NCBI GenBank assembly: GCA_018223185.1 | Contig: JAAEYW010000004.1 | Location: 1 to 64,000, forward strand | Length of the DNA stretch: 64,000 nt | Source of the DNA: Oceanospirillales bacterium | GTDB taxonomy: Bacteria; Pseudomonadota; Gammaproteobacteria; Pseudomonadales; Balneatricaceae | Direction of reading: 5' to 3' | Shown: piece by piece, positions 1 to 64,000 of the stretch | How positions within the stretch are numbered: the first letter of the stretch is position 1 | Layout: each line of letters opens with the position of its first letter | The notes under the pieces: generated by a model | Databases searched by the model: none | Told to the model about the DNA's origin: nothing | The model's input: only the letters and a program-made list of their open reading frames with translations | Program-made: the position numbers and the translations under genes

Positions 1-82
1 AAGAAAACGTGGCGAGACGCGACTGCGTCGCTTGCCAGAACGGCGCTACGCGCCTTCGCTGCAGGATGCAGCTCCTACCTGT
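1..82. repeat. Palindrome-rich intergenic (REP/BIME-like) element
   Basis: Consecutive inverted repeats: GCGAGACGCGACTGCGTCGCTTGC, GGCGCTACGCGCC, GCTGCAggaTGCAGC. Only one copy seen in the window. Confidence 0.4.
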
Positions 83-297
83 TAGCGGAGCCTCTGCGCT
101 CTCAGTGTCCCGGGTGGTCGGTCTGTTCTTTTGAGAGGGAGTCTCGTTAGTAAAGTGGTCTTTGATTCTGCTTCTGAGTGATGCGTAACCATAACTACGG
201 GGGACAAGGCGGTGGTTAGATTTCAGATTTTGAGATTCTTTCCTATGATCTGGCTACTATACTGACGCCTGTCATTAAAGATTGTTCAGGGTATGCT

Positions 298-438
298 ATG
301 TTACAAATTGACCAGGGATGTTCGCCTGAGTGGCTGTGTCATCTGATTGCTGTGTTGTTTGGCTTGCTAGGAGGGGCGATTGTTTTATATATTGCGTACC
401 TTATTTTTCAAGCTTGGCGCGATGATCGCGATAACTGA
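298..438 (+). CDS. Putative small single-TM protein (46 aa), MLQIDQGCSPEWLCHLIAVLFGLLGGAIVLYIAYLIFQAWRDDRDN
   Basis: ATG-to-TGA ORF below the ORF-track size cutoff; central hydrophobic segment followed by a charged tail; directly upstream of sdhE. Confidence 0.3.
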   Translation: MLQIDQGCSPEWLCHLIAVLFGLLGGAIVLYIAYLIFQAWRDDRDN

Positions 439-464
439 TTCTTTCATTAATAAGCAGGTAGATA

Positions 465-725
465 ATGTACACCGAAGAAGATATTCGTCGTTTACGCTGG
501 CAAAGCCGAAGAGGTATGCTGGAACTGGATGTGTTGTTTGTTCCCTTTGTTGAAGAGGCGTTTAAGGATCTGGATCCGGAAGATCAGGATCGTTTTGTAA
601 AACTGCTTGCCTGTGAAGATGCTGAACTGTTTGTTTGGCTGATGGAGCGGGGAGAAGCTGAAGATCCTGATCTTCAACGTATTGTGCGGATTATTCTGGA
701 TCGTGTTCAGCCCTCTGCAGGTTGA
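465..725 (+). CDS. sdhE: Succinate dehydrogenase assembly factor SdhE (FAD assembly factor)
   Basis: 86 aa; RRLRWQSRRGMLELD..F...L motif typical of SdhE/YgfY. Confidence 0.9.
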   Translation: MYTEEDIRRLRWQSRRGMLELDVLFVPFVEEAFKDLDPEDQDRFVKLLACEDAELFVWLMERGEAEDPDLQRIVRIILDRVQPSAG

Positions 726-1155
726 GGTCCAGCCCTCTGTTATAGCGCGGTATCTGTTTCTGCTGCTTACTGTGCTATCGTTTTTTTCAGTCTGGCTCTC
801 AGGCTTAAGTTTTATTTATCAGTTAATTCTTTCTCTGGCGTGTTGCTGTTATTTAATCTATTGCTGGCCCCGTGCTATTAAGCTGACAGACCGTAATTCT
901 GTAACAGCTTTGCGCTGGCTTGCGGAGCGCAAAGCTGTGGTCGTCCGTCTGGGGGACGCTGACTGGGTAGAGGTTGAAGCTATAGAGCAGAGGCTTAATT
1001 TTCCTCTCTTATTAGGGCTTAAACTTAAATTGCGCGGGCGGCGCCGTTCAGTTTCTCTGCTGATCTGGAGGGACAGTGTCTCTGCGGATCAGTTCAGGAA
1101 GCTGCGGGTGTTATTGCGGTTTGCGCCGCCACCGGTCAGCGCCAGTCATAGTTAA
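682..1155 (+). CDS. YgfX/CptA-like membrane protein
   Basis: Overlaps the sdhE 3' end; two N-terminal TM segments and WVEVEAI..../[23 protein letters not shown]-terminal pattern; sdhE-ygfX synteny. GTG start uncertain. Confidence 0.6.
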
Positions 1156-2755
1156 CGGGTGTCAGGATGGTGTCTCTTGCTTCAGCGCCGCTCTCTGGAT
1201 AATCCAGGGTGTAGTGCAGGCCGCGACTTTCCTGGCGTTGCATTGCTGAGCGTATAATCAGATCCGATACAACCGCCAGGTTTCGCAGTTCAAGAAGGTC
1301 CCGGCTGACCTTATAGTTACTGTAATATTCACTGATCTCCTGTTGTAGCAGGTCAACCCGGTGCTTTGCGCGTTGCAGACGTTTGTTTGTTCTTACAATT
1401 CCGACGTAATCCCACATAAAACGGCGTAGCTCATCCCAGTTATGAGCAATAATAACGTCCTCATCAGAGTTTGTGACCTGGCTCTCATCCCAGGCCGGAA
1501 TCTCAGGTAACTCTCCCAACGGGTGGTTGTGGCTGGTAATATGCCGGGCAGCGGATGATGCGTACACGATACATTCAAGCAATGAGTTGCTGGCGAGCCG
1601 GTTGGCACCATGCAGACCGGTAAATGAGGTCTCACCGATGGCGTATAGTCCTTCTACATCACTCATACCATGCTGGTTGGTCATGATGCCGCCGCAGGTG
1701 TAGTGGGCCGCAGGAACGACAGGAATGGCTTCTTTGGTGATATCAATTCCATATTTAAGGCAGCGTTCATAAATTGTCGGAAAATGCTGTTTAATAAACT
1801 CTGCGGGCTTGTGGGAGATATCCAGAAAAACGCAGTCACAGCCCAGGCGCTTCATTTCGTGGTCGATCGCTCTGGCAACAATATCACGGGGAGCCAGTTC
1901 GCCGCGCGGATCAAATTTATCCATAAACCGTTTCCCATCCGGGAGTCGCAGTTTACCTCCTTCGCCACGCACCGCCTCAGAGATCAGGAATGATTTTGCT
2001 TGTGGATGGTAGAGGCATGTCGGGTGAAACTGATTAAACTCAAGGTTGCCAACCCTGCAACCTGCCCGCCAGGCCATTGCAATGCCGTCTCCTGAAGCAC
2101 CGTCGGGATTACTGGTGTAGAGATAGGCTTTACTCACCCCTCCGGTCGCGAGAACCGTTGAGCCGGCTTTAAACACGTCTACATGTCCGGTATTGTGATT
2201 AAGGACGTAAGCTCCGATGCAGCGATTGTCAGGCAAGTTGAGCTTATGGCGGGTAATGAGGTCAACTGCAATGCGGTCTTCAAACAGGTCAATGTTACTG
2301 CATGCGCGAGCCCGCTCAATCAGTGTCTGCTGTATTGCCTGTCCTGTAGCGTCGGCAGAATGAATGATACGGCGGTGGCTATGTCCGCCCTCTTGGGTCA
2401 GATGGTATTCATTGCCCGCACGGGTAAAGGGAACGCCTTGCTGGATAAGCCAGTCGATGCTTTCTTTTCCATGTTCTACTGTAAAGGCAACAGCATCTCT
2501 GCGGCTAAGGTTTCCCCCGGCTGTAATCGTGTCCTGAATATGTGCCTGGGTGCTGTCTGCATCATCCAGAACGGCCGCTACACCTCCCTGGGCCTGATAA
2601 GTCGAGCCACTGGTCAGGCTGGCCTTACTGAGTACCGCGATTCTGAATGAGTCAGGAAGTTGCAGGGCGAGACCGAGTCCGGAGGCGCCACTGCCAATAA
2701 TCAGGACATCATACTGAAACTCATTACTCATCTGGGGATTCTCTAGTGCGATCAA
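1136..2755 (-). CDS. nadB: L-aspartate oxidase
   Basis: 539 aa; FAD-binding [33 protein letters not shown], divergent from rpoE as is common in gammaproteobacteria. Confidence 0.95.
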
Positions 2756-2833
2756 TTAAGTGGCTAATTATTGCCTGAACGGCTGTTGGGAACCAGTATG
2801 AGGAAGAAAATATTAAATATTTTTTAACATAAT

Positions 2834-2861
2834 GGAACTTAGTTACTGCATTGGGCTCTTA
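2834..2861 (+). promoter_or_regulatory. Candidate sigma-E autoregulated promoter (GGAACTT-N16-TCTTA)
   Basis: GGAACTT -35-like element with 16-nt spacer to TCTTA upstream of rpoE. Confidence 0.45.
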
Positions 2862-2981
2862 CGATATAACTAAAGTTCAGCTCTGGTAAAGGGTTGCACA
2901 AAGCAGGGGGGGGCATTCATACTTCCTTGAAGCTGTAAGCAGCTACATTAGTTTGGAACTGTTCATACAATAAGGAATCGA

Positions 2982-3566
2982 ATGTCCAGCGAAAGCCAAG
3001 CATCGATAGATCATAAGCTGGTCAGGCGTGTTCAGGAAGGTGATAAAACCGCCTTTGATCTGTTGGTTAAGAAATACCAGCATAAAATTATTGGCCTGAT
3101 CGGACGGTATGTGTACGACCATCACGAAGCGATGGATGTCTCTCAGGAGGCATTTATCAAAGCCTACCGGGCGCTGCCTAAATTTCGTGGTGACAGTGCT
3201 TTTTATACATGGCTGTACCGGATTGCGATTAATACCGCAAAAAATCATCTGGTAGCCAAAGGGCGCAGGCCTCCGGATATGGATGTCGATGTTGATGATG
3301 CCCATCACTTTGAGGGTGATAGTGGGTTAAAAGATATTGAGACCCCGGAAAATAGTTTATATCGGGACGAACTGGCCAGAGTGGTCAGGGATGCGATGGA
3401 CAAGCTTCCTCAGGATCTCAGAGCGGCTCTGTCGCTGCGAGAGTTTGACGGGCTGAGTTATGAAGATATTGCTCAGATTATGGACTGCCCTGTCGGTACA
3501 GTGCGTTCACGCATATTCCGGGCGCGGGAGGCGATTGATAAAGAGATAGCCCCTTTATTGAATTGA
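2982..3566 (+). CDS. rpoE: RNA polymerase sigma factor RpoE/AlgU
   Basis: 194 aa; ECF sigma regions 2 and 4 (DHHEAMDVSQEAFIKAYRALPKFRGDSAFYTWLYRIAINTAKN; DGLSYEDIAQIMDCPVGTVRSRIFRAREAI). Confidence 0.97.
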   Translation: MSSESQASIDHKLVRRVQEGDKTAFDLLVKKYQHKIIGLIGRYVYDHHEAMDVSQEAFIKAYRALPKFRGDSAFYTWLYRIAINTAKNHLVAKGRRPPDMDVDVDDAHHFEGDSGLKDIETPENSLYRDELARVVRDAMDKLPQDLRAALSLREFDGLSYEDIAQIMDCPVGTVRSRIFRAREAIDKEIAPLLN

Positions 3567-3683
3567 AACGATGATTTTATAGTTGTACCAGACCTTTGAA
3601 TTGAATTGTTTAATGAGAATTATTGGTGGAATGACTTCACCATAGGCTGTTAAACAGATACTTAATCCGTTAGGAGTTGGCTA

Positions 3684-4532
3684 ATGAGCGAACAACCCAA
3701 AGAAGCTCTTTCTGCATTGATGGACAATGAAGTTGGTGACTTTGAGTTACGCAGCCTGTTGAAGCAGAGTGCTGATAATAATGAGCTGTCTGGCCAGTGG
3801 CAACGCTATCATGTGGCCAGTTCACTACTGAAAAATGAACAACTGGGTTCCGGTGATATCAGTGCAGCTGTTATGGATGCGATCGATGCTGAACCTGCAT
3901 TAAAGATGGACGCTGTCGACACCTCAGCGAATGACGGGATTTCCGGTAAGAGCTTCTTTAAGCCGCTGATCAGTATGGCGGTTGCCGCGTCTGTTACCGC
4001 GGTTGTTATATTGGGGGGGCAGAACTTTGCTATTAATTCACCTCAGCCGGTCGATACCGGCCTGGCTCAGGCGCCACAACCCAGTACAACGATCGTACAG
4101 CCTGGTTTTACACCTTCCCGGGATCTGATGAGAGCACAGTTTGGTGCACCACGCATATCACATCAGACTGATAACAGTGATAAGAATATTATTCGTTTTA
4201 ATGCCGGACTGAATAGTTATATCCAACAGCACAATGTACTGCGTCAGGGGAAACTGGTGAGCTCTTCACCTGGCTGGATTCCGGAGGGTTATGCTCCTGT
4301 TAAGAATGCCATGGCTCCGGGTGCTGAGCTGACAGTATTCAGTAACGGCGTCAACTCCTTTACCCTGAGTATTGAACGAACGGGTGATGTCACTGTTCCT
4401 GAAGGCGCCACGCAGATGGGCAATATGGTTGCGATTGGTAAGAAAGTTGATCAGTTTTTTGTGACCGTGGTGGGCGATGTTCCTCTGATGGTTGCCGACC
4501 GTGTGGCTAACTCCATTGAGAAAATACAGTAA
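3684..4532 (+). CDS. rseA: RseA-type anti-sigma-E factor fused to a MucB/RseB C-terminal-like domain
   Basis: N-terminal SALMDNEVGDFELRSLL...WQRYHVASSLL (RseA_N), one TM (PLISMAVAASVTAVVILGG), MucA-like LNSYIQQHN, then PGWIPEGYAPVKNAMAPGAELTVFSNGVNSFTLSIE...VTVVGDVPLMVADRVANSI, which resembles the MucB/RseB C-terminal domain. Confidence 0.8.
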   Translation: MSEQPKEALSALMDNEVGDFELRSLLKQSADNNELSGQWQRYHVASSLLKNEQLGSGDISAAVMDAIDAEPALKMDAVDTSANDGISGKSFFKPLISMAVAASVTAVVILGGQNFAINSPQPVDTGLAQAPQPSTTIVQPGFTPSRDLMRAQFGAPRISHQTDNSDKNIIRFNAGLNSYIQQHNVLRQGKLVSSSPGWIPEGYAPVKNAMAPGAELTVFSNGVNSFTLSIERTGDVTVPEGATQMGNMVAIGKKVDQFFVTVVGDVPLMVADRVANSIEKIQ

Positions 4533-4538
4533 TTAATC

Positions 4539-4973
4539 ATGCTTGAAGAAAATGGCCGTGTAGTACGTCTCGAATCCGGACTGGTCTGGGTCGAGACGAT
4601 TAAGCAGAGTGCCTGCTCCAGTTGTAGTGCTCAAAAGGGATGCGGGCAGCGTCTTCTGGCCAGGATTGGTGATGGTAAGCGGATGGAGATTCAGGTTGAT
4701 AACCCTCAGCACCTTGAAGTAAAGGTAAATGATGAGGTCACCTTAGGTGTTGGCGAGAGATCATTTCTCACTGCATCATTTCTGGTTTATCTTCTGCCTC
4801 TGTTGGTGATGTTTATTGTTGCAGTGTTGGCGCAGGGTTACGGCCTCTCTGAGCCTGAAGTGATAGTCAGTGCGGCATTAGGCCTGGCAGGCGGATTTTT
4901 GTTAACCCGATTTATCTCTGGCCGAATAAGCCGGAGCTGCAGTTACCGGCCGGTGCTGCTTCGCAGAATCTGA
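4539..4973 (+). CDS. rseC: SoxR-reducing system protein RseC family
   Basis: 144 aa; N-terminal CSSCSAQKGCG, two TM segments, operon position between rseA and mucD. Confidence 0.9.
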   Translation: MLEENGRVVRLESGLVWVETIKQSACSSCSAQKGCGQRLLARIGDGKRMEIQVDNPQHLEVKVNDEVTLGVGERSFLTASFLVYLLPLLVMFIVAVLAQGYGLSEPEVIVSAALGLAGGFLLTRFISGRISRSCSYRPVLLRRI

Positions 4974-5011
4974 TTTACATGTAGTAATAACTGATATACA
5001 GGACAAACAAT

Positions 5012-6415
5012 ATGAAACTAGTCAGAGCGACTTTTAGTCTGGTTCTTTTCTGGTTGTGCGTGAGCAGTGCGTATGCTGCACTGCCAGAGTTTAAGGATCT
5101 GGTTAAGCAGGCTTCTCCTGCTGTGGTCAATATTAGTACGGTCCAGCAGATTTCGACTCATGCTCGGGGTGTGCCGGATATGCAGCTTCCGGATGGCCAG
5201 GATATCCCGGATATCTTCCGTCATTTCTTTCGTATCCCTGAGGGATATGGCAATCCTCCACGCCATAAAGCGCCGCAATCTCTGGGGTCTGGCTTTATTA
5301 TTTCAGAGGATGGCTACATTCTGACCAATCACCATGTTGTGGCTGATGCGGATAAAGTAATTGTTCGGTTGAGTGACCGGCGGGAGCTTGAAGCGAAGAT
5401 AATCGGTTCCGATAAACGCTCAGACGTTGCATTGTTGAAAATAGATGCAACGGACCTTCCTGTGGTTAAAATTGGTGACTCGGATAAGGCTGAAGTGGGT
5501 GAGTGGGTGCTTGCTATCGGCTCTCCCTTCGGCTTTGATCACTCTGTTACCGCCGGTATTATCAGTGCGACGGACAGAAGTCTGGCAAATGAAACCTACG
5601 TGCCTTTTATCCAGACTGATGTTGCTATCAATCCAGGCAATTCGGGAGGCCCGCTGTTTAATATGGAAGGGGAGGTGATCGGTATCAACTCTCAGATCTA
5701 TACCCGTTCAGGTGGTTTTATGGGATTGTCATTTTCGATCCCTATGAATGTTGCCATGGAAGTCATGGACCAGTTGAAGGATAAAGGTAAAGTCAGCCGG
5801 GGTTGGCTGGGTGTTATTATTCAGGAAGTCAGCCGGGATCTGGCGGAGTCTTTCGGTCTGGATAAGCCTGGCGGTGCACTGGTCGCAAAAGTCTTGCCAG
5901 ACAGCCCGGCAGAAGCGGCGGGTATTCGTGACGGCGATATTATCTACAGCTTTAACGGTAATATGATAGATCGCTCAGGTGATTTGCCGCATCAGGTTGG
6001 ACGTATCTCTCCAGAAACCGATGCTAAAGTGGGGATTGTCCGCGATGGTAAGAAACAATCTGTTACTGTGACTATCGGTTTGTTACCGTCACAGGGCGAA
6101 GAGCTTAAAGCATCAGCCCGGCAGGAAGAGAAAGCATCAGCCAACCGCCTGAATATTCAAGTCAGTGCTCTGGATGATCAGTTGCGTGAACGTCTCAGTG
6201 TTACTGAGGGGGTTGTGGTCCGTCAGGTAGAAAGTGGTGCTGGCGCTGATTCTGGTTTGATGGTTGGTGATGTTATTACCATGCTTAATGGTAAAGAGAT
6301 CAATTCAGTTGAAACATTTGCCAGCACTGTTGAAGCATTACCGGATAACAAGGCGGTGCCGATGAGAATCGTGCGTCGTGGCAGTCCGATGTTTATCCCC
6401 CTTAAACTCAAATAG
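5012..6415 (+). CDS. mucD: DegP/MucD-type periplasmic serine endoprotease
   Basis: 467 aa; signal peptide, LTNHHVVADAD, SDVALLKID, NPGNSGGPLFN catalytic triad motifs and two PDZ domains. Confidence 0.95.
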   Translation: MKLVRATFSLVLFWLCVSSAYAALPEFKDLVKQASPAVVNISTVQQISTHARGVPDMQLPDGQDIPDIFRHFFRIPEGYGNPPRHKAPQSLGSGFIISEDGYILTNHHVVADADKVIVRLSDRRELEAKIIGSDKRSDVALLKIDATDLPVVKIGDSDKAEVGEWVLAIGSPFGFDHSVTAGIISATDRSLANETYVPFIQTDVAINPGNSGGPLFNMEGEVIGINSQIYTRSGGFMGLSFSIPMNVAMEVMDQLKDKGKVSRGWLGVIIQEVSRDLAESFGLDKPGGALVAKVLPDSPAEAAGIRDGDIIYSFNGNMIDRSGDLPHQVGRISPETDAKVGIVRDGKKQSVTVTIGLLPSQGEELKASARQEEKASANRLNIQVSALDDQLRERLSVTEGVVVRQVESGAGADSGLMVGDVITMLNGKEINSVETFASTVEALPDNKAVPMRIVRRGSPMFIPLKLK

Positions 6416-6427
6416 ACCGCTGTGATT

Positions 6428-6456
6428 CAGAGGGGCCTCAGGCCCCTCTGTTTATT
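6428..6456 (+). terminator. Rho-independent terminator after mucD
   Basis: CAGAGGGGCCTCAGGCCCCTCTG hairpin then TTTATTT. Confidence 0.75.
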
Positions 6457-6574
6457 TGCAGATCTGTTGCTCTTTGATGGTCGTTACAGTTGAAATACGG
6501 TACACTTGCCCGCTTCAGAATTGCGCCCTAACAATGGGGTTGCATGGTTAAATTTATTAGCTGGTGATTCCGTA

Positions 6575-8374
6575 GTGAGTAAGCTCGAACACATTCGTAA
6601 CTTTTCGATTATTGCCCATATTGACCATGGTAAGTCGACCCTGGCTGATCGCTTTATTCAGACCTGCGGTGGGCTGTCAGAGCGTGAGATGGAACAACAG
6701 GTTCTCGACTCTATGGACCTGGAGCGTGAGCGCGGAATCACGATCAAAGCGCAGAGTGTTACTCTGAACTACACGGCTAAAGATGGCAAAGTTTATCAGC
6801 TCAACTTTATCGACACCCCCGGGCATGTAGATTTCAGCTACGAGGTGTCCCGTTCACTGGCTGCCTGTGAAGGTGCTTTGCTGGTTGTTGATGCGGCTCA
6901 GGGGGTTGAGGCTCAATCGGTTGCAAACTGCTATACCGCACTTGAGCAGGGACTGGAAGTATTGCCCGTTCTCAATAAGATGGATCTGCCGCAGGCCGAG
7001 CCTGAACGGGTTCGGACTGAGATTGAGGAAGTAATCGGCATTGATGCTGAGAACGCTGTCGCCTGTAGTGCTAAAAGTGGATTAGGTATTGATGATGTTC
7101 TCGAGTCCCTGATCAAATATATACCACCACCAGAGGGTGACCCGGAAGCTCCTTTGCAGGCACTGATTATTGACTCCTGGTTTGACAACTATCTGGGCGT
7201 TGTGTCGCTGGTCCGGGTAAAGCAGGGCACCCTGCGTAAGAAAGATAAAATTCTGATCAAGTCTAATCGCCAGGTGCAGCCCGTTGACGGTGTGGGTATT
7301 TTTACCCCTAAGCGTACCGAAACCGGAGTGCTCCGTGCCGGTGAAGTAGGTTACGTTGTTGCCGGTATCAAGGATATTCATGGTGCGCCGGTAGGCGATA
7401 CCATTACCCACGCAAAAACGCCTGATGTAGAAACCCTGCCCGGGTTTAAGCGGGTTCAGCCTCAGGTTTATGCTGGTCTGTTCCCGACCAGTTCCGATGA
7501 TTATGAAGACTTTCGTGAAGCGCTGGATAAACTGACGCTCAATGATGCTTCCTTGTTCTTTGAACCCGAATCGTCTGATGCTTTGGGCTTTGGTTTCCGT
7601 TGTGGTTTCCTCGGCATGCTGCATATGGAGATCATTCAGGAGCGCCTGGAGCGGGAATACGATCTGGATCTGGTTACCACCGCGCCAACAGTGGTTTATG
7701 AGCTGCTACTGACCAATGGTGATGTGGTTCAGATTGACAGTCCGTCAAAACTTCCGGATCCGGGCTCAATCAAAGAGATGCGTGAGCCTATAGTAGAAGC
7801 CAATATTCTGGTGCCTCAGGAGTATCTCGGACAGGTTATCGGTCTCTGCGTTGAAAAACGCGGGGTACAGAAAAATATGAATTTTGTCGGCAACCAGGTT
7901 CAGGTCTCCTATGAACTGCCGATGGCAGAAGTGGTGCTGGACTTTTTTGACCGGCTTAAGTCTGTCAGCCGGGGTTATGCTTCACTGGAGTATAACTTTG
8001 TCCGCTTTGAGCCTGCTCAACTGGTACGGCTGGATATTATGATCAACGGCGAAAAAGTTGATGCGCTGGCGGTCATTCTGCATAAAGACAATGCCCCTTA
8101 TCGTGGCCGTCAGTTGTGTGAAAAGATGAAAGAACTGATTCCCCGGCAGATGTTTGACGTCGCAATACAGGCTGCTATAGGTGGGAAAATCATCTCCCGG
8201 ACTAACGTAAAAGCACTGCGCAAGAACGTAATTGCTAAGTGTTATGGTGGTGATGTAAGTCGTAAGAAAAAGCTGTTGCAGAAACAGAAAGAAGGTAAGA
8301 AACGAATGAAGCAGGTGGGAAGGGTTGAGATACCTCAGGATGCCTTCCTTGCAGTTTTGAAAGTTGATAGTTAG
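6575..8374 (+). CDS. lepA: Elongation factor 4 (LepA)
   Basis: GTG start giving (V/M)[28 protein letters not shown]; full LepA sequence to KVDS. The track ORF extends upstream to 6506 without homology. Confidence 0.97.
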
Positions 8375-8385
8375 GACATATTTGC

Positions 8386-9195
8386 ATGGATTTTGATTTT
8401 GCACTGATATTGGTGATACTGACCTTTTTAGCTGCGCTGGGATGGGTATATGACCGTGTGGCGCTGGCCGGGGCACGTAAGGCACGGATTGCAGCTGCTC
8501 AACATGCGGGTGGTCAGTTGCCTGAGGCAACACTGGAACAGTTGAACAAAGAGAATGGAATTGTTGATCTGTGCCGCTCGCTGTTTCCGGTATTGCTGGT
8601 TGTTCTGATTCTTCGCTCATTCATTGTTGAACCGTTTCAGATCCCCTCCGGCTCAATGAAACCGACGCTTAAAATCGGCGATTTCATTCTGGTTAACAAG
8701 TGGCACTATGGCTTTCGCCTGCCGGTGATCGGTACTAAGATCATTCCTATGAATGAACCTCAGCGGGGCGATGTGGTGGTGTTTAAATATCCCAAAGACC
8801 CGAGGGTAAATTATATCAAGCGGGTAGTGGGGTTGCCGGGGGACCGGGTTGGTTATCAGGATAAAACGGTTTACATCAATGGTCAGCCTCAGTCTCAGAC
8901 GCTACTGGAGCAGCTGCCACCTAAGAATCCTCAGTTGCTGCTGATTGATGAGACGCTGGGTGATGTCAGCCATCAGATTTACCGGGATGTTGCCCCGCCT
9001 CGCAGACCTTCTGAGTGGGTAGTGCCTGAAGGACATTATTTCGTCATGGGTGATAATCGCGATAACAGTAACGATAGCCGCTTCTGGGGTTTTGTGCCTG
9101 ATGAGTTACTGGTTGGAAAAGCATTTGCAGTCTGGATGCACTGGCAGGACTTTTTTACCCTGCCGGATTTCAGTGATGTACGTACTATCCATTAA
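8386..9195 (+). CDS. lepB: Signal peptidase I
   Basis: IPSGSMKPTL catalytic Ser, GDVVVFKYPKDPRVNYIKRVVGLPGD, GDNRDNSNDSRFWGFV. Confidence 0.97.
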   Translation: MDFDFALILVILTFLAALGWVYDRVALAGARKARIAAAQHAGGQLPEATLEQLNKENGIVDLCRSLFPVLLVVLILRSFIVEPFQIPSGSMKPTLKIGDFILVNKWHYGFRLPVIGTKIIPMNEPQRGDVVVFKYPKDPRVNYIKRVVGLPGDRVGYQDKTVYINGQPQSQTLLEQLPPKNPQLLLIDETLGDVSHQIYRDVAPPRRPSEWVVPEGHYFVMGDNRDNSNDSRFWGFVPDELLVGKAFAVWMHWQDFFTLPDFSDVRTIH

Positions 9196-9215
9196 AAGGA
9201 AAACAGGGGTAAGTT

Positions 9216-9590
9216 ATGTCAATACGATATAGACAGCGGGGCGTGTCATTTTTCTCACTGATGATCATTCTGATTGTTGCGGGGATCTTTTTCGCGGTCG
9301 GAATGAAGCTGTTTCCTGCGTACTGGGATCACGGTCTGGTGACCTCAATGATGGAAGAGCTGGTTGCCGAGCCTGAAACGGCAAAGGACTCTCCAACGGC
9401 TACCCGGCTTAAGATTTCCAAGCGTCTGCGAATCAATCAGGTTCATCTGCCGGTTCAGGAAGCGATTAAAATCCAGGAGAAAGAGGGCGTGAAAACTCTG
9501 ACTCTGCAATATGATGTAACTGTACCTATGTTTTATAATGTTGATGCTGTGGTTAAATTCCACGAACAATATGAAGTGATTATCCGTTGA
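9216..9590 (+). CDS. DUF4845 domain-containing protein
   Basis: 124 aa; N-terminal TM; conserved position between lepB and rnc. Confidence 0.8.
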
Positions 9591-10273
9591 TTATTAAGCC
9601 TGCAACCGACCTGGCCAAGAAGCTGGGTTATCAGTTTAAAGATGAGAGCATGATTGAACTGGCTCTCACCCACCGTAGCCACGGGAAACGTAATAACGAA
9701 CGGTTAGAGTTCCTGGGGGATTCGATCCTTAATTTTGTTATTGCAGAAGCGCTTTACCAGCGTTTTCCTGAGGCAAAAGAGGGGCAGCTGAGTCGGCTGC
9801 GGGCGCAGTTGGTGAAAGGGGAAACCCTGGCAGAGCTGGCGCGGGAGATGAAACTGGGTGATTATCTGCGGTTGGGGTCCGGTGAGCTTAAAAGCGGAGG
9901 CTATCGCAGGGATTCTATTCTGGCGGATACCGTTGAAGCGATCATTGGAGCTATCTATCTTGATAGTGATATGGAATGTTGCCGGCCCTATATTCTCCGC
10001 TGGTATCAGTCCCGTCTGGAACAAACCTCCCTGCTTGACACGCAAAAGGATTCGAAGACCCGGTTGCAGGAGTTTCTGCAATCGCGTCGAGCACCCTTGC
10101 CTGACTATGAGCTGCTATCCGTTAGCGGTGAGGCCCATAAACAGACCTTTGAGATCCGCTGTGCCGTAACACTACTGGACCAGCCAACCGACGGTCTTGG
10201 CAGCAGTCGTCGCCAGGCTGAACAAAACGCAGCCAAAAAGGCGCTTGATAAGTTGAAGGTAGTTAAACAATGA
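9587..10273 (+). CDS. rnc: Ribonuclease III
   Basis: TTG start overlapping the upstream stop; [12 protein letters not shown] signature and C-terminal dsRBD. Confidence 0.96.
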
Positions 10274-11205
10274 GTCGCGACCTGAGTTATCTGTTAGACC
10301 AGCCCAACGAAAATCAACGGTGTGGATTTGTAGCCATTGTCGGTCGCCCGAATGTGGGAAAGTCGACTCTGATGAACAATATTCTCGGGCAGAAGCTGAG
10401 TATCACTTCCCGTAAACCTCAGACAACCCGGCACCAGATTGTTGGTATCAAAACTGAAGGTGATATGCAGGCGGTTTATGTTGATACCCCCGGGCTGCAT
10501 AAAGATCAGGATAAAGCGATAAACCGGTATATGAACAAAGCGGCCAGTTCGGCACTGCGCGATGTTGATGTGGTGGTATTTATTATTGATCGGACCGCGT
10601 GGACAGAAGAGGATGAGATCGTTTTCGAAAAACTGGGTGGTATTAAGTGCCCGGTAATTCTGGTGATCAACAAGATTGATCAGCTGGACGATAAAGAATC
10701 ATTACTGCCTCATCTGGAAGAGCTCTCCAAGAAAATGGAGTTTCTGGAGATTATTCCGATATCAGCGAAGAACGGTACCAGTGTTGATCGCCTGGAAGCG
10801 GTTATCAATGAGCACTTGCCGAAAAGTATGCATTTCTACCCGGATGATCAGATCACCGACCGCAGCTCACGTTTTCTGGCGGCAGAGCTGGTACGTGAGA
10901 AGCTGATGCGTAATCTTGGTGATGAAGTTCCCTACGGTACTACGGTTGAGATTGAAGAGTTTAAACGTAATGACCGGGGTATTCTGATTATCAGCGCGCT
11001 GATTCTGGTTGAACGCGAAGGACAGAAGCGGATCGTTATCGGCGATAAGGGTGACAAGATCAAGGGCATCGGTCGGGACGCCCGTCTTGATATGGAAAAG
11101 ATGTTTGATTCCAAGGTTATGCTTAACCTCTGGGTGAAAGTGCGCAGCAACTGGTCTGACGATGAGCGGGCTCTGCGCAGCCTGGGATATAACGATATAG
11201 AGTGA
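10270..11205 (+). CDS. era: GTPase Era
   Basis: [22 protein letters not shown] motifs and KH domain ([18 protein letters not shown]). Confidence 0.97.
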
Positions 11206-11218
11206 TTAAAGGCAGCCG

Positions 11219-11938
11219 ATGAGTTATCAGGTTGAAGCTCAGGCTGCTTATGTCCTGCATACCCGCCCCTACCGCGAAACCAGCCTGCTGGTTGATCTTT
11301 TCACCCTGGAGCAGGGCAGGGTCAGTGCGGTTGTCAAAGGAGCCCGCAGTCCCCGTTCCAGAATGCGGGCCATGATGCAGCCGTTCACCCCGTTGCAGAT
11401 CAGCTGGCGTGGTCGTCATGAACTGAAAACCCTGACGCAGGCAGAGGCGGTAGCTGCGCCACTGTTTCTCAAAGGCAGTGCGCTGATCTGCGGCCTGTAT
11501 GTCAATGAACTGCTTGAACGTCTCCTGCAACCCGCTGATCCCCACCCCCGCCTCTATGTCTATTATCAGTATGTGCTGAACGAACTTCTGGCTGCTAATG
11601 ATATTGAGCTGGCGTTGAGAACCTTTGAACAACAATTGTTGCAGCAACTGGGTTATCAGTTTGATGTTCAGCTGTGTCAGCCTGAAAGGATATATCGGTA
11701 TGATCCGGCGCAGGGGCTTGTCCCTGTTGCGGAAATAACGGATACCCAGAAACCTTATTGTTTCAGTGGCGATCAACTGCTGGGGATTGTTGCAGAACAG
11801 TACCATCGTCCTGAGATCCGCCGGGCGGCGAAGCGTCTGATGCGACTGGCGCTGGAAACCCAGATGGGCAGCCGGCCCCTGCGAAGTCGGGAGCTGTTAC
11901 AGGGGTATATCCCAAAGAATATTCTTCCTGAGTTGTAA
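11219..11938 (+). CDS. recO: DNA repair protein RecO
   Basis: AAYVLHTRPYRETSLLVDLFTLEQGRVSAVVKGARSPRSRMR; era-recO-pdxJ synteny. Confidence 0.95.
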   Translation: MSYQVEAQAAYVLHTRPYRETSLLVDLFTLEQGRVSAVVKGARSPRSRMRAMMQPFTPLQISWRGRHELKTLTQAEAVAAPLFLKGSALICGLYVNELLERLLQPADPHPRLYVYYQYVLNELLAANDIELALRTFEQQLLQQLGYQFDVQLCQPERIYRYDPAQGLVPVAEITDTQKPYCFSGDQLLGIVAEQYHRPEIRRAAKRLMRLALETQMGSRPLRSRELLQGYIPKNILPEL

Positions 11939-12075
11939 AGCTGCAAGCCATCTGTAAGCGCAGGATGTGAATCGCGTCTCAAACCTGCTGCCAGACTATT
12001 TCTCTGTGTGTGATTCTAGTAAGCTCTGCATATACCAATTACTATTTTTATTCCTGTATTCAGAAGAGGTTAACC

Positions 12076-12849
12076 GTGGTAGAGCCAAGCCGTTTGCTAC
12101 TGGGTGTCAATATTGATCATATCGCTACATTGCGTCAGGCCCGGGGTACCCGTTACCCGGATCCGGTACAGGCAGCGGCGCTCGCAGAAGAAGCCGGAGC
12201 GGATGGTATTACCGTTCACCTGCGTGAAGACCGTCGTCACATTCAGGATCGCGATATCTACCTGCTGGCAGAAACTCTGCAGACGCGGATGAATTTTGAG
12301 ATGGCTGTTACCGATGAAATGATCAGTATCGCTGAAAAAGTGAAGCCGGGCCATGCCTGCCTGGTGCCGGAAAAGCGCGAAGAGCTGACTACTGAAGGAG
12401 GACTGGATATCGTTGGCCAGCATGCCAAGGTAAAAGCTGCCTGTGATCGTCTGGCTGCAGCCGGTGTCGAGGTCTCTCTGTTTATTGATCCCGATAAACG
12501 CCAGATCGACGCCACCGTTGAGTGTGGTGCGCCGGTTATCGAACTGCATACCGGAGCGTATGCAGATGCGGAAACTGCGGCTGAGCAGAAAGCCGAACTG
12601 GCGCGGATCAGAGACGCTGCAGCTTATGCCTTCAGCAAAGGGCTGATTGTTAATGCCGGCCATGGTCTGAATTATCATAACGTTGAGCAGATCGCCGAAA
12701 TTCCCGAGATTAATGAGCTCAACATTGGCCACGGTATTATCGCCCGGGCGGTATTTGTCGGTTTGAAAGACGCGATTACTGAGATGCGTCGCCTGATAAT
12801 GGAAACGCAGGTGCGGGTGCAGCCTTTGCGGGACGCTATTCGTCAATGA
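12076..12849 (+). CDS. pdxJ: Pyridoxine 5'-phosphate synthase
   Basis: [26 protein letters not shown] start at 12076 fits better than the upstream track start at 12010. Confidence 0.95.
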
Positions 12850-13220
12850 TTATCGGTGTGGGCACCGACCTGCTGGATATTCGTCGTATCGGTAAGGCGC
12901 TGCAACGTACTCCGCGCCTGGCCGAGCGTATTCTCACCGGGCAGGAACTGGAGCAATTCCACCGGGCATCGCAGCCGGTGAATTTTCTCGCAAAACGTTT
13001 TGCCGCAAAAGAGGCGGCGGTAAAAGCGTTAGGAACCGGTATCGGCAGGGGTATCAGCTGGCAGCATTTCAATATCACTTATGACCCATCCGGACGTCCG
13101 CTGGTGCAGCTGAAGGGGGGGGCACTGGAAAAAGCCGAACAGCTCGGAATCAGACAGATTCACATCTCTTACAGTGATGAAACCGATCATGTCGTTGCGT
13201 TCGCTGTGGCCGAATCCTGA
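12846..13220 (+). CDS. acpS: Holo-[acyl-carrier-protein] synthase
   Basis: [15 protein letters not shown] and [15 protein letters not shown]; overlaps the pdxJ stop. Confidence 0.96.
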
Positions 13221-13389
13221 AACTGCTTTGTTATTTACCTTCAGACCTCCGCTGTTATCTATTTTGATTGAGCTTTGACGTAACCCCCGGTACTATTTCG
13301 ATTATTGTTTTTGGTATATAAAAACCTTTTTTAATGCTTTACGGTTATAAATATATATTCTGACCGAACAGTGGCGGGTATGCAGGCTT

Positions 13390-14286
13390 ATGAGTATGAA
13401 CTTTCCAACTATTGAAGATTATGTGGGTAATACGCCACTGGTGCGCCTGCAGCGGCTTGACGTTGGGCGTGGCAATACCGTGCTTTGTAAGCTGGAGGGT
13501 AATAATCCCGCCGGCTCGGTAAAAGATCGCCCGGCGATGACTATGATTCAGCTGGCCGAACAGCGTGGTCTGATAAAACCCGGCGATACACTGATTGAAG
13601 CGACGTCAGGAAATACCGGTATCGCTTTGGCAATGGCGGCAGCAATCAAAGGCTACAAAATGAAGCTGATCATGCCGGAGAACAGCAGTGAGGAGCGTAA
13701 AACCTCGATGACTGCCTATGGCGCGGAGCTGATCCCGGTAACCAAAGAACAGGGGATGGAAGGGGCACGTGATCTGGCGCTGCAGATGCAGGCTGAGGGT
13801 AAAGGGGTCGTACTTGATCAGTTTGCCAATATGGACAATCCTGAAGCGCACTACCGTGGCACCGGGCCGGAACTCTGGCAACAGACCGGTGGACGGATTA
13901 CTCATTTTGTCAGCTCTATGGGGACTACTGGAACGATTATGGGGACCTCCCGCTATCTGAAAGAGCAAAACCCTGCTATTCAGATTGTCGGCTTGCAGCC
14001 GGCTGAGGGAGCCGCTATTCCCGGTATTCGTCGCTGGCCGGAGGAGTATCTGCCAAAGATATTTGATGCATCCCGGGTCGACCGGGTAATCGATATCACT
14101 CAGGATGAGGCCGAGCAAACCATGCGCGACCTGGCGCGTCAGGAAGGTATTTTCTGTGGTGTTTCGTCTGGTGGTGCTGTCGCTGGCGCGCTGCGATTAG
14201 CCCGTGAAGTGGAAAATGCTATTATCGTATGCATCATCTGCGACCGGGGAGATCGTTACTTATCCACAGGGGTATTCAACAGTTAA
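13390..14286 (+). CDS. cysM: Cysteine synthase B
   Basis: GNTPLVRLQRL, EGNNPAGSVKDRPA PLP-lysine motif, EATSGNTGIALA. Confidence 0.93.
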   Translation: MSMNFPTIEDYVGNTPLVRLQRLDVGRGNTVLCKLEGNNPAGSVKDRPAMTMIQLAEQRGLIKPGDTLIEATSGNTGIALAMAAAIKGYKMKLIMPENSSEERKTSMTAYGAELIPVTKEQGMEGARDLALQMQAEGKGVVLDQFANMDNPEAHYRGTGPELWQQTGGRITHFVSSMGTTGTIMGTSRYLKEQNPAIQIVGLQPAEGAAIPGIRRWPEEYLPKIFDASRVDRVIDITQDEAEQTMRDLARQEGIFCGVSSGGAVAGALRLAREVENAIIVCIICDRGDRYLSTGVFNS

Positions 14287-14327
14287 ACCAGAATGAGTGG
14301 GCCTTAACGGTTTTCGCTCACTGACAC

Positions 14328-14354
14328 GCTCCGGCCCGTGCCGGAGCTTTGTTT
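14328..14354 (+). terminator. Rho-independent terminator after cysM
   Basis: GCTCCGGC-ccgt-GCCGGAGC hairpin followed by TTTGTTTT. Confidence 0.7.
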
Positions 14355-14473
14355 TAACTGGCGCGAGGCCGTATGTTGATGATGTATGTCTGGTCTGAGA
14401 ACATAAGCCCCGGACTGTGCTGGTATAAATACCACTTAATCCGTTACCTATGGCAAGTTGCCAGTCCATCAAG

Positions 14474-15775
14474 TCACGGCTGGCTAGTCTTTGAATATTC
14501 CCGAATTACATCACACATGCCCGCTGTCAGGGTTTGCAGATCTTTATCGGACATCACATAGGGCGGCATCACATAGACCTGTTTACCGAAGGGGCGTATC
14601 CAGATCCCCCGCTTAACAAACAGTGGTTGAATATCGGCAGTCACCACCGGTTGCTTCATCTCCACCACCCCGATTGCGCCTAAACAGCGGACTTCAGTGA
14701 CCGAGTCCAGTTCAGCGCAGGGAGCCAGTCCCTGTTTAAGCTGCTGTTCGATGCGGGCAATATTGCTTTTCCAGTCTAACTCCCGCAACAGTTTGAGGCT
14801 GGCATTCGCGACGGCACAGGCCAGTGGATTACCCATAAACGTGGGGCCATGCATAAAGCATCCGGCTCCCCCGGCGGAGATCGTCTCACCCACTTCGGTC
14901 GTGGTCAGGGTGGCGGCCAGTGTCATGTAGCCACCGGTGATCGCTTTACCCAGGCAAAGAATATCGGGGGTGATATCGGCATGGTCACAGGCAAACAGTC
15001 TGCCGCTGCGGCCAAAGCCGGTGGCAATCTCATCCGCAATCAGCAGCAGATTGTAATCATCGCAGAGCTGGCGCGCTTTTTTCAGATATTCTGGGTGATA
15101 GAAACGCATCCCCCCGGCGCCCTGAACAATTGGTTCCAATATCAGTGCCGCGATCTCATGGTGATGATCAATAACTAATTGTTCCAGTTCGTTGCAATCG
15201 TTTTGATCCCAGGGCTGACCATATTTAACCTGTGGGGCCGGGGCAAAAAACTGCTGCGGCAGCACACCGCTGAAGATCTCGTGCATACCGGTCACCGGAT
15301 CACACACTGACATCGCTCCAAAGGTATCGCCGTGATAACCGTTCCGGATGGTGAGCAGCCTGTGTTTTTCGGGCTTACCTTTGGCATGCCAGTACTGGAT
15401 CGCCATCTTCAGTGCCACTTCAACGGCTACCGAACCGGAGTCAGCCAGAAAGACTTTCTGCAGTGGTTCCGCAGTCATCTCCACCAGTTGTCGACAGAGT
15501 TCTATTGCTGGTTCATGGGTCAGGCCGCCAAACATTACATGGGATACTTTATCGATCTGCTCATGGGCAGCAGCATTCAGCGAAGGGTTGTTATAACCAT
15601 GAATGACTGACCACCAGGATGCCATGCCATCGATCAGTTCGGTGCCATCTGCCAGTGTCAGCCGGACGCCCTCCGCTGAAACCACTGGATAAGCAGCCGG
15701 TGGATTGATCATCGAAGAGTACGGGTGCCAGATATGTTGCTGGTCAAAACTGATCTGTTCGCTGGAGATGCTCAT
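14474..15775 (-). CDS. bioA: Adenosylmethionine-8-amino-7-oxononanoate aminotransferase
   Basis: [50 protein letters not shown]. Confidence 0.96.
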
Positions 15776-15819
15776 GTTATGCCTTGTGAGTGATGCTCTG
15801 AAGAGTGTGCTCTTAATGA

Positions 15820-15846
15820 AAAACCGGGCTATTACAGCCCGGTTTT
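15820..15846 (-). terminator. Terminator downstream of the TDT-family transporter
   Basis: AAAACCGGGCT-attac-AGCCCGGTTTT inverted repeat. Confidence 0.7.
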
Positions 15847-15869
15847 AAGCAGAATGCAAACCCGCCGGT

Positions 15870-16844
15870 TTATTCCGGCAGGCAGATCTCGTTACGAATG
15901 ACCGCCTGCAGTGTGCGGAAGAACAGCAGGGCTATCACGACGGTTGCAAGACTGAGGAGTCCCAGCGCCAGATAGTAATAAAAGGGTTGTCCCAGGTTTA
16001 TATACATCAGTTGGGCCGCAATGGCGGATGCGGCCAGCGGGAATGAATATGCCCACCAGGACATAAAGAACTTAATACGGCTAAAGCGGGGCACCTGGCT
16101 CAACAGCAATAGCAGCAAAAACATTGCAGAATAAAACAGAATCCTGGCAAAACTGTCCAGTGTCCCGGTGAGTTTGATGTAGGAGATAAAGCCGACAGCT
16201 GGCGGTGCAATCAGAATAAACATGGTGGGCAGCAGTTTCTCCGGCATCGGGTCATGAAACATCATGCGGTTTAATACCAGTGTTTTCAGTACGATCCAGT
16301 AGACGATACCGATCGAAAAAAAGAACCAGCTGAGCTCAGTATAGCCATGCTCGACACCGGCAATAGGTACCAGAATATTACCCACAACCGGGATGAACCA
16401 GGACGGGGTCATATGGGTGACCTGAAATTTCACATGATGGATCCACTGGTTCAGAACATACACCGTCAGCATCAGGTGCAGAACTGTACCAGCGCTCCAG
16501 AGCATGAATGACAATCGCTCTGACAGAGTCAGGGTTGCAATACTCAGCAGGATCATGCTGATGCTGAATGCGGGGAAAAAGCTGAGCTTAATCGGGTGCT
16601 GAAACTCTTCCAGTACTGCGGATTTTCTCAGAATAATTTTCAGCAGATAGACCACCGCCAGAATCAGAAACAGGCCGGCGGTCAGGGTGAGCAGCAGGTG
16701 GCCAACGATGGCCGGCGCACCAAAAACAGTGTTCGCCTTTTCCCAGACCAGAGTCAGACCGGCCATACCCATAATCATCGCAAAAAAGGTGACAGGGAAA
16801 TGCTCCAGCTTTGATGCGGCGAACTGTTCTGACAAGTTACTCAT
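15870..16844 (-). CDS. TDT/SLAC1 (TehA-like) family transporter
   Basis: 324 aa; FPVTFFAMIMGMAGLTLVW start and about 10 TM helices typical of SLAC1/TehA. Confidence 0.85.
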   Translation of the reverse strand: MSNLSEQFAASKLEHFPVTFFAMIMGMAGLTLVWEKANTVFGAPAIVGHLLLTLTAGLFLILAVVYLLKIILRKSAVLEEFQHPIKLSFFPAFSISMILLSIATLTLSERLSFMLWSAGTVLHLMLTVYVLNQWIHHVKFQVTHMTPSWFIPVVGNILVPIAGVEHGYTELSWFFFSIGIVYWIVLKTLVLNRMMFHDPMPEKLLPTMFILIAPPAVGFISYIKLTGTLDSFARILFYSAMFLLLLLLSQVPRFSRIKFFMSWWAYSFPLAASAIAAQLMYINLGQPFYYYLALGLLSLATVVIALLFFRTLQAVIRNEICLPE

Positions 16845-17073
16845 ATGATTCTATCTCGATGACCGGGAATTAATATTAGTAGTTTCTAATATATTAATTT
16901 ATTCATTAATCAAAATCTAATTAAATTTTTTTCACCCTTTCAGCTCTGTTTCAGATTGCAATTTTATAGTGGACACAACTTCAGAGGGGAAGCGAATTGA
17001 GGTCAACAGTACCAGACCCCGGTGAGGCAACCTGAATACTATTTAATACTGAATCAATGAGAAAGGGTGATCT

Positions 17074-17391
17074 ATGAAAATTAAAACTTCGATTAAACCG
17101 ATGACTGCTGCTGCAGGTGTTGCTCTGCTGACTGGACTGGCAATGATGCCGATTTCAAATGCGGCATCTCATAACCCGTTTGCGGCGCAGGATCTGACTT
17201 CCGGCTATGAAGTGGCTGGCAACGATAAAGGTGCGGAAGGCAAGTGTGGTGAAGCTAAATGCGGCGCCGATAAAAAGGCTAAGGCTGACGCGGAAGCCAC
17301 GTGCGGCGCCGATAAAAAAGTCAAAGCTGATGTCGAAGGCAAGTGTGGTGAAGCGAAGTGTGGCGCCGATAAAAAACCAGCTCAGGGTTGA
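17074..17391 (+). CDS. hvfA: HvfA/bufferin-type RiPP precursor (Cys-repeat periplasmic peptide)
   Basis: Signal peptide (…MMPISNA), NPFAAQDLTSGYEVA, then EGKCGEAKCGADKK / EATCGADKK / EGKCGEAKCGADKK repeats with 5 Cys; followed by DUF692 and DUF2063 genes. Confidence 0.85.
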   Translation: MKIKTSIKPMTAAAGVALLTGLAMMPISNAASHNPFAAQDLTSGYEVAGNDKGAEGKCGEAKCGADKKAKADAEATCGADKKVKADVEGKCGEAKCGADKKPAQG

Positions 17392-17413
17392 TCGCTGATC
17401 TGAAGTCTCTCAG

Positions 17414-17437
17414 GCCCCTCTGAGGAGGGGCGTTTAT
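17414..17437 (+). terminator. Hairpin/possible attenuator between precursor and DUF692 gene
   Basis: GCCCCTC-tgag-GAGGGGC followed by GTTTATT, 30 bp before the DUF692 start. Confidence 0.6.
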
Positions 17438-17466
17438 TAACAGAGAAAACGAGTAAGGGATAAATC

Positions 17467-18330
17467 ATGAATAATGAAACCTTTCAGGTATCCGGAGCAG
17501 GTCTTGGCTTTCGTCGCTGTATGACCGAAACCCTGGCACAGGTCGATGCTGCACAGATCGACTTTCTGGAAGTCGCACCGGAAAACTGGATGGGGTTAGG
17601 GGGGCGGTTCGGTCGTGCGTTTCGCGAATATACCGAGCGTTATCCTTTCGTTGCTCACGGTTTGTCTCTTTCACTGGGTGGACCCTCTCCACTGGATACA
17701 GCGTTTCTCCATAAGCTGAAACAGTTTTTGACGAGTCACAATATCCGTGGTTACTCAGAGCATCTTAGCTATTGTACCGATGATGGACATCTGTATGACC
17801 TGATGCCGATCCCCTTTACCGAGGCTGCAGTCAGGCATGTGGCAAAGCGGATTGAGCAGACACAGGATATTTTGCAGCAGCGTATCGCGATTGAGAATGT
17901 TTCCTTCTATGCGGCTCCCGGTGCAGAGATGACCGAGCTGGAATTTCTGCTGGCGGTATTGAAAGAGGCGGACTGTGATCTGCTGCTGGATGTGAACAAC
18001 ATCTACGTTAACAGCGTTAATCATAACTACGATGCCACTGCATTTCTGGCACAAATACCGGGTGAACGGATCAGCTATATCCATGTGGCCGGGCACTATA
18101 ATGAAGCGGACGACCTGCTGGTGGATACCCACGGTGCTGACGTTATCGATCCTGTCTGGGCACTGCTACAGCAAAGCTATGATCTGTTTGGTGTTAAGCC
18201 AACCCTGCTGGAGCGGGATTTCAATATTCCGCCGATGGATCAGTTGCTACAGGAACTGCATACCATTCGTGATCTTCAGCGTCGGGCTCTGCCTGTGAGC
18301 GCAGAGGAGTTTCGTTATGCACAAATCTGA
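17467..18330 (+). CDS. hvfB: DUF692 family multinuclear iron-dependent oxidase (MNIO; HvfB/BufB-like)
   Basis: GLGFRRCMTETL, DFLEVAPENWMG, HGLSLSLGGP, YSEHLSYC, IAIENVSFY, LLLDVNNIYVN, YIHVAGH. Confidence 0.93.
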   Translation: MNNETFQVSGAGLGFRRCMTETLAQVDAAQIDFLEVAPENWMGLGGRFGRAFREYTERYPFVAHGLSLSLGGPSPLDTAFLHKLKQFLTSHNIRGYSEHLSYCTDDGHLYDLMPIPFTEAAVRHVAKRIEQTQDILQQRIAIENVSFYAAPGAEMTELEFLLAVLKEADCDLLLDVNNIYVNSVNHNYDATAFLAQIPGERISYIHVAGHYNEADDLLVDTHGADVIDPVWALLQQSYDLFGVKPTLLERDFNIPPMDQLLQELHTIRDLQRRALPVSAEEFRYAQI

Positions 18331-19084
18331 TAATAGCTTTATTGAACTGCAGCATCAGTTTGCCGCGCATATCCGTAATCCGGAAAAGCATCCCAAACCA
18401 GCGGGGATTGAAGAGCGGCGCATGGCGATCTACCGGGAGCTGTTCTTTAACAATATTGAAGGCTTTATCAGCGGCGGATTTCCGGTACTCAGATCAATTA
18501 CCCGGGAGCAGGACTGGTTGCAGATGGTACGTAATTTTTTTGATCAGTATCACTGCGATACGCCCTATTTTCTTGAAATAGCAGAAGAGTTTCTGACCTG
18601 GCTTAACAATCAGCGTAACCCGGAAGCATGGGATCATCCGTTTATGCAGGAGCTTGCTCATTACGAATGGGTTGAGCTGGCGCTGGATACATCGGAGGCC
18701 AGGCTGAGTGATGTGGCAGTGGATGGCAGAGGTGATCTTCTGCAGGGGCATCCGTTGCAGTCGCCACTGGCCTGGTCGCTGATGTACCGATTTCCGGTTC
18801 ATCGGATCGGCAAGCACTATCTGCCGGAACAATCACCGGAGCAGGCCACCTATCTGATGGTCTATCGTAATCGCGAAGAGCAGGTAAAGTTTATGGAGAT
18901 CAATCAGCTCACGGCGCGCCTGCTCTACCTTCTCAGTGAGAACAGCGATCTGAGTGGTACGCAGGTGTTACAGCAGATAGCGGCAGAGATGCGACACCCA
19001 CAGCCTGAGCAGATAGTTGCTGGCGGGTTGAGCGTGCTACAGAAACTTCGGGATAAAGATATCATTTTAGGGACTCAGCGATAA
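18317..19084 (+). CDS. hvfC: DUF2063 family MNIO partner protein (HvfC/BufC-like)
   Basis: LQHQFAAHIRNP…RRMAIYRELFFNNIEGFISGGFPVLRSI; start overlaps the hvfB end. Confidence 0.9.
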   Translation: MHKSDNSFIELQHQFAAHIRNPEKHPKPAGIEERRMAIYRELFFNNIEGFISGGFPVLRSITREQDWLQMVRNFFDQYHCDTPYFLEIAEEFLTWLNNQRNPEAWDHPFMQELAHYEWVELALDTSEARLSDVAVDGRGDLLQGHPLQSPLAWSLMYRFPVHRIGKHYLPEQSPEQATYLMVYRNREEQVKFMEINQLTARLLYLLSENSDLSGTQVLQQIAAEMRHPQPEQIVAGGLSVLQKLRDKDIILGTQR

Positions 19085-19107
19085 CCGCTGAGAGGGTAGG
19101 ACTGACT

Positions 19108-19725
19108 ATGGCTAACACGCTAATGAAACATACTAACGCACTGCATGATCAGTTGGATAAGACCCGCCTTTTCGAGGGCATTGCTCCTCTGCTGTTGCGT
19201 TTATATTTGGCACCGGTATTGATGCAGGCGGGTTATACCAAACTTTCACACTTTGACGATACTGCCGCCTGGTTTGGTAATCCTGATTGGGGACTGGGAT
19301 TACCGATGCCGGAAGTGCTGGCAGCACTGGCGTCAGGGACAGAGTTCTTTGGCGGCATGCTGTTGATCGTCGGTCTGGCGACCCGCTGGGTCTCAGTTCC
19401 GCTGATGGTCACTATGATTGTCGCGGCTCTGACGGTACATATCGATAATGGCTGGCTGGCGATTGCCGACCGTACCAGCTGGCTGGCAAATGATCAGGTT
19501 ATCGAAGCGGGTGAGCGACTGGGCCGGGTTAAAGATATTCTGAAGGAACATGGTAACTACGACTGGCTGACGGGCAAAGGCTCTGTGGTAATCCTGAATA
19601 ACGGCATCGAGTTTGCTGCCACGTACTTCATTATGTTGCTGAGTCTGTTCTTTACCGGTGGCGGTCGTTATTTCAGCATCGATTACTGGTTGGCTCGCCG
19701 GTTTCGTACGGCAGATAAGGGGTAA
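19108..19725 (+). CDS. DoxX family membrane protein
   Basis: LLRLYLAPVLMQAGYTKL…EFFGGMLLIVGLATRWVSVPLM; DoxX pattern. Confidence 0.88.
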   Translation: MANTLMKHTNALHDQLDKTRLFEGIAPLLLRLYLAPVLMQAGYTKLSHFDDTAAWFGNPDWGLGLPMPEVLAALASGTEFFGGMLLIVGLATRWVSVPLMVTMIVAALTVHIDNGWLAIADRTSWLANDQVIEAGERLGRVKDILKEHGNYDWLTGKGSVVILNNGIEFAATYFIMLLSLFFTGGGRYFSIDYWLARRFRTADKG

Positions 19726-19750
19726 TCCGGTTATTGAAAATGATTCAATG

Positions 19751-19802
19751 TAAGGCTCTCAAATAATGCTCTCAAGTAATGCTCTCGAGTAAGGCTCTCA
19801 GG
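19751..19802. repeat. Four tandem copies of a 13-bp repeat (TAAKGCTCTCNAR)
   Basis: TAAGGCTCTCAAA / TAATGCTCTCAAG / TAATGCTCTCGAG / TAAGGCTCTCAGG. Confidence 0.9.
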
Positions 19803-19825
19803 GGCGGCTATTCAGTACCCTTTTC

Positions 19826-19852
19826 AGCAGCGCTATGCGCTGCTTTTTTTTG
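19826..19852 (+). terminator. Rho-independent terminator
   Basis: AGCAGCGC-tat-GCGCTGCT then T8. Confidence 0.85.
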
Positions 19853-19875
19853 CCTGTTATCGAGGCGATTAGCCG

Positions 19876-20592
19876 TTATTGATCAATCGATATGCCGTTC
19901 ACCTGAACCGAAGACTCGTTGATTACCCAGCGAATATTGAGATCGTACAGGCGGATGCCATACTCCCGCTGCTCCGGTTTGTTTTTGTGGTAAGCGGGAC
20001 GAGGGTCACACAGCAATACCTCTTCAATCTGTTGCTGCAATGGCTGGTTCAGCCGCGCAGTATGCTGCTGCAGCGCGATTTCGGCGTCTGCGGAAAATGT
20101 AACCGGCAGATCCAGCGTTTCGATCTGACCGGCAAGGTCAAAGCTGGCATCCGTAATGATATCTGAGTAGGGCAGGTAAGGCTTAATATCAATGATCGGT
20201 GTCTGATCCAGCAGGTCTGCACCACTGACATCGAGAAACACTTTACCCTCTTCAATCCGTATCGCTTCTAATTTCACTGGTGATAAGCCAACCGGGTTTG
20301 GTCGGAAAGGCGATCTGGAGGCCAGCACTCCAAGTTTTTCATTGCCGCCGAGCCGGGGAGGACGCACCAGAGGAGACCAGCCTTTGTCCACACAGGCGCT
20401 GAAAATAAACAGCAGCCATATATGGCTGCACTGCTCCAGCCCCCTGACAGCGTCAGGGCTGTTGCAGGGCGGCAATAATTCAATTGTGGCGGTCATCGAA
20501 CCGGCCAGGCCCGGCTGTCGGGGAATACCAAACTTTTCTTTATAGCCGCTATGGATAATGGCTATCGGTTCGAATGTTATTGTGGAGTTCAT
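19876..20592 (-). CDS. tsaA: tRNA (N6-threonylcarbamoyladenosine(37)-N6)-methyltransferase TrmO
   Basis: PIAIIHSGYKEKFGIPRQPGL, GLEQCSHIWLLFIF, RSPFRPNPVGLSPVKL, DIKPYLPYSD. Confidence 0.93.
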   Translation of the reverse strand: MNSTITFEPIAIIHSGYKEKFGIPRQPGLAGSMTATIELLPPCNSPDAVRGLEQCSHIWLLFIFSACVDKGWSPLVRPPRLGGNEKLGVLASRSPFRPNPVGLSPVKLEAIRIEEGKVFLDVSGADLLDQTPIIDIKPYLPYSDIITDASFDLAGQIETLDLPVTFSADAEIALQQHTARLNQPLQQQIEEVLLCDPRPAYHKNKPEQREYGIRLYDLNIRWVINESSVQVNGISIDQ

Positions 20593-20681
20593 TTTCAGAG
20601 ATCTTTATGTCGGTAAAAGAGCCGCGCCCAGTCACAGTGATGGCCGGGCACGGGGGTGTAAGGCTTATTTTGCCCCCTGTT

Positions 20682-22442
20682 TCAGTTCAGAGCCACCGGT
20701 TCATCGGATGATCGTTCAGTTTTTTTCTCCTCAGACGCGGTTTCTGATCGTTCATTTCCCGGCTCTTCACTATGTTCCCGGATATCTTGTGGCTCCATCA
20801 CATCGGGTTCTGTTCTCTCTTTGATGGGGGAGCGGTGTTCTATTGGGCTCAGGCTGCTCCAGTAGCGGGAGCTTTTTTCAGCCTGCTCACCCAGTCGGTG
20901 AATATGGCTGAGTGAATCCAGCAGATCGGTACCCTCATCAGGACTCAGACGTCCAGCGATCATCGCATCCAGTACATGTTGTTTTATCTTTTGATATTTC
21001 TTCTCCAGTTTATGCAGAACCTTGCGAGTTTCTGAAGACGATATGTGTGAATCATCGTCTATCATTGCGGCATCCAGCATCTTAGTGGTGATTTTTTTCA
21101 GCTCGTAGATATCTTTCTGCGTATTACTATCGCTGATCTGACTGAACCGCTCACTGTAGTCGACAATCAGACCTGACAGGCGGGCCATTTCATTGAAGTA
21201 GCGTGCTATCCGCATAGCGCTTGGCAGAATTTCAGAGCTTTCTTCGCTAAGCTGCTGCTGTGCCAGTTTTTGGTTGAACTTTCCTATCTCGACTATCAAC
21301 TTATTAATAATCTGCGCCTGTGATCTGATATGGGCACTATCCGATGTCTCTGCGCTGATCGCCTGCTTGGCAAGGGTGCTTGCCATCCGGCTGACACGGC
21401 TTAATTCGCGGGTCATCGCATCGATAGCTAAAGGAGGCGTTTCGAGAATGTTTTTATCCAGATAGCGCGCTTTAGCCAGATCTTCATCGCCACGACTGAA
21501 CCGTGCCTTGAGAAACTCAACCATCGGTGTGGTAATCGGCCACATGATCAGCACCCCGAGAACATTAAACAGCGTGTGGAACAGTGCCAGCAGGATAACC
21601 ATATCGATGGTCTGATTAAGACCTGAATGGTTAATTGCGTCAGCCAGAGCGATCAGCAGGAGCAGCCCTACGGCACCGGTAATCAGGTTAAAGAACACAT
21701 GAGCACAGGCGATCCGTTTGGCATTAGATGTTGCTCCGATTACTGAGAGTGCCGCTGTGGAGGTGGTTCCCAGATTTGCGCCAATCACCAGTGCACCTGC
21801 TGCTGCCAGGGGAATTGCGCCGGTAGACGCCATCGACAGGGTGATTGCCATCGCGGCGCTGGATGACTGAATCAGCACTGTCATAACAAATCCCGCCAAA
21901 ACAAATAGCGCGAGGCCATAACTGGTGGCACCAATGGCTTCAAAAGGGATGCTGTTTTCCAGTCCGGTAAAGGTGTCTTTGAGAAAAGAGAGACCGATAA
22001 AAAACAGACCAAAGCCGGTCAGACTGGTGCCCAGATAGGCGTAGCGTTTTTCACCTCCCACCAGACTCATTACGACCCCGAGGCCTATCATCGGCAGTGC
22101 AAAAGCACTTATTTTGAAATTGAAGCCGATGGTGGCGACCAGCCAGCCAGTCATGGTGGTACCGATATTACAGCCATAGATCACAGCAACGGACTGGCCC
22201 AGGTTCAGCAAGCCTGCATTCACAAAGCCGATAGTGGCCACCGTAACTGCGCTGGATGACTGCACCAGTGCGGTGATAGCGGTACCGGAGATCAGACCTC
22301 GCATGCGGGATCGGGTGGCCGCTTCCAGGGCCTTGCGCAGCGTCTGGCCTGCCGCGCGTTTGAGGCCGTTGGTCATCAGCTGCATGCCGAGCAGGAACAG
22401 GCCCAGACCGCCGATCAGGTCACCAATATTGCTCAGATCCAT
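20682..22442 (-). CDS. Na/Pi cotransporter family protein with PhoU-like C-terminus
   Basis: GLGLFLLGMQLMTNGLKRAAG and two QSSSA repeats (TALVQSSSAVT, TVLIQSSSAAM). Confidence 0.92.
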   Translation of the reverse strand: MDLSNIGDLIGGLGLFLLGMQLMTNGLKRAAGQTLRKALEAATRSRMRGLISGTAITALVQSSSAVTVATIGFVNAGLLNLGQSVAVIYGCNIGTTMTGWLVATIGFNFKISAFALPMIGLGVVMSLVGGEKRYAYLGTSLTGFGLFFIGLSFLKDTFTGLENSIPFEAIGATSYGLALFVLAGFVMTVLIQSSSAAMAITLSMASTGAIPLAAAGALVIGANLGTTSTAALSVIGATSNAKRIACAHVFFNLITGAVGLLLLIALADAINHSGLNQTIDMVILLALFHTLFNVLGVLIMWPITTPMVEFLKARFSRGDEDLAKARYLDKNILETPPLAIDAMTRELSRVSRMASTLAKQAISAETSDSAHIRSQAQIINKLIVEIGKFNQKLAQQQLSEESSEILPSAMRIARYFNEMARLSGLIVDYSERFSQISDSNTQKDIYELKKITTKMLDAAMIDDDSHISSSETRKVLHKLEKKYQKIKQHVLDAMIAGRLSPDEGTDLLDSLSHIHRLGEQAEKSSRYWSSLSPIEHRSPIKERTEPDVMEPQDIREHSEEPGNERSETASEEKKTERSSDEPVALN

Positions 22443-22561
22443 TGCGGACTCCTTACAGAGAAAGAACTGGCAGGTTTATTATTTTTTTCAATTTCAGAAC
22501 TGAAAATAGCTCAAAATAGGAAAAGTTAACTTTTTGATTACACAGTAATAAAAGCTCCAAA

Positions 22562-23278
22562 TCAGAATAAATGCAACTCTTTTGCAGTGCGGGCTATGAT
22601 CCAGATATAAACCTTCTGACAGCCTGCTGCCTTGAGCACCCTGCTAATTTCTGCCGCAGTGGTGCCGGTGGTCATTACATCATCGACCACTGCGACAGAG
22701 AACGGTGGCGAACCGGTACAGTAAAAACTGTTGCGCAGGTTTTTACGACGGGCTTTGCGGTCCAGTTCTGCCTGATGCGGTGTATTTTCCTTTTTAATCA
22801 GCAGGCGGTTGTTAAACGGAATGTCTAAGTTGCGGGCGAGTTTTTTAGCCAGCAGAGCCGCCTGATTATATTGCCGTTCCTGTAACCTTTTTTGATGCAG
22901 GGGTACCGGGATAATCAGCTCAGGCATCGTTTTATCCTGTAGCTGCAGGCTGAGTAGCTCTGCCAGTGAGTTGAGGAGGTGGGCCTGGCCATTAAATTTT
23001 GCCAGCTGAATCAGCTGATCCACTGGAAAACGATACTCAAACGGTGCAATTACCTGGTCAAACGGCGGAGGCTTTTTCTGACAAGTCGGGCAGATAACCG
23101 GGGATAACTTACCGGTTACCGTCGGGTTAGCGCAGCGCTGGCAGGCAGAGCCTATCCAGGGGAGGTCTGCAAGGCATTCATGACAGACCGGGGTGTCGGA
23201 TGTGGTGTTCAGACCACACAATATACAGCGCCTGATGTGGTTGATATTTATACAGTTGTTTTTCGTTTTTGTAATCAT
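22562..23278 (-). CDS. comF: ComF family amidophosphoribosyltransferase-like protein
   Basis: Zn-finger Cys pairs, IPVPLHQKRLQERQYNQAALLAKKLA, VVDDVMTTGTTAAEISRVLK. Confidence 0.93.
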   Translation of the reverse strand: MITKTKNNCININHIRRCILCGLNTTSDTPVCHECLADLPWIGSACQRCANPTVTGKLSPVICPTCQKKPPPFDQVIAPFEYRFPVDQLIQLAKFNGQAHLLNSLAELLSLQLQDKTMPELIIPVPLHQKRLQERQYNQAALLAKKLARNLDIPFNNRLLIKKENTPHQAELDRKARRKNLRNSFYCTGSPPFSVAVVDDVMTTGTTAAEISRVLKAAGCQKVYIWIIARTAKELHLF

Positions 23279-23362
23279 AGGTTGACAGATCCTTCTGTCG
23301 GATTAAAATTAGCTTCTTACTGAATCCCTTTCTTTGCGATCTATTACAGGATATACACAGCG

Positions 23363-24409
23363 ATGCAACATAACCAGACAGAGATCCGACACGACTGGAG
23401 CGAGCAGGAAGTGCAGGCGCTGTTCGATCTGCCATTTAACGACCTGTTGTTTCAGGCTCAGCTGGTTCATCGTCAGAATTTTAATCCTAATGAAGTGCAG
23501 GTGAGCACTCTGTTGTCGATCAAAACCGGTGCCTGTCCGGAAGACTGCAAGTATTGCCCGCAGAGCGGACACTACAACACCGGCCTTGAGAAAGAGCGCC
23601 TGATGCAGGTTGAAGCTGTGCTGGAAAAGGCAAAGAAAGCCAAAGAGACCGGTTCAACCCGTTTCTGTATGGGGGCCGCATGGAAACACCCGGCCGACAA
23701 AGATATGCCCTATGTGATCGAAATGGTTAAAGGGGTCAAAGCGCTGGGTCTGGAAACCTGTATGACTCTGGGTATGCTGGATGAGGGTAAAGCTGGCCAA
23801 CTGGCGGAAGCCGGTCTGGACTATTACAATCATAATCTGGATACCTCACCTGAGTTCTACGACAAGATTATCACTACCCGTTCCTTCCAGGACCGTCTTG
23901 ATACACTGCATCACGTGCGTGAATCAGGCATGAAAATCTGTTCTGGCGGTATCCTTGGAATGGGTGAAACGGCGAATGATCGCATCGGCCTGCTGCGTCA
24001 GTTGGCAAACCTGCCGAAGCAACCGGAAAGCGTGCCGATCAATATGCTGGTTAAGGTGAAAGGTACGCCGCTGGAAAATGCTGACGACCTGGATAATCTG
24101 GACTTTATCCGCACCATCGCGGTGGCCCGCATCATGATGCCACAGTCTCATGTACGACTCTCTGCCGGTCGTGAAAGTATGAGTGATGAGATGCAGGCGA
24201 TGACCTTTATGGCCGGAGCAAACTCTATCTTCTATGGTGAGTGTCTGCTGACAACACCGAACCCTGAAACTCATCGTGATCTGCAGTTGTTTAAGCGTCT
24301 GGGTATCAACCCTGAACAACGGATCTCCGACGCGGATGAAACGCAGGAGCAGGCGATTATCAAAGATCTGCAAAAACAGCAGGACGATTCGTTCTTCTAT
24401 CAGGCCTGA
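23363..24409 (+). CDS. bioB: Biotin synthase
   Basis: Radical [13 protein letters not shown] motif, [29 protein letters not shown]. Confidence 0.98.
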
Positions 24410-24458
24410 TTTATTCTACCCGCCGGGCTGTCACTGATAGCCCAAAAAGGATCTGACC

Positions 24459-25628
24459 ATGTCTTTTGATCAGCTGGGCGCTGAATTGCAGGCGCGTAAA
24501 GAGCAGTCTCTGTATCGTCAGCGTCGCATATTACAAAGCCCACAAGCCGCAGAAGTGATTGTTGATGGCAAACCCTGTCTGGCATTCTGCTCTAATGACT
24601 ATCTGGGCCTGGCAAATCATCCTGATGTTATCGCTGCCCTGAAAAAGGGGGCCGATACCTACGGCGTCGGCGGCGGAGCTTCGCATCTTGTGAATGGCCA
24701 TAGCCAGGCGCATCATGCGCTGGAAGAGGAGCTGGCCGAGTTTACCGGTCGTCCCCGTGCCCTTTTGTTTTCCACTGGCTATATGGCCAATATTGGTGCG
24801 GTTAACGCCCTGTTGGATAAACGCGATGCGGTGTTTCAGGATCGCGTCAATCATGCGTCTCTTCTGGATGCGGGGCTGCTCAGTGGCGCACGCTTTCAGC
24901 GTTTTCTGCATAACGATGCTGATAATCTGAATACCCGTCTGCAACGCACCGATGCGCGGCGAAAGCTGGTGGTCTGTGATGGTGTGTTCAGTATGGATGG
25001 GGATCTGGCAGAGCTTCCCGCTATCTGTAAAACGGCTTCAGAGCATAATGCCTGGGTGATGGTGGATGATGCCCACGGGTTTGGCTGTATCGGACAGCAA
25101 GGGCGGGGCACTGCGGATCATTTTGGTCTGGGCGGTGATCAGGTGCAGGTATTAGTCGGCACGTTGGGTAAGTCGTTTGGTACTTCAGGCGCTTTTGTCG
25201 CCGGTTCTGAAGAGCTGATTGAAACCCTGATTCAACATGCCCGCACCTATATCTACACCACCAGTATGTCTCCCGCTATCGCTTCGGCGACCCGGGCCAG
25301 CCTGAAACTGTTGCAGCAGGATGAGTGGCGCCGGGAAAAACTTAACCACCTGATCGATCGTTTTCGCCGGGGCTGCGAGCAGCTGGGTTTGCCTCTGATG
25401 GACTCACCAACGCCGATTCAGCCGATTCTGGTGGGTGAGGCTGACCGGGCGATGGCGATCAGCGCCGCACTTGAGGCAAAAGGGATCTTTATCGGCGCTA
25501 TCCGGCCGCCAACCGTCCCTCAGGGAGCCGCCCGGCTCAGGGTAACTCTCAGCGCCACCCACACCGATGAACAGCTTGACCGGCTGCTGGACGCGTTGGG
25601 TGAGGTGATGACAGGAAGAGAGACATGA
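24459..25628 (+). CDS. bioF: 8-amino-7-oxononanoate synthase
   Basis: [60 protein letters not shown]. Confidence 0.97.
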
Positions 25629-26389
25629 TGCTGTACTCAGAAACAGTCGGCAGTGCTGCAGGTAAACCGTTGGTGCTGCTGCATGGTTGGGGGATGCACA
25701 GTGGTATCTGGCAGACGCTTTTACCTTATTTACAGCAGGATTATTCTATTACCCTGATTGATCTTCCCGGATCCGGCCGCAGTGCAGGTTGTCAGTTGCA
25801 ACCTTATAATCTTGATGCCGTTGTGTCGCAGCTGGTGGAGGTTGTTCCGGCATCAGCCCTGTGGCTGGGATGGTCGCTGGGAGGGGTTATTGCGATGGCT
25901 TTTGCGCAGCGTTTTCCTGAGCGTGTTAACGGCTTAATGACACTGGCGAGTTCGCCCTGCTTTGTCGAGCGTCCGGACTGGTCTTTTGGTATGGATGAAA
26001 CGACTTACAGCCAGTTTGAACAGGACCTGGCCGCTAATCCGGCTAAGACCCTGCAACGGTTTAATATGCTGCAGGTACAGGGCAGTGCAACTGCCCGTAG
26101 CGATCTTAAAACACTGAAGCAGATTTTGTCCGAAGTACAACCGACAGCTCAGGCACTGATCGACAGTCTGGCGTTGTTGCGTGGTGATTATCGGCAGCTG
26201 TTTAGCAACACCTGTCTGCCGACAACGCATCTGCTGTGTCAGCTGGACACTCTGGCACCGGCGAGCATGTACGATGCGCTCAAAGCGTTGCAACCGGAAG
26301 CTCAGGTTGAGGTATTAGCAGAACAGTCTCACGTGGGCTTTCTGTCAGCGCCACAGACGCTGGCGGCAAAGATCCGGACCTTTACATGA
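25625..26389 (+). CDS. bioH: Pimeloyl-ACP methyl ester carboxylesterase
   Basis: [24 protein letters not shown] nucleophile elbow, [11 protein letters not shown]; in bioBFHCD order. Confidence 0.95.
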
Positions 26390-27171
26390 GTACACAGTTT
26401 CTCAAACCGCAGATCGCAGAGTCATTCAGTCGGGCTGCGGTCAGCTATGACAGTGTTGCCCAGTTGCAGCGGCGAATCGGTCATAACCTGCTCAGTGATC
26501 TGACCCAGTCATCTGCAGAGGTGGTTCTGGATCTGGGATGCGGTACCGGTTATTTTTCTCCCTTACTGACAGAGCAGTTAAAGCCGCAGCAGCTGATCTG
26601 TTGCGATCTTGCCCTGGGGATGCTGGAGTATGCCCGTCAGACCCGGGTAACTCCCAATACCCTGTGGCTCTGTGGCGATGCAGAGCGCCTTCCATTAGCG
26701 GACAACTCGGTTGATCTGATCTTTTCTTCTCTGGCGATTCAGTGGTGTGAAGACCTTCCTGCATTGTTTAGTGAGGTCTCCCGTGTACTTAAGCCCGGAG
26801 GGCGGTTTCTCTTTAGTACTCTGGGGCCGGATACACTGTATGAGTTGCGGGAAGCCTGGTCGGCGGTGGATCGCTATCAGCATGTAAACCGTTTTGTCAG
26901 CTTTTCCAGCCTGCAGGCGGGTGCTGATCAATATCTTCGCAAGGTTGCGCTGAAAACGGCGCAAGAGGTGTTGCTCTATGATCAGCTGCGTGGTCTGACC
27001 ACCGAACTTAAAGGGATTGGCGCACACAATATCAGTGCCGGGCGGCAGAACGGTCTGACCGGGAAAGCACGGATTAATGCCTTTAAGCTGGCGTATGAAG
27101 CATTCAGACGGCCGGACGGAAAACTACCGGCCACCTATCAGGTATTTTACGGCGAGTATATTAATGGCTAA
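26386..27171 (+). CDS. bioC: Malonyl-ACP O-methyltransferase
   Basis: SFSRAAVSYDSVAQLQRRIG, VLDLGCGTGYFSPLL, GGRFLFSTLGPDTLYELREAW. Confidence 0.95.
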   Translation: MSTQFLKPQIAESFSRAAVSYDSVAQLQRRIGHNLLSDLTQSSAEVVLDLGCGTGYFSPLLTEQLKPQQLICCDLALGMLEYARQTRVTPNTLWLCGDAERLPLADNSVDLIFSSLAIQWCEDLPALFSEVSRVLKPGGRFLFSTLGPDTLYELREAWSAVDRYQHVNRFVSFSSLQAGADQYLRKVALKTAQEVLLYDQLRGLTTELKGIGAHNISAGRQNGLTGKARINAFKLAYEAFRRPDGKLPATYQVFYGEYING

Positions 27172-27853
27172 GCGTACTTTCTTTGTAGCAGGAACCGACA
27201 CCGATGTGGGCAAAACGCTGGTTTCAACCGGTTTGCTGGAAGCGGCCAATCAGCGGGGACTTTCGACTGTTGCGGTAAAACCGATCGCTGCCGGGTGCGA
27301 GCAGACAGATGAGGGATTACGAAACAGCGATGCGTTGCAGCTGCAGCAGGCCGCTTCAGTAAAACTGAGTTATGATCAGCTGAACCCTATCGCGCTGGAA
27401 CCGCCTATCGCCCCGCACATTGCCGCTCAACAGGTGGGACGTCGACTGGACGCAGACCGGATAGCGGCACTGTGCCGCGGTGTCATGATGCAGCCGGCGG
27501 ACTTTATGATTATCGAGGGGGCCGGTGGCTGGCGGGTGCCGCTGAATAATCGTCAGACCCTCGCCGATCTGCCTAAGCTGTTGCGCACGCCCGTGGTTCT
27601 GGTGGTGGGAATGAAGCTGGGCTGTATCAGCCATACCCTGCTAACGGTCGAAGCGATTGTGAAAGACGGTCTGCGACTTGCGGGTTGGGTTGCCAACCGG
27701 TCAGAACCGGAAATGAGTTGTTACAGCGAAAACCTGGAAACACTCAAATCGATGCTTGCTGCACCATTATTGGGTGAAATACCTCATATTGAGGACATTA
27801 CTGCTCAAAATGTGGCCAGATATATCGATTTGGGACCTCTGCTGGATGGTTAA
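27164..27853 (+). CDS. bioD: Dethiobiotin synthase
   Basis: MAKRTFFVAGTDTDVGKTLVSTGLLEAA; internal ATG at 27164 preferred over the track start 27077; overlaps the bioC stop. Confidence 0.96.
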   Translation: MAKRTFFVAGTDTDVGKTLVSTGLLEAANQRGLSTVAVKPIAAGCEQTDEGLRNSDALQLQQAASVKLSYDQLNPIALEPPIAPHIAAQQVGRRLDADRIAALCRGVMMQPADFMIIEGAGGWRVPLNNRQTLADLPKLLRTPVVLVVGMKLGCISHTLLTVEAIVKDGLRLAGWVANRSEPEMSCYSENLETLKSMLAAPLLGEIPHIEDITAQNVARYIDLGPLLDG

Positions 27854-27996
27854 TAAATGATCTGTGATGCTGTCTGGTCTATAATGGCTCTGAGTTAATA
27901 GTTAATACGGCAGAGTTTGTCGGCCTGACTGAATGAACATTGATGAAAAATTGATGATAAAGTCAGCAGACTGACGCAAAGTAAGCAGGTGTTTTT

Positions 27997-28242
27997 ATGA
28001 ATGTTACATCAGCACTGAGTACAGGCGTTCTGGGGTTAAACCGGGGACTGGATGGTGTTCAGAAAGCGGCGTCAGATATTGCCGGTGCAGGCAAGACCGA
28101 TACACCGGAAGAGGGGACAGGTAAAGATCTGAACGAGTCCCTGGAAAACCTGGTTGTTGAAAAAAATGCCGTTGCTGCATCGACTAAAGTTGTCCAGTCC
28201 GTGGATGAGACCTTAGGCACGCTGATTGATATTCGTGCCTGA
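27997..28242 (+). CDS. Flagellar rod/hook-like short protein (81 aa)
   Basis: N-terminal ALSTGVLGLNRGLDGVQKAASDIAGAG and C-terminal ..VVQSVDETLGTLIDIRA resemble the paired N/C motifs of FlgB/C/E/G axial proteins with no central domain. Confidence 0.6.
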   Translation: MNVTSALSTGVLGLNRGLDGVQKAASDIAGAGKTDTPEEGTGKDLNESLENLVVEKNAVAASTKVVQSVDETLGTLIDIRA

Positions 28243-28329
28243 CACAGGCTGCAGCTTTGCAGAGCGCAATTTAATCCACAGAGCATTATTTCCTGCAGGT
28301 TGTAAGGAGTCGGAGATAAAGTACAGGAG

Positions 28330-29184
28330 GTGAGAGAGATGCAGTTATACATAACTGCTAATTCACTTACTCTGAATGCAGCACAATCACTTAATAGTGC
28401 TGGCCGGGATCAATTCACGGCAACAGGCACCCTATTACCCTCTTCTTTATCCGGCACCGCAACACTTCAAACCTCTCCAGTCAGTAAACCTGTTGAACCT
28501 CCCGGTGCGGGTGCATCCATCGAGCAGGAAACCGCAGATCCGCAATTCAGCAACAATACGCGCGGTGAGTCAGAGTCTTTATCAGATACAGCCCCTCAGA
28601 AGGACGAGCAGCAGCTGATTCGAGAACTGGCTGCGCGTGATCAGGAAGTTCGTCAGCATGAGCTGAGCCATGCCGCTGCCGGTGGTCAGTTCGCCGGTGC
28701 TCCCTCTTTTGAATATCAGCGGGGGCCTGATGGCCGGTTGTATGCCGTAGGGGGGGAAGTCAGCATAGATACCTCTCCTGTTTCTAATGACCCTGAAGCG
28801 ACGCTGGAAAAAGCAGAAGTGATTCTCCGAGCGGCGCTTGCAGTAGCCGATCCTTCACCTCAGGACCGTGCGATAGCTGCACGTGCCGCAGCAATGGCAT
28901 CCGAAGCGAGGGCAGAACTTGCCCTGCAGAATCAGTCACCGGATAGCCGTGACCCTGAGCAGCAGGCCGATAAGCTCCGGGAGGAGCGTCGTTCTGAGGA
29001 ACTGCAAAACCGCATTAAAGATCATCAGGAGCAGAGCGATAGTCAGTCTGAAAAACTGCAGGAGTTCAACAAACAGCTTGAGGCTGTAAATCGGAAATTT
29101 GCTGAGATTAATCAGCGGTTAATTGATGCCGGCGTGTTTAAGAAACTCTTCGAAGAGGGTTTTATTTTTGATGAGCGGGTATAA
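28330..29184 (+). CDS. SprA-related putative metalloprotease (CJM1_0395-like) family
   Basis: HELSH (HExxH) in DQEVRQHELSHAAAGGQFAGAPSFEYQRGPDGRLYAVGGEVSIDTSPV; coiled-coil C-terminus. Confidence 0.8.
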   Translation: MREMQLYITANSLTLNAAQSLNSAGRDQFTATGTLLPSSLSGTATLQTSPVSKPVEPPGAGASIEQETADPQFSNNTRGESESLSDTAPQKDEQQLIRELAARDQEVRQHELSHAAAGGQFAGAPSFEYQRGPDGRLYAVGGEVSIDTSPVSNDPEATLEKAEVILRAALAVADPSPQDRAIAARAAAMASEARAELALQNQSPDSRDPEQQADKLREERRSEELQNRIKDHQEQSDSQSEKLQEFNKQLEAVNRKFAEINQRLIDAGVFKKLFEEGFIFDERV

Positions 29185-29407
29185 AAGCAGAGCGTCGTTT
29201 TTCTGCTTCGGGAAAGATGCAGAAGAAAACCAACAGACGTAAATCATCTTACCGCTACCCGATGTATAAACCTGATTTTTTACAATATCCGGGTCAGTCA
29301 TAGTAATCTACTGTCGACGTTTTCAATTATTCAGACTATAAGAAAGGTCTGGCCTCTCTGTTATGAGCCCTTTTCAGCAAACCATTTTTATACCAGGACG
29401 TTTTCCC

Positions 29408-30013
29408 ATGGCTAAGATTAAGGTTACCTATTTTGATATCAATGGCGGTCGGGCGGAGCCTATTCGTCTGGCGTTGCACTGCCTTGGTCAGGACTTTGAA
29501 GATCACCGTTTTTCCTTCAGTGAATTTGCGGAGATACGCAAGGGGACTCCGTTCGGGCAGGTACCGGTTGTCGAGCTGGATGGCGAACAGATTACCCAGT
29601 CCAATGCTCTGTGTCGTTATTTTGGCAAGCAGGCGGGTCTCTACCCTGAAGATGATTATCAGGCGCTTCTGGCTGATGAGGTGATGGATGTGGTTGAGGA
29701 TATCAGTCATAAACTGTCGGCTACGATGACCATGACCGGTGAAGAGCTGAAAAGCGCGCGTGAACAGCTGGTGGCGCCGCTGACAACCTATCTGAGATGG
29801 CTGAACGCCAGGCTGATTAAGCAGGGTGGAGAATACTTTGCCGATAATCGTTTAACCATTGCCGATCTGAAAGTGTTCGTCATGGTTCAGTGGCTGAGTT
29901 CCGGCATGCTTGATCATCTGCCTGCGACACTGGTACAGGATGAGGCTCCGGCGTTGTTATTGCATCTTAAACGGGTGACAGAGCATCCGCAGATTAAATC
30001 CTATTATAGATAG
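29408..30013 (+). CDS. Glutathione S-transferase family protein (sigma/mu-like)
   Basis: MAKIKVTYFDINGGRAEPIRLALHCLGQDFEDHRF…FGQVPVVELDGEQITQSNALCRYFGKQ. Confidence 0.9.
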   Translation: MAKIKVTYFDINGGRAEPIRLALHCLGQDFEDHRFSFSEFAEIRKGTPFGQVPVVELDGEQITQSNALCRYFGKQAGLYPEDDYQALLADEVMDVVEDISHKLSATMTMTGEELKSAREQLVAPLTTYLRWLNARLIKQGGEYFADNRLTIADLKVFVMVQWLSSGMLDHLPATLVQDEAPALLLHLKRVTEHPQIKSYYR

Positions 30014-30098
30014 AGCTCATTCCGTTTAGTGACTGGTGAGTGTTACAAAAACGCGCATTATCGGGTTGAGCTGACGATAGACGGCAATAGCTGTAAAT

Positions 30099-30133
30099 AA
30101 AAAAGCACTGACCTCACGGACAGTGCTTTTTTT
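30099..30133. terminator. Bidirectional terminator between the GST gene and glnN
   Basis: AAAAAAGCACTG-acctcacgga-CAGTGCTTTTTTT inverted repeat with A/T tracts on both sides. Confidence 0.85.
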
Positions 30134-30171
30134 ATGCGCCCACGAAAGGGCGAACTGCATCCGGAACGCTG

Positions 30172-32325
30172 TTATTTAATAAACAGCATTTCACGGTACT
30201 TAGGCAGAGGCCACAGATCGTCAGCAACCAGTGTTTCCAGCTTGTCGGCTGATGCACGCACTTCATCCATCAGGCCACGAACTTCGTCAGCCAGGAAGGT
30301 CATATGTGCTTCAGTGGTCTCAAAGTGTTCTGACTCGAGTGCCGCGTTCAGTTTTTCAACCGAGGCCATCATTGCAGACGCTGTTTCAGCAACGGCGCCA
30401 GCCGGAGAGTAATCAAGCTGAATGCCGGTAGAGGCTATCTTTGACAGGTAGCTGATAGCCGCCGGATAGATCATAGTGGTGGCCATCTCAGACACCAGCT
30501 TAGCTTCAACCTCAATCGCCAGTACGTACTGCTCAGCATAAACCTCAAAACGGCTGGCCAGTTCTACGGGTGTCAAAACGCCTGTTTTAGAGAACAGTTC
30601 AATAACGTCAGGTGTTTTGAACGCTGGCAGAGCGTCAGCAGTGGTTGGAATATTCTGCAGGCCACGCTCTTCCACAGCGGCTTTGTGCCACTCTGAGGAG
30701 TATCCGTCACCGCCAAATACGACATTGCCGTGCAGTTCCATCAGTTCTTTCAGAACTGCGAATACTGCAATAGCTTTATCGGAGTTTTTGGCCAGCTCAG
30801 CTTCAAGTTTTTCTGCAACCCACTCAAGCGAGTCAGCCAGCATGGTATTCATTGCCACAAGCGGACCAGAAACGGACTGTGATGAACCAACAGCACGGAA
30901 CTCGAAACGGTTGCCGGTAAACGCGAAAGGTGAGGTGCGGTTACGGTCGCCAGGGTCACGTTCAAATTTCAGAATTTGTGACAGTCCCAGGTCCATCTGT
31001 CCGCCAGTTGTAGGAACGTGCAGCTCACCTGTTCTGATGTTATCAAAAACCTTTTCTAACTGGCTGCCCAGATAGACAGACAGAATTGCAGGAGGGGCTT
31101 CGTTGGCACCTAAACGATGGTCGTTGGCTGCGGATGCGATTGCTGCACGCAGTAGTGGTCCAAACTTGTGCACTCCGCGAATTACTGCACCACAAAAGAG
31201 CAGGAAGTTAAGATTCTCATTTGGAGTGTTGCCCGGGTCAAGCAGATTACCCTGAGTCGCGTTACCGACTGACCAGTTAACATGCTTGCCTGAACCGTTT
31301 ACACCAGCAAATGGTTTTTCATGTAAAAGACAGATAAAGCCATGTTTTTTAGCGGTATTTTTCAAAAGAGTCATCAGCAGTTGCTGGTGATCTGAGGCAA
31401 CGTTGGCTGCTTCAAAGTAAGGCGCAATTTCAAACTGGCCCGGTGCTACTTCGTTGTGGTGGGTCTTTGCTGGAATGCCCAAACGGTAGAGTTTATCCTC
31501 TAAATCCTGCATAAATACCTGTACGCGTTCAGGTATTGCACCAAAATAGTGATCATCAAACTGCTGCCCTTTAGCGGGTGAGGCACCGAACAGTGTCCGG
31601 CCAGCTAACAGAAGATCGGGACGTGCGTTGGCAAACCGTTCGTCAACCAGGAAGTATTCCTGTTCAGCACCACAGCTGGAATTCAGGGGCGCGATATCTT
31701 TTTCGCCCATCAGCGCTAAAACTTTCTGACCCGCTTTATTCATTGCTGCATTGGAACGCAGCAGTGGAATTTTCTTATCCAGTGCTTCGCCGGTCCATGA
31801 CATAAATACGCTCGGTATCATCAGCACAGCACCGTTTGGTGTATGCATGATATACGCCGGGCTGGTTGGATCCCATGCAGTATAACCGCGGGCAGCGTTG
31901 GTCATTCGCAGACTTCCGTTCGGGAATGATGAACCGTCTGGTTCGCCTTTTATCAATAAACTGCCGGTAAATTCGGTGATTGCGACGCCATCTGAGTTCG
32001 TTACGACAAAACCGTCGTGTTTCTCAGCAGTCGCATTGGTCATCGGATAAAAGATATGAGAGAAGAATTTGGCGCCTTTAGACATTGCCCAGTCTTTCAT
32101 CGCCGCCGCAACTATATCGGCTACGGCAGGGTCGAGCTCTGCACCTGTTTGCACGGTATTTTTAATCGATTTAAAGGCAGATTTTGAAAGCGACTCTTCC
32201 ATCTGGTGTAAACCAAAGACATCGCAGGCCCAGATCTCTTTCAATGGGGCTGTCATTTTAGTCTCAAATGGTTTTGCACTGGTGATTTCGTAAACTGCTT
32301 TCAAACGTGATTCATTTCCGCTCAT
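30172..32325 (-). CDS. glnN: Type III glutamine synthetase
   Basis: 717 aa; FFSHIFYPMTNATAEKHDGF, GAEQEYFLVD, AKTHHNEVAPGQFEIAPYFE, HEKPFAGVNGSGKHVNWS, NRTSPFAFTGNRFEFRAVGSS. Confidence 0.95.
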   Translation of the reverse strand: MSGNESRLKAVYEITSAKPFETKMTAPLKEIWACDVFGLHQMEESLSKSAFKSIKNTVQTGAELDPAVADIVAAAMKDWAMSKGAKFFSHIFYPMTNATAEKHDGFVVTNSDGVAITEFTGSLLIKGEPDGSSFPNGSLRMTNAARGYTAWDPTSPAYIMHTPNGAVLMIPSVFMSWTGEALDKKIPLLRSNAAMNKAGQKVLALMGEKDIAPLNSSCGAEQEYFLVDERFANARPDLLLAGRTLFGASPAKGQQFDDHYFGAIPERVQVFMQDLEDKLYRLGIPAKTHHNEVAPGQFEIAPYFEAANVASDHQQLLMTLLKNTAKKHGFICLLHEKPFAGVNGSGKHVNWSVGNATQGNLLDPGNTPNENLNFLLFCGAVIRGVHKFGPLLRAAIASAANDHRLGANEAPPAILSVYLGSQLEKVFDNIRTGELHVPTTGGQMDLGLSQILKFERDPGDRNRTSPFAFTGNRFEFRAVGSSQSVSGPLVAMNTMLADSLEWVAEKLEAELAKNSDKAIAVFAVLKELMELHGNVVFGGDGYSSEWHKAAVEERGLQNIPTTADALPAFKTPDVIELFSKTGVLTPVELASRFEVYAEQYVLAIEVEAKLVSEMATTMIYPAAISYLSKIASTGIQLDYSPAGAVAETASAMMASVEKLNAALESEHFETTEAHMTFLADEVRGLMDEVRASADKLETLVADDLWPLPKYREMLFIK

Positions 32326-32425
32326 GTACTACCCCTGGGTATCCAAAATATTCTGGTGGACTGTTGGTTACTGCGGTCGAGGAAACCGGGTAACCAATAG
32401 CTGACAAGCTATTGGGATTTATTAC

Positions 32426-32442
32426 AGCAATAATCGAACCAA
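32426..32442 (-). promoter_or_regulatory. Candidate sigma-54 promoter for glnN
   Basis: Minus strand TTGGTTCGATTATTGCT matches YTGGCACGRNNNTTGCW at 15 of 17 positions with GG-N10-GC spacing. Confidence 0.65.
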
Positions 32443-32617
32443 TTTGATGCACTGGTCACCGGTGGTATGAAAAATTGTGATGATAAATCCTCCTGAGGCA
32501 GATAGTCCGGAAATGCTTCGCCGGGCTTTTTAAGCAATGGATATTTTTACTGACTATTTATTGATCTGTTGCGGTGTGCCTGTTGTCGAAAGGGCGTAAA
32601 TTAGAGCAGTACCTGAA

Positions 32618-32690
32618 AAGTACTTATGTTAAGCACTTAATCTAAGCACTTATATAAGTACTTATGTAAGGGCGTATATAAGCTATTTAA
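32618..32690. repeat. Tandem 12-13-bp array of AAGYACTT palindromes
   Basis: AAGTACTTATGTT / AAGCACTTAATCT / AAGCACTTATAT / AAGTACTTATGT / AAGGGCGTATAT / AAGCTATTTA. Confidence 0.85.
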
Positions 32691-32718
32691 AACACACTTC
32701 ATCATGTAGAGGCTTATC

Positions 32719-33330
32719 ATGAAAACACGACACAGAGTCAGGTTCTTCCCTGCCTTGTCCTTGCTGTGGCTATCTGCTGGTTGTCTGTTTGCATTTGCTA
32801 CACAGGCAGCTGATATTCCGTTGCGGGGACCGATCCCCTTTGCTGTGTACGATCAGGATGGCAACGGCGTTATTAGTCAGGAAGAATTTGACGATATCCG
32901 TAATAAGCGAATTCAAAACAGTGCGGCAGCCGGTACTCCGATGCGGGGTATGGCTAATGCGCCAATGTTCAGCGATTTTGACAGCAACGGTGATGGACAG
33001 CTGGACGCTGCAGAGTTGCAGGCCGGTCAGAGTGCACAGCGAAACCTGAATAGCCGTAATCAACAAATGAATCCAGGCAAAAACGCGATGATGGGCGCAG
33101 GCCGTAATCAGCCATCCTTTGCCGAAATTGATCAGAATGGCGATGGTTTCATCAGTCAGGAGGAGATGAATACCTTCCGCAATGCGCGAATTAGCGAGTG
33201 GGCGCAGGGGGGATATCCAATGCGCAATGTCTCTGATATAAAGTCATTCGGGGATATGGATATCAACCATGACGAGATGATCGATGCCGACGAGTTCAGT
33301 CAGCATCAGATGAATCAGCGTAATCCTTAA
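32719..33330 (+). CDS. Secreted EF-hand calcium-binding protein (four EF-hands)
   Basis: Signal peptide; DQDGNGVISQEEF, DSNGDGQLDAAEL, DQNGDGFISQEEM, DINHDEMIDADEF. Confidence 0.9.
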   Translation: MKTRHRVRFFPALSLLWLSAGCLFAFATQAADIPLRGPIPFAVYDQDGNGVISQEEFDDIRNKRIQNSAAAGTPMRGMANAPMFSDFDSNGDGQLDAAELQAGQSAQRNLNSRNQQMNPGKNAMMGAGRNQPSFAEIDQNGDGFISQEEMNTFRNARISEWAQGGYPMRNVSDIKSFGDMDINHDEMIDADEFSQHQMNQRNP

Positions 33331-33520
33331 TCCTGAGTGAGCCGTTTAGTCATGCGAAAAAGGGGATAAACAGTTAGATTTTACTGTTTATCCCTCAATT
33401 CGCAGAGTGCGGGCAGTCGCGGAATGACATTTCTTCACCAGGCAACGCCTCCGGGAAGTCAAAAAACGACACTTATCCCATGTTTCATTCAGGTTGTAGC
33501 TCACTCAGCGTCCGGATTGT

Positions 33521-34282
33521 TTAAACGACTCGGGCTTGTTTCAGGTTCTGCAGGAAGTTCTCAAAGAAACGTTTGTCTCTGCTGTACTGATCCTCACTCA
33601 TCTGCAGTTTGAAATCCTCCAGGTAGCGCAGCCAGTCTGTCGACCATTTTTGATAAGAAAAGTCGGCTGAAGCAAACGGATTAACATATCCGGGTGAACC
33701 GGGTTCATGACGCGCAATAAACCGGCCGTTCTTATCTGTCTCGATATTGGCCATTATCAGCGATGACATCAGATGGCCTTCTGCCATCATTTTATTTTTA
33801 AAGCTCATCCCTTCCGTAGTCTTATTCCAGGCATCAGCAATCTCTTCAGGCGTATTCGAGTTGGGAAACATGAAGGTTTTGCCAATCCCGATATCGGTAA
33901 AACCATCGTTGTCAGAATCCAGCCCTGTGTGAGGCAGGCGGAGCAGATTATTCGCCCCTTCACTGCTCATCTGATCGACTTTACTGTCATCAATATAGTC
34001 AGCGAGACTATGCACCTCTCGCAGTACTTCCCTGTCCTCATAACTGAGGTTCTTCAGAAACGCTTTACTATTGACGGGCTGCTGTTGCGATGCCATCTCT
34101 GCCAGTTGTGCAAACCGTTCCTGGTTTTTGAAGAGACGACTGACAAAATCTTCACTGGCGCCGCGTTGCATTGCATCGCTGATTACTTTATCAAAGCCGC
34201 CAGACAGATCAGTCTGAACCGGGCTAAAGGGGGATGTGGCTGAATACGTTGCTGAAAGAGGATTAACTAAACTGGTCTGCAT
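33521..34282 (-). CDS. Hypothetical protein with a Ca-binding-like DSDNDGFTDIG motif
   Basis: Long ORF from MQTSLVNPLSATYS; single calcium-loop-like motif; no confident family. Confidence 0.6.
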   Translation of the reverse strand: MQTSLVNPLSATYSATSPFSPVQTDLSGGFDKVISDAMQRGASEDFVSRLFKNQERFAQLAEMASQQQPVNSKAFLKNLSYEDREVLREVHSLADYIDDSKVDQMSSEGANNLLRLPHTGLDSDNDGFTDIGIGKTFMFPNSNTPEEIADAWNKTTEGMSFKNKMMAEGHLMSSLIMANIETDKNGRFIARHEPGSPGYVNPFASADFSYQKWSTDWLRYLEDFKLQMSEDQYSRDKRFFENFLQNLKQARVV

Positions 34283-34615
34283 TATAGTCTCCCGGGCAAT
34301 CCCTTGTGTGGTGCAGTTTTGAAACACGTGTTGATTCAATGGGGCAATCAGTTTTATAAGCGGATTTCGTGCCAGCGATCATCAGAGTTAATAAAGACTT
34401 TAAAAATAGTGACTTGGCTTCCGGTTTACACGTTTAATACTGTTTTGACAGGCAATTTTTTGCCGTTGGCGTGGCAGCGGAACTCTGTTTTACACACTAT
34501 TTTGAAAAGCCGGACGGCTGTGTTTAACTCTATGCTTCGCTTATGAATGTAAACATCGTTGTTTACCCGTTTCTGGCAGAGGTTGTTCAGTTCCCTGTCA
34601 GGTTCATATTTTTTT

Positions 34616-34800
34616 ATGGAGGGAAAACTGTGGAGAGAGCGGCTGCGAATTTTATTGGTTGAAGATGAACGTAGTTTAGGTGAGGAGATACGATACGGGA
34701 ACATATTGCCAGCGAAGGGCACGCGGTAGACTGGTTCCAGACACTGTCAGAAGCCTCTGCCAGCCTTAATGCCACCGCCTCTGATCTTATCCTTCTTTTT
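34616..34800 (+). pseudogene. Frameshifted, truncated OmpR-type response-regulator relic
   Basis: LRILLVEDERSLGEEI in frame from 34616, then HIASEGHAVDWFQTLSEASASLNATASDLILL in another frame from 34702; no receiver-domain remainder or DNA-binding domain. Confidence 0.75.
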
Positions 34801-34862
34801 TATTATTCTGCGCAGAAGATAAGCATCAGAGCCGTTCGTGACGGTGAGTGTGGTATTCACAA

Positions 34863-34889
34863 AAAAGCCCTGCAGAGACAGGGCTTGTG
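34863..34889 (-). terminator. Terminator for the sodium-dependent transporter gene
   Basis: AAGCCCTG-cagaga-CAGGGCTT with a T-run on the minus strand. Confidence 0.75.
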
Positions 34890-34907
34890 ACATTAATAAC
34901 GCGATGA

Positions 34908-36320
34908 TCAGATCAGGTTATAGATAAACACCACCAGAACCGCTGCCGGTGTAATAAAGCGGATGACAAACATAAAGCCGTTGTAGGCCAGTCCGTTACC
35001 CATATCGAATTCATTTTCCGCAGCTGGTTTTGACATAAACCAGCCGACAAATAGCGCGGTCGCCAGGCCAACCAGCGGCATAATCAGGTTGGCGGTGGCA
35101 TAGTCGAACAGATCGAAAAAGGTTTTTCCGGCAAACCGTTCAAACATGCCCAGTGGATGAACATCCGCCCAGACGTTGAGTGAGAGAATGGTCAGAATAC
35201 CCAGTGCCCAGATACTGATGCCGCCGATCAGGGTACCGCTCAGACGGCTGATCCCTTTCTGCTCTTCAAACCACTCAACCAGCGGTTCCAGCAGAGAGAT
35301 TGCAGAGGTTATTGCCGCCACAACCAAGAGTATAAAAAACAGGCTGCCGAACAGGACGCCACCACTCATTTGGCCAAACGCGATTGGCAGGGTCTGAAAG
35401 ATAAGACCAGGACCGGCACCGGCTTCAAGTCCGTTGGCAAATACCAGCGGGAAGATTGCCAGGCCAGCCAGCAGTGCTACCACAGTATCCACAACGGATA
35501 CGGTCACAGCCGTTTTCACAATGGACACCTGCTTCGGCAGATAGGAACCGTAAGCCATCATCACCCCCATTCCCAGACTCAGGGTAAAGAAGGCGTGACC
35601 CAGAGCCGTCAGAACTCCGGCGGTCGTCAGTTTGGAAAAATCAGGCTGAAACAGAAACGCGAAACCCTCAGCGAAGCTGTTGGTACTCATGGCATAACCC
35701 ACCATCACCAGCAGCAGGACAAACAGCAGGGGCATCAGAATATTGATCGCTTTTTCCATGCCGGAGCTGAGGCCCCGGGCGACGATCATAATCACCAGCA
35801 GCATAAACACCGAATGCCAGAGAAGCAGGGTATAGGGATCGGCCAGCAGGTTGCCGAACATGGTGCCAATAGCCTCGGTGCTGGCACCGACAAACAGACC
35901 GTTGGCAGAGTTGCCAATATACGTCAGGGCCCAGCCGCCGATGACTGAGTAAAACGATAGAATCAGAATCGAGGACAGCATCCCCATCCCCCCGATCCAG
36001 ACCCAGCGGTTTGAGAGGCCATCACGCTGCGTCAGCTGGCGCATACTGTTGATCGGACTACGGCCGCCCCGGCGACCGATCATTACCTCAGCGATCATAA
36101 TCGGAATGCCAATCAGGGCGATGCAGAGCAGGTAAACCAGAACGAAAGCCCCACCACCATTCTCACCGGTGATATAGGGGAACTTCCAGATATTTCCCAG
36201 TCCCACGGCTGAGCCGCTGGCTGCCAGGATAAAGGCCATGCGGGATGACCACATCGGATGGTCTTTGCAGGCGCTGTCGGACGTGACATCCAGTGCCGGG
36301 TTCTGAACCAGTTCAGTCAT
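34908..36320 (-). CDS. Sodium-dependent transporter (SNF/NSS family)
   Basis: WSSRMAFILAASGSAVGLGNIWKFPYITGENGGGAFVLVYL. Confidence 0.95.
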   Translation of the reverse strand: MTELVQNPALDVTSDSACKDHPMWSSRMAFILAASGSAVGLGNIWKFPYITGENGGGAFVLVYLLCIALIGIPIMIAEVMIGRRGGRSPINSMRQLTQRDGLSNRWVWIGGMGMLSSILILSFYSVIGGWALTYIGNSANGLFVGASTEAIGTMFGNLLADPYTLLLWHSVFMLLVIMIVARGLSSGMEKAINILMPLLFVLLLVMVGYAMSTNSFAEGFAFLFQPDFSKLTTAGVLTALGHAFFTLSLGMGVMMAYGSYLPKQVSIVKTAVTVSVVDTVVALLAGLAIFPLVFANGLEAGAGPGLIFQTLPIAFGQMSGGVLFGSLFFILLVVAAITSAISLLEPLVEWFEEQKGISRLSGTLIGGISIWALGILTILSLNVWADVHPLGMFERFAGKTFFDLFDYATANLIMPLVGLATALFVGWFMSKPAAENEFDMGNGLAYNGFMFVIRFITPAAVLVVFIYNLI

Positions 36321-36356
36321 TAGTTATCTCCAGATATTATTTTTATTTCAGAGAAA

Positions 36357-36384
36357 ATAAGCCCACCGTTTATGGGCTTATTTG
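36357..36384 (-). terminator. Terminator after the leucine dehydrogenase gene
   Basis: AATAAGCCCA-ccgttta-TGGGCTTATT. Confidence 0.7.
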
Positions 36385-36399
36385 AAGTTTTCAGTTGAC

Positions 36400-37452
36400 T
36401 CACTTTTGGAAACGTTCTTCTGCCAGCTCGTTAGCAATTTCGCCAGTGGGGCGGTTCTGCGTATCGGCCCGGCGGAAAATTTCACTCAGGGTGTCGGCAA
36501 TGGTTTCGATATGAGCACGGACTTTAGTGTGCTCGTGGCCTATACGCTCATAGAATATATCGATGATGCCACCGGCATTGAGAACGTAATCAGGAGCATA
36601 GAGAATGCCGCGCTCGCGTAACATCAGATCGTGGCGCTGCGAGGCCAGCTGGTTATTGGCCGCCCCGGCAATGACTTTTGCTTTGATCAGTGGGATAGAC
36701 TCATCATTGAGGACAGCTCCCAGTGCACAGGGGGCGATTACATCGACGTCCAGTGACAGGATTTCATTCTGGCTTACGGCGGTAGCTCCCAGCTCTTTGA
36801 CCGCCCGTTCCACCTGTTCCTGATGGATATCGGTCACAAACAGTTGAGCGCCCGCCTGATGCAGCTGTTCGGCCAGCCGGTAACCAACATTGCCAACCCC
36901 CTGAATCGCCACTTTAAGGCCTTTCAGGTCGGTGCGGTCCAGTTGATACTGCACGGCGGTTTTTAAGCCGATAAAGGTGCCGTAAGCGGTGGCGGGAGAG
37001 GGGTCACCATTGCAGGGCAGGCCATCGATGCCGGTGCGACTGGTGATGCCGGCAACGTTGTTGGTTTGCTGTGCCATAACCTGCAGGTCCGGCACCGAGG
37101 TTCCGGAATCTTCTGCGGCGATATAGCGGCTGCCGGTGCGCTCAAGAAAGCGGCCCATCGCTGCCAGCAGGTCTGCAGTTTTATGTTTGCGGGGATCGCC
37201 GATGATCACCGACTTGCCACCGCCCAGATCCAGATTGGCCAGAGCCGACTTGTAGGTCATCCCTTTGGACAGACGCAGTACATCGTTAATCGCTTCCTCT
37301 TCGCTGGCATAGTGCCACATCCGGCAGCCCCCCAGTGCCGGGCCGCGGTTGGTATTATGAATAGCGATAATCGCTTTCAGACCTGTGATCTCATCGTGGC
37401 AGAAGACAACCTGTTCATGGTTATCAAATTCGGTATGACTAAAAACGGACAT
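36400..37452 (-). CDS. Leu/Phe/Val dehydrogenase (Glu/Leu/Phe/Val dehydrogenase family)
   Basis: [61 protein letters not shown]. Confidence 0.92.
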
Positions 37453-37489
37453 AACGGTTTTCCTGAATATTTCGTGGTTTTAATTGTTA

Positions 37490-40400
37490 TTAAACAGTTG
37501 CCTGTGATGGAGCACTTTCCGGTTCAAGGAGGCGTTCCAATAGTTGCTGGCGTTGCGTCTGAGCTTTAGCGTAAGCGTTCTCTTTGACCGGGCCGTACCC
37601 CCGGATAACCGATGGCAGCCGTGCCAGCTCTGTTGCATCCGGCAAATTTTCCCTGCTGAGGTTTTCCAGTATTGCCTGAATATCCTGTTCATATTCGCGG
37701 ATCAGACGGCGTTCCAGACGACGGTCAGCGCTGTAGCCAAACAGGTCCAGCGGTGTTCCCCGCAGTGTCCTGAGTCTGGCCAGCAACCGGAATAGCGGCA
37801 TGATTTTTTCACTGTAACGGCGCTTTACCGGGCGACCGGTGGCACTGTTGATGCGTGAAATCAGCGGTGGGGCCAGATTGAATTCAAGTTCAAACTCACC
37901 TTCAAACTGCTTTTCCAGTTGTTGCCGGAAGCTGACGGATGTGAGCTGACGGGCTACCTCATACTCATCCTTATAGGCCAGCACCTTGCCGTAGTTTTCT
38001 GCAACGGCCAGGCTCAGGGGGATTCCTATGCCCAGCGCTTTTTCGCGTTCAGCGACTTTATTCACCAGCGTCTGGTAACGTTTTGCCAGTGCGTCACCCT
38101 GGTATTGTTCAAGATGCTTCATCTCCCGGTGGATCACCTCATCCAGCCCGGGCATTAACCTGACCGGCTGCATATCACTGTCGGGTGTGATGATCTGTTC
38201 AACCTGCTGCAGGTTGTGTGCCGCACGGCGACCCCAGAGGAACGCCTGCTTGTTGGCATCAACCGCCACACCATTCAGTTCGATCGCCTGGCCGATAGAC
38301 TCCATCTCCAGTGGAATCAGTCCTTTCTGCCAGGCATAGCCGATGCAGAACAGGTTAACGGCCATCCCATCACCGAGCAGGTTCGTGGCCAGAGCTGTGG
38401 CATCAAAACAGAAACTGCTCTGAGGCTTTGCAGTATCACGGATTACCTGTTCCATCTCTGCGGTAGGTACCTGCAGATCGGGATTACGGGTGAAAGCGGC
38501 CGGCATGGTTTCATGGTTATTGATCACTACCTGACTGCGCAGACGGTCCAGCTTGCCCAGCGCCTCTTCGCTGGCGCTGACCATCAGATCAAAACCGATC
38601 ATCAGATCAGTTTCGCCTGCTGGGATGCGCACAGTGTGGATCTGTTCCTGTGTCTCGGCGATACGGATATGGCTCATCACCGCACCAAATTTTTGTGCCA
38701 GGCCGATCTGATCGAGCACCCCGGCACCTTTGTCTTCGATATGGGCTGCCATACCCAGCAGTGCGCTGACGGTTACCACTCCGGTGCCTCCGACGCCAGT
38801 CAGCAGGATGTTATAAGGAGTGGCGCAACCGGGTAACTGCGGCAGCGGCAGCTCCGGGAGCTGACTTGTTTTGCCCAGCGGTGCGGGCTTACGCAGCTTG
38901 CCCCCTTTGACAGTCACAAAACTTGGGCAGAAGCCCCGGATACAGCTGAAATCTTTGTTACAGGCGGACTGATCTATGGCGCGTTTACGGCCGCGGTCTG
39001 TCTCTTTTGGCAGTAGTGACAGGCAGTTGGATTGAACGCCGCAGTCACCGCAGCCTTCACAGATTTCCTGATTGATGACTACCCGTTTTTGCGGATCAGT
39101 CATTTCACTGCGCTTGCGGCGACGACGTTTCTCTGCCGCACAGGTCTGGTCATACACCATTGCGGTGCAACCAGGAATCTCTCGCAGCTCTATCTGGACA
39201 GCCTGAAGGTCATCACGATGGTGAAACGTTACGCCATCGGCAAATTCTGAACGGCTTGGGTATTTATCCGGCTCATCACTGACCACAGCGATACGATGGA
39301 CACCTTCACCATAGAGCTGGTGGGTTATCTGCTGCACCGTCAGCTGACCATCGATGGGCTGACCGCCGGTCATCGCCACGGCATCGTTGTACAGTACTTT
39401 ATAGGTGATGTTGGCACCTGAGGCGATGGCAGCGCGTATCGCCAGCAGGCCCGAATGGAAGTAGGTACCATCGCCCAGATTCTGGAATACATGGTTGTTT
39501 TCGGTAAAGGGCGCCTGGCCGATCCAGGTTGCTCCCTCACCGCCCATCTGGGTGAAAGTATCGGTGCCGCGATCCATCCACGTAGCCATATAGTGACAGC
39601 CGATACCGCCCAGTGCGCGACTGCCCTCAGGGACCACGGTGGAGGTGTTGTGGGGACAGCCTGAGCAGAAGTGTGGGGTACGTTCCAGCAGGGCGCGGGG
39701 CTGTGCCAGTTCATACTCTTTTTCGCTGAGGAAAGTCAGGCGATTACTGATCTGCTCACTGGTGTGAAAAGGGGCTATACGGGCAGCGATAGCCCTTGCA
39801 ATCATTGCGGGTGTCAGCTCGCTGAGGCTGGTCAGCAATTCATTGCCCTGATGATCTTTTTTACCGACAACCCGTGGGCGGACGCCCTGATGACCATCCT
39901 GCCAGCTATAGAGTTGTTCCTTCAGCTGATCTTCAATCAGGCCACGTTTCTCTTCTATGACCAGAATCTCATCCAGACCTTCTGCAAACTCACAGATCCC
40001 TTCCGGTTCCAGCGGCCAGGGCATGGCGACCTTGTATAGGCGAATACCGAGGTCTGCCGCCTGCTGGTGGCTGATACCCAGGTCTTCCAGTGCCTGCAGT
40101 ACATCGAGGTAGGATTTTCCGGTAGTGACAATACCGAAGCGTGGCTGAGCTGGATTGATAACTGTTTTGTCCAGCCGGTTATGGCGGCAGAAAGCCTGCG
40201 CTGCACGGATTTTATAGTGATGCAGGCGTTCCTCCTGCTGTAGCGGCTTATCCGGCCAGCGAGCGTTCAGACCATCCGCAGGCAGTTCGAAGCCCTCCGG
40301 GGTGCTGATCTCCAGTCGTTCATGGTCCAGATTGGCAGAGATTGCTGAGTCCATTACCTCAGCCAGTGCTTTCAGACCAACCCAGCAGCCACTGTAGCGG

Positions 40401-40966
40401 GACATCGCCCAGCCATACAGACCATAATCCAGCATCTCCTGAATCCCCGATGGATAGAGCACCGGAATCATCGCATCCATAAAGGCGTAGTCGCTCTGAT
40501 GGGGCAGGGTGGAGGACTTGCTGGCATGATCGTCACCGGCAATCGCTAGTACCCCGCCATATTCAGAGGTGCCAAAGGCGTTGGCATGTTTCAGCACATC
40601 GCCAGTACGGTCGACACCCGGGCCTTTGCCATACCAGAGGCCAAAGACGCCGTCATAACGGGCGCCTTCAAACACATTAACCTGCTGGGACCCCCATACC
40701 GCGGTTGCTCCCAGATCTTCGTTGACGCCCGGTTGAAAGACGATATTGCCCTGCTTCAGATAATCACGGATCTGCCACAGCGTTTTGTCGAAGTTACCCA
40801 GCGGAGACCCCCTATAACCAGAGATAAAACCGGCAGTATTCAGCCCCGCTTTTTTGTCCCGTGCGGCTTGAAGCATTGGCAGGCGAGCCAGCGCCTGACT
40901 GCCGGTCAGGTAGACCCGGCCGGTTTGTTTTTCCCACTTATCCTGCAGTGAAACAGCATTTTTCAT
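37490..40966 (-). CDS. Fused indolepyruvate ferredoxin oxidoreductase (1158 aa)
   Basis: YRGSPLGNFD, GDDHASKSSTLPHQSDYAF, CSGCPHNTST, CEGCGDCGVQSNCLSLLP, TGVGGTGVVTVSALLGMAAH. Confidence 0.95.
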   Translation of the reverse strand: MKNAVSLQDKWEKQTGRVYLTGSQALARLPMLQAARDKKAGLNTAGFISGYRGSPLGNFDKTLWQIRDYLKQGNIVFQPGVNEDLGATAVWGSQQVNVFEGARYDGVFGLWYGKGPGVDRTGDVLKHANAFGTSEYGGVLAIAGDDHASKSSTLPHQSDYAFMDAMIPVLYPSGIQEMLDYGLYGWAMSRYSGCWVGLKALAEVMDSAISANLDHERLEISTPEGFELPADGLNARWPDKPLQQEERLHHYKIRAAQAFCRHNRLDKTVINPAQPRFGIVTTGKSYLDVLQALEDLGISHQQAADLGIRLYKVAMPWPLEPEGICEFAEGLDEILVIEEKRGLIEDQLKEQLYSWQDGHQGVRPRVVGKKDHQGNELLTSLSELTPAMIARAIAARIAPFHTSEQISNRLTFLSEKEYELAQPRALLERTPHFCSGCPHNTSTVVPEGSRALGGIGCHYMATWMDRGTDTFTQMGGEGATWIGQAPFTENNHVFQNLGDGTYFHSGLLAIRAAIASGANITYKVLYNDAVAMTGGQPIDGQLTVQQITHQLYGEGVHRIAVVSDEPDKYPSRSEFADGVTFHHRDDLQAVQIELREIPGCTAMVYDQTCAAEKRRRRKRSEMTDPQKRVVINQEICEGCGDCGVQSNCLSLLPKETDRGRKRAIDQSACNKDFSCIRGFCPSFVTVKGGKLRKPAPLGKTSQLPELPLPQLPGCATPYNILLTGVGGTGVVTVSALLGMAAHIEDKGAGVLDQIGLAQKFGAVMSHIRIAETQEQIHTVRIPAGETDLMIGFDLMVSASEEALGKLDRLRSQVVINNHETMPAAFTRNPDLQVPTAEMEQVIRDTAKPQSSFCFDATALATNLLGDGMAVNLFCIGYAWQKGLIPLEMESIGQAIELNGVAVDANKQAFLWGRRAAHNLQQVEQIITPDSDMQPVRLMPGLDEVIHREMKHLEQYQGDALAKRYQTLVNKVAEREKALGIGIPLSLAVAENYGKVLAYKDEYEVARQLTSVSFRQQLEKQFEGEFELEFNLAPPLISRINSATGRPVKRRYSEKIMPLFRLLARLRTLRGTPLDLFGYSADRRLERRLIREYEQDIQAILENLSRENLPDATELARLPSVIRGYGPVKENAYAKAQTQRQQLLERLLEPESAPSQATV

Positions 40967-41051
40967 ATTGATAGCTCCCGGTTCTGAACGGCAACAGGTA
41001 TGCGCTCCGGTTCAGAACGAATCAGACAGTAGATGAATAGAGAAAGATGAA

Positions 41052-41222
41052 TCAGGCGTCAGGAGGCGAAATATGCCGGAAACGGGCTCTCAGTCCCGGG
41101 GTTATCAGACTCTGGGTAACAGGACGTTTGAATGGAGATAAGCAGGCAGCGGGCTGAGTGCCTTTGAAGTCTGGATGGCACAGCGGTGTGCGCCACAGGA
41201 AAAAGCGGTAGGTCATGGTCAT
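41052..41222 (-). CDS. Possible 56-aa leader ORF upstream of the indolepyruvate oxidoreductase gene
   Basis: AAGGTGAAAGGTA upstream of ATG; MTMTYRFFLWRTPLCHPDFKGTQPAACLSPFKRPVTQSLITPGLRARFRHISPPDA. Short ORF without homology. Confidence 0.25.
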   Translation of the reverse strand: MTMTYRFFLWRTPLCHPDFKGTQPAACLSPFKRPVTQSLITPGLRARFRHISPPDA

Positions 41223-41725
41223 TACCTTTCACCTTAGCCGGATCACAGCCAGGTCTGAATATTGTTGTTATTGTTCCGGCGGATAGGCCGGATTATTTCT
41301 TTCAGCGACACCTTTTTGGGGTGCACTGGCGATAAACATTAGTCGCGGTGATAAGGCAAGTCAACCAAGAAAACGAGTATGGATAAGGAAGATATGGATA
41401 TTATCTGTGGTGATTTTTTATAAATGCAGAGGATTTCTCTATCCGTCTTTTGTAGGTAAATACCCGTATTTCTTTTGAATTCAACAGAGATGCATTATCA
41501 GCGGCAGATTGAATAGTCAGCAATTTCTACTGAAGATTTTTTGATTTCAGAGGATATTCATTTTTCTCTGTTCCCACGTACATCAGCAGCTCTGCAGGGG
41601 AATCTGGTGAGCGTAATAGCGTTATTTTTCATGAAAAATCAGCGCTCCAATTAAAGTTATTTGATTTATTTAGCTAAACCATTTGCCAAGAGTCGATCTC
41701 GTATGTAGTATACGCCCCACGTTGA

Positions 41726-41802
<77 letters not shown>

Positions 41803-41815
41803 CAACGGAAAAACA

Positions 41816-41846
41816 AGACTAGCCGCCAGGTTGGTCTTTTTTTTTG
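41816..41846 (+). terminator. Rho-independent terminator after tRNA-fMet
   Basis: AGACTAGCC-gcca-GGTTGGTCT followed by T9. Confidence 0.85.
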
Positions 41847-41847
41847 C

Positions 41848-42136
41848 CTGAAATTCAGTTTGTAGATTGGTATAGAAAGCGTCGGGCCCGGCTCTTTATA
41901 AGGGCAGGAAGGTCGTTGGTTGAGATCTGGCCCCCGCTGACACAGCGGAGAACAAGACTAGCCGCCAGGTTGGTCTTTTTTTTTTTGCCTGAAATTCAGT
42001 TTGTAGATTGGTATAGAAAGCGTCGGGCTCGGCTCTTTATAAGGGCAGGAAGGTTATCAGTTTAGATCTGTCCTCTGCTACCAACGTAATAATTAAAGGT
42101 GTGTCGTAATGACATGCTTTTTTGTGCCTGAAATTC
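41848..42136 (+). repeat. Tandem ~140-bp duplications of spacer, decayed tRNA-fMet 3' half and terminator
   Basis: GCCTGAAATTCAGTTTGTAGATTGGTATAGAAAGCGTCGGGC…GGCAGGAAGG…GATCTG… occurs twice; AACAAGACTAGCCGCCAGGTTGGTCTTTT recurs at about 41812 and 41951. Confidence 0.9.
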
Positions 42137-42295
42137 GAATGAGTCTGCAAAGCTCAAAACATTGCGGTCATTCTTAAAGCCTGCGAGATAGCCGATTAAT
42201 ACGCCATGAATTGAGAGCTGTAATACATTCATTTCATCGCCCACTTCATTGCTGGTATCTGAGCTCATTCGTTTTCTCCCTGCAATCTTTGCCAT
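42110..42295 (-). pseudogene. Truncated HipA N-terminal fragment
   Basis: MNVLQLSIHGVLIGYLAGFKNDRNVLSFADSF resembles the HipA_N domain start; homology ends at the repeat junction; abuts a HipB-like gene. Confidence 0.65.
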
Positions 42296-42298
42296 GGA

Positions 42299-42598
42299 TC
42301 ATCGGTCAATGGTGTCCGTTTTTTTTGCTGACTGTTTTGGTTCAGTTGGTACCCCGGTTGATGACAAGTTATCGTCGGCCAGTACTGCCAGCACAGCATT
42401 CAGCTTTTCCTCTGGTAACAGCAGCAATTCACTTTTAAGTCCCTTGGCGATAAGCTCAAGGGTATCCAGGCGTGGATTGTCTTTTGACTCCAGCCGCTGA
42501 TATTGCTGATGCGATATGCCAACGCGAAGAATCATATCGTGCTGCTTGAGTTTTAGTGCGATACGGTGTTTTTTGATCTGTTCGAGTAATGAACTCAT
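42299..42598 (-). CDS. XRE/HipB-like helix-turn-helix regulator
   Basis: LLEQIKKHRIALKLKQHDMILRVGISHQQYQRLESKDNPRLDTLELIAKGLKSELLLLP. Confidence 0.85.
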   Translation of the reverse strand: MSSLLEQIKKHRIALKLKQHDMILRVGISHQQYQRLESKDNPRLDTLELIAKGLKSELLLLPEEKLNAVLAVLADDNLSSTGVPTEPKQSAKKTDTIDR

Positions 42599-42705
42599 AA
42601 TAGAACGTATATGTTGCATTTTATCAATGAGTCTATGTATGAAAAGTGGCCTATGCTAATGAAAGACGGCCTTAACTCTTTTGCAAAACTCAACCAGCTT
42701 ACTGA

Positions 42706-43911
42706 TTACATCAGAAGGCTGGTGGCGAGGAACAGCATCAGGCCCATACCGAGAATATCGGTAAAGGTGGTCAGGAAGATGCTGCTGGCCATCGCCGGGT
42801 CGGCACCAAATTTTCGCAGGGTGAGGGGGACCAGTACACCGAATATGCCGCTCCCCATGCAGGCACCTATCATGGCAATCAGAATAACCAGTGCCAGTGT
42901 TGCCGGATCGCCTGCGCCACTGATGCCTGCGTAAAGCCACATAGCCAGTGCGGCGACCAGGCCAACAAAGAAACCGTTCATGGCACCGAGAATGACCTCT
43001 TTGCGCAATAGCTGAGTGACGGGAAAGTCCTTGAGTTCTCCCAGCGTCATGCTGCGCAGTGTGATGGCCAGAGCCTGACAGCCGGTGTTACCGCTTTGTC
43101 CGGCGAGAACCGGTAAAAAAATCGCCAGTACAACAATCCGGGCGATCGTGTCTTCAAACATACCTACAACAAAGGCTGCAGCGAAAGCCGTAAGCAGATT
43201 GACCTGCAACCAGGGGTGTCGCATACGAAATGCCTGCAGGATGGGGGTTGAGATACGCTCTTCTTTATCCACACCGACCATTGACCCGGCTTGTGCACTG
43301 ATCTCGGTGGCGACATATTCAAATAACCGCCAGCCATACACCAGTCCCAGCAACGTTCCTGCATCATCAGTCACCGGATAGAGACGGTGACGCTTTTCCA
43401 GCGCAGCGTTAACCGCTTCAGGCATCGCTACGTCAGGGGTGAATGCAAAGGGGGTCTGCGTCATGATCTCTTCAAGAGTCTGCCCAGGTCTTGCCAGCAG
43501 CAGGTCGCGCATAGCCAGCACCCCCAGCAATTTATCCGCGTCATCTGTAACATAGATATAGGTAATGGTAATCAATGGGTCGGTTCTGACAATGTAATCC
43601 AGAGCTCTGGCGACAGTATCCTTGGGCGATAATATGCCGAAAGCTTCGATCATCAGCTGGGCAATTGTTCCATCGAGGCCTTCTAGCGGATGTGGTGTAC
43701 CACTATTCTCATTGTGGCGTCCCGCTTCAGATGCCAGATGGGATGCTATTTTCAGCGCTACATCCCCAGGCAGGTTGCTGAGTGCGTTTTCAATATTCTC
43801 GGGTGTTTTCTGTGCCAGAAGGGCCGCAGCAATCGCCGGGTCCATATCTGCTAAAGTTATTGCACTGGCGTCAGTTGCACCGTTGTCTATATTCATATCA
43901 GAAATTCTCAT
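42706..43911 (-). CDS. mgtE: MgtE-type magnesium transporter (CBS domains)
   Basis: CBS region (YIYVTDDADKLLGVLAMRDLLLA…) and C-terminal TM region with VLAGQSGNTGCQALAITLRSM, MGLMLFLATSLLM. Confidence 0.9.
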   Translation of the reverse strand: MRISDMNIDNGATDASAITLADMDPAIAAALLAQKTPENIENALSNLPGDVALKIASHLASEAGRHNENSGTPHPLEGLDGTIAQLMIEAFGILSPKDTVARALDYIVRTDPLITITYIYVTDDADKLLGVLAMRDLLLARPGQTLEEIMTQTPFAFTPDVAMPEAVNAALEKRHRLYPVTDDAGTLLGLVYGWRLFEYVATEISAQAGSMVGVDKEERISTPILQAFRMRHPWLQVNLLTAFAAAFVVGMFEDTIARIVVLAIFLPVLAGQSGNTGCQALAITLRSMTLGELKDFPVTQLLRKEVILGAMNGFFVGLVAALAMWLYAGISGAGDPATLALVILIAMIGACMGSGIFGVLVPLTLRKFGADPAMASSIFLTTFTDILGMGLMLFLATSLLM

Positions 43912-44058
43912 TACAGATCGCCAGAGGTTTATACGTAAACAGATAAACAATAGCCCAGTTACGAGGCATGCGCTACAGGTGTTATTTTATAAATTCCTTA
44001 AAATTCAATGTCTTCAGTGCGTTGGTGTGATTTTTGGCGTAATAATAGTTGCAATTTA

Positions 44059-44072
44059 GTTAATATGTTAAC
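44059..44072. promoter_or_regulatory. Palindromic operator-like site upstream of hpaD
   Basis: GTTAATATGTTAAC; similar sites upstream of dctP (47815-47854). Confidence 0.4.
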
Positions 44073-44213
44073 AAAATGTACAGATTGAACTGATCACAGT
44101 CCGTGTGCATACGCACGCTGTTTAGCGTGCAGGGCGAGGTCTGTCTGAACTGATTTTCTGGTCTGACACATTCAGCACCCGTCTGTAGATAATAGAATTA
44201 AGAGGAAACTGAA

Positions 44214-45140
44214 ATGGGTAAACTGGCACTTGTCGCGAAAATTACGCATGTCCCAAGTATGTATCTGTCTGAGCTTGATGGGCCACAAAAAGGCTCCCGT
44301 CAGGCGGCAATTGACGGGCATGTTGAAATTGGCAGGCGCTGCCGGGAACTGGGTGTTGATACGATTGTTGTGTTTGATACTCACTGGCTGGTGAATGCCG
44401 GTTATCACGTTAATTGTGGAGCCCATTTCAAAGGAAACTATACCAGTAATGAACTGCCTCATTTTATCTCCAATATGGAGTTTGAAATGAATGGTAATCC
44501 GGAACTGGGTAAGATTCTGGCTGCAGAGTGTAATAAACAGGGAGTAGAAACCCTGGCGCATGATAAGACTACGCTGGATCCGGAGTACGGAACGCTGGTG
44601 CCTATGCGTTATATGAATGAGGACCAGCATTTCAAGGTTATTTCTGTTTCTGCCATGTGTACCGTGCACTATCTGAATGACTCAGCACGTCTTGGCTGGG
44701 CGATGCGTGAAGCGATTGAAAAGCACTATGATGGTACGGTGGCGTTGTTTGCCAGCGGCTCGCTGTCGCATCGTTTTGCCCAGAATGGTCAGGCACCTGA
44801 GTTTGCCAATAAGGTCTGGAGCCCATTCCTGGAAACCCTTGATCATGAAGTGGTCGAGATGTGGAAGCGTGGCGACTGGAAAACCTTCTGCGAGATGCTG
44901 CCTGAATATGCGGCCAAAGGTCATGGTGAAGGGTTTATGCATGATACCGCGATGATGCTGGGGGCACTGGGATGGACTGACTATGAAGGGCAGGCTGAAA
45001 TTCTGACTCCATACTTCGGCAGTTCCGGTACCGGGCAGATTAACTGTGTATTCCCTGTGACTGAGCAGGATGGTTCCGCTGTTCCGGGCCCTCAGGCTTC
45101 CGTTACAGCGAATTTTGAACCAGGTTCCAGTCGTCTGTAA
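44214..45140 (+). CDS. hpaD: 3,4-dihydroxyphenylacetate 2,3-dioxygenase
   Basis: MGKLALVAKITHVPSMYLSEL…QAAIDGH, VVFDTHWLVNAGYH, YTSNELPHFI, LVPMRYMNEDQHFKVIS, ASGSLSHRF, SSGTGQ. Confidence 0.93.
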   Translation: MGKLALVAKITHVPSMYLSELDGPQKGSRQAAIDGHVEIGRRCRELGVDTIVVFDTHWLVNAGYHVNCGAHFKGNYTSNELPHFISNMEFEMNGNPELGKILAAECNKQGVETLAHDKTTLDPEYGTLVPMRYMNEDQHFKVISVSAMCTVHYLNDSARLGWAMREAIEKHYDGTVALFASGSLSHRFAQNGQAPEFANKVWSPFLETLDHEVVEMWKRGDWKTFCEMLPEYAAKGHGEGFMHDTAMMLGALGWTDYEGQAEILTPYFGSSGTGQINCVFPVTEQDGSAVPGPQASVTANFEPGSSRL

Positions 45141-45309
45141 GATTAAATGCTCTTATCGGGAGGGAAGCCGGACAGGCTTCCCATACCCTGCAGTCAGCCC
45201 TCTTTCTTCTTTATCTCTTCCTGAAATTCCTCTTTATAACTCCCTCGCTGAATTGTTTTTTAACTCTTTGTAATATTTACGAAATTTATTCTGAGTAGAA
45301 TTCCCTGTT

Positions 45310-47109
45310 GTGTTGCTGGATTTCTGTCGGAGTTATGTCGTGAAAACTACCTTGTTTGACCTTATTTGGAAACTGAAGCGTGCCCTGGAAAAAGAGGGTC
45401 ATGCTCCAATTGACCTGCACAGGTTTACCGATGATGGTGAATATCGCCGTAAAATTCTGTTGAATGTGGACAGCAGTCAGTTTCAGTTCAGTGCCGGAAT
45501 CCGCGTGATTTATAAAGACCTTCTGAAGGATGAAGCGCTGGATCTGACTAAAGAGATCGATCTTCAAGAGGCCGAGGCGAATAATCCGGATAACTTCATT
45601 GAAACAGGTAGTGACAGACCGTCGGTAACAGGGGCTCGTACAGGATCTGAGCCCAAAGCGTCCAATCGGGTTGTTCAGGGACTGTTGGCAGTGGTTTTAC
45701 TGGTTGCGCTGGTGTTTGGATTTAAACTACTTCAGGAGCCTGAGGGCGAAACGGCAGCGGTTCAGGCCGTGGTTGAAACGACCGTAAGTCCGGCACCGGC
45801 AGTGGAGTCTGCGATATTAAAAGAGAAAAGACTGTTTCGATTGCACGGCTCAAATACCATCGGTGAGACTCTGGCACCTGAGCTTTTGAAAGCGTTTCTG
45901 TTGAGTCAGGGGGCAGAGGATATTCAGCTGCGTACCACCGCGGTGGAGGTGGAGAATAATCTTTTGTTCCGTATGCCGGGGGATAACTTTATATCGCGGA
46001 TTGAGATGCAGGCGCATGGCTCAAGCACCGGTTTTAAGTCGTTGGATCAGGGCGTTACCGATCTGGCTATGGCTTCACGGCGGATCAGGGAAGCAGAGAA
46101 TGACAAACTATCTTCACGTTATGGGGATCTCCGTTCCAAAGGAACCGAGCATATTATCGGTATGGATGGTCTGGCGGTTATCGTTAACCCTGCCAATCCG
46201 GTCAGTGATCTGAGTACTGCTCAACTGGCGATGCTGTTTTCCGGCTCGGTTGATAACTGGTCGGCGTTTGGAGGGCCTGATCTGCCGGTGAAGGTGTATG
46301 CCCGGGATGCCAATTCGGGTACCTGGGATTCCTTTAAATCGATGGTGCTGAAAAAACATGATAAAAAACTATCACCGAAAGCCGAACGTATTGAGTCCAG
46401 TATCGAACTTTCTGATCAGGTGAGCAAAGAGAAGGGGGCTATCGGTTTTATCGGGCTTCCCTATATTCTGCGGGCAAAGGCGCTGGCGATCTCTGATGAA
46501 GAGAACGCTCAGCCCATCTATCCAACGTCGTTTACCATCTCTACCGAGGACTATCCTCTGGTGCGCCGGCTGTATATGTACGAGCCTGCAACGGTGGGCA
46601 CGGGGTCAGTGATTGATCAGTTTATCCGCTTCGTTTTGTCAGAAAAGGGACAGGATGTTGTAAAAGAGGCCGGATTCATCTCACAGAATGTTTATAAAAC
46701 CCGGCCTGTGCTGAGCAATCAGCTACCGTCGGCATATATGCAACTGACTAAGAATGCAGAACGTCTCTCTCTTAATTTCCGCTTTCATAGTGGCACCATC
46801 ATGCTCGATAACAAGGCCCAGCGAGATCTTGACCGGGTGGTGAAATATTTTGAAGAGCACCCGGGGCAGTCTGCTATTCTGGTAGGGTTCTCAGATAGTA
46901 TCGGTGAGCCTGCCGCCAATCAGCAGATCTCACGACAGCGTGCGCAGACGGTGGAACAGGCGCTGCTTGCACGGGGCATCAATGTGCAGGTTGTAGAAGG
47001 AATGGGCGAAGCCGTTCCCATTGCATCGAATATAACCGGTGCCGGCCGTCAGCGTAACCGCCGGGTAGAGATCTGGGTGCGTAGTCCGGATTCGGTTGCC
47101 GGGTATTAA
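45310..47109 (+). CDS. Membrane-anchored PstS-like substrate-binding domain fused to an OmpA/MotB peptidoglycan-binding domain
   Basis: N-terminal ~110 aa soluble segment, TM (VVQGLLAVVLLVALVFGFKLL), PBP region (LHGSNTIGETLAPELL…SGTWDSFKSMVL…), C-terminal OmpA (ILVGFSDSIGEPAANQQISRQRAQTVEQALLARGI…GRQRNRRVEIWVR). Start could be 45340 (GTG). Confidence 0.85.
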   Translation: MLLDFCRSYVVKTTLFDLIWKLKRALEKEGHAPIDLHRFTDDGEYRRKILLNVDSSQFQFSAGIRVIYKDLLKDEALDLTKEIDLQEAEANNPDNFIETGSDRPSVTGARTGSEPKASNRVVQGLLAVVLLVALVFGFKLLQEPEGETAAVQAVVETTVSPAPAVESAILKEKRLFRLHGSNTIGETLAPELLKAFLLSQGAEDIQLRTTAVEVENNLLFRMPGDNFISRIEMQAHGSSTGFKSLDQGVTDLAMASRRIREAENDKLSSRYGDLRSKGTEHIIGMDGLAVIVNPANPVSDLSTAQLAMLFSGSVDNWSAFGGPDLPVKVYARDANSGTWDSFKSMVLKKHDKKLSPKAERIESSIELSDQVSKEKGAIGFIGLPYILRAKALAISDEENAQPIYPTSFTISTEDYPLVRRLYMYEPATVGTGSVIDQFIRFVLSEKGQDVVKEAGFISQNVYKTRPVLSNQLPSAYMQLTKNAERLSLNFRFHSGTIMLDNKAQRDLDRVVKYFEEHPGQSAILVGFSDSIGEPAANQQISRQRAQTVEQALLARGINVQVVEGMGEAVPIASNITGAGRQRNRRVEIWVRSPDSVAGY

Positions 47110-47126
47110 TTCAGTCTGATGATGGT

Positions 47127-47167
47127 GCAGCCCGGTGGACAAGGCGCTCTGCCGGGCTGCCGTTTCT
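47127..47167 (+). terminator. Terminator after the PBP-OmpA gene
   Basis: GCAGCCCGG…CCGGGCTGC then GTTTCTT. Confidence 0.6.
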
Positions 47168-47213
47168 TACAGGAGTATTGAGAGTTCTTTTGAAGTCGTC
47201 TTGATGTGGTTTT

Positions 47214-47675
47214 CTACAGTACCTCGTAGCAATGCATCTCTACCAGGTCCGGTCTGCGTATTCCTGTACCGATAAACATGCGCTCTGTTATCCATCTCAT
47301 TGATGGAGCATCCGTCTCAAATTTTGGACAGCAGCGGAAATATATCTCAGAAGGGTCAACAGGTTCTCCTTTGATAAGGCGTTCGGTAATGTCCGGCTCA
47401 GCGACCCGAATGGCCCGGTTGTGGACGTAGATCAGTTCACCACTGTCCATCTCTAATACATAGTGTGCATCCAGGTCAGCCATACGGGGTGTGAGGATCA
47501 GCTGATAATCAGCCCCCCCGGATAAAACCTTTCCACTCCAGCCATTGCCTTCTACAGAACCACCAATAATTGGAATGACTCTTCGTTGCCCGTGTTGTGC
47601 ATGGCCAATTTCCTGAGGAGGATCGACTTTTACCCTTAGTTCAGCAAAGTGTTTAAGCTCTGGTGCGGTCGTCAT
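47214..47675 (-). CDS. DUF3237 family protein
   Basis: ELKHFAELRVKVDPPQEIGHAQHGQRRVIPIIGGSVEGNGWSGKVLSGGADYQLI. Confidence 0.85.
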   Translation of the reverse strand: MTTAPELKHFAELRVKVDPPQEIGHAQHGQRRVIPIIGGSVEGNGWSGKVLSGGADYQLILTPRMADLDAHYVLEMDSGELIYVHNRAIRVAEPDITERLIKGEPVDPSEIYFRCCPKFETDAPSMRWITERMFIGTGIRRPDLVEMHCYEVL

Positions 47676-47814
47676 TATTGTTTTTCCTCTGCTTTTTTGA
47701 TGATCGTTGTGTCTGATCTGTACAGGTTTAATGAAGTAAATGTCGGCACTTCAGCCTCACGGAAAAATATTGAGGATTGGCATATTTCTTTATGTTCTTA
47801 TATAGAGTCTTTTT

Positions 47815-47854
47815 GTTAATATGATAACTAATATTTATTGTTTAGTATGTCAAC
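47815..47854. promoter_or_regulatory. Two operator-like palindromes in the DUF3237/dctP divergent region
   Basis: GTTAATATGATAAC (47815-47828) and GTTTAGTATGTCAAC (47840-47854). Confidence 0.4.
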
Positions 47855-47971
47855 AATAAGTGGTTTTATCAATATGTGTATAGCAGGAGGACGGCATTGC
47901 CGGGGAGTGTACTCCGGTGTCATCTGAACCAGAGTTTGTTTGTTCAATGTGCAGCTAATCAGGAAAAAGAG

Positions 47972-48985
47972 ATGAAAAAAATAACAAAATTCTTAGCTAC
48001 TGCGAGTGTGTGTGCCGGGATGTTTGTGTCACTCAGTGCATCCGCTGTTACCACGCTTAAGGTGGGAACCTGGCTTCCGCCTACGGCACCACAAAACGCT
48101 ATTGTCTGGCCCACCTGGGCTAAGTGGGTTGAAGACGCGACTGAAGGCCGGGTGAAAGTACAGCTTGAATATGGTCTGGGACATCCGAAGTCGATGTTTG
48201 ATCTGGTGGAAGATCAGGTTATCGACGCCAGTTTTACGGTAAACGGCTATGTACCCGGGAGATTCTCCCTGGGTAGCATTGCTGAACTTCCAGGCGAAAG
48301 CTCTGATGCAGAGAAAGCATCTGTTGCACTCTGGAAAGTGCAGGAGAAGTACTTTAACCAGGCAGATGAATATGATGGTCTGAAGTTGCTGGGCTTGTTT
48401 GTTCACGGACCAGGGCAGTTGCATACAACCTTCCCGGTTAACTCGCTGGCTGACCTGAAAGACAAGAAGATCCGCATTGGTGGTGGTGTTGCCAGTGAAG
48501 TGGCTAAGCGTCTTGAGGTTACTGAGGTGGCGGCACCGGCACCAAAAATCTATGAGATGATGCAGCAGGGAGTGGTTGAAGGGGTTTTTCTCCCGGCGCT
48601 TGATCTGAAATATCTGAGACTGGCTGAAGTTTCTAAATACCTGACAGCCTTTCCGGATGGAATGTATACCACGACCTTCAGCTTCTTTATCAATCCTGAC
48701 TCTTTTGCTGCGCTGAGTGAAAAAGATCAGCGGGCGCTGATGAGTGTCTCTGGTGAAAAACTGTCCCGGTTAGCCGGTAAAACCTGGGGAGAGGCCGATG
48801 CCAACGGATATGCGGCCGCCAAAGAGAACGGTATTGTGATCGATCGCCTGAGTGAAACCGATCCTATGGTCGTTGAACTGAAAGCCAAAACCGCAGATAT
48901 GGCGGCTCAGTGGGTTGAAACAGCAAACGCTAAAAATGTTGATGGCACCGCTGCGCTGGAGATGTTCCGCTCACTGGCTAAGTAA
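47972..48985 (+). CDS. TRAP transporter substrate-binding protein (DctP family)
   Basis: Signal peptide, TLKVGTWLPPTAPQNAIVWPTWAKWVEDATEGRVKVQLEYG…; ATG 47972 preferred. Confidence 0.9.
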   Translation: MKKITKFLATASVCAGMFVSLSASAVTTLKVGTWLPPTAPQNAIVWPTWAKWVEDATEGRVKVQLEYGLGHPKSMFDLVEDQVIDASFTVNGYVPGRFSLGSIAELPGESSDAEKASVALWKVQEKYFNQADEYDGLKLLGLFVHGPGQLHTTFPVNSLADLKDKKIRIGGGVASEVAKRLEVTEVAAPAPKIYEMMQQGVVEGVFLPALDLKYLRLAEVSKYLTAFPDGMYTTTFSFFINPDSFAALSEKDQRALMSVSGEKLSRLAGKTWGEADANGYAAAKENGIVIDRLSETDPMVVELKAKTADMAAQWVETANAKNVDGTAALEMFRSLAK

Positions 48986-49075
48986 AGTTATATGGCGGGT
49001 GCCCTGAGGGGGATTTTTGAAGAGGGTTTGTCAGTCGGTCTCTATCTGAAACTGTCTGCCAGACCCTTTTTTACG

Positions 49076-50053
49076 TTAGCCCGTCCGCTGCTGGCTTTTA
49101 TCCAGTTGTCTGATTAAACCGTACAGTGCCGCAATATAGGGGGTATCTCTGCCAAGCTTTTCCGCTATCTCATAGACCACGCCAATCAGTGCTTCATATT
49201 CCAGCGCCCGGCCCGCTTCAATATCCTGCAGCATTGAGGTTTTGAATGCGCCGAGCTTACGGGTGGTTGCATTTCTCTCTTCGGGTGTTTGTGTGACAAC
49301 GCAGCCGATGGCATTACCTATCTCGAGAGCTTCGGTCATCGCCCTGCAGCAAAACTGATTTACCAGGGGATCGTCGAGAATACAATCGGCTGTTGTGCGG
49401 GTCAGCGCTGAAACCGGGTTGATGGTCATATTACCCAGCAGTTTATACCAGATATCCTGCTGAATTTTCTGAGATATTTCGACATTGAATCCCGCCTTTT
49501 TAAGACGTTTTCCCAGTTGAAGAGTGGGCTCTGATGGCGTGCCGCAGGGTTCGCCAATAATCAGTTTATTACCCATATTTAGTCTGATGACGCCGGGGGA
49601 CAGAACCGTTGCAGCCAGGTGCACAACGCAACCGATAACCTGCCGGCTGGGAATATACTCCCGAAGGTCGCCCTGAGGGTCGATCGTTGTGAGTATGCCG
49701 TCAGACAGCACACCCGGAAGGCCATCAAAGAACCACCAGGGAACTCCATTCATCGCCAGAAGAATACGGGTGTGTTCTCCGATCAGGGGCTTAAGCTGTT
49801 TGATGATCTGATTCATCGAAGGCTGTTTAACGGCGATAACAATCAGATCCTGAACGCCGAGTTTATCCGGCCCCGATACTGCAGTGACCGGATAACAGTG
49901 AGTCTCTCCATTTTCTGAGAGAGTGATTCCGTTTTGTTGTATCGCCTGAAGCGTATCTCCACGTGCAATGACTGAGACAGGGGGGCCTGAGGCGCTCAAA
50001 CGGGCGGCTATCAGTCCTCCGATCGCACCGGCACCATATACACATATCTGCAT
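49076..50053 (-). CDS. 2-dehydropantoate 2-reductase family protein
   Basis: MQICVYGAGAIGGLIAARLSASG…KLLGNMTINPVSALTRTT. Confidence 0.9.
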   Translation of the reverse strand: MQICVYGAGAIGGLIAARLSASGPPVSVIARGDTLQAIQQNGITLSENGETHCYPVTAVSGPDKLGVQDLIVIAVKQPSMNQIIKQLKPLIGEHTRILLAMNGVPWWFFDGLPGVLSDGILTTIDPQGDLREYIPSRQVIGCVVHLAATVLSPGVIRLNMGNKLIIGEPCGTPSEPTLQLGKRLKKAGFNVEISQKIQQDIWYKLLGNMTINPVSALTRTTADCILDDPLVNQFCCRAMTEALEIGNAIGCVVTQTPEERNATTRKLGAFKTSMLQDIEAGRALEYEALIGVVYEIAEKLGRDTPYIAALYGLIRQLDKSQQRTG

Positions 50054-50072
50054 TGCAATACTCCGGGTCAGG

Positions 50073-50843
50073 TTAACGTTTAAAAGAGGCGTCCTGTTTC
50101 TCAACTAACCGCTTCATCGCTGCGAATACGTCTGCGCCAGCGCCAAATTCAGGGTCAAAATTAAGAGAGTCCGCGGTACATTTCTTCACAATCGCTTCAG
50201 GAATCATGCGTACTTTTCCCATCGCCATAGAGGCGCATTGCACTTCGCATGCCCGGTTGACCAGCCACATCAGAGCAAAGGCCTGAGCAAGGTTAGCGCC
50301 GATTACCACCGGGCCGTGATTGCGCAGCATCAGTACCGGTTTATCCCCGGCGCTGGCGAGTATGCGTTTTCCCTCGTCCATATGAACTGTGATTCCCTCG
50401 AACTCATGATAGGCAATCTTATCGTGCAACTGTGCCGCATAGAAGTTGCTGTACGACAGTCCCTCTTCCAGGCAGCAGACCGCCAGTGTGGCCGTGGTGT
50501 GAACGTGCATAATGCAGTGCCCACCGGGGACTTTATCGTGGATCTGGCTGTGAAAGGTGAATCCAGCCGGATTGATTGGCCAGTCAGAGTGGCCGATGAT
50601 GTTGCCTTCAATATCGACCTTGACCAGATTAGACGCAGTGACTTCGCTGTAGTGCAGGCCGAAAGGGTTAATGAGGAAATGCCCCTCTTCATCCGGAACG
50701 CGTAAAGAGATGTGATTGTAGATCGATTCATCCCATTTCTGGTACGCAAAGATCCGGTACATAGCAGCCAGATCCACCCGGGCATTCCACTCGGTTTCAC
50801 TGAATCTGGAAGGGCGTTCATAGTAACGGTCAGACAAAGACAT
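50073..50843 (-). CDS. Class II aldolase/adducin family protein
   Basis: NHISLRVPDEEGHFLINPFGLHYSEVTASNLVKVD, IMHVHTTATLAV, MLRNHGPVVIG. Confidence 0.93.
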   Translation of the reverse strand: MSLSDRYYERPSRFSETEWNARVDLAAMYRIFAYQKWDESIYNHISLRVPDEEGHFLINPFGLHYSEVTASNLVKVDIEGNIIGHSDWPINPAGFTFHSQIHDKVPGGHCIMHVHTTATLAVCCLEEGLSYSNFYAAQLHDKIAYHEFEGITVHMDEGKRILASAGDKPVLMLRNHGPVVIGANLAQAFALMWLVNRACEVQCASMAMGKVRMIPEAIVKKCTADSLNFDPEFGAGADVFAAMKRLVEKQDASFKR

Positions 50844-50970
50844 CGGTGTTCCTCTTATTATTGTATAGGTAATGTGATTAACAGATTAATGAATCGTAGT
50901 GCAAGGAATGGCGCAATAAAAAGAATAATAAATATTGGTCGGTTCGATATTTTTCTTATATGCTTCCGGC

Positions 50971-51924
50971 ATGAATACAAAGCAACTGATCTACTTTCTT
51001 AAAACCGCTGAGCTGAGCAGTATAGCGGCCGCCGCACGTGAGCTGGATATCGCACAGCCGAGTATCAGTCTGCAGCTGGACAATCTTGAGCATGAACTGG
51101 GCACCTCGCTGTTTGATCGTGATTATCGGGGCGTTCGGCTGACTGAGAGCGGACAGCTGTTCCGGACCCATGCTGAGTCGATTTTACGCCAGGTGGATCA
51201 GGCAAAACTGGATATCCGCCAGTCCGAAGAGGAACCAGCAGGCCGGCTGGCGCTGGGTATGACTCAGCCGATTGGTAATGTTGTTTCCGTGCCATTGTTA
51301 AAATTGGTGGAACAACGCTATCCCAGAATAGAGCTGGATCTGTTTGCCGGACTGTCTTACAACCTGTCTGCCCAGTTGCTCAGCGGCGAGATTGATCTGG
51401 CGATTTCATCCCCGGATGGCGGCGATATGAAGCAGCTGACCCGGGAGGTTCTGTTCCGGGAAAAGCTCTATCTGGCGATGGGGGTCAATCCACAGGTAGA
51501 CTCGCAAGAGGCGCTTCGCAACCGTACTCAAATAGCTTTTGCGGAGCTGACAAAGCATGAGGTGATTGTCACCGGGCGGCAGGACTCGCTGGGATATCTG
51601 TTGCGTCAGTACGAGCAGCAAACCGGTATCAAGGTGCGGCAAAAACCAGCCTTTGGTCAGTTGATGACAACCCTGCGATATGTTTCCGATGGCTATGGCA
51701 TGCTGCTGAGTCCCTCTTCCTCTTTTTATCATCTGGAGGCGATGGGGCAGATCCATGCGCTTGAGATTATTGAGCCCTCAATGGAACGGGATGTGTATAT
51801 TTCCACAGCGGCCAACCGTCCCCGAAGCTCTCTGATGCGCGCAGTTATTCCGTTGATACATGACGTTGTCCGGCAGGAGCACCTTTCAGGTCACTGGCGC
51901 GGGCAGCTGCTGGCTGAAGGCTGA
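50971..51924 (+). CDS. LysR family transcriptional regulator
   Basis: MNTKQLIYFLKTAELSSIAAAARELDIAQPSISLQLDNLEHELGTSLFDRD; divergent from the aldolase/PanE pair. Confidence 0.93.
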   Translation: MNTKQLIYFLKTAELSSIAAAARELDIAQPSISLQLDNLEHELGTSLFDRDYRGVRLTESGQLFRTHAESILRQVDQAKLDIRQSEEEPAGRLALGMTQPIGNVVSVPLLKLVEQRYPRIELDLFAGLSYNLSAQLLSGEIDLAISSPDGGDMKQLTREVLFREKLYLAMGVNPQVDSQEALRNRTQIAFAELTKHEVIVTGRQDSLGYLLRQYEQQTGIKVRQKPAFGQLMTTLRYVSDGYGMLLSPSSSFYHLEAMGQIHALEIIEPSMERDVYISTAANRPRSSLMRAVIPLIHDVVRQEHLSGHWRGQLLAEG

Positions 51925-52123
51925 GCGGAAACGATTCCGGGTAAATAACGGGCCTTGTCTGAAACACAACAGCCTGAAAATGATCGCGGGCGAAATGTTT
52001 GTGCTAAGTCCTCTCCCTCAGGGTCATCTGAAGCAATGAGTCAATAATGTGTGCTGCACTCTTTTCAGACTTTTATCTGATCGGCTGTCTGGTGTTTAAG
52101 CCTTGATAATATACGGAGCCAGA

Positions 52124-52744
52124 CTAATCAGCTTTTTGACGTTTCAGCATCATATCTACCGCGGTATTTGCCATCTCGTTCAGCTGGCTTTGTTCAGTAT
52201 AGATACCATCATTCAGCAGGCGGCAGAGTCCATGAAGCGTCGCCCAGTATACCTGTGCCGTTCTCAGCACTGAGTCACCTGACTGAATAACTTTCTGTTC
52301 ACACAGGTATTCGATCCAGTTGAGCCAGCTTTTAAAATGTTGCTTTGATCTGTTCAGAAGTGATTCGGTTGGGGTTCCATTGCGCCATATATCCCGGCCA
52401 AACATCAGGTCGTATTGCTCCCGGTATTTATAGGCAAGTTCAATGTAAGTATGTACATACTGAGTGAAAATCGTAGCCAGAGGCTCTGATGACTCTCGGG
52501 TCTGTACCTCTTGCAAAAGCGCTTCAACCCGTTGAAACCCTTGCTCAGCAATGGCGCACAACAGTGCGTTTTTATCTTTAAAGTGGTGGTAAGGGGCGGT
52601 TCTGGATACGCCCACCCTGTCAGCAAGCTTGCGCATTGAGAGGCTTTCGGTGCCTCCTTCTGCGATCATCTCTGTGGCTGTAAGCAACAGAGACTGATAG
52701 AGGTCACCGTGATGATAATTGTGGGAGGAGGCTGTCTGTTTCAT
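52124..52744 (-). CDS. TetR/AcrR family regulator
   Basis: LLLTATEMIAEGGTESLSMRKLADRVGVSRTAPYHHFKDKNALLCAIA. Confidence 0.93.
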   Translation of the reverse strand: MKQTASSHNYHHGDLYQSLLLTATEMIAEGGTESLSMRKLADRVGVSRTAPYHHFKDKNALLCAIAEQGFQRVEALLQEVQTRESSEPLATIFTQYVHTYIELAYKYREQYDLMFGRDIWRNGTPTESLLNRSKQHFKSWLNWIEYLCEQKVIQSGDSVLRTAQVYWATLHGLCRLLNDGIYTEQSQLNEMANTAVDMMLKRQKAD

Positions 52745-52766
52745 CAGTGCAATCTATCAATCAATC

Positions 52767-52806
52767 TTGACAGTGTCAAAATATTACTCTATCTTGACGC
52801 TGTCTA
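52767..52806. promoter_or_regulatory. Paired TetR operator candidates
   Basis: TTGACAGTGTCAA (perfect palindrome about a central base) and TTGACGCTGTCTA, offset 27 bp, in the TetR/flavin-oxidoreductase intergenic region. Confidence 0.65.
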
Positions 52807-52833
52807 GTTTGGTTTTTCCTGTCTCTCTGGTGA

Positions 52834-54912
<2,079 letters not shown>

Positions 54913-55066
54913 AAGCGAATACTCGTTTGTAAACGCTATTCAAAGTATCGAGTACGTCCATGGAGGGGAGTTATCCCCTCCGTTTATTTCAGATTCAACC
55001 GTGTCTAAGGTGCTTCTTGTAGCGGAGGCGGTGGTCAGAGCATTCTGTTTTTTCAGGCTGAACACG

Positions 55067-55537
55067 TCAGATTGAACATCCGCCGCGACCATTTTTCGCA
55101 TGGTATTGCTGGTGGTACTCTTCTGCTCTCCAGAACTGGTCTGCAGGAGTGATCTCGGTAACAATCGGGTTGCCGAAAATCCCGCTTTTATCCAGTACTA
55201 CTTTGCTTTGTTCCGCCATAATTCGCTGATGGTCATTATGGTAGAAAATAGCTGAACGATACTGATCACCTATATCGGGCCCCTGACGATTGAGTGTGGT
55301 GGGGTCGTGCATCTGCCAGAAAATATCCAACAGCGTGTCATAGCTTATCTTCTGGTCGTCAAACTCCAGCTGAACCACTTCGGCGTGGCCGGTCGTTTTG
55401 TTACAGACATCCTGGTAAGTCGGGTTTTCGGTATGTCCACCCATATAGCCTACGGCGGTAGACGTCACCCCCGGGGTGCTGGCAAACCGCGATTCAACTC
55501 CCCAAAAGCATCCTGCTGCAAATGTTGCTGTTGGCAT
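55067..55537 (-). CDS. msrA: Peptide methionine sulfoxide reductase MsrA
   Basis: [46 protein letters not shown]. Confidence 0.96.
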
Positions 55538-55854
55538 GCTACTGCTCCTGTTTATTCCTGAACTGTTGATCTCAACTTATAGATAGATGTTAGACGGATT
55601 TTTGCCTTTTTGGATCATTTTTATTTTGTTAATGCGGAAAATTACAGCTTGGAGACGCAAATGTTAAAAAATGGTGCGATGCAGCACGTAATGCGCGTTT
55701 TTGGTTCTAAAGTTCTGTGATTGAATCTTTGTTTTTTTTATAAGTGTTTGATAAGTAATAGTTTTTATGTCGGTTGGCGTGCTGATTGCTATCCTTTTTA
55801 TCAGTTAATAAATCTTTTGCTTTGTAAAAAAGACTATCTGTAAGGGGAATGTCA

Positions 55855-56499
55855 ATGAAAAAGCTTTCTAAAACGCTTATCGCTACTGCTCTGTTATCCG
55901 CGTCTGCTGCCAGTTTTGCCGGTGTCTCGGCAAACGTGGGTGCCATGAGTGATTATTGGTTCCGTGGTCTGGATCAGTCCGGAGATGGGGGGAACGCCAG
56001 CATGATGGGTGGTCTGGATTATGAAAGCGAGATGGGTTTCTATGCGGGAACCTGGCTGGCATCTTTGCCAAGTGATCTGGAGTATGACCTGTATGGCGGT
56101 TATAACGGTTCCTATGAAGACTTTAGCTATGGTGTTGGCGTTATCGCCTATCTCTATGATGAGTATGAAGGTGAATACTTCGAATATAATCTGAGCGCGG
56201 GTTATGGGCCGGTCTCCGTTTCATACAATATTGGTAAGCTTGATGAGCCGGGTGCTCCTGATGTGGATTACACTTTTGCCAGTATCACCGGTGAATATGA
56301 AGGTGCGTACCTGACGTATGGTGTATACGGTGATGATGTCGATGGTTCCTATTTCGAAGCCGGTTATGGAATGACCTATGAAGGTCTGGATATGTCTGTT
56401 GCGGCAATATTCCCGGATGATGACAACTCGGCTAATGCCTGGGTAAGCGATACCGATAAACTGACCTTTACCATCAGTAAGAGTTTCGATCTGTTTTAA
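55855..56499 (+). CDS. TorF family putative porin
   Basis: Signal peptide then VSANVGAMSDYWFRGLDQSGDGGNASMMGGLDYE; terminal F (SKSFDLF). Start 55855 or 55849. Confidence 0.82.
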   Translation: MKKLSKTLIATALLSASAASFAGVSANVGAMSDYWFRGLDQSGDGGNASMMGGLDYESEMGFYAGTWLASLPSDLEYDLYGGYNGSYEDFSYGVGVIAYLYDEYEGEYFEYNLSAGYGPVSVSYNIGKLDEPGAPDVDYTFASITGEYEGAYLTYGVYGDDVDGSYFEAGYGMTYEGLDMSVAAIFPDDDNSANAWVSDTDKLTFTISKSFDLF

Positions 56500-56561
56500 A
56501 GTGTTTGATTTCAACGAAGGCGCTTGTGCCTCTGAGACGTATTTAACGTAAACTGGTTTTG

Positions 56562-56590
56562 CCCCTGCAGTGATGCAGGGGTATTTTTTT
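56562..56590 (+). terminator. Terminator after the porin gene
   Basis: CCCCTGCA-gtga-TGCAGGGG-TATTTTTTT. Confidence 0.85.
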
Positions 56591-56594
56591 GCAA

Positions 56595-56632
56595 AAAAAA
56601 AAACGATCAGTGCCTGGGCAGTGACCGTTTTT
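56595..56632 (-). terminator. Terminator for the gatCAB operon
   Basis: AAAACG-a-TCA…TGA-c-CGTTTT near-palindrome with T-run on the minus strand. Confidence 0.6.
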
Positions 56633-56650
56633 CAGTGATGCTTTTGATGA

Positions 56651-58108
56651 TTAGCTGTTAGCTAAGGCATCCAGCTTCTGTTTCAGCAGTCCCTGAACCT
56701 GGCCAGGGTTTGCTTTGCCCTGCGATGCCTGCATTACCTTGCCCATAAAGAAGCCAATCATCTTGCCGCGCTTGTCGGGTTCAGCGCTGACATACTGATC
56801 GACCTGAGGCTGATTTGCTGCGATCACATCATCCACCATGGATTCAATGGCACCGCTATCGGTAACCTGCTTCAGGCCTTTGGCTTCAATCACTTCATCA
56901 GCACTGCCTTCGCCGGCCCACATTGCTTCAAATATCTGCTTGGCAATTTTGCCAGTGATAGTGTTGTCTTTGATGCGCAGCAGAAGTTCGCCAAGCATTT
57001 CAGCCGTGACCGGTGAACTGGTAATGTCATTATCGTTCTGGTTCAGGTGCTTTGACAGCTCACCCATTACCCAGTTGGCGGCCAGCTTGGCATCGCCTGC
57101 GACATTTGCAGTGGTTTCAAAATAGCCGCTCAGATCGCGATAGGCTGACAATACCATTGCATCGTATTCACTTAGCTGATACTGCTCAATGAACCGGGCT
57201 TTGCGGGCATCCGGCAGTTCCGGCAGAGTGCTGCGCAGTTGTTCAACATACTCGTCATCGATGACGATAGGCAGCAAGTCAGGGCAGGGGAAGTAGCGGT
57301 AATCGTTGGCTTCTTCCTTGCTGCGCATTGAGCGGGTTTCATCTTTATTGGCATCGTACAGGCGGGTTTCCTGAGTGATGGTGCCACCATCTTCCAGAAT
57401 ATCGATCTGACGGATGATTTCGCCCTTGATCGCTTTTTCAATAAAGCGGAACGAGTTGATGTTTTTAGTTTCAGTCCGGTTGCCGAATTTCTCTTCGCCT
57501 TTGTATCGCACCGAGACGTTACAGTCGCAGCGGAAAGATCCCTCGGACATGTTACCGTCACAGATACCCAGGTTGGTTACAATTGAGTGGATCTTCTTAA
57601 CGTAGGCGACGGCTTCCTCTGCACTGCGCATGTCGGGTTCGGAGACGATCTCCAGCAGAGGAGTGCCGGCCCGGTTAAGGTCGATACCGGTCATGTTGGG
57701 AAACTCTTCATGCAGGGATTTGCCGGCATCTTCTTCCAGATGTGCCCGGGTAACCCCGACCCGCTTGGTTGTACCGTCTTCCAGCTCAATCTCGACGTGG
57801 CCAGTGCCAACAACCGGATGAAACAGCTGACTGGTCTGATAACCTTTGGGCAGATCCGGATAGAAGTAGTTTTTGCGGTCAAACACCGAGGTGTAGCCGA
57901 TCTCGGCATCAATCGCCAGACCAAACAATACTGCCATCCGTAATGCTTCAGCGTTAAATACCGGCAGGGTACCCGGCAGAGCCAAGTCGACCGCACACGC
58001 CTGAGTATTTGGCTCTGCACCAAAAGCGGTGCTGGCCCCGGAAAATATTTTGGACTTAGTCGCCAGTTGGGCGTGAATCTCAAGCCCGATGACTGCTTCC
58101 CATTCCAT
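56651..58108 (-). CDS. gatB: Asp-tRNA(Asn)/Glu-tRNA(Gln) amidotransferase subunit B
   Basis: [55 protein letters not shown]. Confidence 0.97.
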
Positions 58109-58219
58109 TCTGTAAACCTCTTATTGCAACTGTTCTACGGTATTAGCCTGAAGAACCGTTGCGTTATATTCTGATTCCCGTGCTCAGCCGCTATCTGGCG
58201 GCCAGGCTTCATTTAGCGT

Positions 58220-59668
58220 TCAGCGAACAGGTCTCTGACGGTGCCAGTCGGTTGCCTGCTGGAACTGGTGCGCTGCATTGAGTAATCTCTCTTCAGCAAA
58301 GTAGTTACCGATCAGTTGCAGGCCAACAGGCAGACCGTTGGCAAATCCACAGGGGACAGACATTCCGGGCATACCGGCCAGGTTAAGGGAGATAGTAAAA
58401 ATATCTTCCATATACATCGCGACCGGATCTGAGGTTTTTTCACCCAGTTTAAAGGCCGGATGCGGTGTTGTCGGTCCCATGATGATATCGACTTCGGACA
58501 GTGCGTTGACGAAATCCTGCTGAATCAGACGACGAATCTGCAGCGCTTTCTTGTAGTAGGCGTCGTAGAAACCTTCTGACAGGGCATAGGTGCCGACCAT
58601 GATGCGTCGCTTAACCTCTTCACCAAATCCCTCTCCGCGACTGCGTTTATACATGTCTTCCAGATCAACCGGGTCTTCACAGCGGTAACCGTAGCGCACG
58701 CCATCAAACCGGGACAGGTTGGAGGACGCTTCTGCCGGCGCAATAATATAGTAGGCCGGAATCGCCAGATGGGTGTTTGGCAGGCTGACCTCTTTAACCG
58801 TCGCGCCGAGGGCCTCGAATTCACGGATCGCACTTTGTACCTGAGCGGTAATCTGTGGATCGATCTCTCCGGAGAAAAACTCCTTCGGCAGGCCTATTTT
58901 CAGCCCCTTGAGGGAGTCGTTCAGTGTCAGCGTGTAATCTGGCACAGCTTTATCGATACTGGTTGAATCCTTAGGATCGAATCCAGCCATGACATTCAGC
59001 ATCATCGCAGTATCTTCGGCGGTGTGAGCCATCGGGCCACCCTGATCCAGAGATGAAGCATAAGCGATCATGCCATACCGGGATACCCTGCCATACGTGG
59101 GCTTAAGACCGGTAATACCACACAGTGCTGCGGGCTGGCGGATAGAGCCGCCAGTGTCGCTACCGGTTGCTGCAGGTGTCAGTCCGCCGGCAATTGCGGC
59201 CGCTGAGCCACCTGATGACCCACCCGGTACACACTCTGTATTCCAGGGGTTGCGGGCAGGCCCATAGAAACTGGACTCGTTGGAAGAGCCCATGGCGAAC
59301 TCATCCATATTGGTCTTGCCCAGACTCACCGCACCGGCGCGATTGAAGTTTTCAACCACGGTAGCGTTGTAGGGCGAAATAAAATTATCCAGCATCCGCG
59401 AGCCGCAGCTGGTACGGACGCCTTCGGTGCAGAAAATATCTTTGTGGGCGATTGGCAGACCGGTAAAGGGGTCTGCATCACCAGCGGCGCGGCGCTGATC
59501 AGCTGCTTCGGCCTGGGCCAGTGCCTGCTCTTCAGTGACGGTGATAAAGCTGTTCAGCGAGCCATCTTCTGCCCTGATCCGGTCCAGGTAGTTGCGGGTC
59601 AGCTCAACACTGCTGAATTCACCAGTTGCTAACCCCTGTGCCAGCTCGGCAAGTGTTTTGTCTAACAT
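58220..59668 (-). CDS. gatA: Asp-tRNA(Asn)/Glu-tRNA(Gln) amidotransferase subunit A
   Basis: Amidase signature [36 protein letters not shown]. Confidence 0.97.
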
Positions 59669-59706
59669 AACGTTTGTAAATCCTTAAACGGGTGTCTGGT
59701 CCGAGA

Positions 59707-59994
59707 TTACTCGATCACTTTAGGGACCTGGAACAGGCCAGCTTCAACGGCCGGAGCCACTGTCTGAAGGTGATCACGCTGATTGCCTTCGGTCACCTCA
59801 TCAACGCGTAAGCGCTGAATGGCGTCCATCGGATGGGCCATTGGGGCAATATCGTGTGTATCGACTGCCTGCATCTGGTCAACCAGCTTCAGAATGTTGC
59901 TGAGGTTTTCAGCGTATTCCTGAATATCTTGCTCGGCGATATTTAATCTTGCCAGATGAGCGATCTTTTCGACGTCTGTGCGGTCTAAAGACAT
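59707..59994 (-). CDS. gatC: Asp-tRNA(Asn)/Glu-tRNA(Gln) amidotransferase subunit C
   Basis: [12 protein letters not shown]…[20 protein letters not shown]. Confidence 0.95.
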
Positions 59995-60138
59995 TATTGG
60001 ATTCTCATTGCTATGGAATTTGGTCTGATAACTAAATAAAGCGCTACGTTAACACATTTGCAGCTTGCCCAAAATCCCCGCCATTGCTACAGTGGGCCTG
60101 TTTTTTTGATCAAGTGAATGTGCAGTCGCACAATCTAA

Positions 60139-61194
<1,056 letters not shown>

Positions 61195-61258
61195 GTCTGA
61201 ATGATCTGAATGGTTGATTTACCCGATCTGAAGGAGCAGTTCCAACAGGAGGTGTTCC

Positions 61259-62170
61259 ATCGCTAGTATATTCATTAGCGGGTCCTTACGGGCCCGTTTT
61301 GTCATCCTGTTAATGCTGTCGCTGGTGCTTATTGTGCTGGACCTGAAGTGGGCCAGTATGCATCAGACACGCTCCTATCTTTCGCTGTTGATCACGCCGT
61401 TGCAATGGGTTGTTGATACCCCTGCGCAGGTGGCGGATGAACTCAGTGATGTGCTGGTGACCCGCAGTCAGCTGAGCGATGAAAACCGTCGTCTGCGTCA
61501 GGAAGCTCTGCTGTTAAAGCAGCGTGTTCAGCAGGTGTCGGCCCTGACGGCAGAGAATGTCCGGCTGCGTGAGCTGCTGAACGGTCGTCAGCGACTCGAG
61601 CAGGATGTTTTTCTCACCGAACTGATCGGGGTGAATCCTGATCCGTTTCAGCATCAGATCATTCTGAACCGGGGCTCCGAAGACCATGCCTATGTCGGCC
61701 AGGCGGTGCTTGATTCCGGCGGCATTATGGGGCAGGTCGTTGAAGTCAGCCACTATACCAGCCGGGCGATGCTGATTACCGATTCGCGTCATGCGATCCC
61801 GGTTGAAGTAAATCGTAACGGTTTTCGTTCTATTGCGCTGGGCAACGGTTCAGTGAATCACCTGGAGCTGGTGCATGTGCCAGATACTGCGGATATCCGT
61901 GAAGGAGATCTGCTGGTTTCCTCCGGGCTGGGAGGGCGCTTCCCGCGGGGCTACCCGGTGGCTAAAGTTGTCAGTGTACAGCGGGATCCCGGCGCACCGT
62001 TTGCACTGGTAAAAGCAGAACCTGCCGCCATGTTGAATAAAAGCCGGCATATATTGCTGGTGGATATGCCTCAGGCACCGGAACTGCCTCCTGAGACAGA
62101 ACAGACCCACAGTCAGAAAATAAAGCCCCGGCAAGCGGGTATAAATGCCCAGGAGGCTGGGGGTGAATAA
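61259..62170 (+). CDS. mreC: Rod shape-determining protein MreC (probable AUC start)
   Basis: Frame is open upstream of ATG 61313; ASIFISGSLRARFVILLMLSLVLIVLDLKW gives a complete MreC-like N-terminus with AGGAGG 6 nt before ATC at 61259; no ATG/GTG/TTG between the in-frame stop at 61229 and ATG 61313. Confidence 0.85.
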   Translation: MASIFISGSLRARFVILLMLSLVLIVLDLKWASMHQTRSYLSLLITPLQWVVDTPAQVADELSDVLVTRSQLSDENRRLRQEALLLKQRVQQVSALTAENVRLRELLNGRQRLEQDVFLTELIGVNPDPFQHQIILNRGSEDHAYVGQAVLDSGGIMGQVVEVSHYTSRAMLITDSRHAIPVEVNRNGFRSIALGNGSVNHLELVHVPDTADIREGDLLVSSGLGGRFPRGYPVAKVVSVQRDPGAPFALVKAEPAAMLNKSRHILLVDMPQAPELPPETEQTHSQKIKPRQAGINAQEAGGE

Positions 62171-62651
62171 CCAGCGTGGCGGCGGAGGGTCGATCATCCT
62201 CGCTACCTTCCTGTTGGGGTATATGCTCAGCCAGATGCCACTGCCTCAGTTTGCTGAGTGGTTCAGGCCTGAATGGGTGGCTATGATTCTGATCTACTGG
62301 GTGATGGCACTGCCGGAACGTATTGGTCTGGGTACCGCTGCGCTGGTGGGCCTGGGACTTGACCTGATCAAGGGCAGTCCGATGGGGCTGAATATGTTAT
62401 CTCTGCTGATTATTGCTTATCTGACACTGCTGCTCTACAAACGACTGAGAATGTTTCCGCTGGTGCAGCAGGCAGTCATGGTCATGGTGCTGGTGGGCAT
62501 CAACCAACTGATCTTTAACTGGATTCACAGTCTGATGGGAACCCGTAGTGACAGCCTGATCTTTCTTCTGCCGGCGTTGATGAGTGCTGTTCTGTGGCCC
62601 TGGTTGTTTATTATTCTGAGAGGGTTGCGCCGGACGTTCAGGGTGTCCTGA
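62163..62651 (+). CDS. mreD: Rod shape-determining protein MreD
   Basis: Multi-TM, RPEWVAMILIYWVMALPERIGLGTAALVGLGLDLIKGSPMGLN; GTG start overlapping the mreC end. Confidence 0.95.
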   Translation: MNNQRGGGGSIILATFLLGYMLSQMPLPQFAEWFRPEWVAMILIYWVMALPERIGLGTAALVGLGLDLIKGSPMGLNMLSLLIIAYLTLLLYKRLRMFPLVQQAVMVMVLVGINQLIFNWIHSLMGTRSDSLIFLLPALMSAVLWPWLFIILRGLRRTFRVS

Positions 62652-62670
62652 TGTTTAAGTGGTGGTTTCT

Positions 62671-63309
62671 ATGATGACTGATTCTGATTATTTTGATTCT
62701 GAAATCGCTGATAGTCGACGAAATACCCCCGAGCTGGTACTTGCGTCTGCCTCTCCCCGGCGTTTAGAGCTATTGCAGCAGATCGGAGTGATCTGCAGTG
62801 TCAGGCCGGTTGATATTCCGGAAATTGCGCAACCGGGGGAATCACCACTGGCGTTTGTTGAACGACTTGCCAGAGATAAGGCCTGTGCTGGATTGGCTGT
62901 CGCTGCCGGGGATGCCGTGGTGCTGGGCGCGGACACCGTTGTGGTCAGTGACGGGAAAATTCTGGGTAAACCTGCTAACCGGGAAGAGGGGCTGGCCATG
63001 TTGCAGCAGCTTTCCGGTTCGAAACACCGGGTGATGACAGCAGTAACGCTAACAAGCCGGGAACAAATTCTCACTCAGGTAGTCACTACAGAAGTACAGT
63101 TTCAAACATTGAGTCAGGCTCAGTGTGAGCGCTACTGGGATACCGGCGAACCCTGTGACAAGGCCGGGGCTTACGGTATTCAGGGGTTAGGCGCGGTTTT
63201 TGTTGCTAGTATTAATGGCAGTTACTCTGCCGTAGTCGGACTGCCGCTGGCAGAGACCGCGGCGATGCTGGAGAGGTTTGGTATCCCTGTGTGGCAGGTT
63301 AAGTGCTGA
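62671..63309 (+). CDS. maf: Maf family nucleoside triphosphate pyrophosphatase
   Basis: LVLASASPRRLELLQQIG, VLGADTVVV, DKAGAYGIQGLGAVFV. Confidence 0.95.
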   Translation: MMTDSDYFDSEIADSRRNTPELVLASASPRRLELLQQIGVICSVRPVDIPEIAQPGESPLAFVERLARDKACAGLAVAAGDAVVLGADTVVVSDGKILGKPANREEGLAMLQQLSGSKHRVMTAVTLTSREQILTQVVTTEVQFQTLSQAQCERYWDTGEPCDKAGAYGIQGLGAVFVASINGSYSAVVGLPLAETAAMLERFGIPVWQVKC

Positions 63310-63504
63310 CTGCCCCGTGAGTGGGTGCTGATGTAATGAACATTGCCAGCTGTTATTTTTGATACGGGACCGTGCTTTTTCTGTGCTGGTTTCTGATTTG
63401 TTTTATTTAACGAGAGTTTACAACGATTACGGTACTTGCCGGTTTAAGGTACAGTACCAGAGATGACTGACGGGACCTGATTGTGGGTCTCCTAGGGAAG
63501 GATT

Positions 63505-64000
63505 ATGAGCGAAGAGATTCTGATTAACTTTACCCCCATTGAGACCCGTGTTGCTGTTATTGAAAATGGTATGCCGCAGGAGATCTATGTTGAAAGGGCT
63601 GAGCGCCGGGGTATAGTCGGTAATATTTATAAAGGTAAGGTTGTTCGTGTATTGCCGGGCATGCAGGCTGCATTTGTTGATATCGGTCTGGAGCGGGCGG
63701 CGTTCATTCACGTGGATGAGTTGCAGCATCCGGAGGATGAGAGCAACGGCGCCAATGGCAAAAGCAGCCTGACCATCAATCGCTTGTTGCGTGAAGGGCA
63801 GTCACTGATCGTTCAGGTTACCAAGGACCCTCTCGGAACCAAAGGCGCACGTCTGACCACCAATCTTTCTATTCCCTCACGATATCTGGTTTATATGCCG
63901 GGTAATGAACATATCGGTATCTCCCAGCGTATCGAAGACAGTGACGAACGTGAGCGACTGCGAACAGCGGTAGAAGAAGTGGTAGCCGGAATGGGCGACC
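63505..64000 (+). CDS. rng: Ribonuclease G (3' end outside the window)
   Basis: MSEEILINFTPIETRVAVIENGMPQEIYVERAERRGIVGNIYKGKVVRVLPGMQAAFVDIGLERAAFIH; not in the ORF track because no stop lies within the window. Confidence 0.95.
   Translation, partial: MSEEILINFTPIETRVAVIENGMPQEIYVERAERRGIVGNIYKGKVVRVLPGMQAAFVDIGLERAAFIHVDELQHPEDESNGANGKSSLTINRLLREGQSLIVQVTKDPLGTKGARLTTNLSIPSRYLVYMPGNEHIGISQRIEDSDERERLRTAVEEVVAGMGD

Follow-up and report, generated by a model that had tools for sequence, protein, structure and literature searches.

In the window (the whole 64,000-nucleotide stretch of DNA that was analysed), the rpoE cluster of this Oceanospirillales bacterium contains one gene in which the sigma-binding domain of RseA and the C-terminal domain (CTD) of RseB are encoded as a single protein. 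The genes and features of the cluster are as follows.

2982–3566, + strand: rpoE, an ECF sigma factor of the sigma-E/AlgU type and partner of the fused anti-sigma factor (TIGR02939, 318 bits, above cut-off)
3684–4532, + strand: fused rseA-rseB(CTD) gene, 282 amino acids (open reading frame, Pfam matches, family-wide conservation)
3699–3914, + strand: RseA_N sigma-binding domain, residues 6–77 (PF03872, E 1.5e-13)
3963–4019, + strand: transmembrane segment, residues ~94–112 (SMAVAASVTAVVILG) (hydropathy maximum; 3.50 bits/position)
4122–4145, + strand: putative site-1 (AlgW/DegS) cleavage motif, residues 147–154 (DLMRAQFG), assigned from its alignment with MucA 134-VLAG-137 and its conservation
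4188–4241, + strand: MucA/RseA αI-like helix, residues 169–186 (IIRFNAGLNSYIQQHNVL) (conservation; model; MucA αI, PMC7400510)
4242–4262, + strand: fusion junction, residues 187–193 (helix-to-CTD spacing in the family)
4272–4520, + strand: MucB/RseB C-terminal domain, residues 197–279, in which N221 corresponds to MucB D247 (PF17188, E 7.7e-13; model and Foldseek; residue comparison)
4539–4973, + strand: rseC, in the usual place of rseB directly 3' of the fused gene (PF04246, 113 bits)
5012–6415, + strand: mucD-like HtrA (S1) protease, the last gene of the rpoE cluster (Trypsin_2, two PDZ domains)

The open reading frame of the fused gene is uninterrupted; it starts with ATG and is preceded by a Shine-Dalgarno-like AGGAGT. 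rpoE is located immediately upstream, and the start of rseC lies 6 nt past the stop of the fused gene, confirming the original prediction that rseC directly follows rseA. That prediction had also proposed that one gene combines an RseA N-domain, one transmembrane segment and, within residues 190–282, a region resembling the MucB/RseB CTD. All of these parts were recovered. RseA_N scored 51.5 bits (Pfam cut-off 24) and MucB_RseB_C scored 48.8 bits (cut-off 30.1); by hydropathy, the protein has a single transmembrane segment, which is the most conserved segment of the family. The LolA-like N-terminal domain (NTD) of RseB (MucB_RseB, PF03888), expected to be missing, gave no Pfam match in the fused protein. 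Two NCBIfam models match in part. Positions 3–125 of the 216-position RseA model cover residues 6–119 with a score of 40.8 bits, below the equivalog cut-off of 263, which marks close equivalogs of E. coli RseA and not the wider RseA/MucA family; positions 222–314 of the RseB model, its last third, cover residues 193–279, also below the equivalog cut-off. The fused protein is not RseB, since the NTD is absent and it is not a separate periplasmic protein.

The genome is 99.4% complete, and the existence of a free rseB elsewhere in it was ruled out by genome-wide PF03888 and PF17188 searches, in agreement with the expectation that none would exist. The fused gene is the sole PF17188 match, and no protein of the genome passes the PF03888 cut-off. 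The best PF03888 match below cut-off (L001, E 0.067) is a LolA-like protein; its gene adjoins an RND/MMPL exporter gene, and it was rejected as an RseB on this ground. The fusion explains the apparent absence of rseB in these genomes, in which annotation pipelines would list a long RseA and no RseB.

An AlphaFold2 model was built with 23 relatives. The C-terminal part (residues ~200–276) is confident, with pLDDT of about 90, and Foldseek matched it to the RseB/MucB crystal structures 2v42, 3m4w, 2p4b, 6in9 and 6jau. The model also places a helix at residues 174–186. The LNSYIQQHN stretch, which had been described as MucA-like from the letters, is the equivalent of MucA αI, through which MucA binds the CTD of MucB; H183 corresponds to MucA H170 and Y179 to MucA Y166. 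Intramolecular docking of αI onto the CTD was not supported in an AlphaFold prediction of αI and the CTD with 66 sequences, in which αI reached pLDDT of about 50–56. αI may also dock in trans between two molecules, or not dock at all.

Named loci place the source genome in Amphritea, since proteins of 73–86% identity occur in most Amphritea species. Its relatives are Marinobacterium, Neptuniibacter, Neptunomonas, Nitrincola, Pontibacterium, Motiliproteus, Aliamphritea and Osedax symbionts. The family, coded f1 here, is taken to be the GTDB Nitrincolaceae. PF17188 matched in 113 of 117 f1 genomes. At every f1 locus read in detail, covering 16 of 16 sampled genera (one locus broken by a contig end was set aside), RseA_N and the CTD are in one frame without the NTD, and the same open reading frame holds both domains in all family members checked. 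More than 120 uninterrupted open reading frames of this architecture were found in 16 genera, in independent assemblies that include complete genomes. The few PF03888 matches in f1 belong to other proteins, whose genes are not at the rpoE locus. Elsewhere in the order, rseA and rseB are separate at every locus examined and RseB has both domains; one further locus, truncated at a contig end, was left unscored. None of the order's remaining sampled families has the fusion. The fusion is ancient and family-wide, and not a local accident of the source genome.

Two minor observations concern this family. LolA-like proteins with a length of ~295–394 residues (L033–L042; genus g13 and others), encoded away from the rpoE locus, score above the PF03888 cut-off; proteins of this type are possible false RseB calls in annotation. 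In Aliamphritea spongicola (G017, L074 / L158), a frameshift splits the CTD at G017:C1:1140353-1140621. The assembly of this genome is complete but its completeness is 78%, and the frameshift is either a sequencing error or a sign of a decaying CTD.

The known MucA-MucB system gives the frame in which the fused protein can be read. In the MucA-MucB crystal structure, MucA touches the MucB CTD primarily through αI (157–177), described as a ‘universal’ determinant, and αII (181–191) enters the cavity of the MucB NTD, the lipid A/LPS-binding domain, and is dispensable for binding; W158, R162 and H170 of MucA are needed for MucB binding (PMC7400510). AlgW cleaves MucA at 134-VLAG-137; in MucB it cleaves at the boundary of the NTD and the CTD, 211-TVAW-214 (PMC8545111). 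The fused protein is collinear with MucA: the transmembrane segment is followed by one conserved ‘RAQFG’ at the place of VLAG and by one helix ending in ‘YIxQH’. The distance from the cut site to the helix histidine is also similar, 32 residues here (A151 to H183) and 34 in MucA (A136 to H170). Over 82 non-redundant f1 members, conservation is 2.73 bits/position in αI, 2.69 in the CTD and 2.41 in the site-1 motif, compared to 1.29 and 1.01 in the linkers that flank the motif. We infer from these alignments that the motif is the site-1 cleavage site, with the cut predicted near A151-Q152. The collinearity supports the proposed in-frame deletion between adjacent rseA and rseB genes, in which rseA was kept through αI, and αII with the tail, the RseB signal peptide and the NTD were lost. 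The fusion thus keeps the αI/CTD pair and has lost the pair of αII and the lipid-sensing NTD.

Within αI, Y179 is present in 75 and H183 in 77 of the 82 f1 members. Among the equivalents of W158, R162 and H170, f1 keeps only the histidine; the R162 equivalent is G in 64 of 80 members, and one conserved R is located four positions further upstream. Owing to the changes at the W158 and R162 equivalents, the αI-CTD interface of f1 must, at a minimum, have been remodelled. A subclade with small genomes (L085, L086 and L076; genera g13 and g3) has the Y/H part of αI deleted and the fused CTD kept, so αI would be dispensable in these proteins.

We also compared the PF17188 and PF03888 match lists of one even sample of 369 gammaproteobacterial genomes. 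The CTD without the NTD occurs in five of them: our own genome, two members of family f148 and two weak cases (G447 and G582). f148 is the only family besides f1 with the same architecture in this sample. Like the f1 protein, the f148 protein has RseA_N, a transmembrane segment, αI (‘RVRSYLVRHDEN’) and the RseB CTD in one open reading frame, lacks the NTD and is encoded in the same operon; this was observed in five of six f148 genomes. Different from f1, it keeps the R162 equivalent, and the spacing between the helix histidine and the modelled CTD start is 34–39 residues, compared to 13–15 residues in 80/80 motif-bearing f1 members. In a tree of RpoE, RseC and MucD, f148 is placed outside the order, among other orders, and a single clade with f1 was marginally rejected (AU p 0.040); the tree of RseA_N and the CTD is compatible with a single origin with f148 (AU p 0.55). 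Because the junction differs and the operon-neighbour tree puts f148 elsewhere, its fusion probably represents a second, independent origin, which is likely, though not proven. The presence of the same architecture in a second family suggests selection or an easy mutational path, not drift in one lineage. The f148 loci are L234, L239 and L242–L246, and the genomes are 1.6–2.9 Mb in size. In the RpoE, RseC and MucD tree, the small-genome f1 members L304 and L305 are located beside other families with modest support (82). Owing to their GTDB-style kinship within f1 and the shared ‘IIRL’-type junction motif, we treated this placement as presumable tree noise.

The CTD itself has changed in both fusion families. 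The MucB structure paper lists D247, a CTD residue, as one of the conserved residues at the centre of the contact between the two domains. We compared the fusions with 76 non-redundant separate RseBs; D247 was named before the count, G272 and T300 were picked from a scan, and proteins of the same family do not count as independent cases. Position 247 is D in 76/76 separate RseBs, but in 22% of f1 (mostly N) and 20% of f148. G272 is present in 96% of the separate RseBs versus 50% of f1 and 0% of f148, and T300 in 82% versus 0% and 20%, respectively. The shifts of T300 to I/V and of D247 to N are common to both fusion families. These parallel changes fit what would be expected of an abandoned NTD interface, and they are a separate indication that the NTD has been lost.

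In E. coli and Pseudomonas, two signals together activate sigma-E: a peptide of outer-membrane proteins activates the protease, and LPS releases RseB. In our own genome, one AlgW/DegS-like gene for a membrane-anchored HtrA protease (L247, C1:86134-87240) adjoins hisD; its product probably makes the site-1 cut in the fused protein. The RseP gene, above cut-off, is at C2:141376-142725. With these two genes present, the RIP machinery is available. In the mechanism that we propose, the product is one membrane-spanning anti-sigma factor whose cytoplasmic RseA_N would hold sigma-E, and whose periplasmic part retains the site-1 region, αI and the CTD of RseB/MucB, to which αI binds in the two-protein system. 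The attached CTD would be a bulky cap and a brake that is always present in the periplasm and reduces the access of AlgW to the cut site, and it would keep the intact protein out of RseP. The PDZ tandem of RseP excludes intact RseA by size (PMC7728848); the folded CTD has, therefore, one plausible role even without a specific contact. With the lipid-release input removed, activation would come mainly or only from AlgW, responding to unfolded outer-membrane-protein peptides, and then from RseP.

On balance, we consider it probable that this ancient gene, in which rseA is joined to the 3' end of rseB, encodes a working anti-sigma factor that is cleaved by AlgW and RseP and lacks the lipid input of RseB. 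The low pLDDT of αI in the docking prediction, the loss of the R162 equivalent and the subclade that has deleted part of αI count against this reading. The original prediction that the sensing of envelope stress is changed is a sound inference from these data, and the envelope alarm of the family probably responds to fewer signals than that of E. coli or Pseudomonas. A broader proposal, to which we give a little less than an even chance, is that dual-input sigma-E control has been cut at least twice, independently, to a single-chain, single-input design by the same domain excision, across a whole marine family. The fusion offers a direct way to ask if the CTD of RseB is enough by itself to inhibit cleavage at site 1, and if the response can do without the lipid input.

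The same data can be read in other ways. The CTD may be mere folded mass, a degradation-proof tail that is too big for the PDZ filter of RseP until AlgW cuts and that has no regulatory contact with αI or the cut site. The size-exclusion filter is documented (PMC7728848), αI is not confidently docked in the model, and the small-genome subclade has deleted the αI motif yet keeps the CTD. However, elsewhere in the family αI is conserved as highly as the CTD, as Y179 and H183 illustrate, and this would need another cause; in addition, a plain cap would not require a MucB-specific fold. We regard this reading as rather unlikely. It is less probable still that the CTD has become a new sensor, in which the surfaces that formerly faced the NTD (247, 272 and 300) bind a new ligand or partner and in this way loosen or tighten the brake. 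The family conserves the CTD well, and the same NTD-facing or otherwise conserved positions are altered in both fusion families, but no candidate ligand or partner was found, and decay of the abandoned interface accounts for the changes without any new partner.

Lipid sensing may also persist in trans, through a strongly diverged protein of the RseB-NTD/LolA type encoded elsewhere. The weak PF03888-like matches, that of our own genome and those of some family members above cut-off, are what this reading has in its favour, and all are LolA-like and off the rpoE locus. The own-genome match adjoins the exporter gene, however, and the D247 position is relaxed, which is unexpected if an NTD were still docking; we consider such persistence highly improbable. 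No weight was given to misassembly, frameshift or mis-annotation. The frameshift in the CTD of A. spongicola shows that errors occur at this locus, but the uninterrupted frames from independent assemblies, complete genomes included, have the same junction spacing. Any genome-specific deletion or artefact is ruled out by the family-wide recurrence.

The fused protein shares with MucA-MucB of Pseudomonas aeruginosa the operon position, the RseA_N-type domain, the transmembrane segment, the cut-site region, αI with its Y and H, and the fold and sequence of the MucB CTD (E 5e-13 to 6in9). Different from MucA-MucB, it is one polypeptide without the MucB NTD or αII, the W158 and R162 equivalents are changed, and D247 is mostly N. 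Compared to RseA-RseB of Escherichia coli, the domains are the same, the DegS/AlgW and RseP protease types are present, and the CTD matches 2p4b and 3m4w; however, E. coli makes RseB as a periplasmic protein of its own, complete with the lipid-binding NTD, whereas the fusion holds only the RseB CTD. No published RseA-RseB fusion, whether by architecture or by taxa, was found in open-access full text; domain databases may list the architecture automatically. The parts and the pathway are known, and it is the arrangement and its family-wide fixation that we did not find reported.

As a separate observation, 38 of 245 sampled genomes of the order, for example f37 and f45 genomes, have no PF17188 match at all, so that repeated loss or reduction of RseB within the order is probable. 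Like RseA of the RseB-less gammaproteobacteria in this order, the fusion apparently lacks the lipid-sensing NTD arm; unlike them, it retains the CTD, in fused form.
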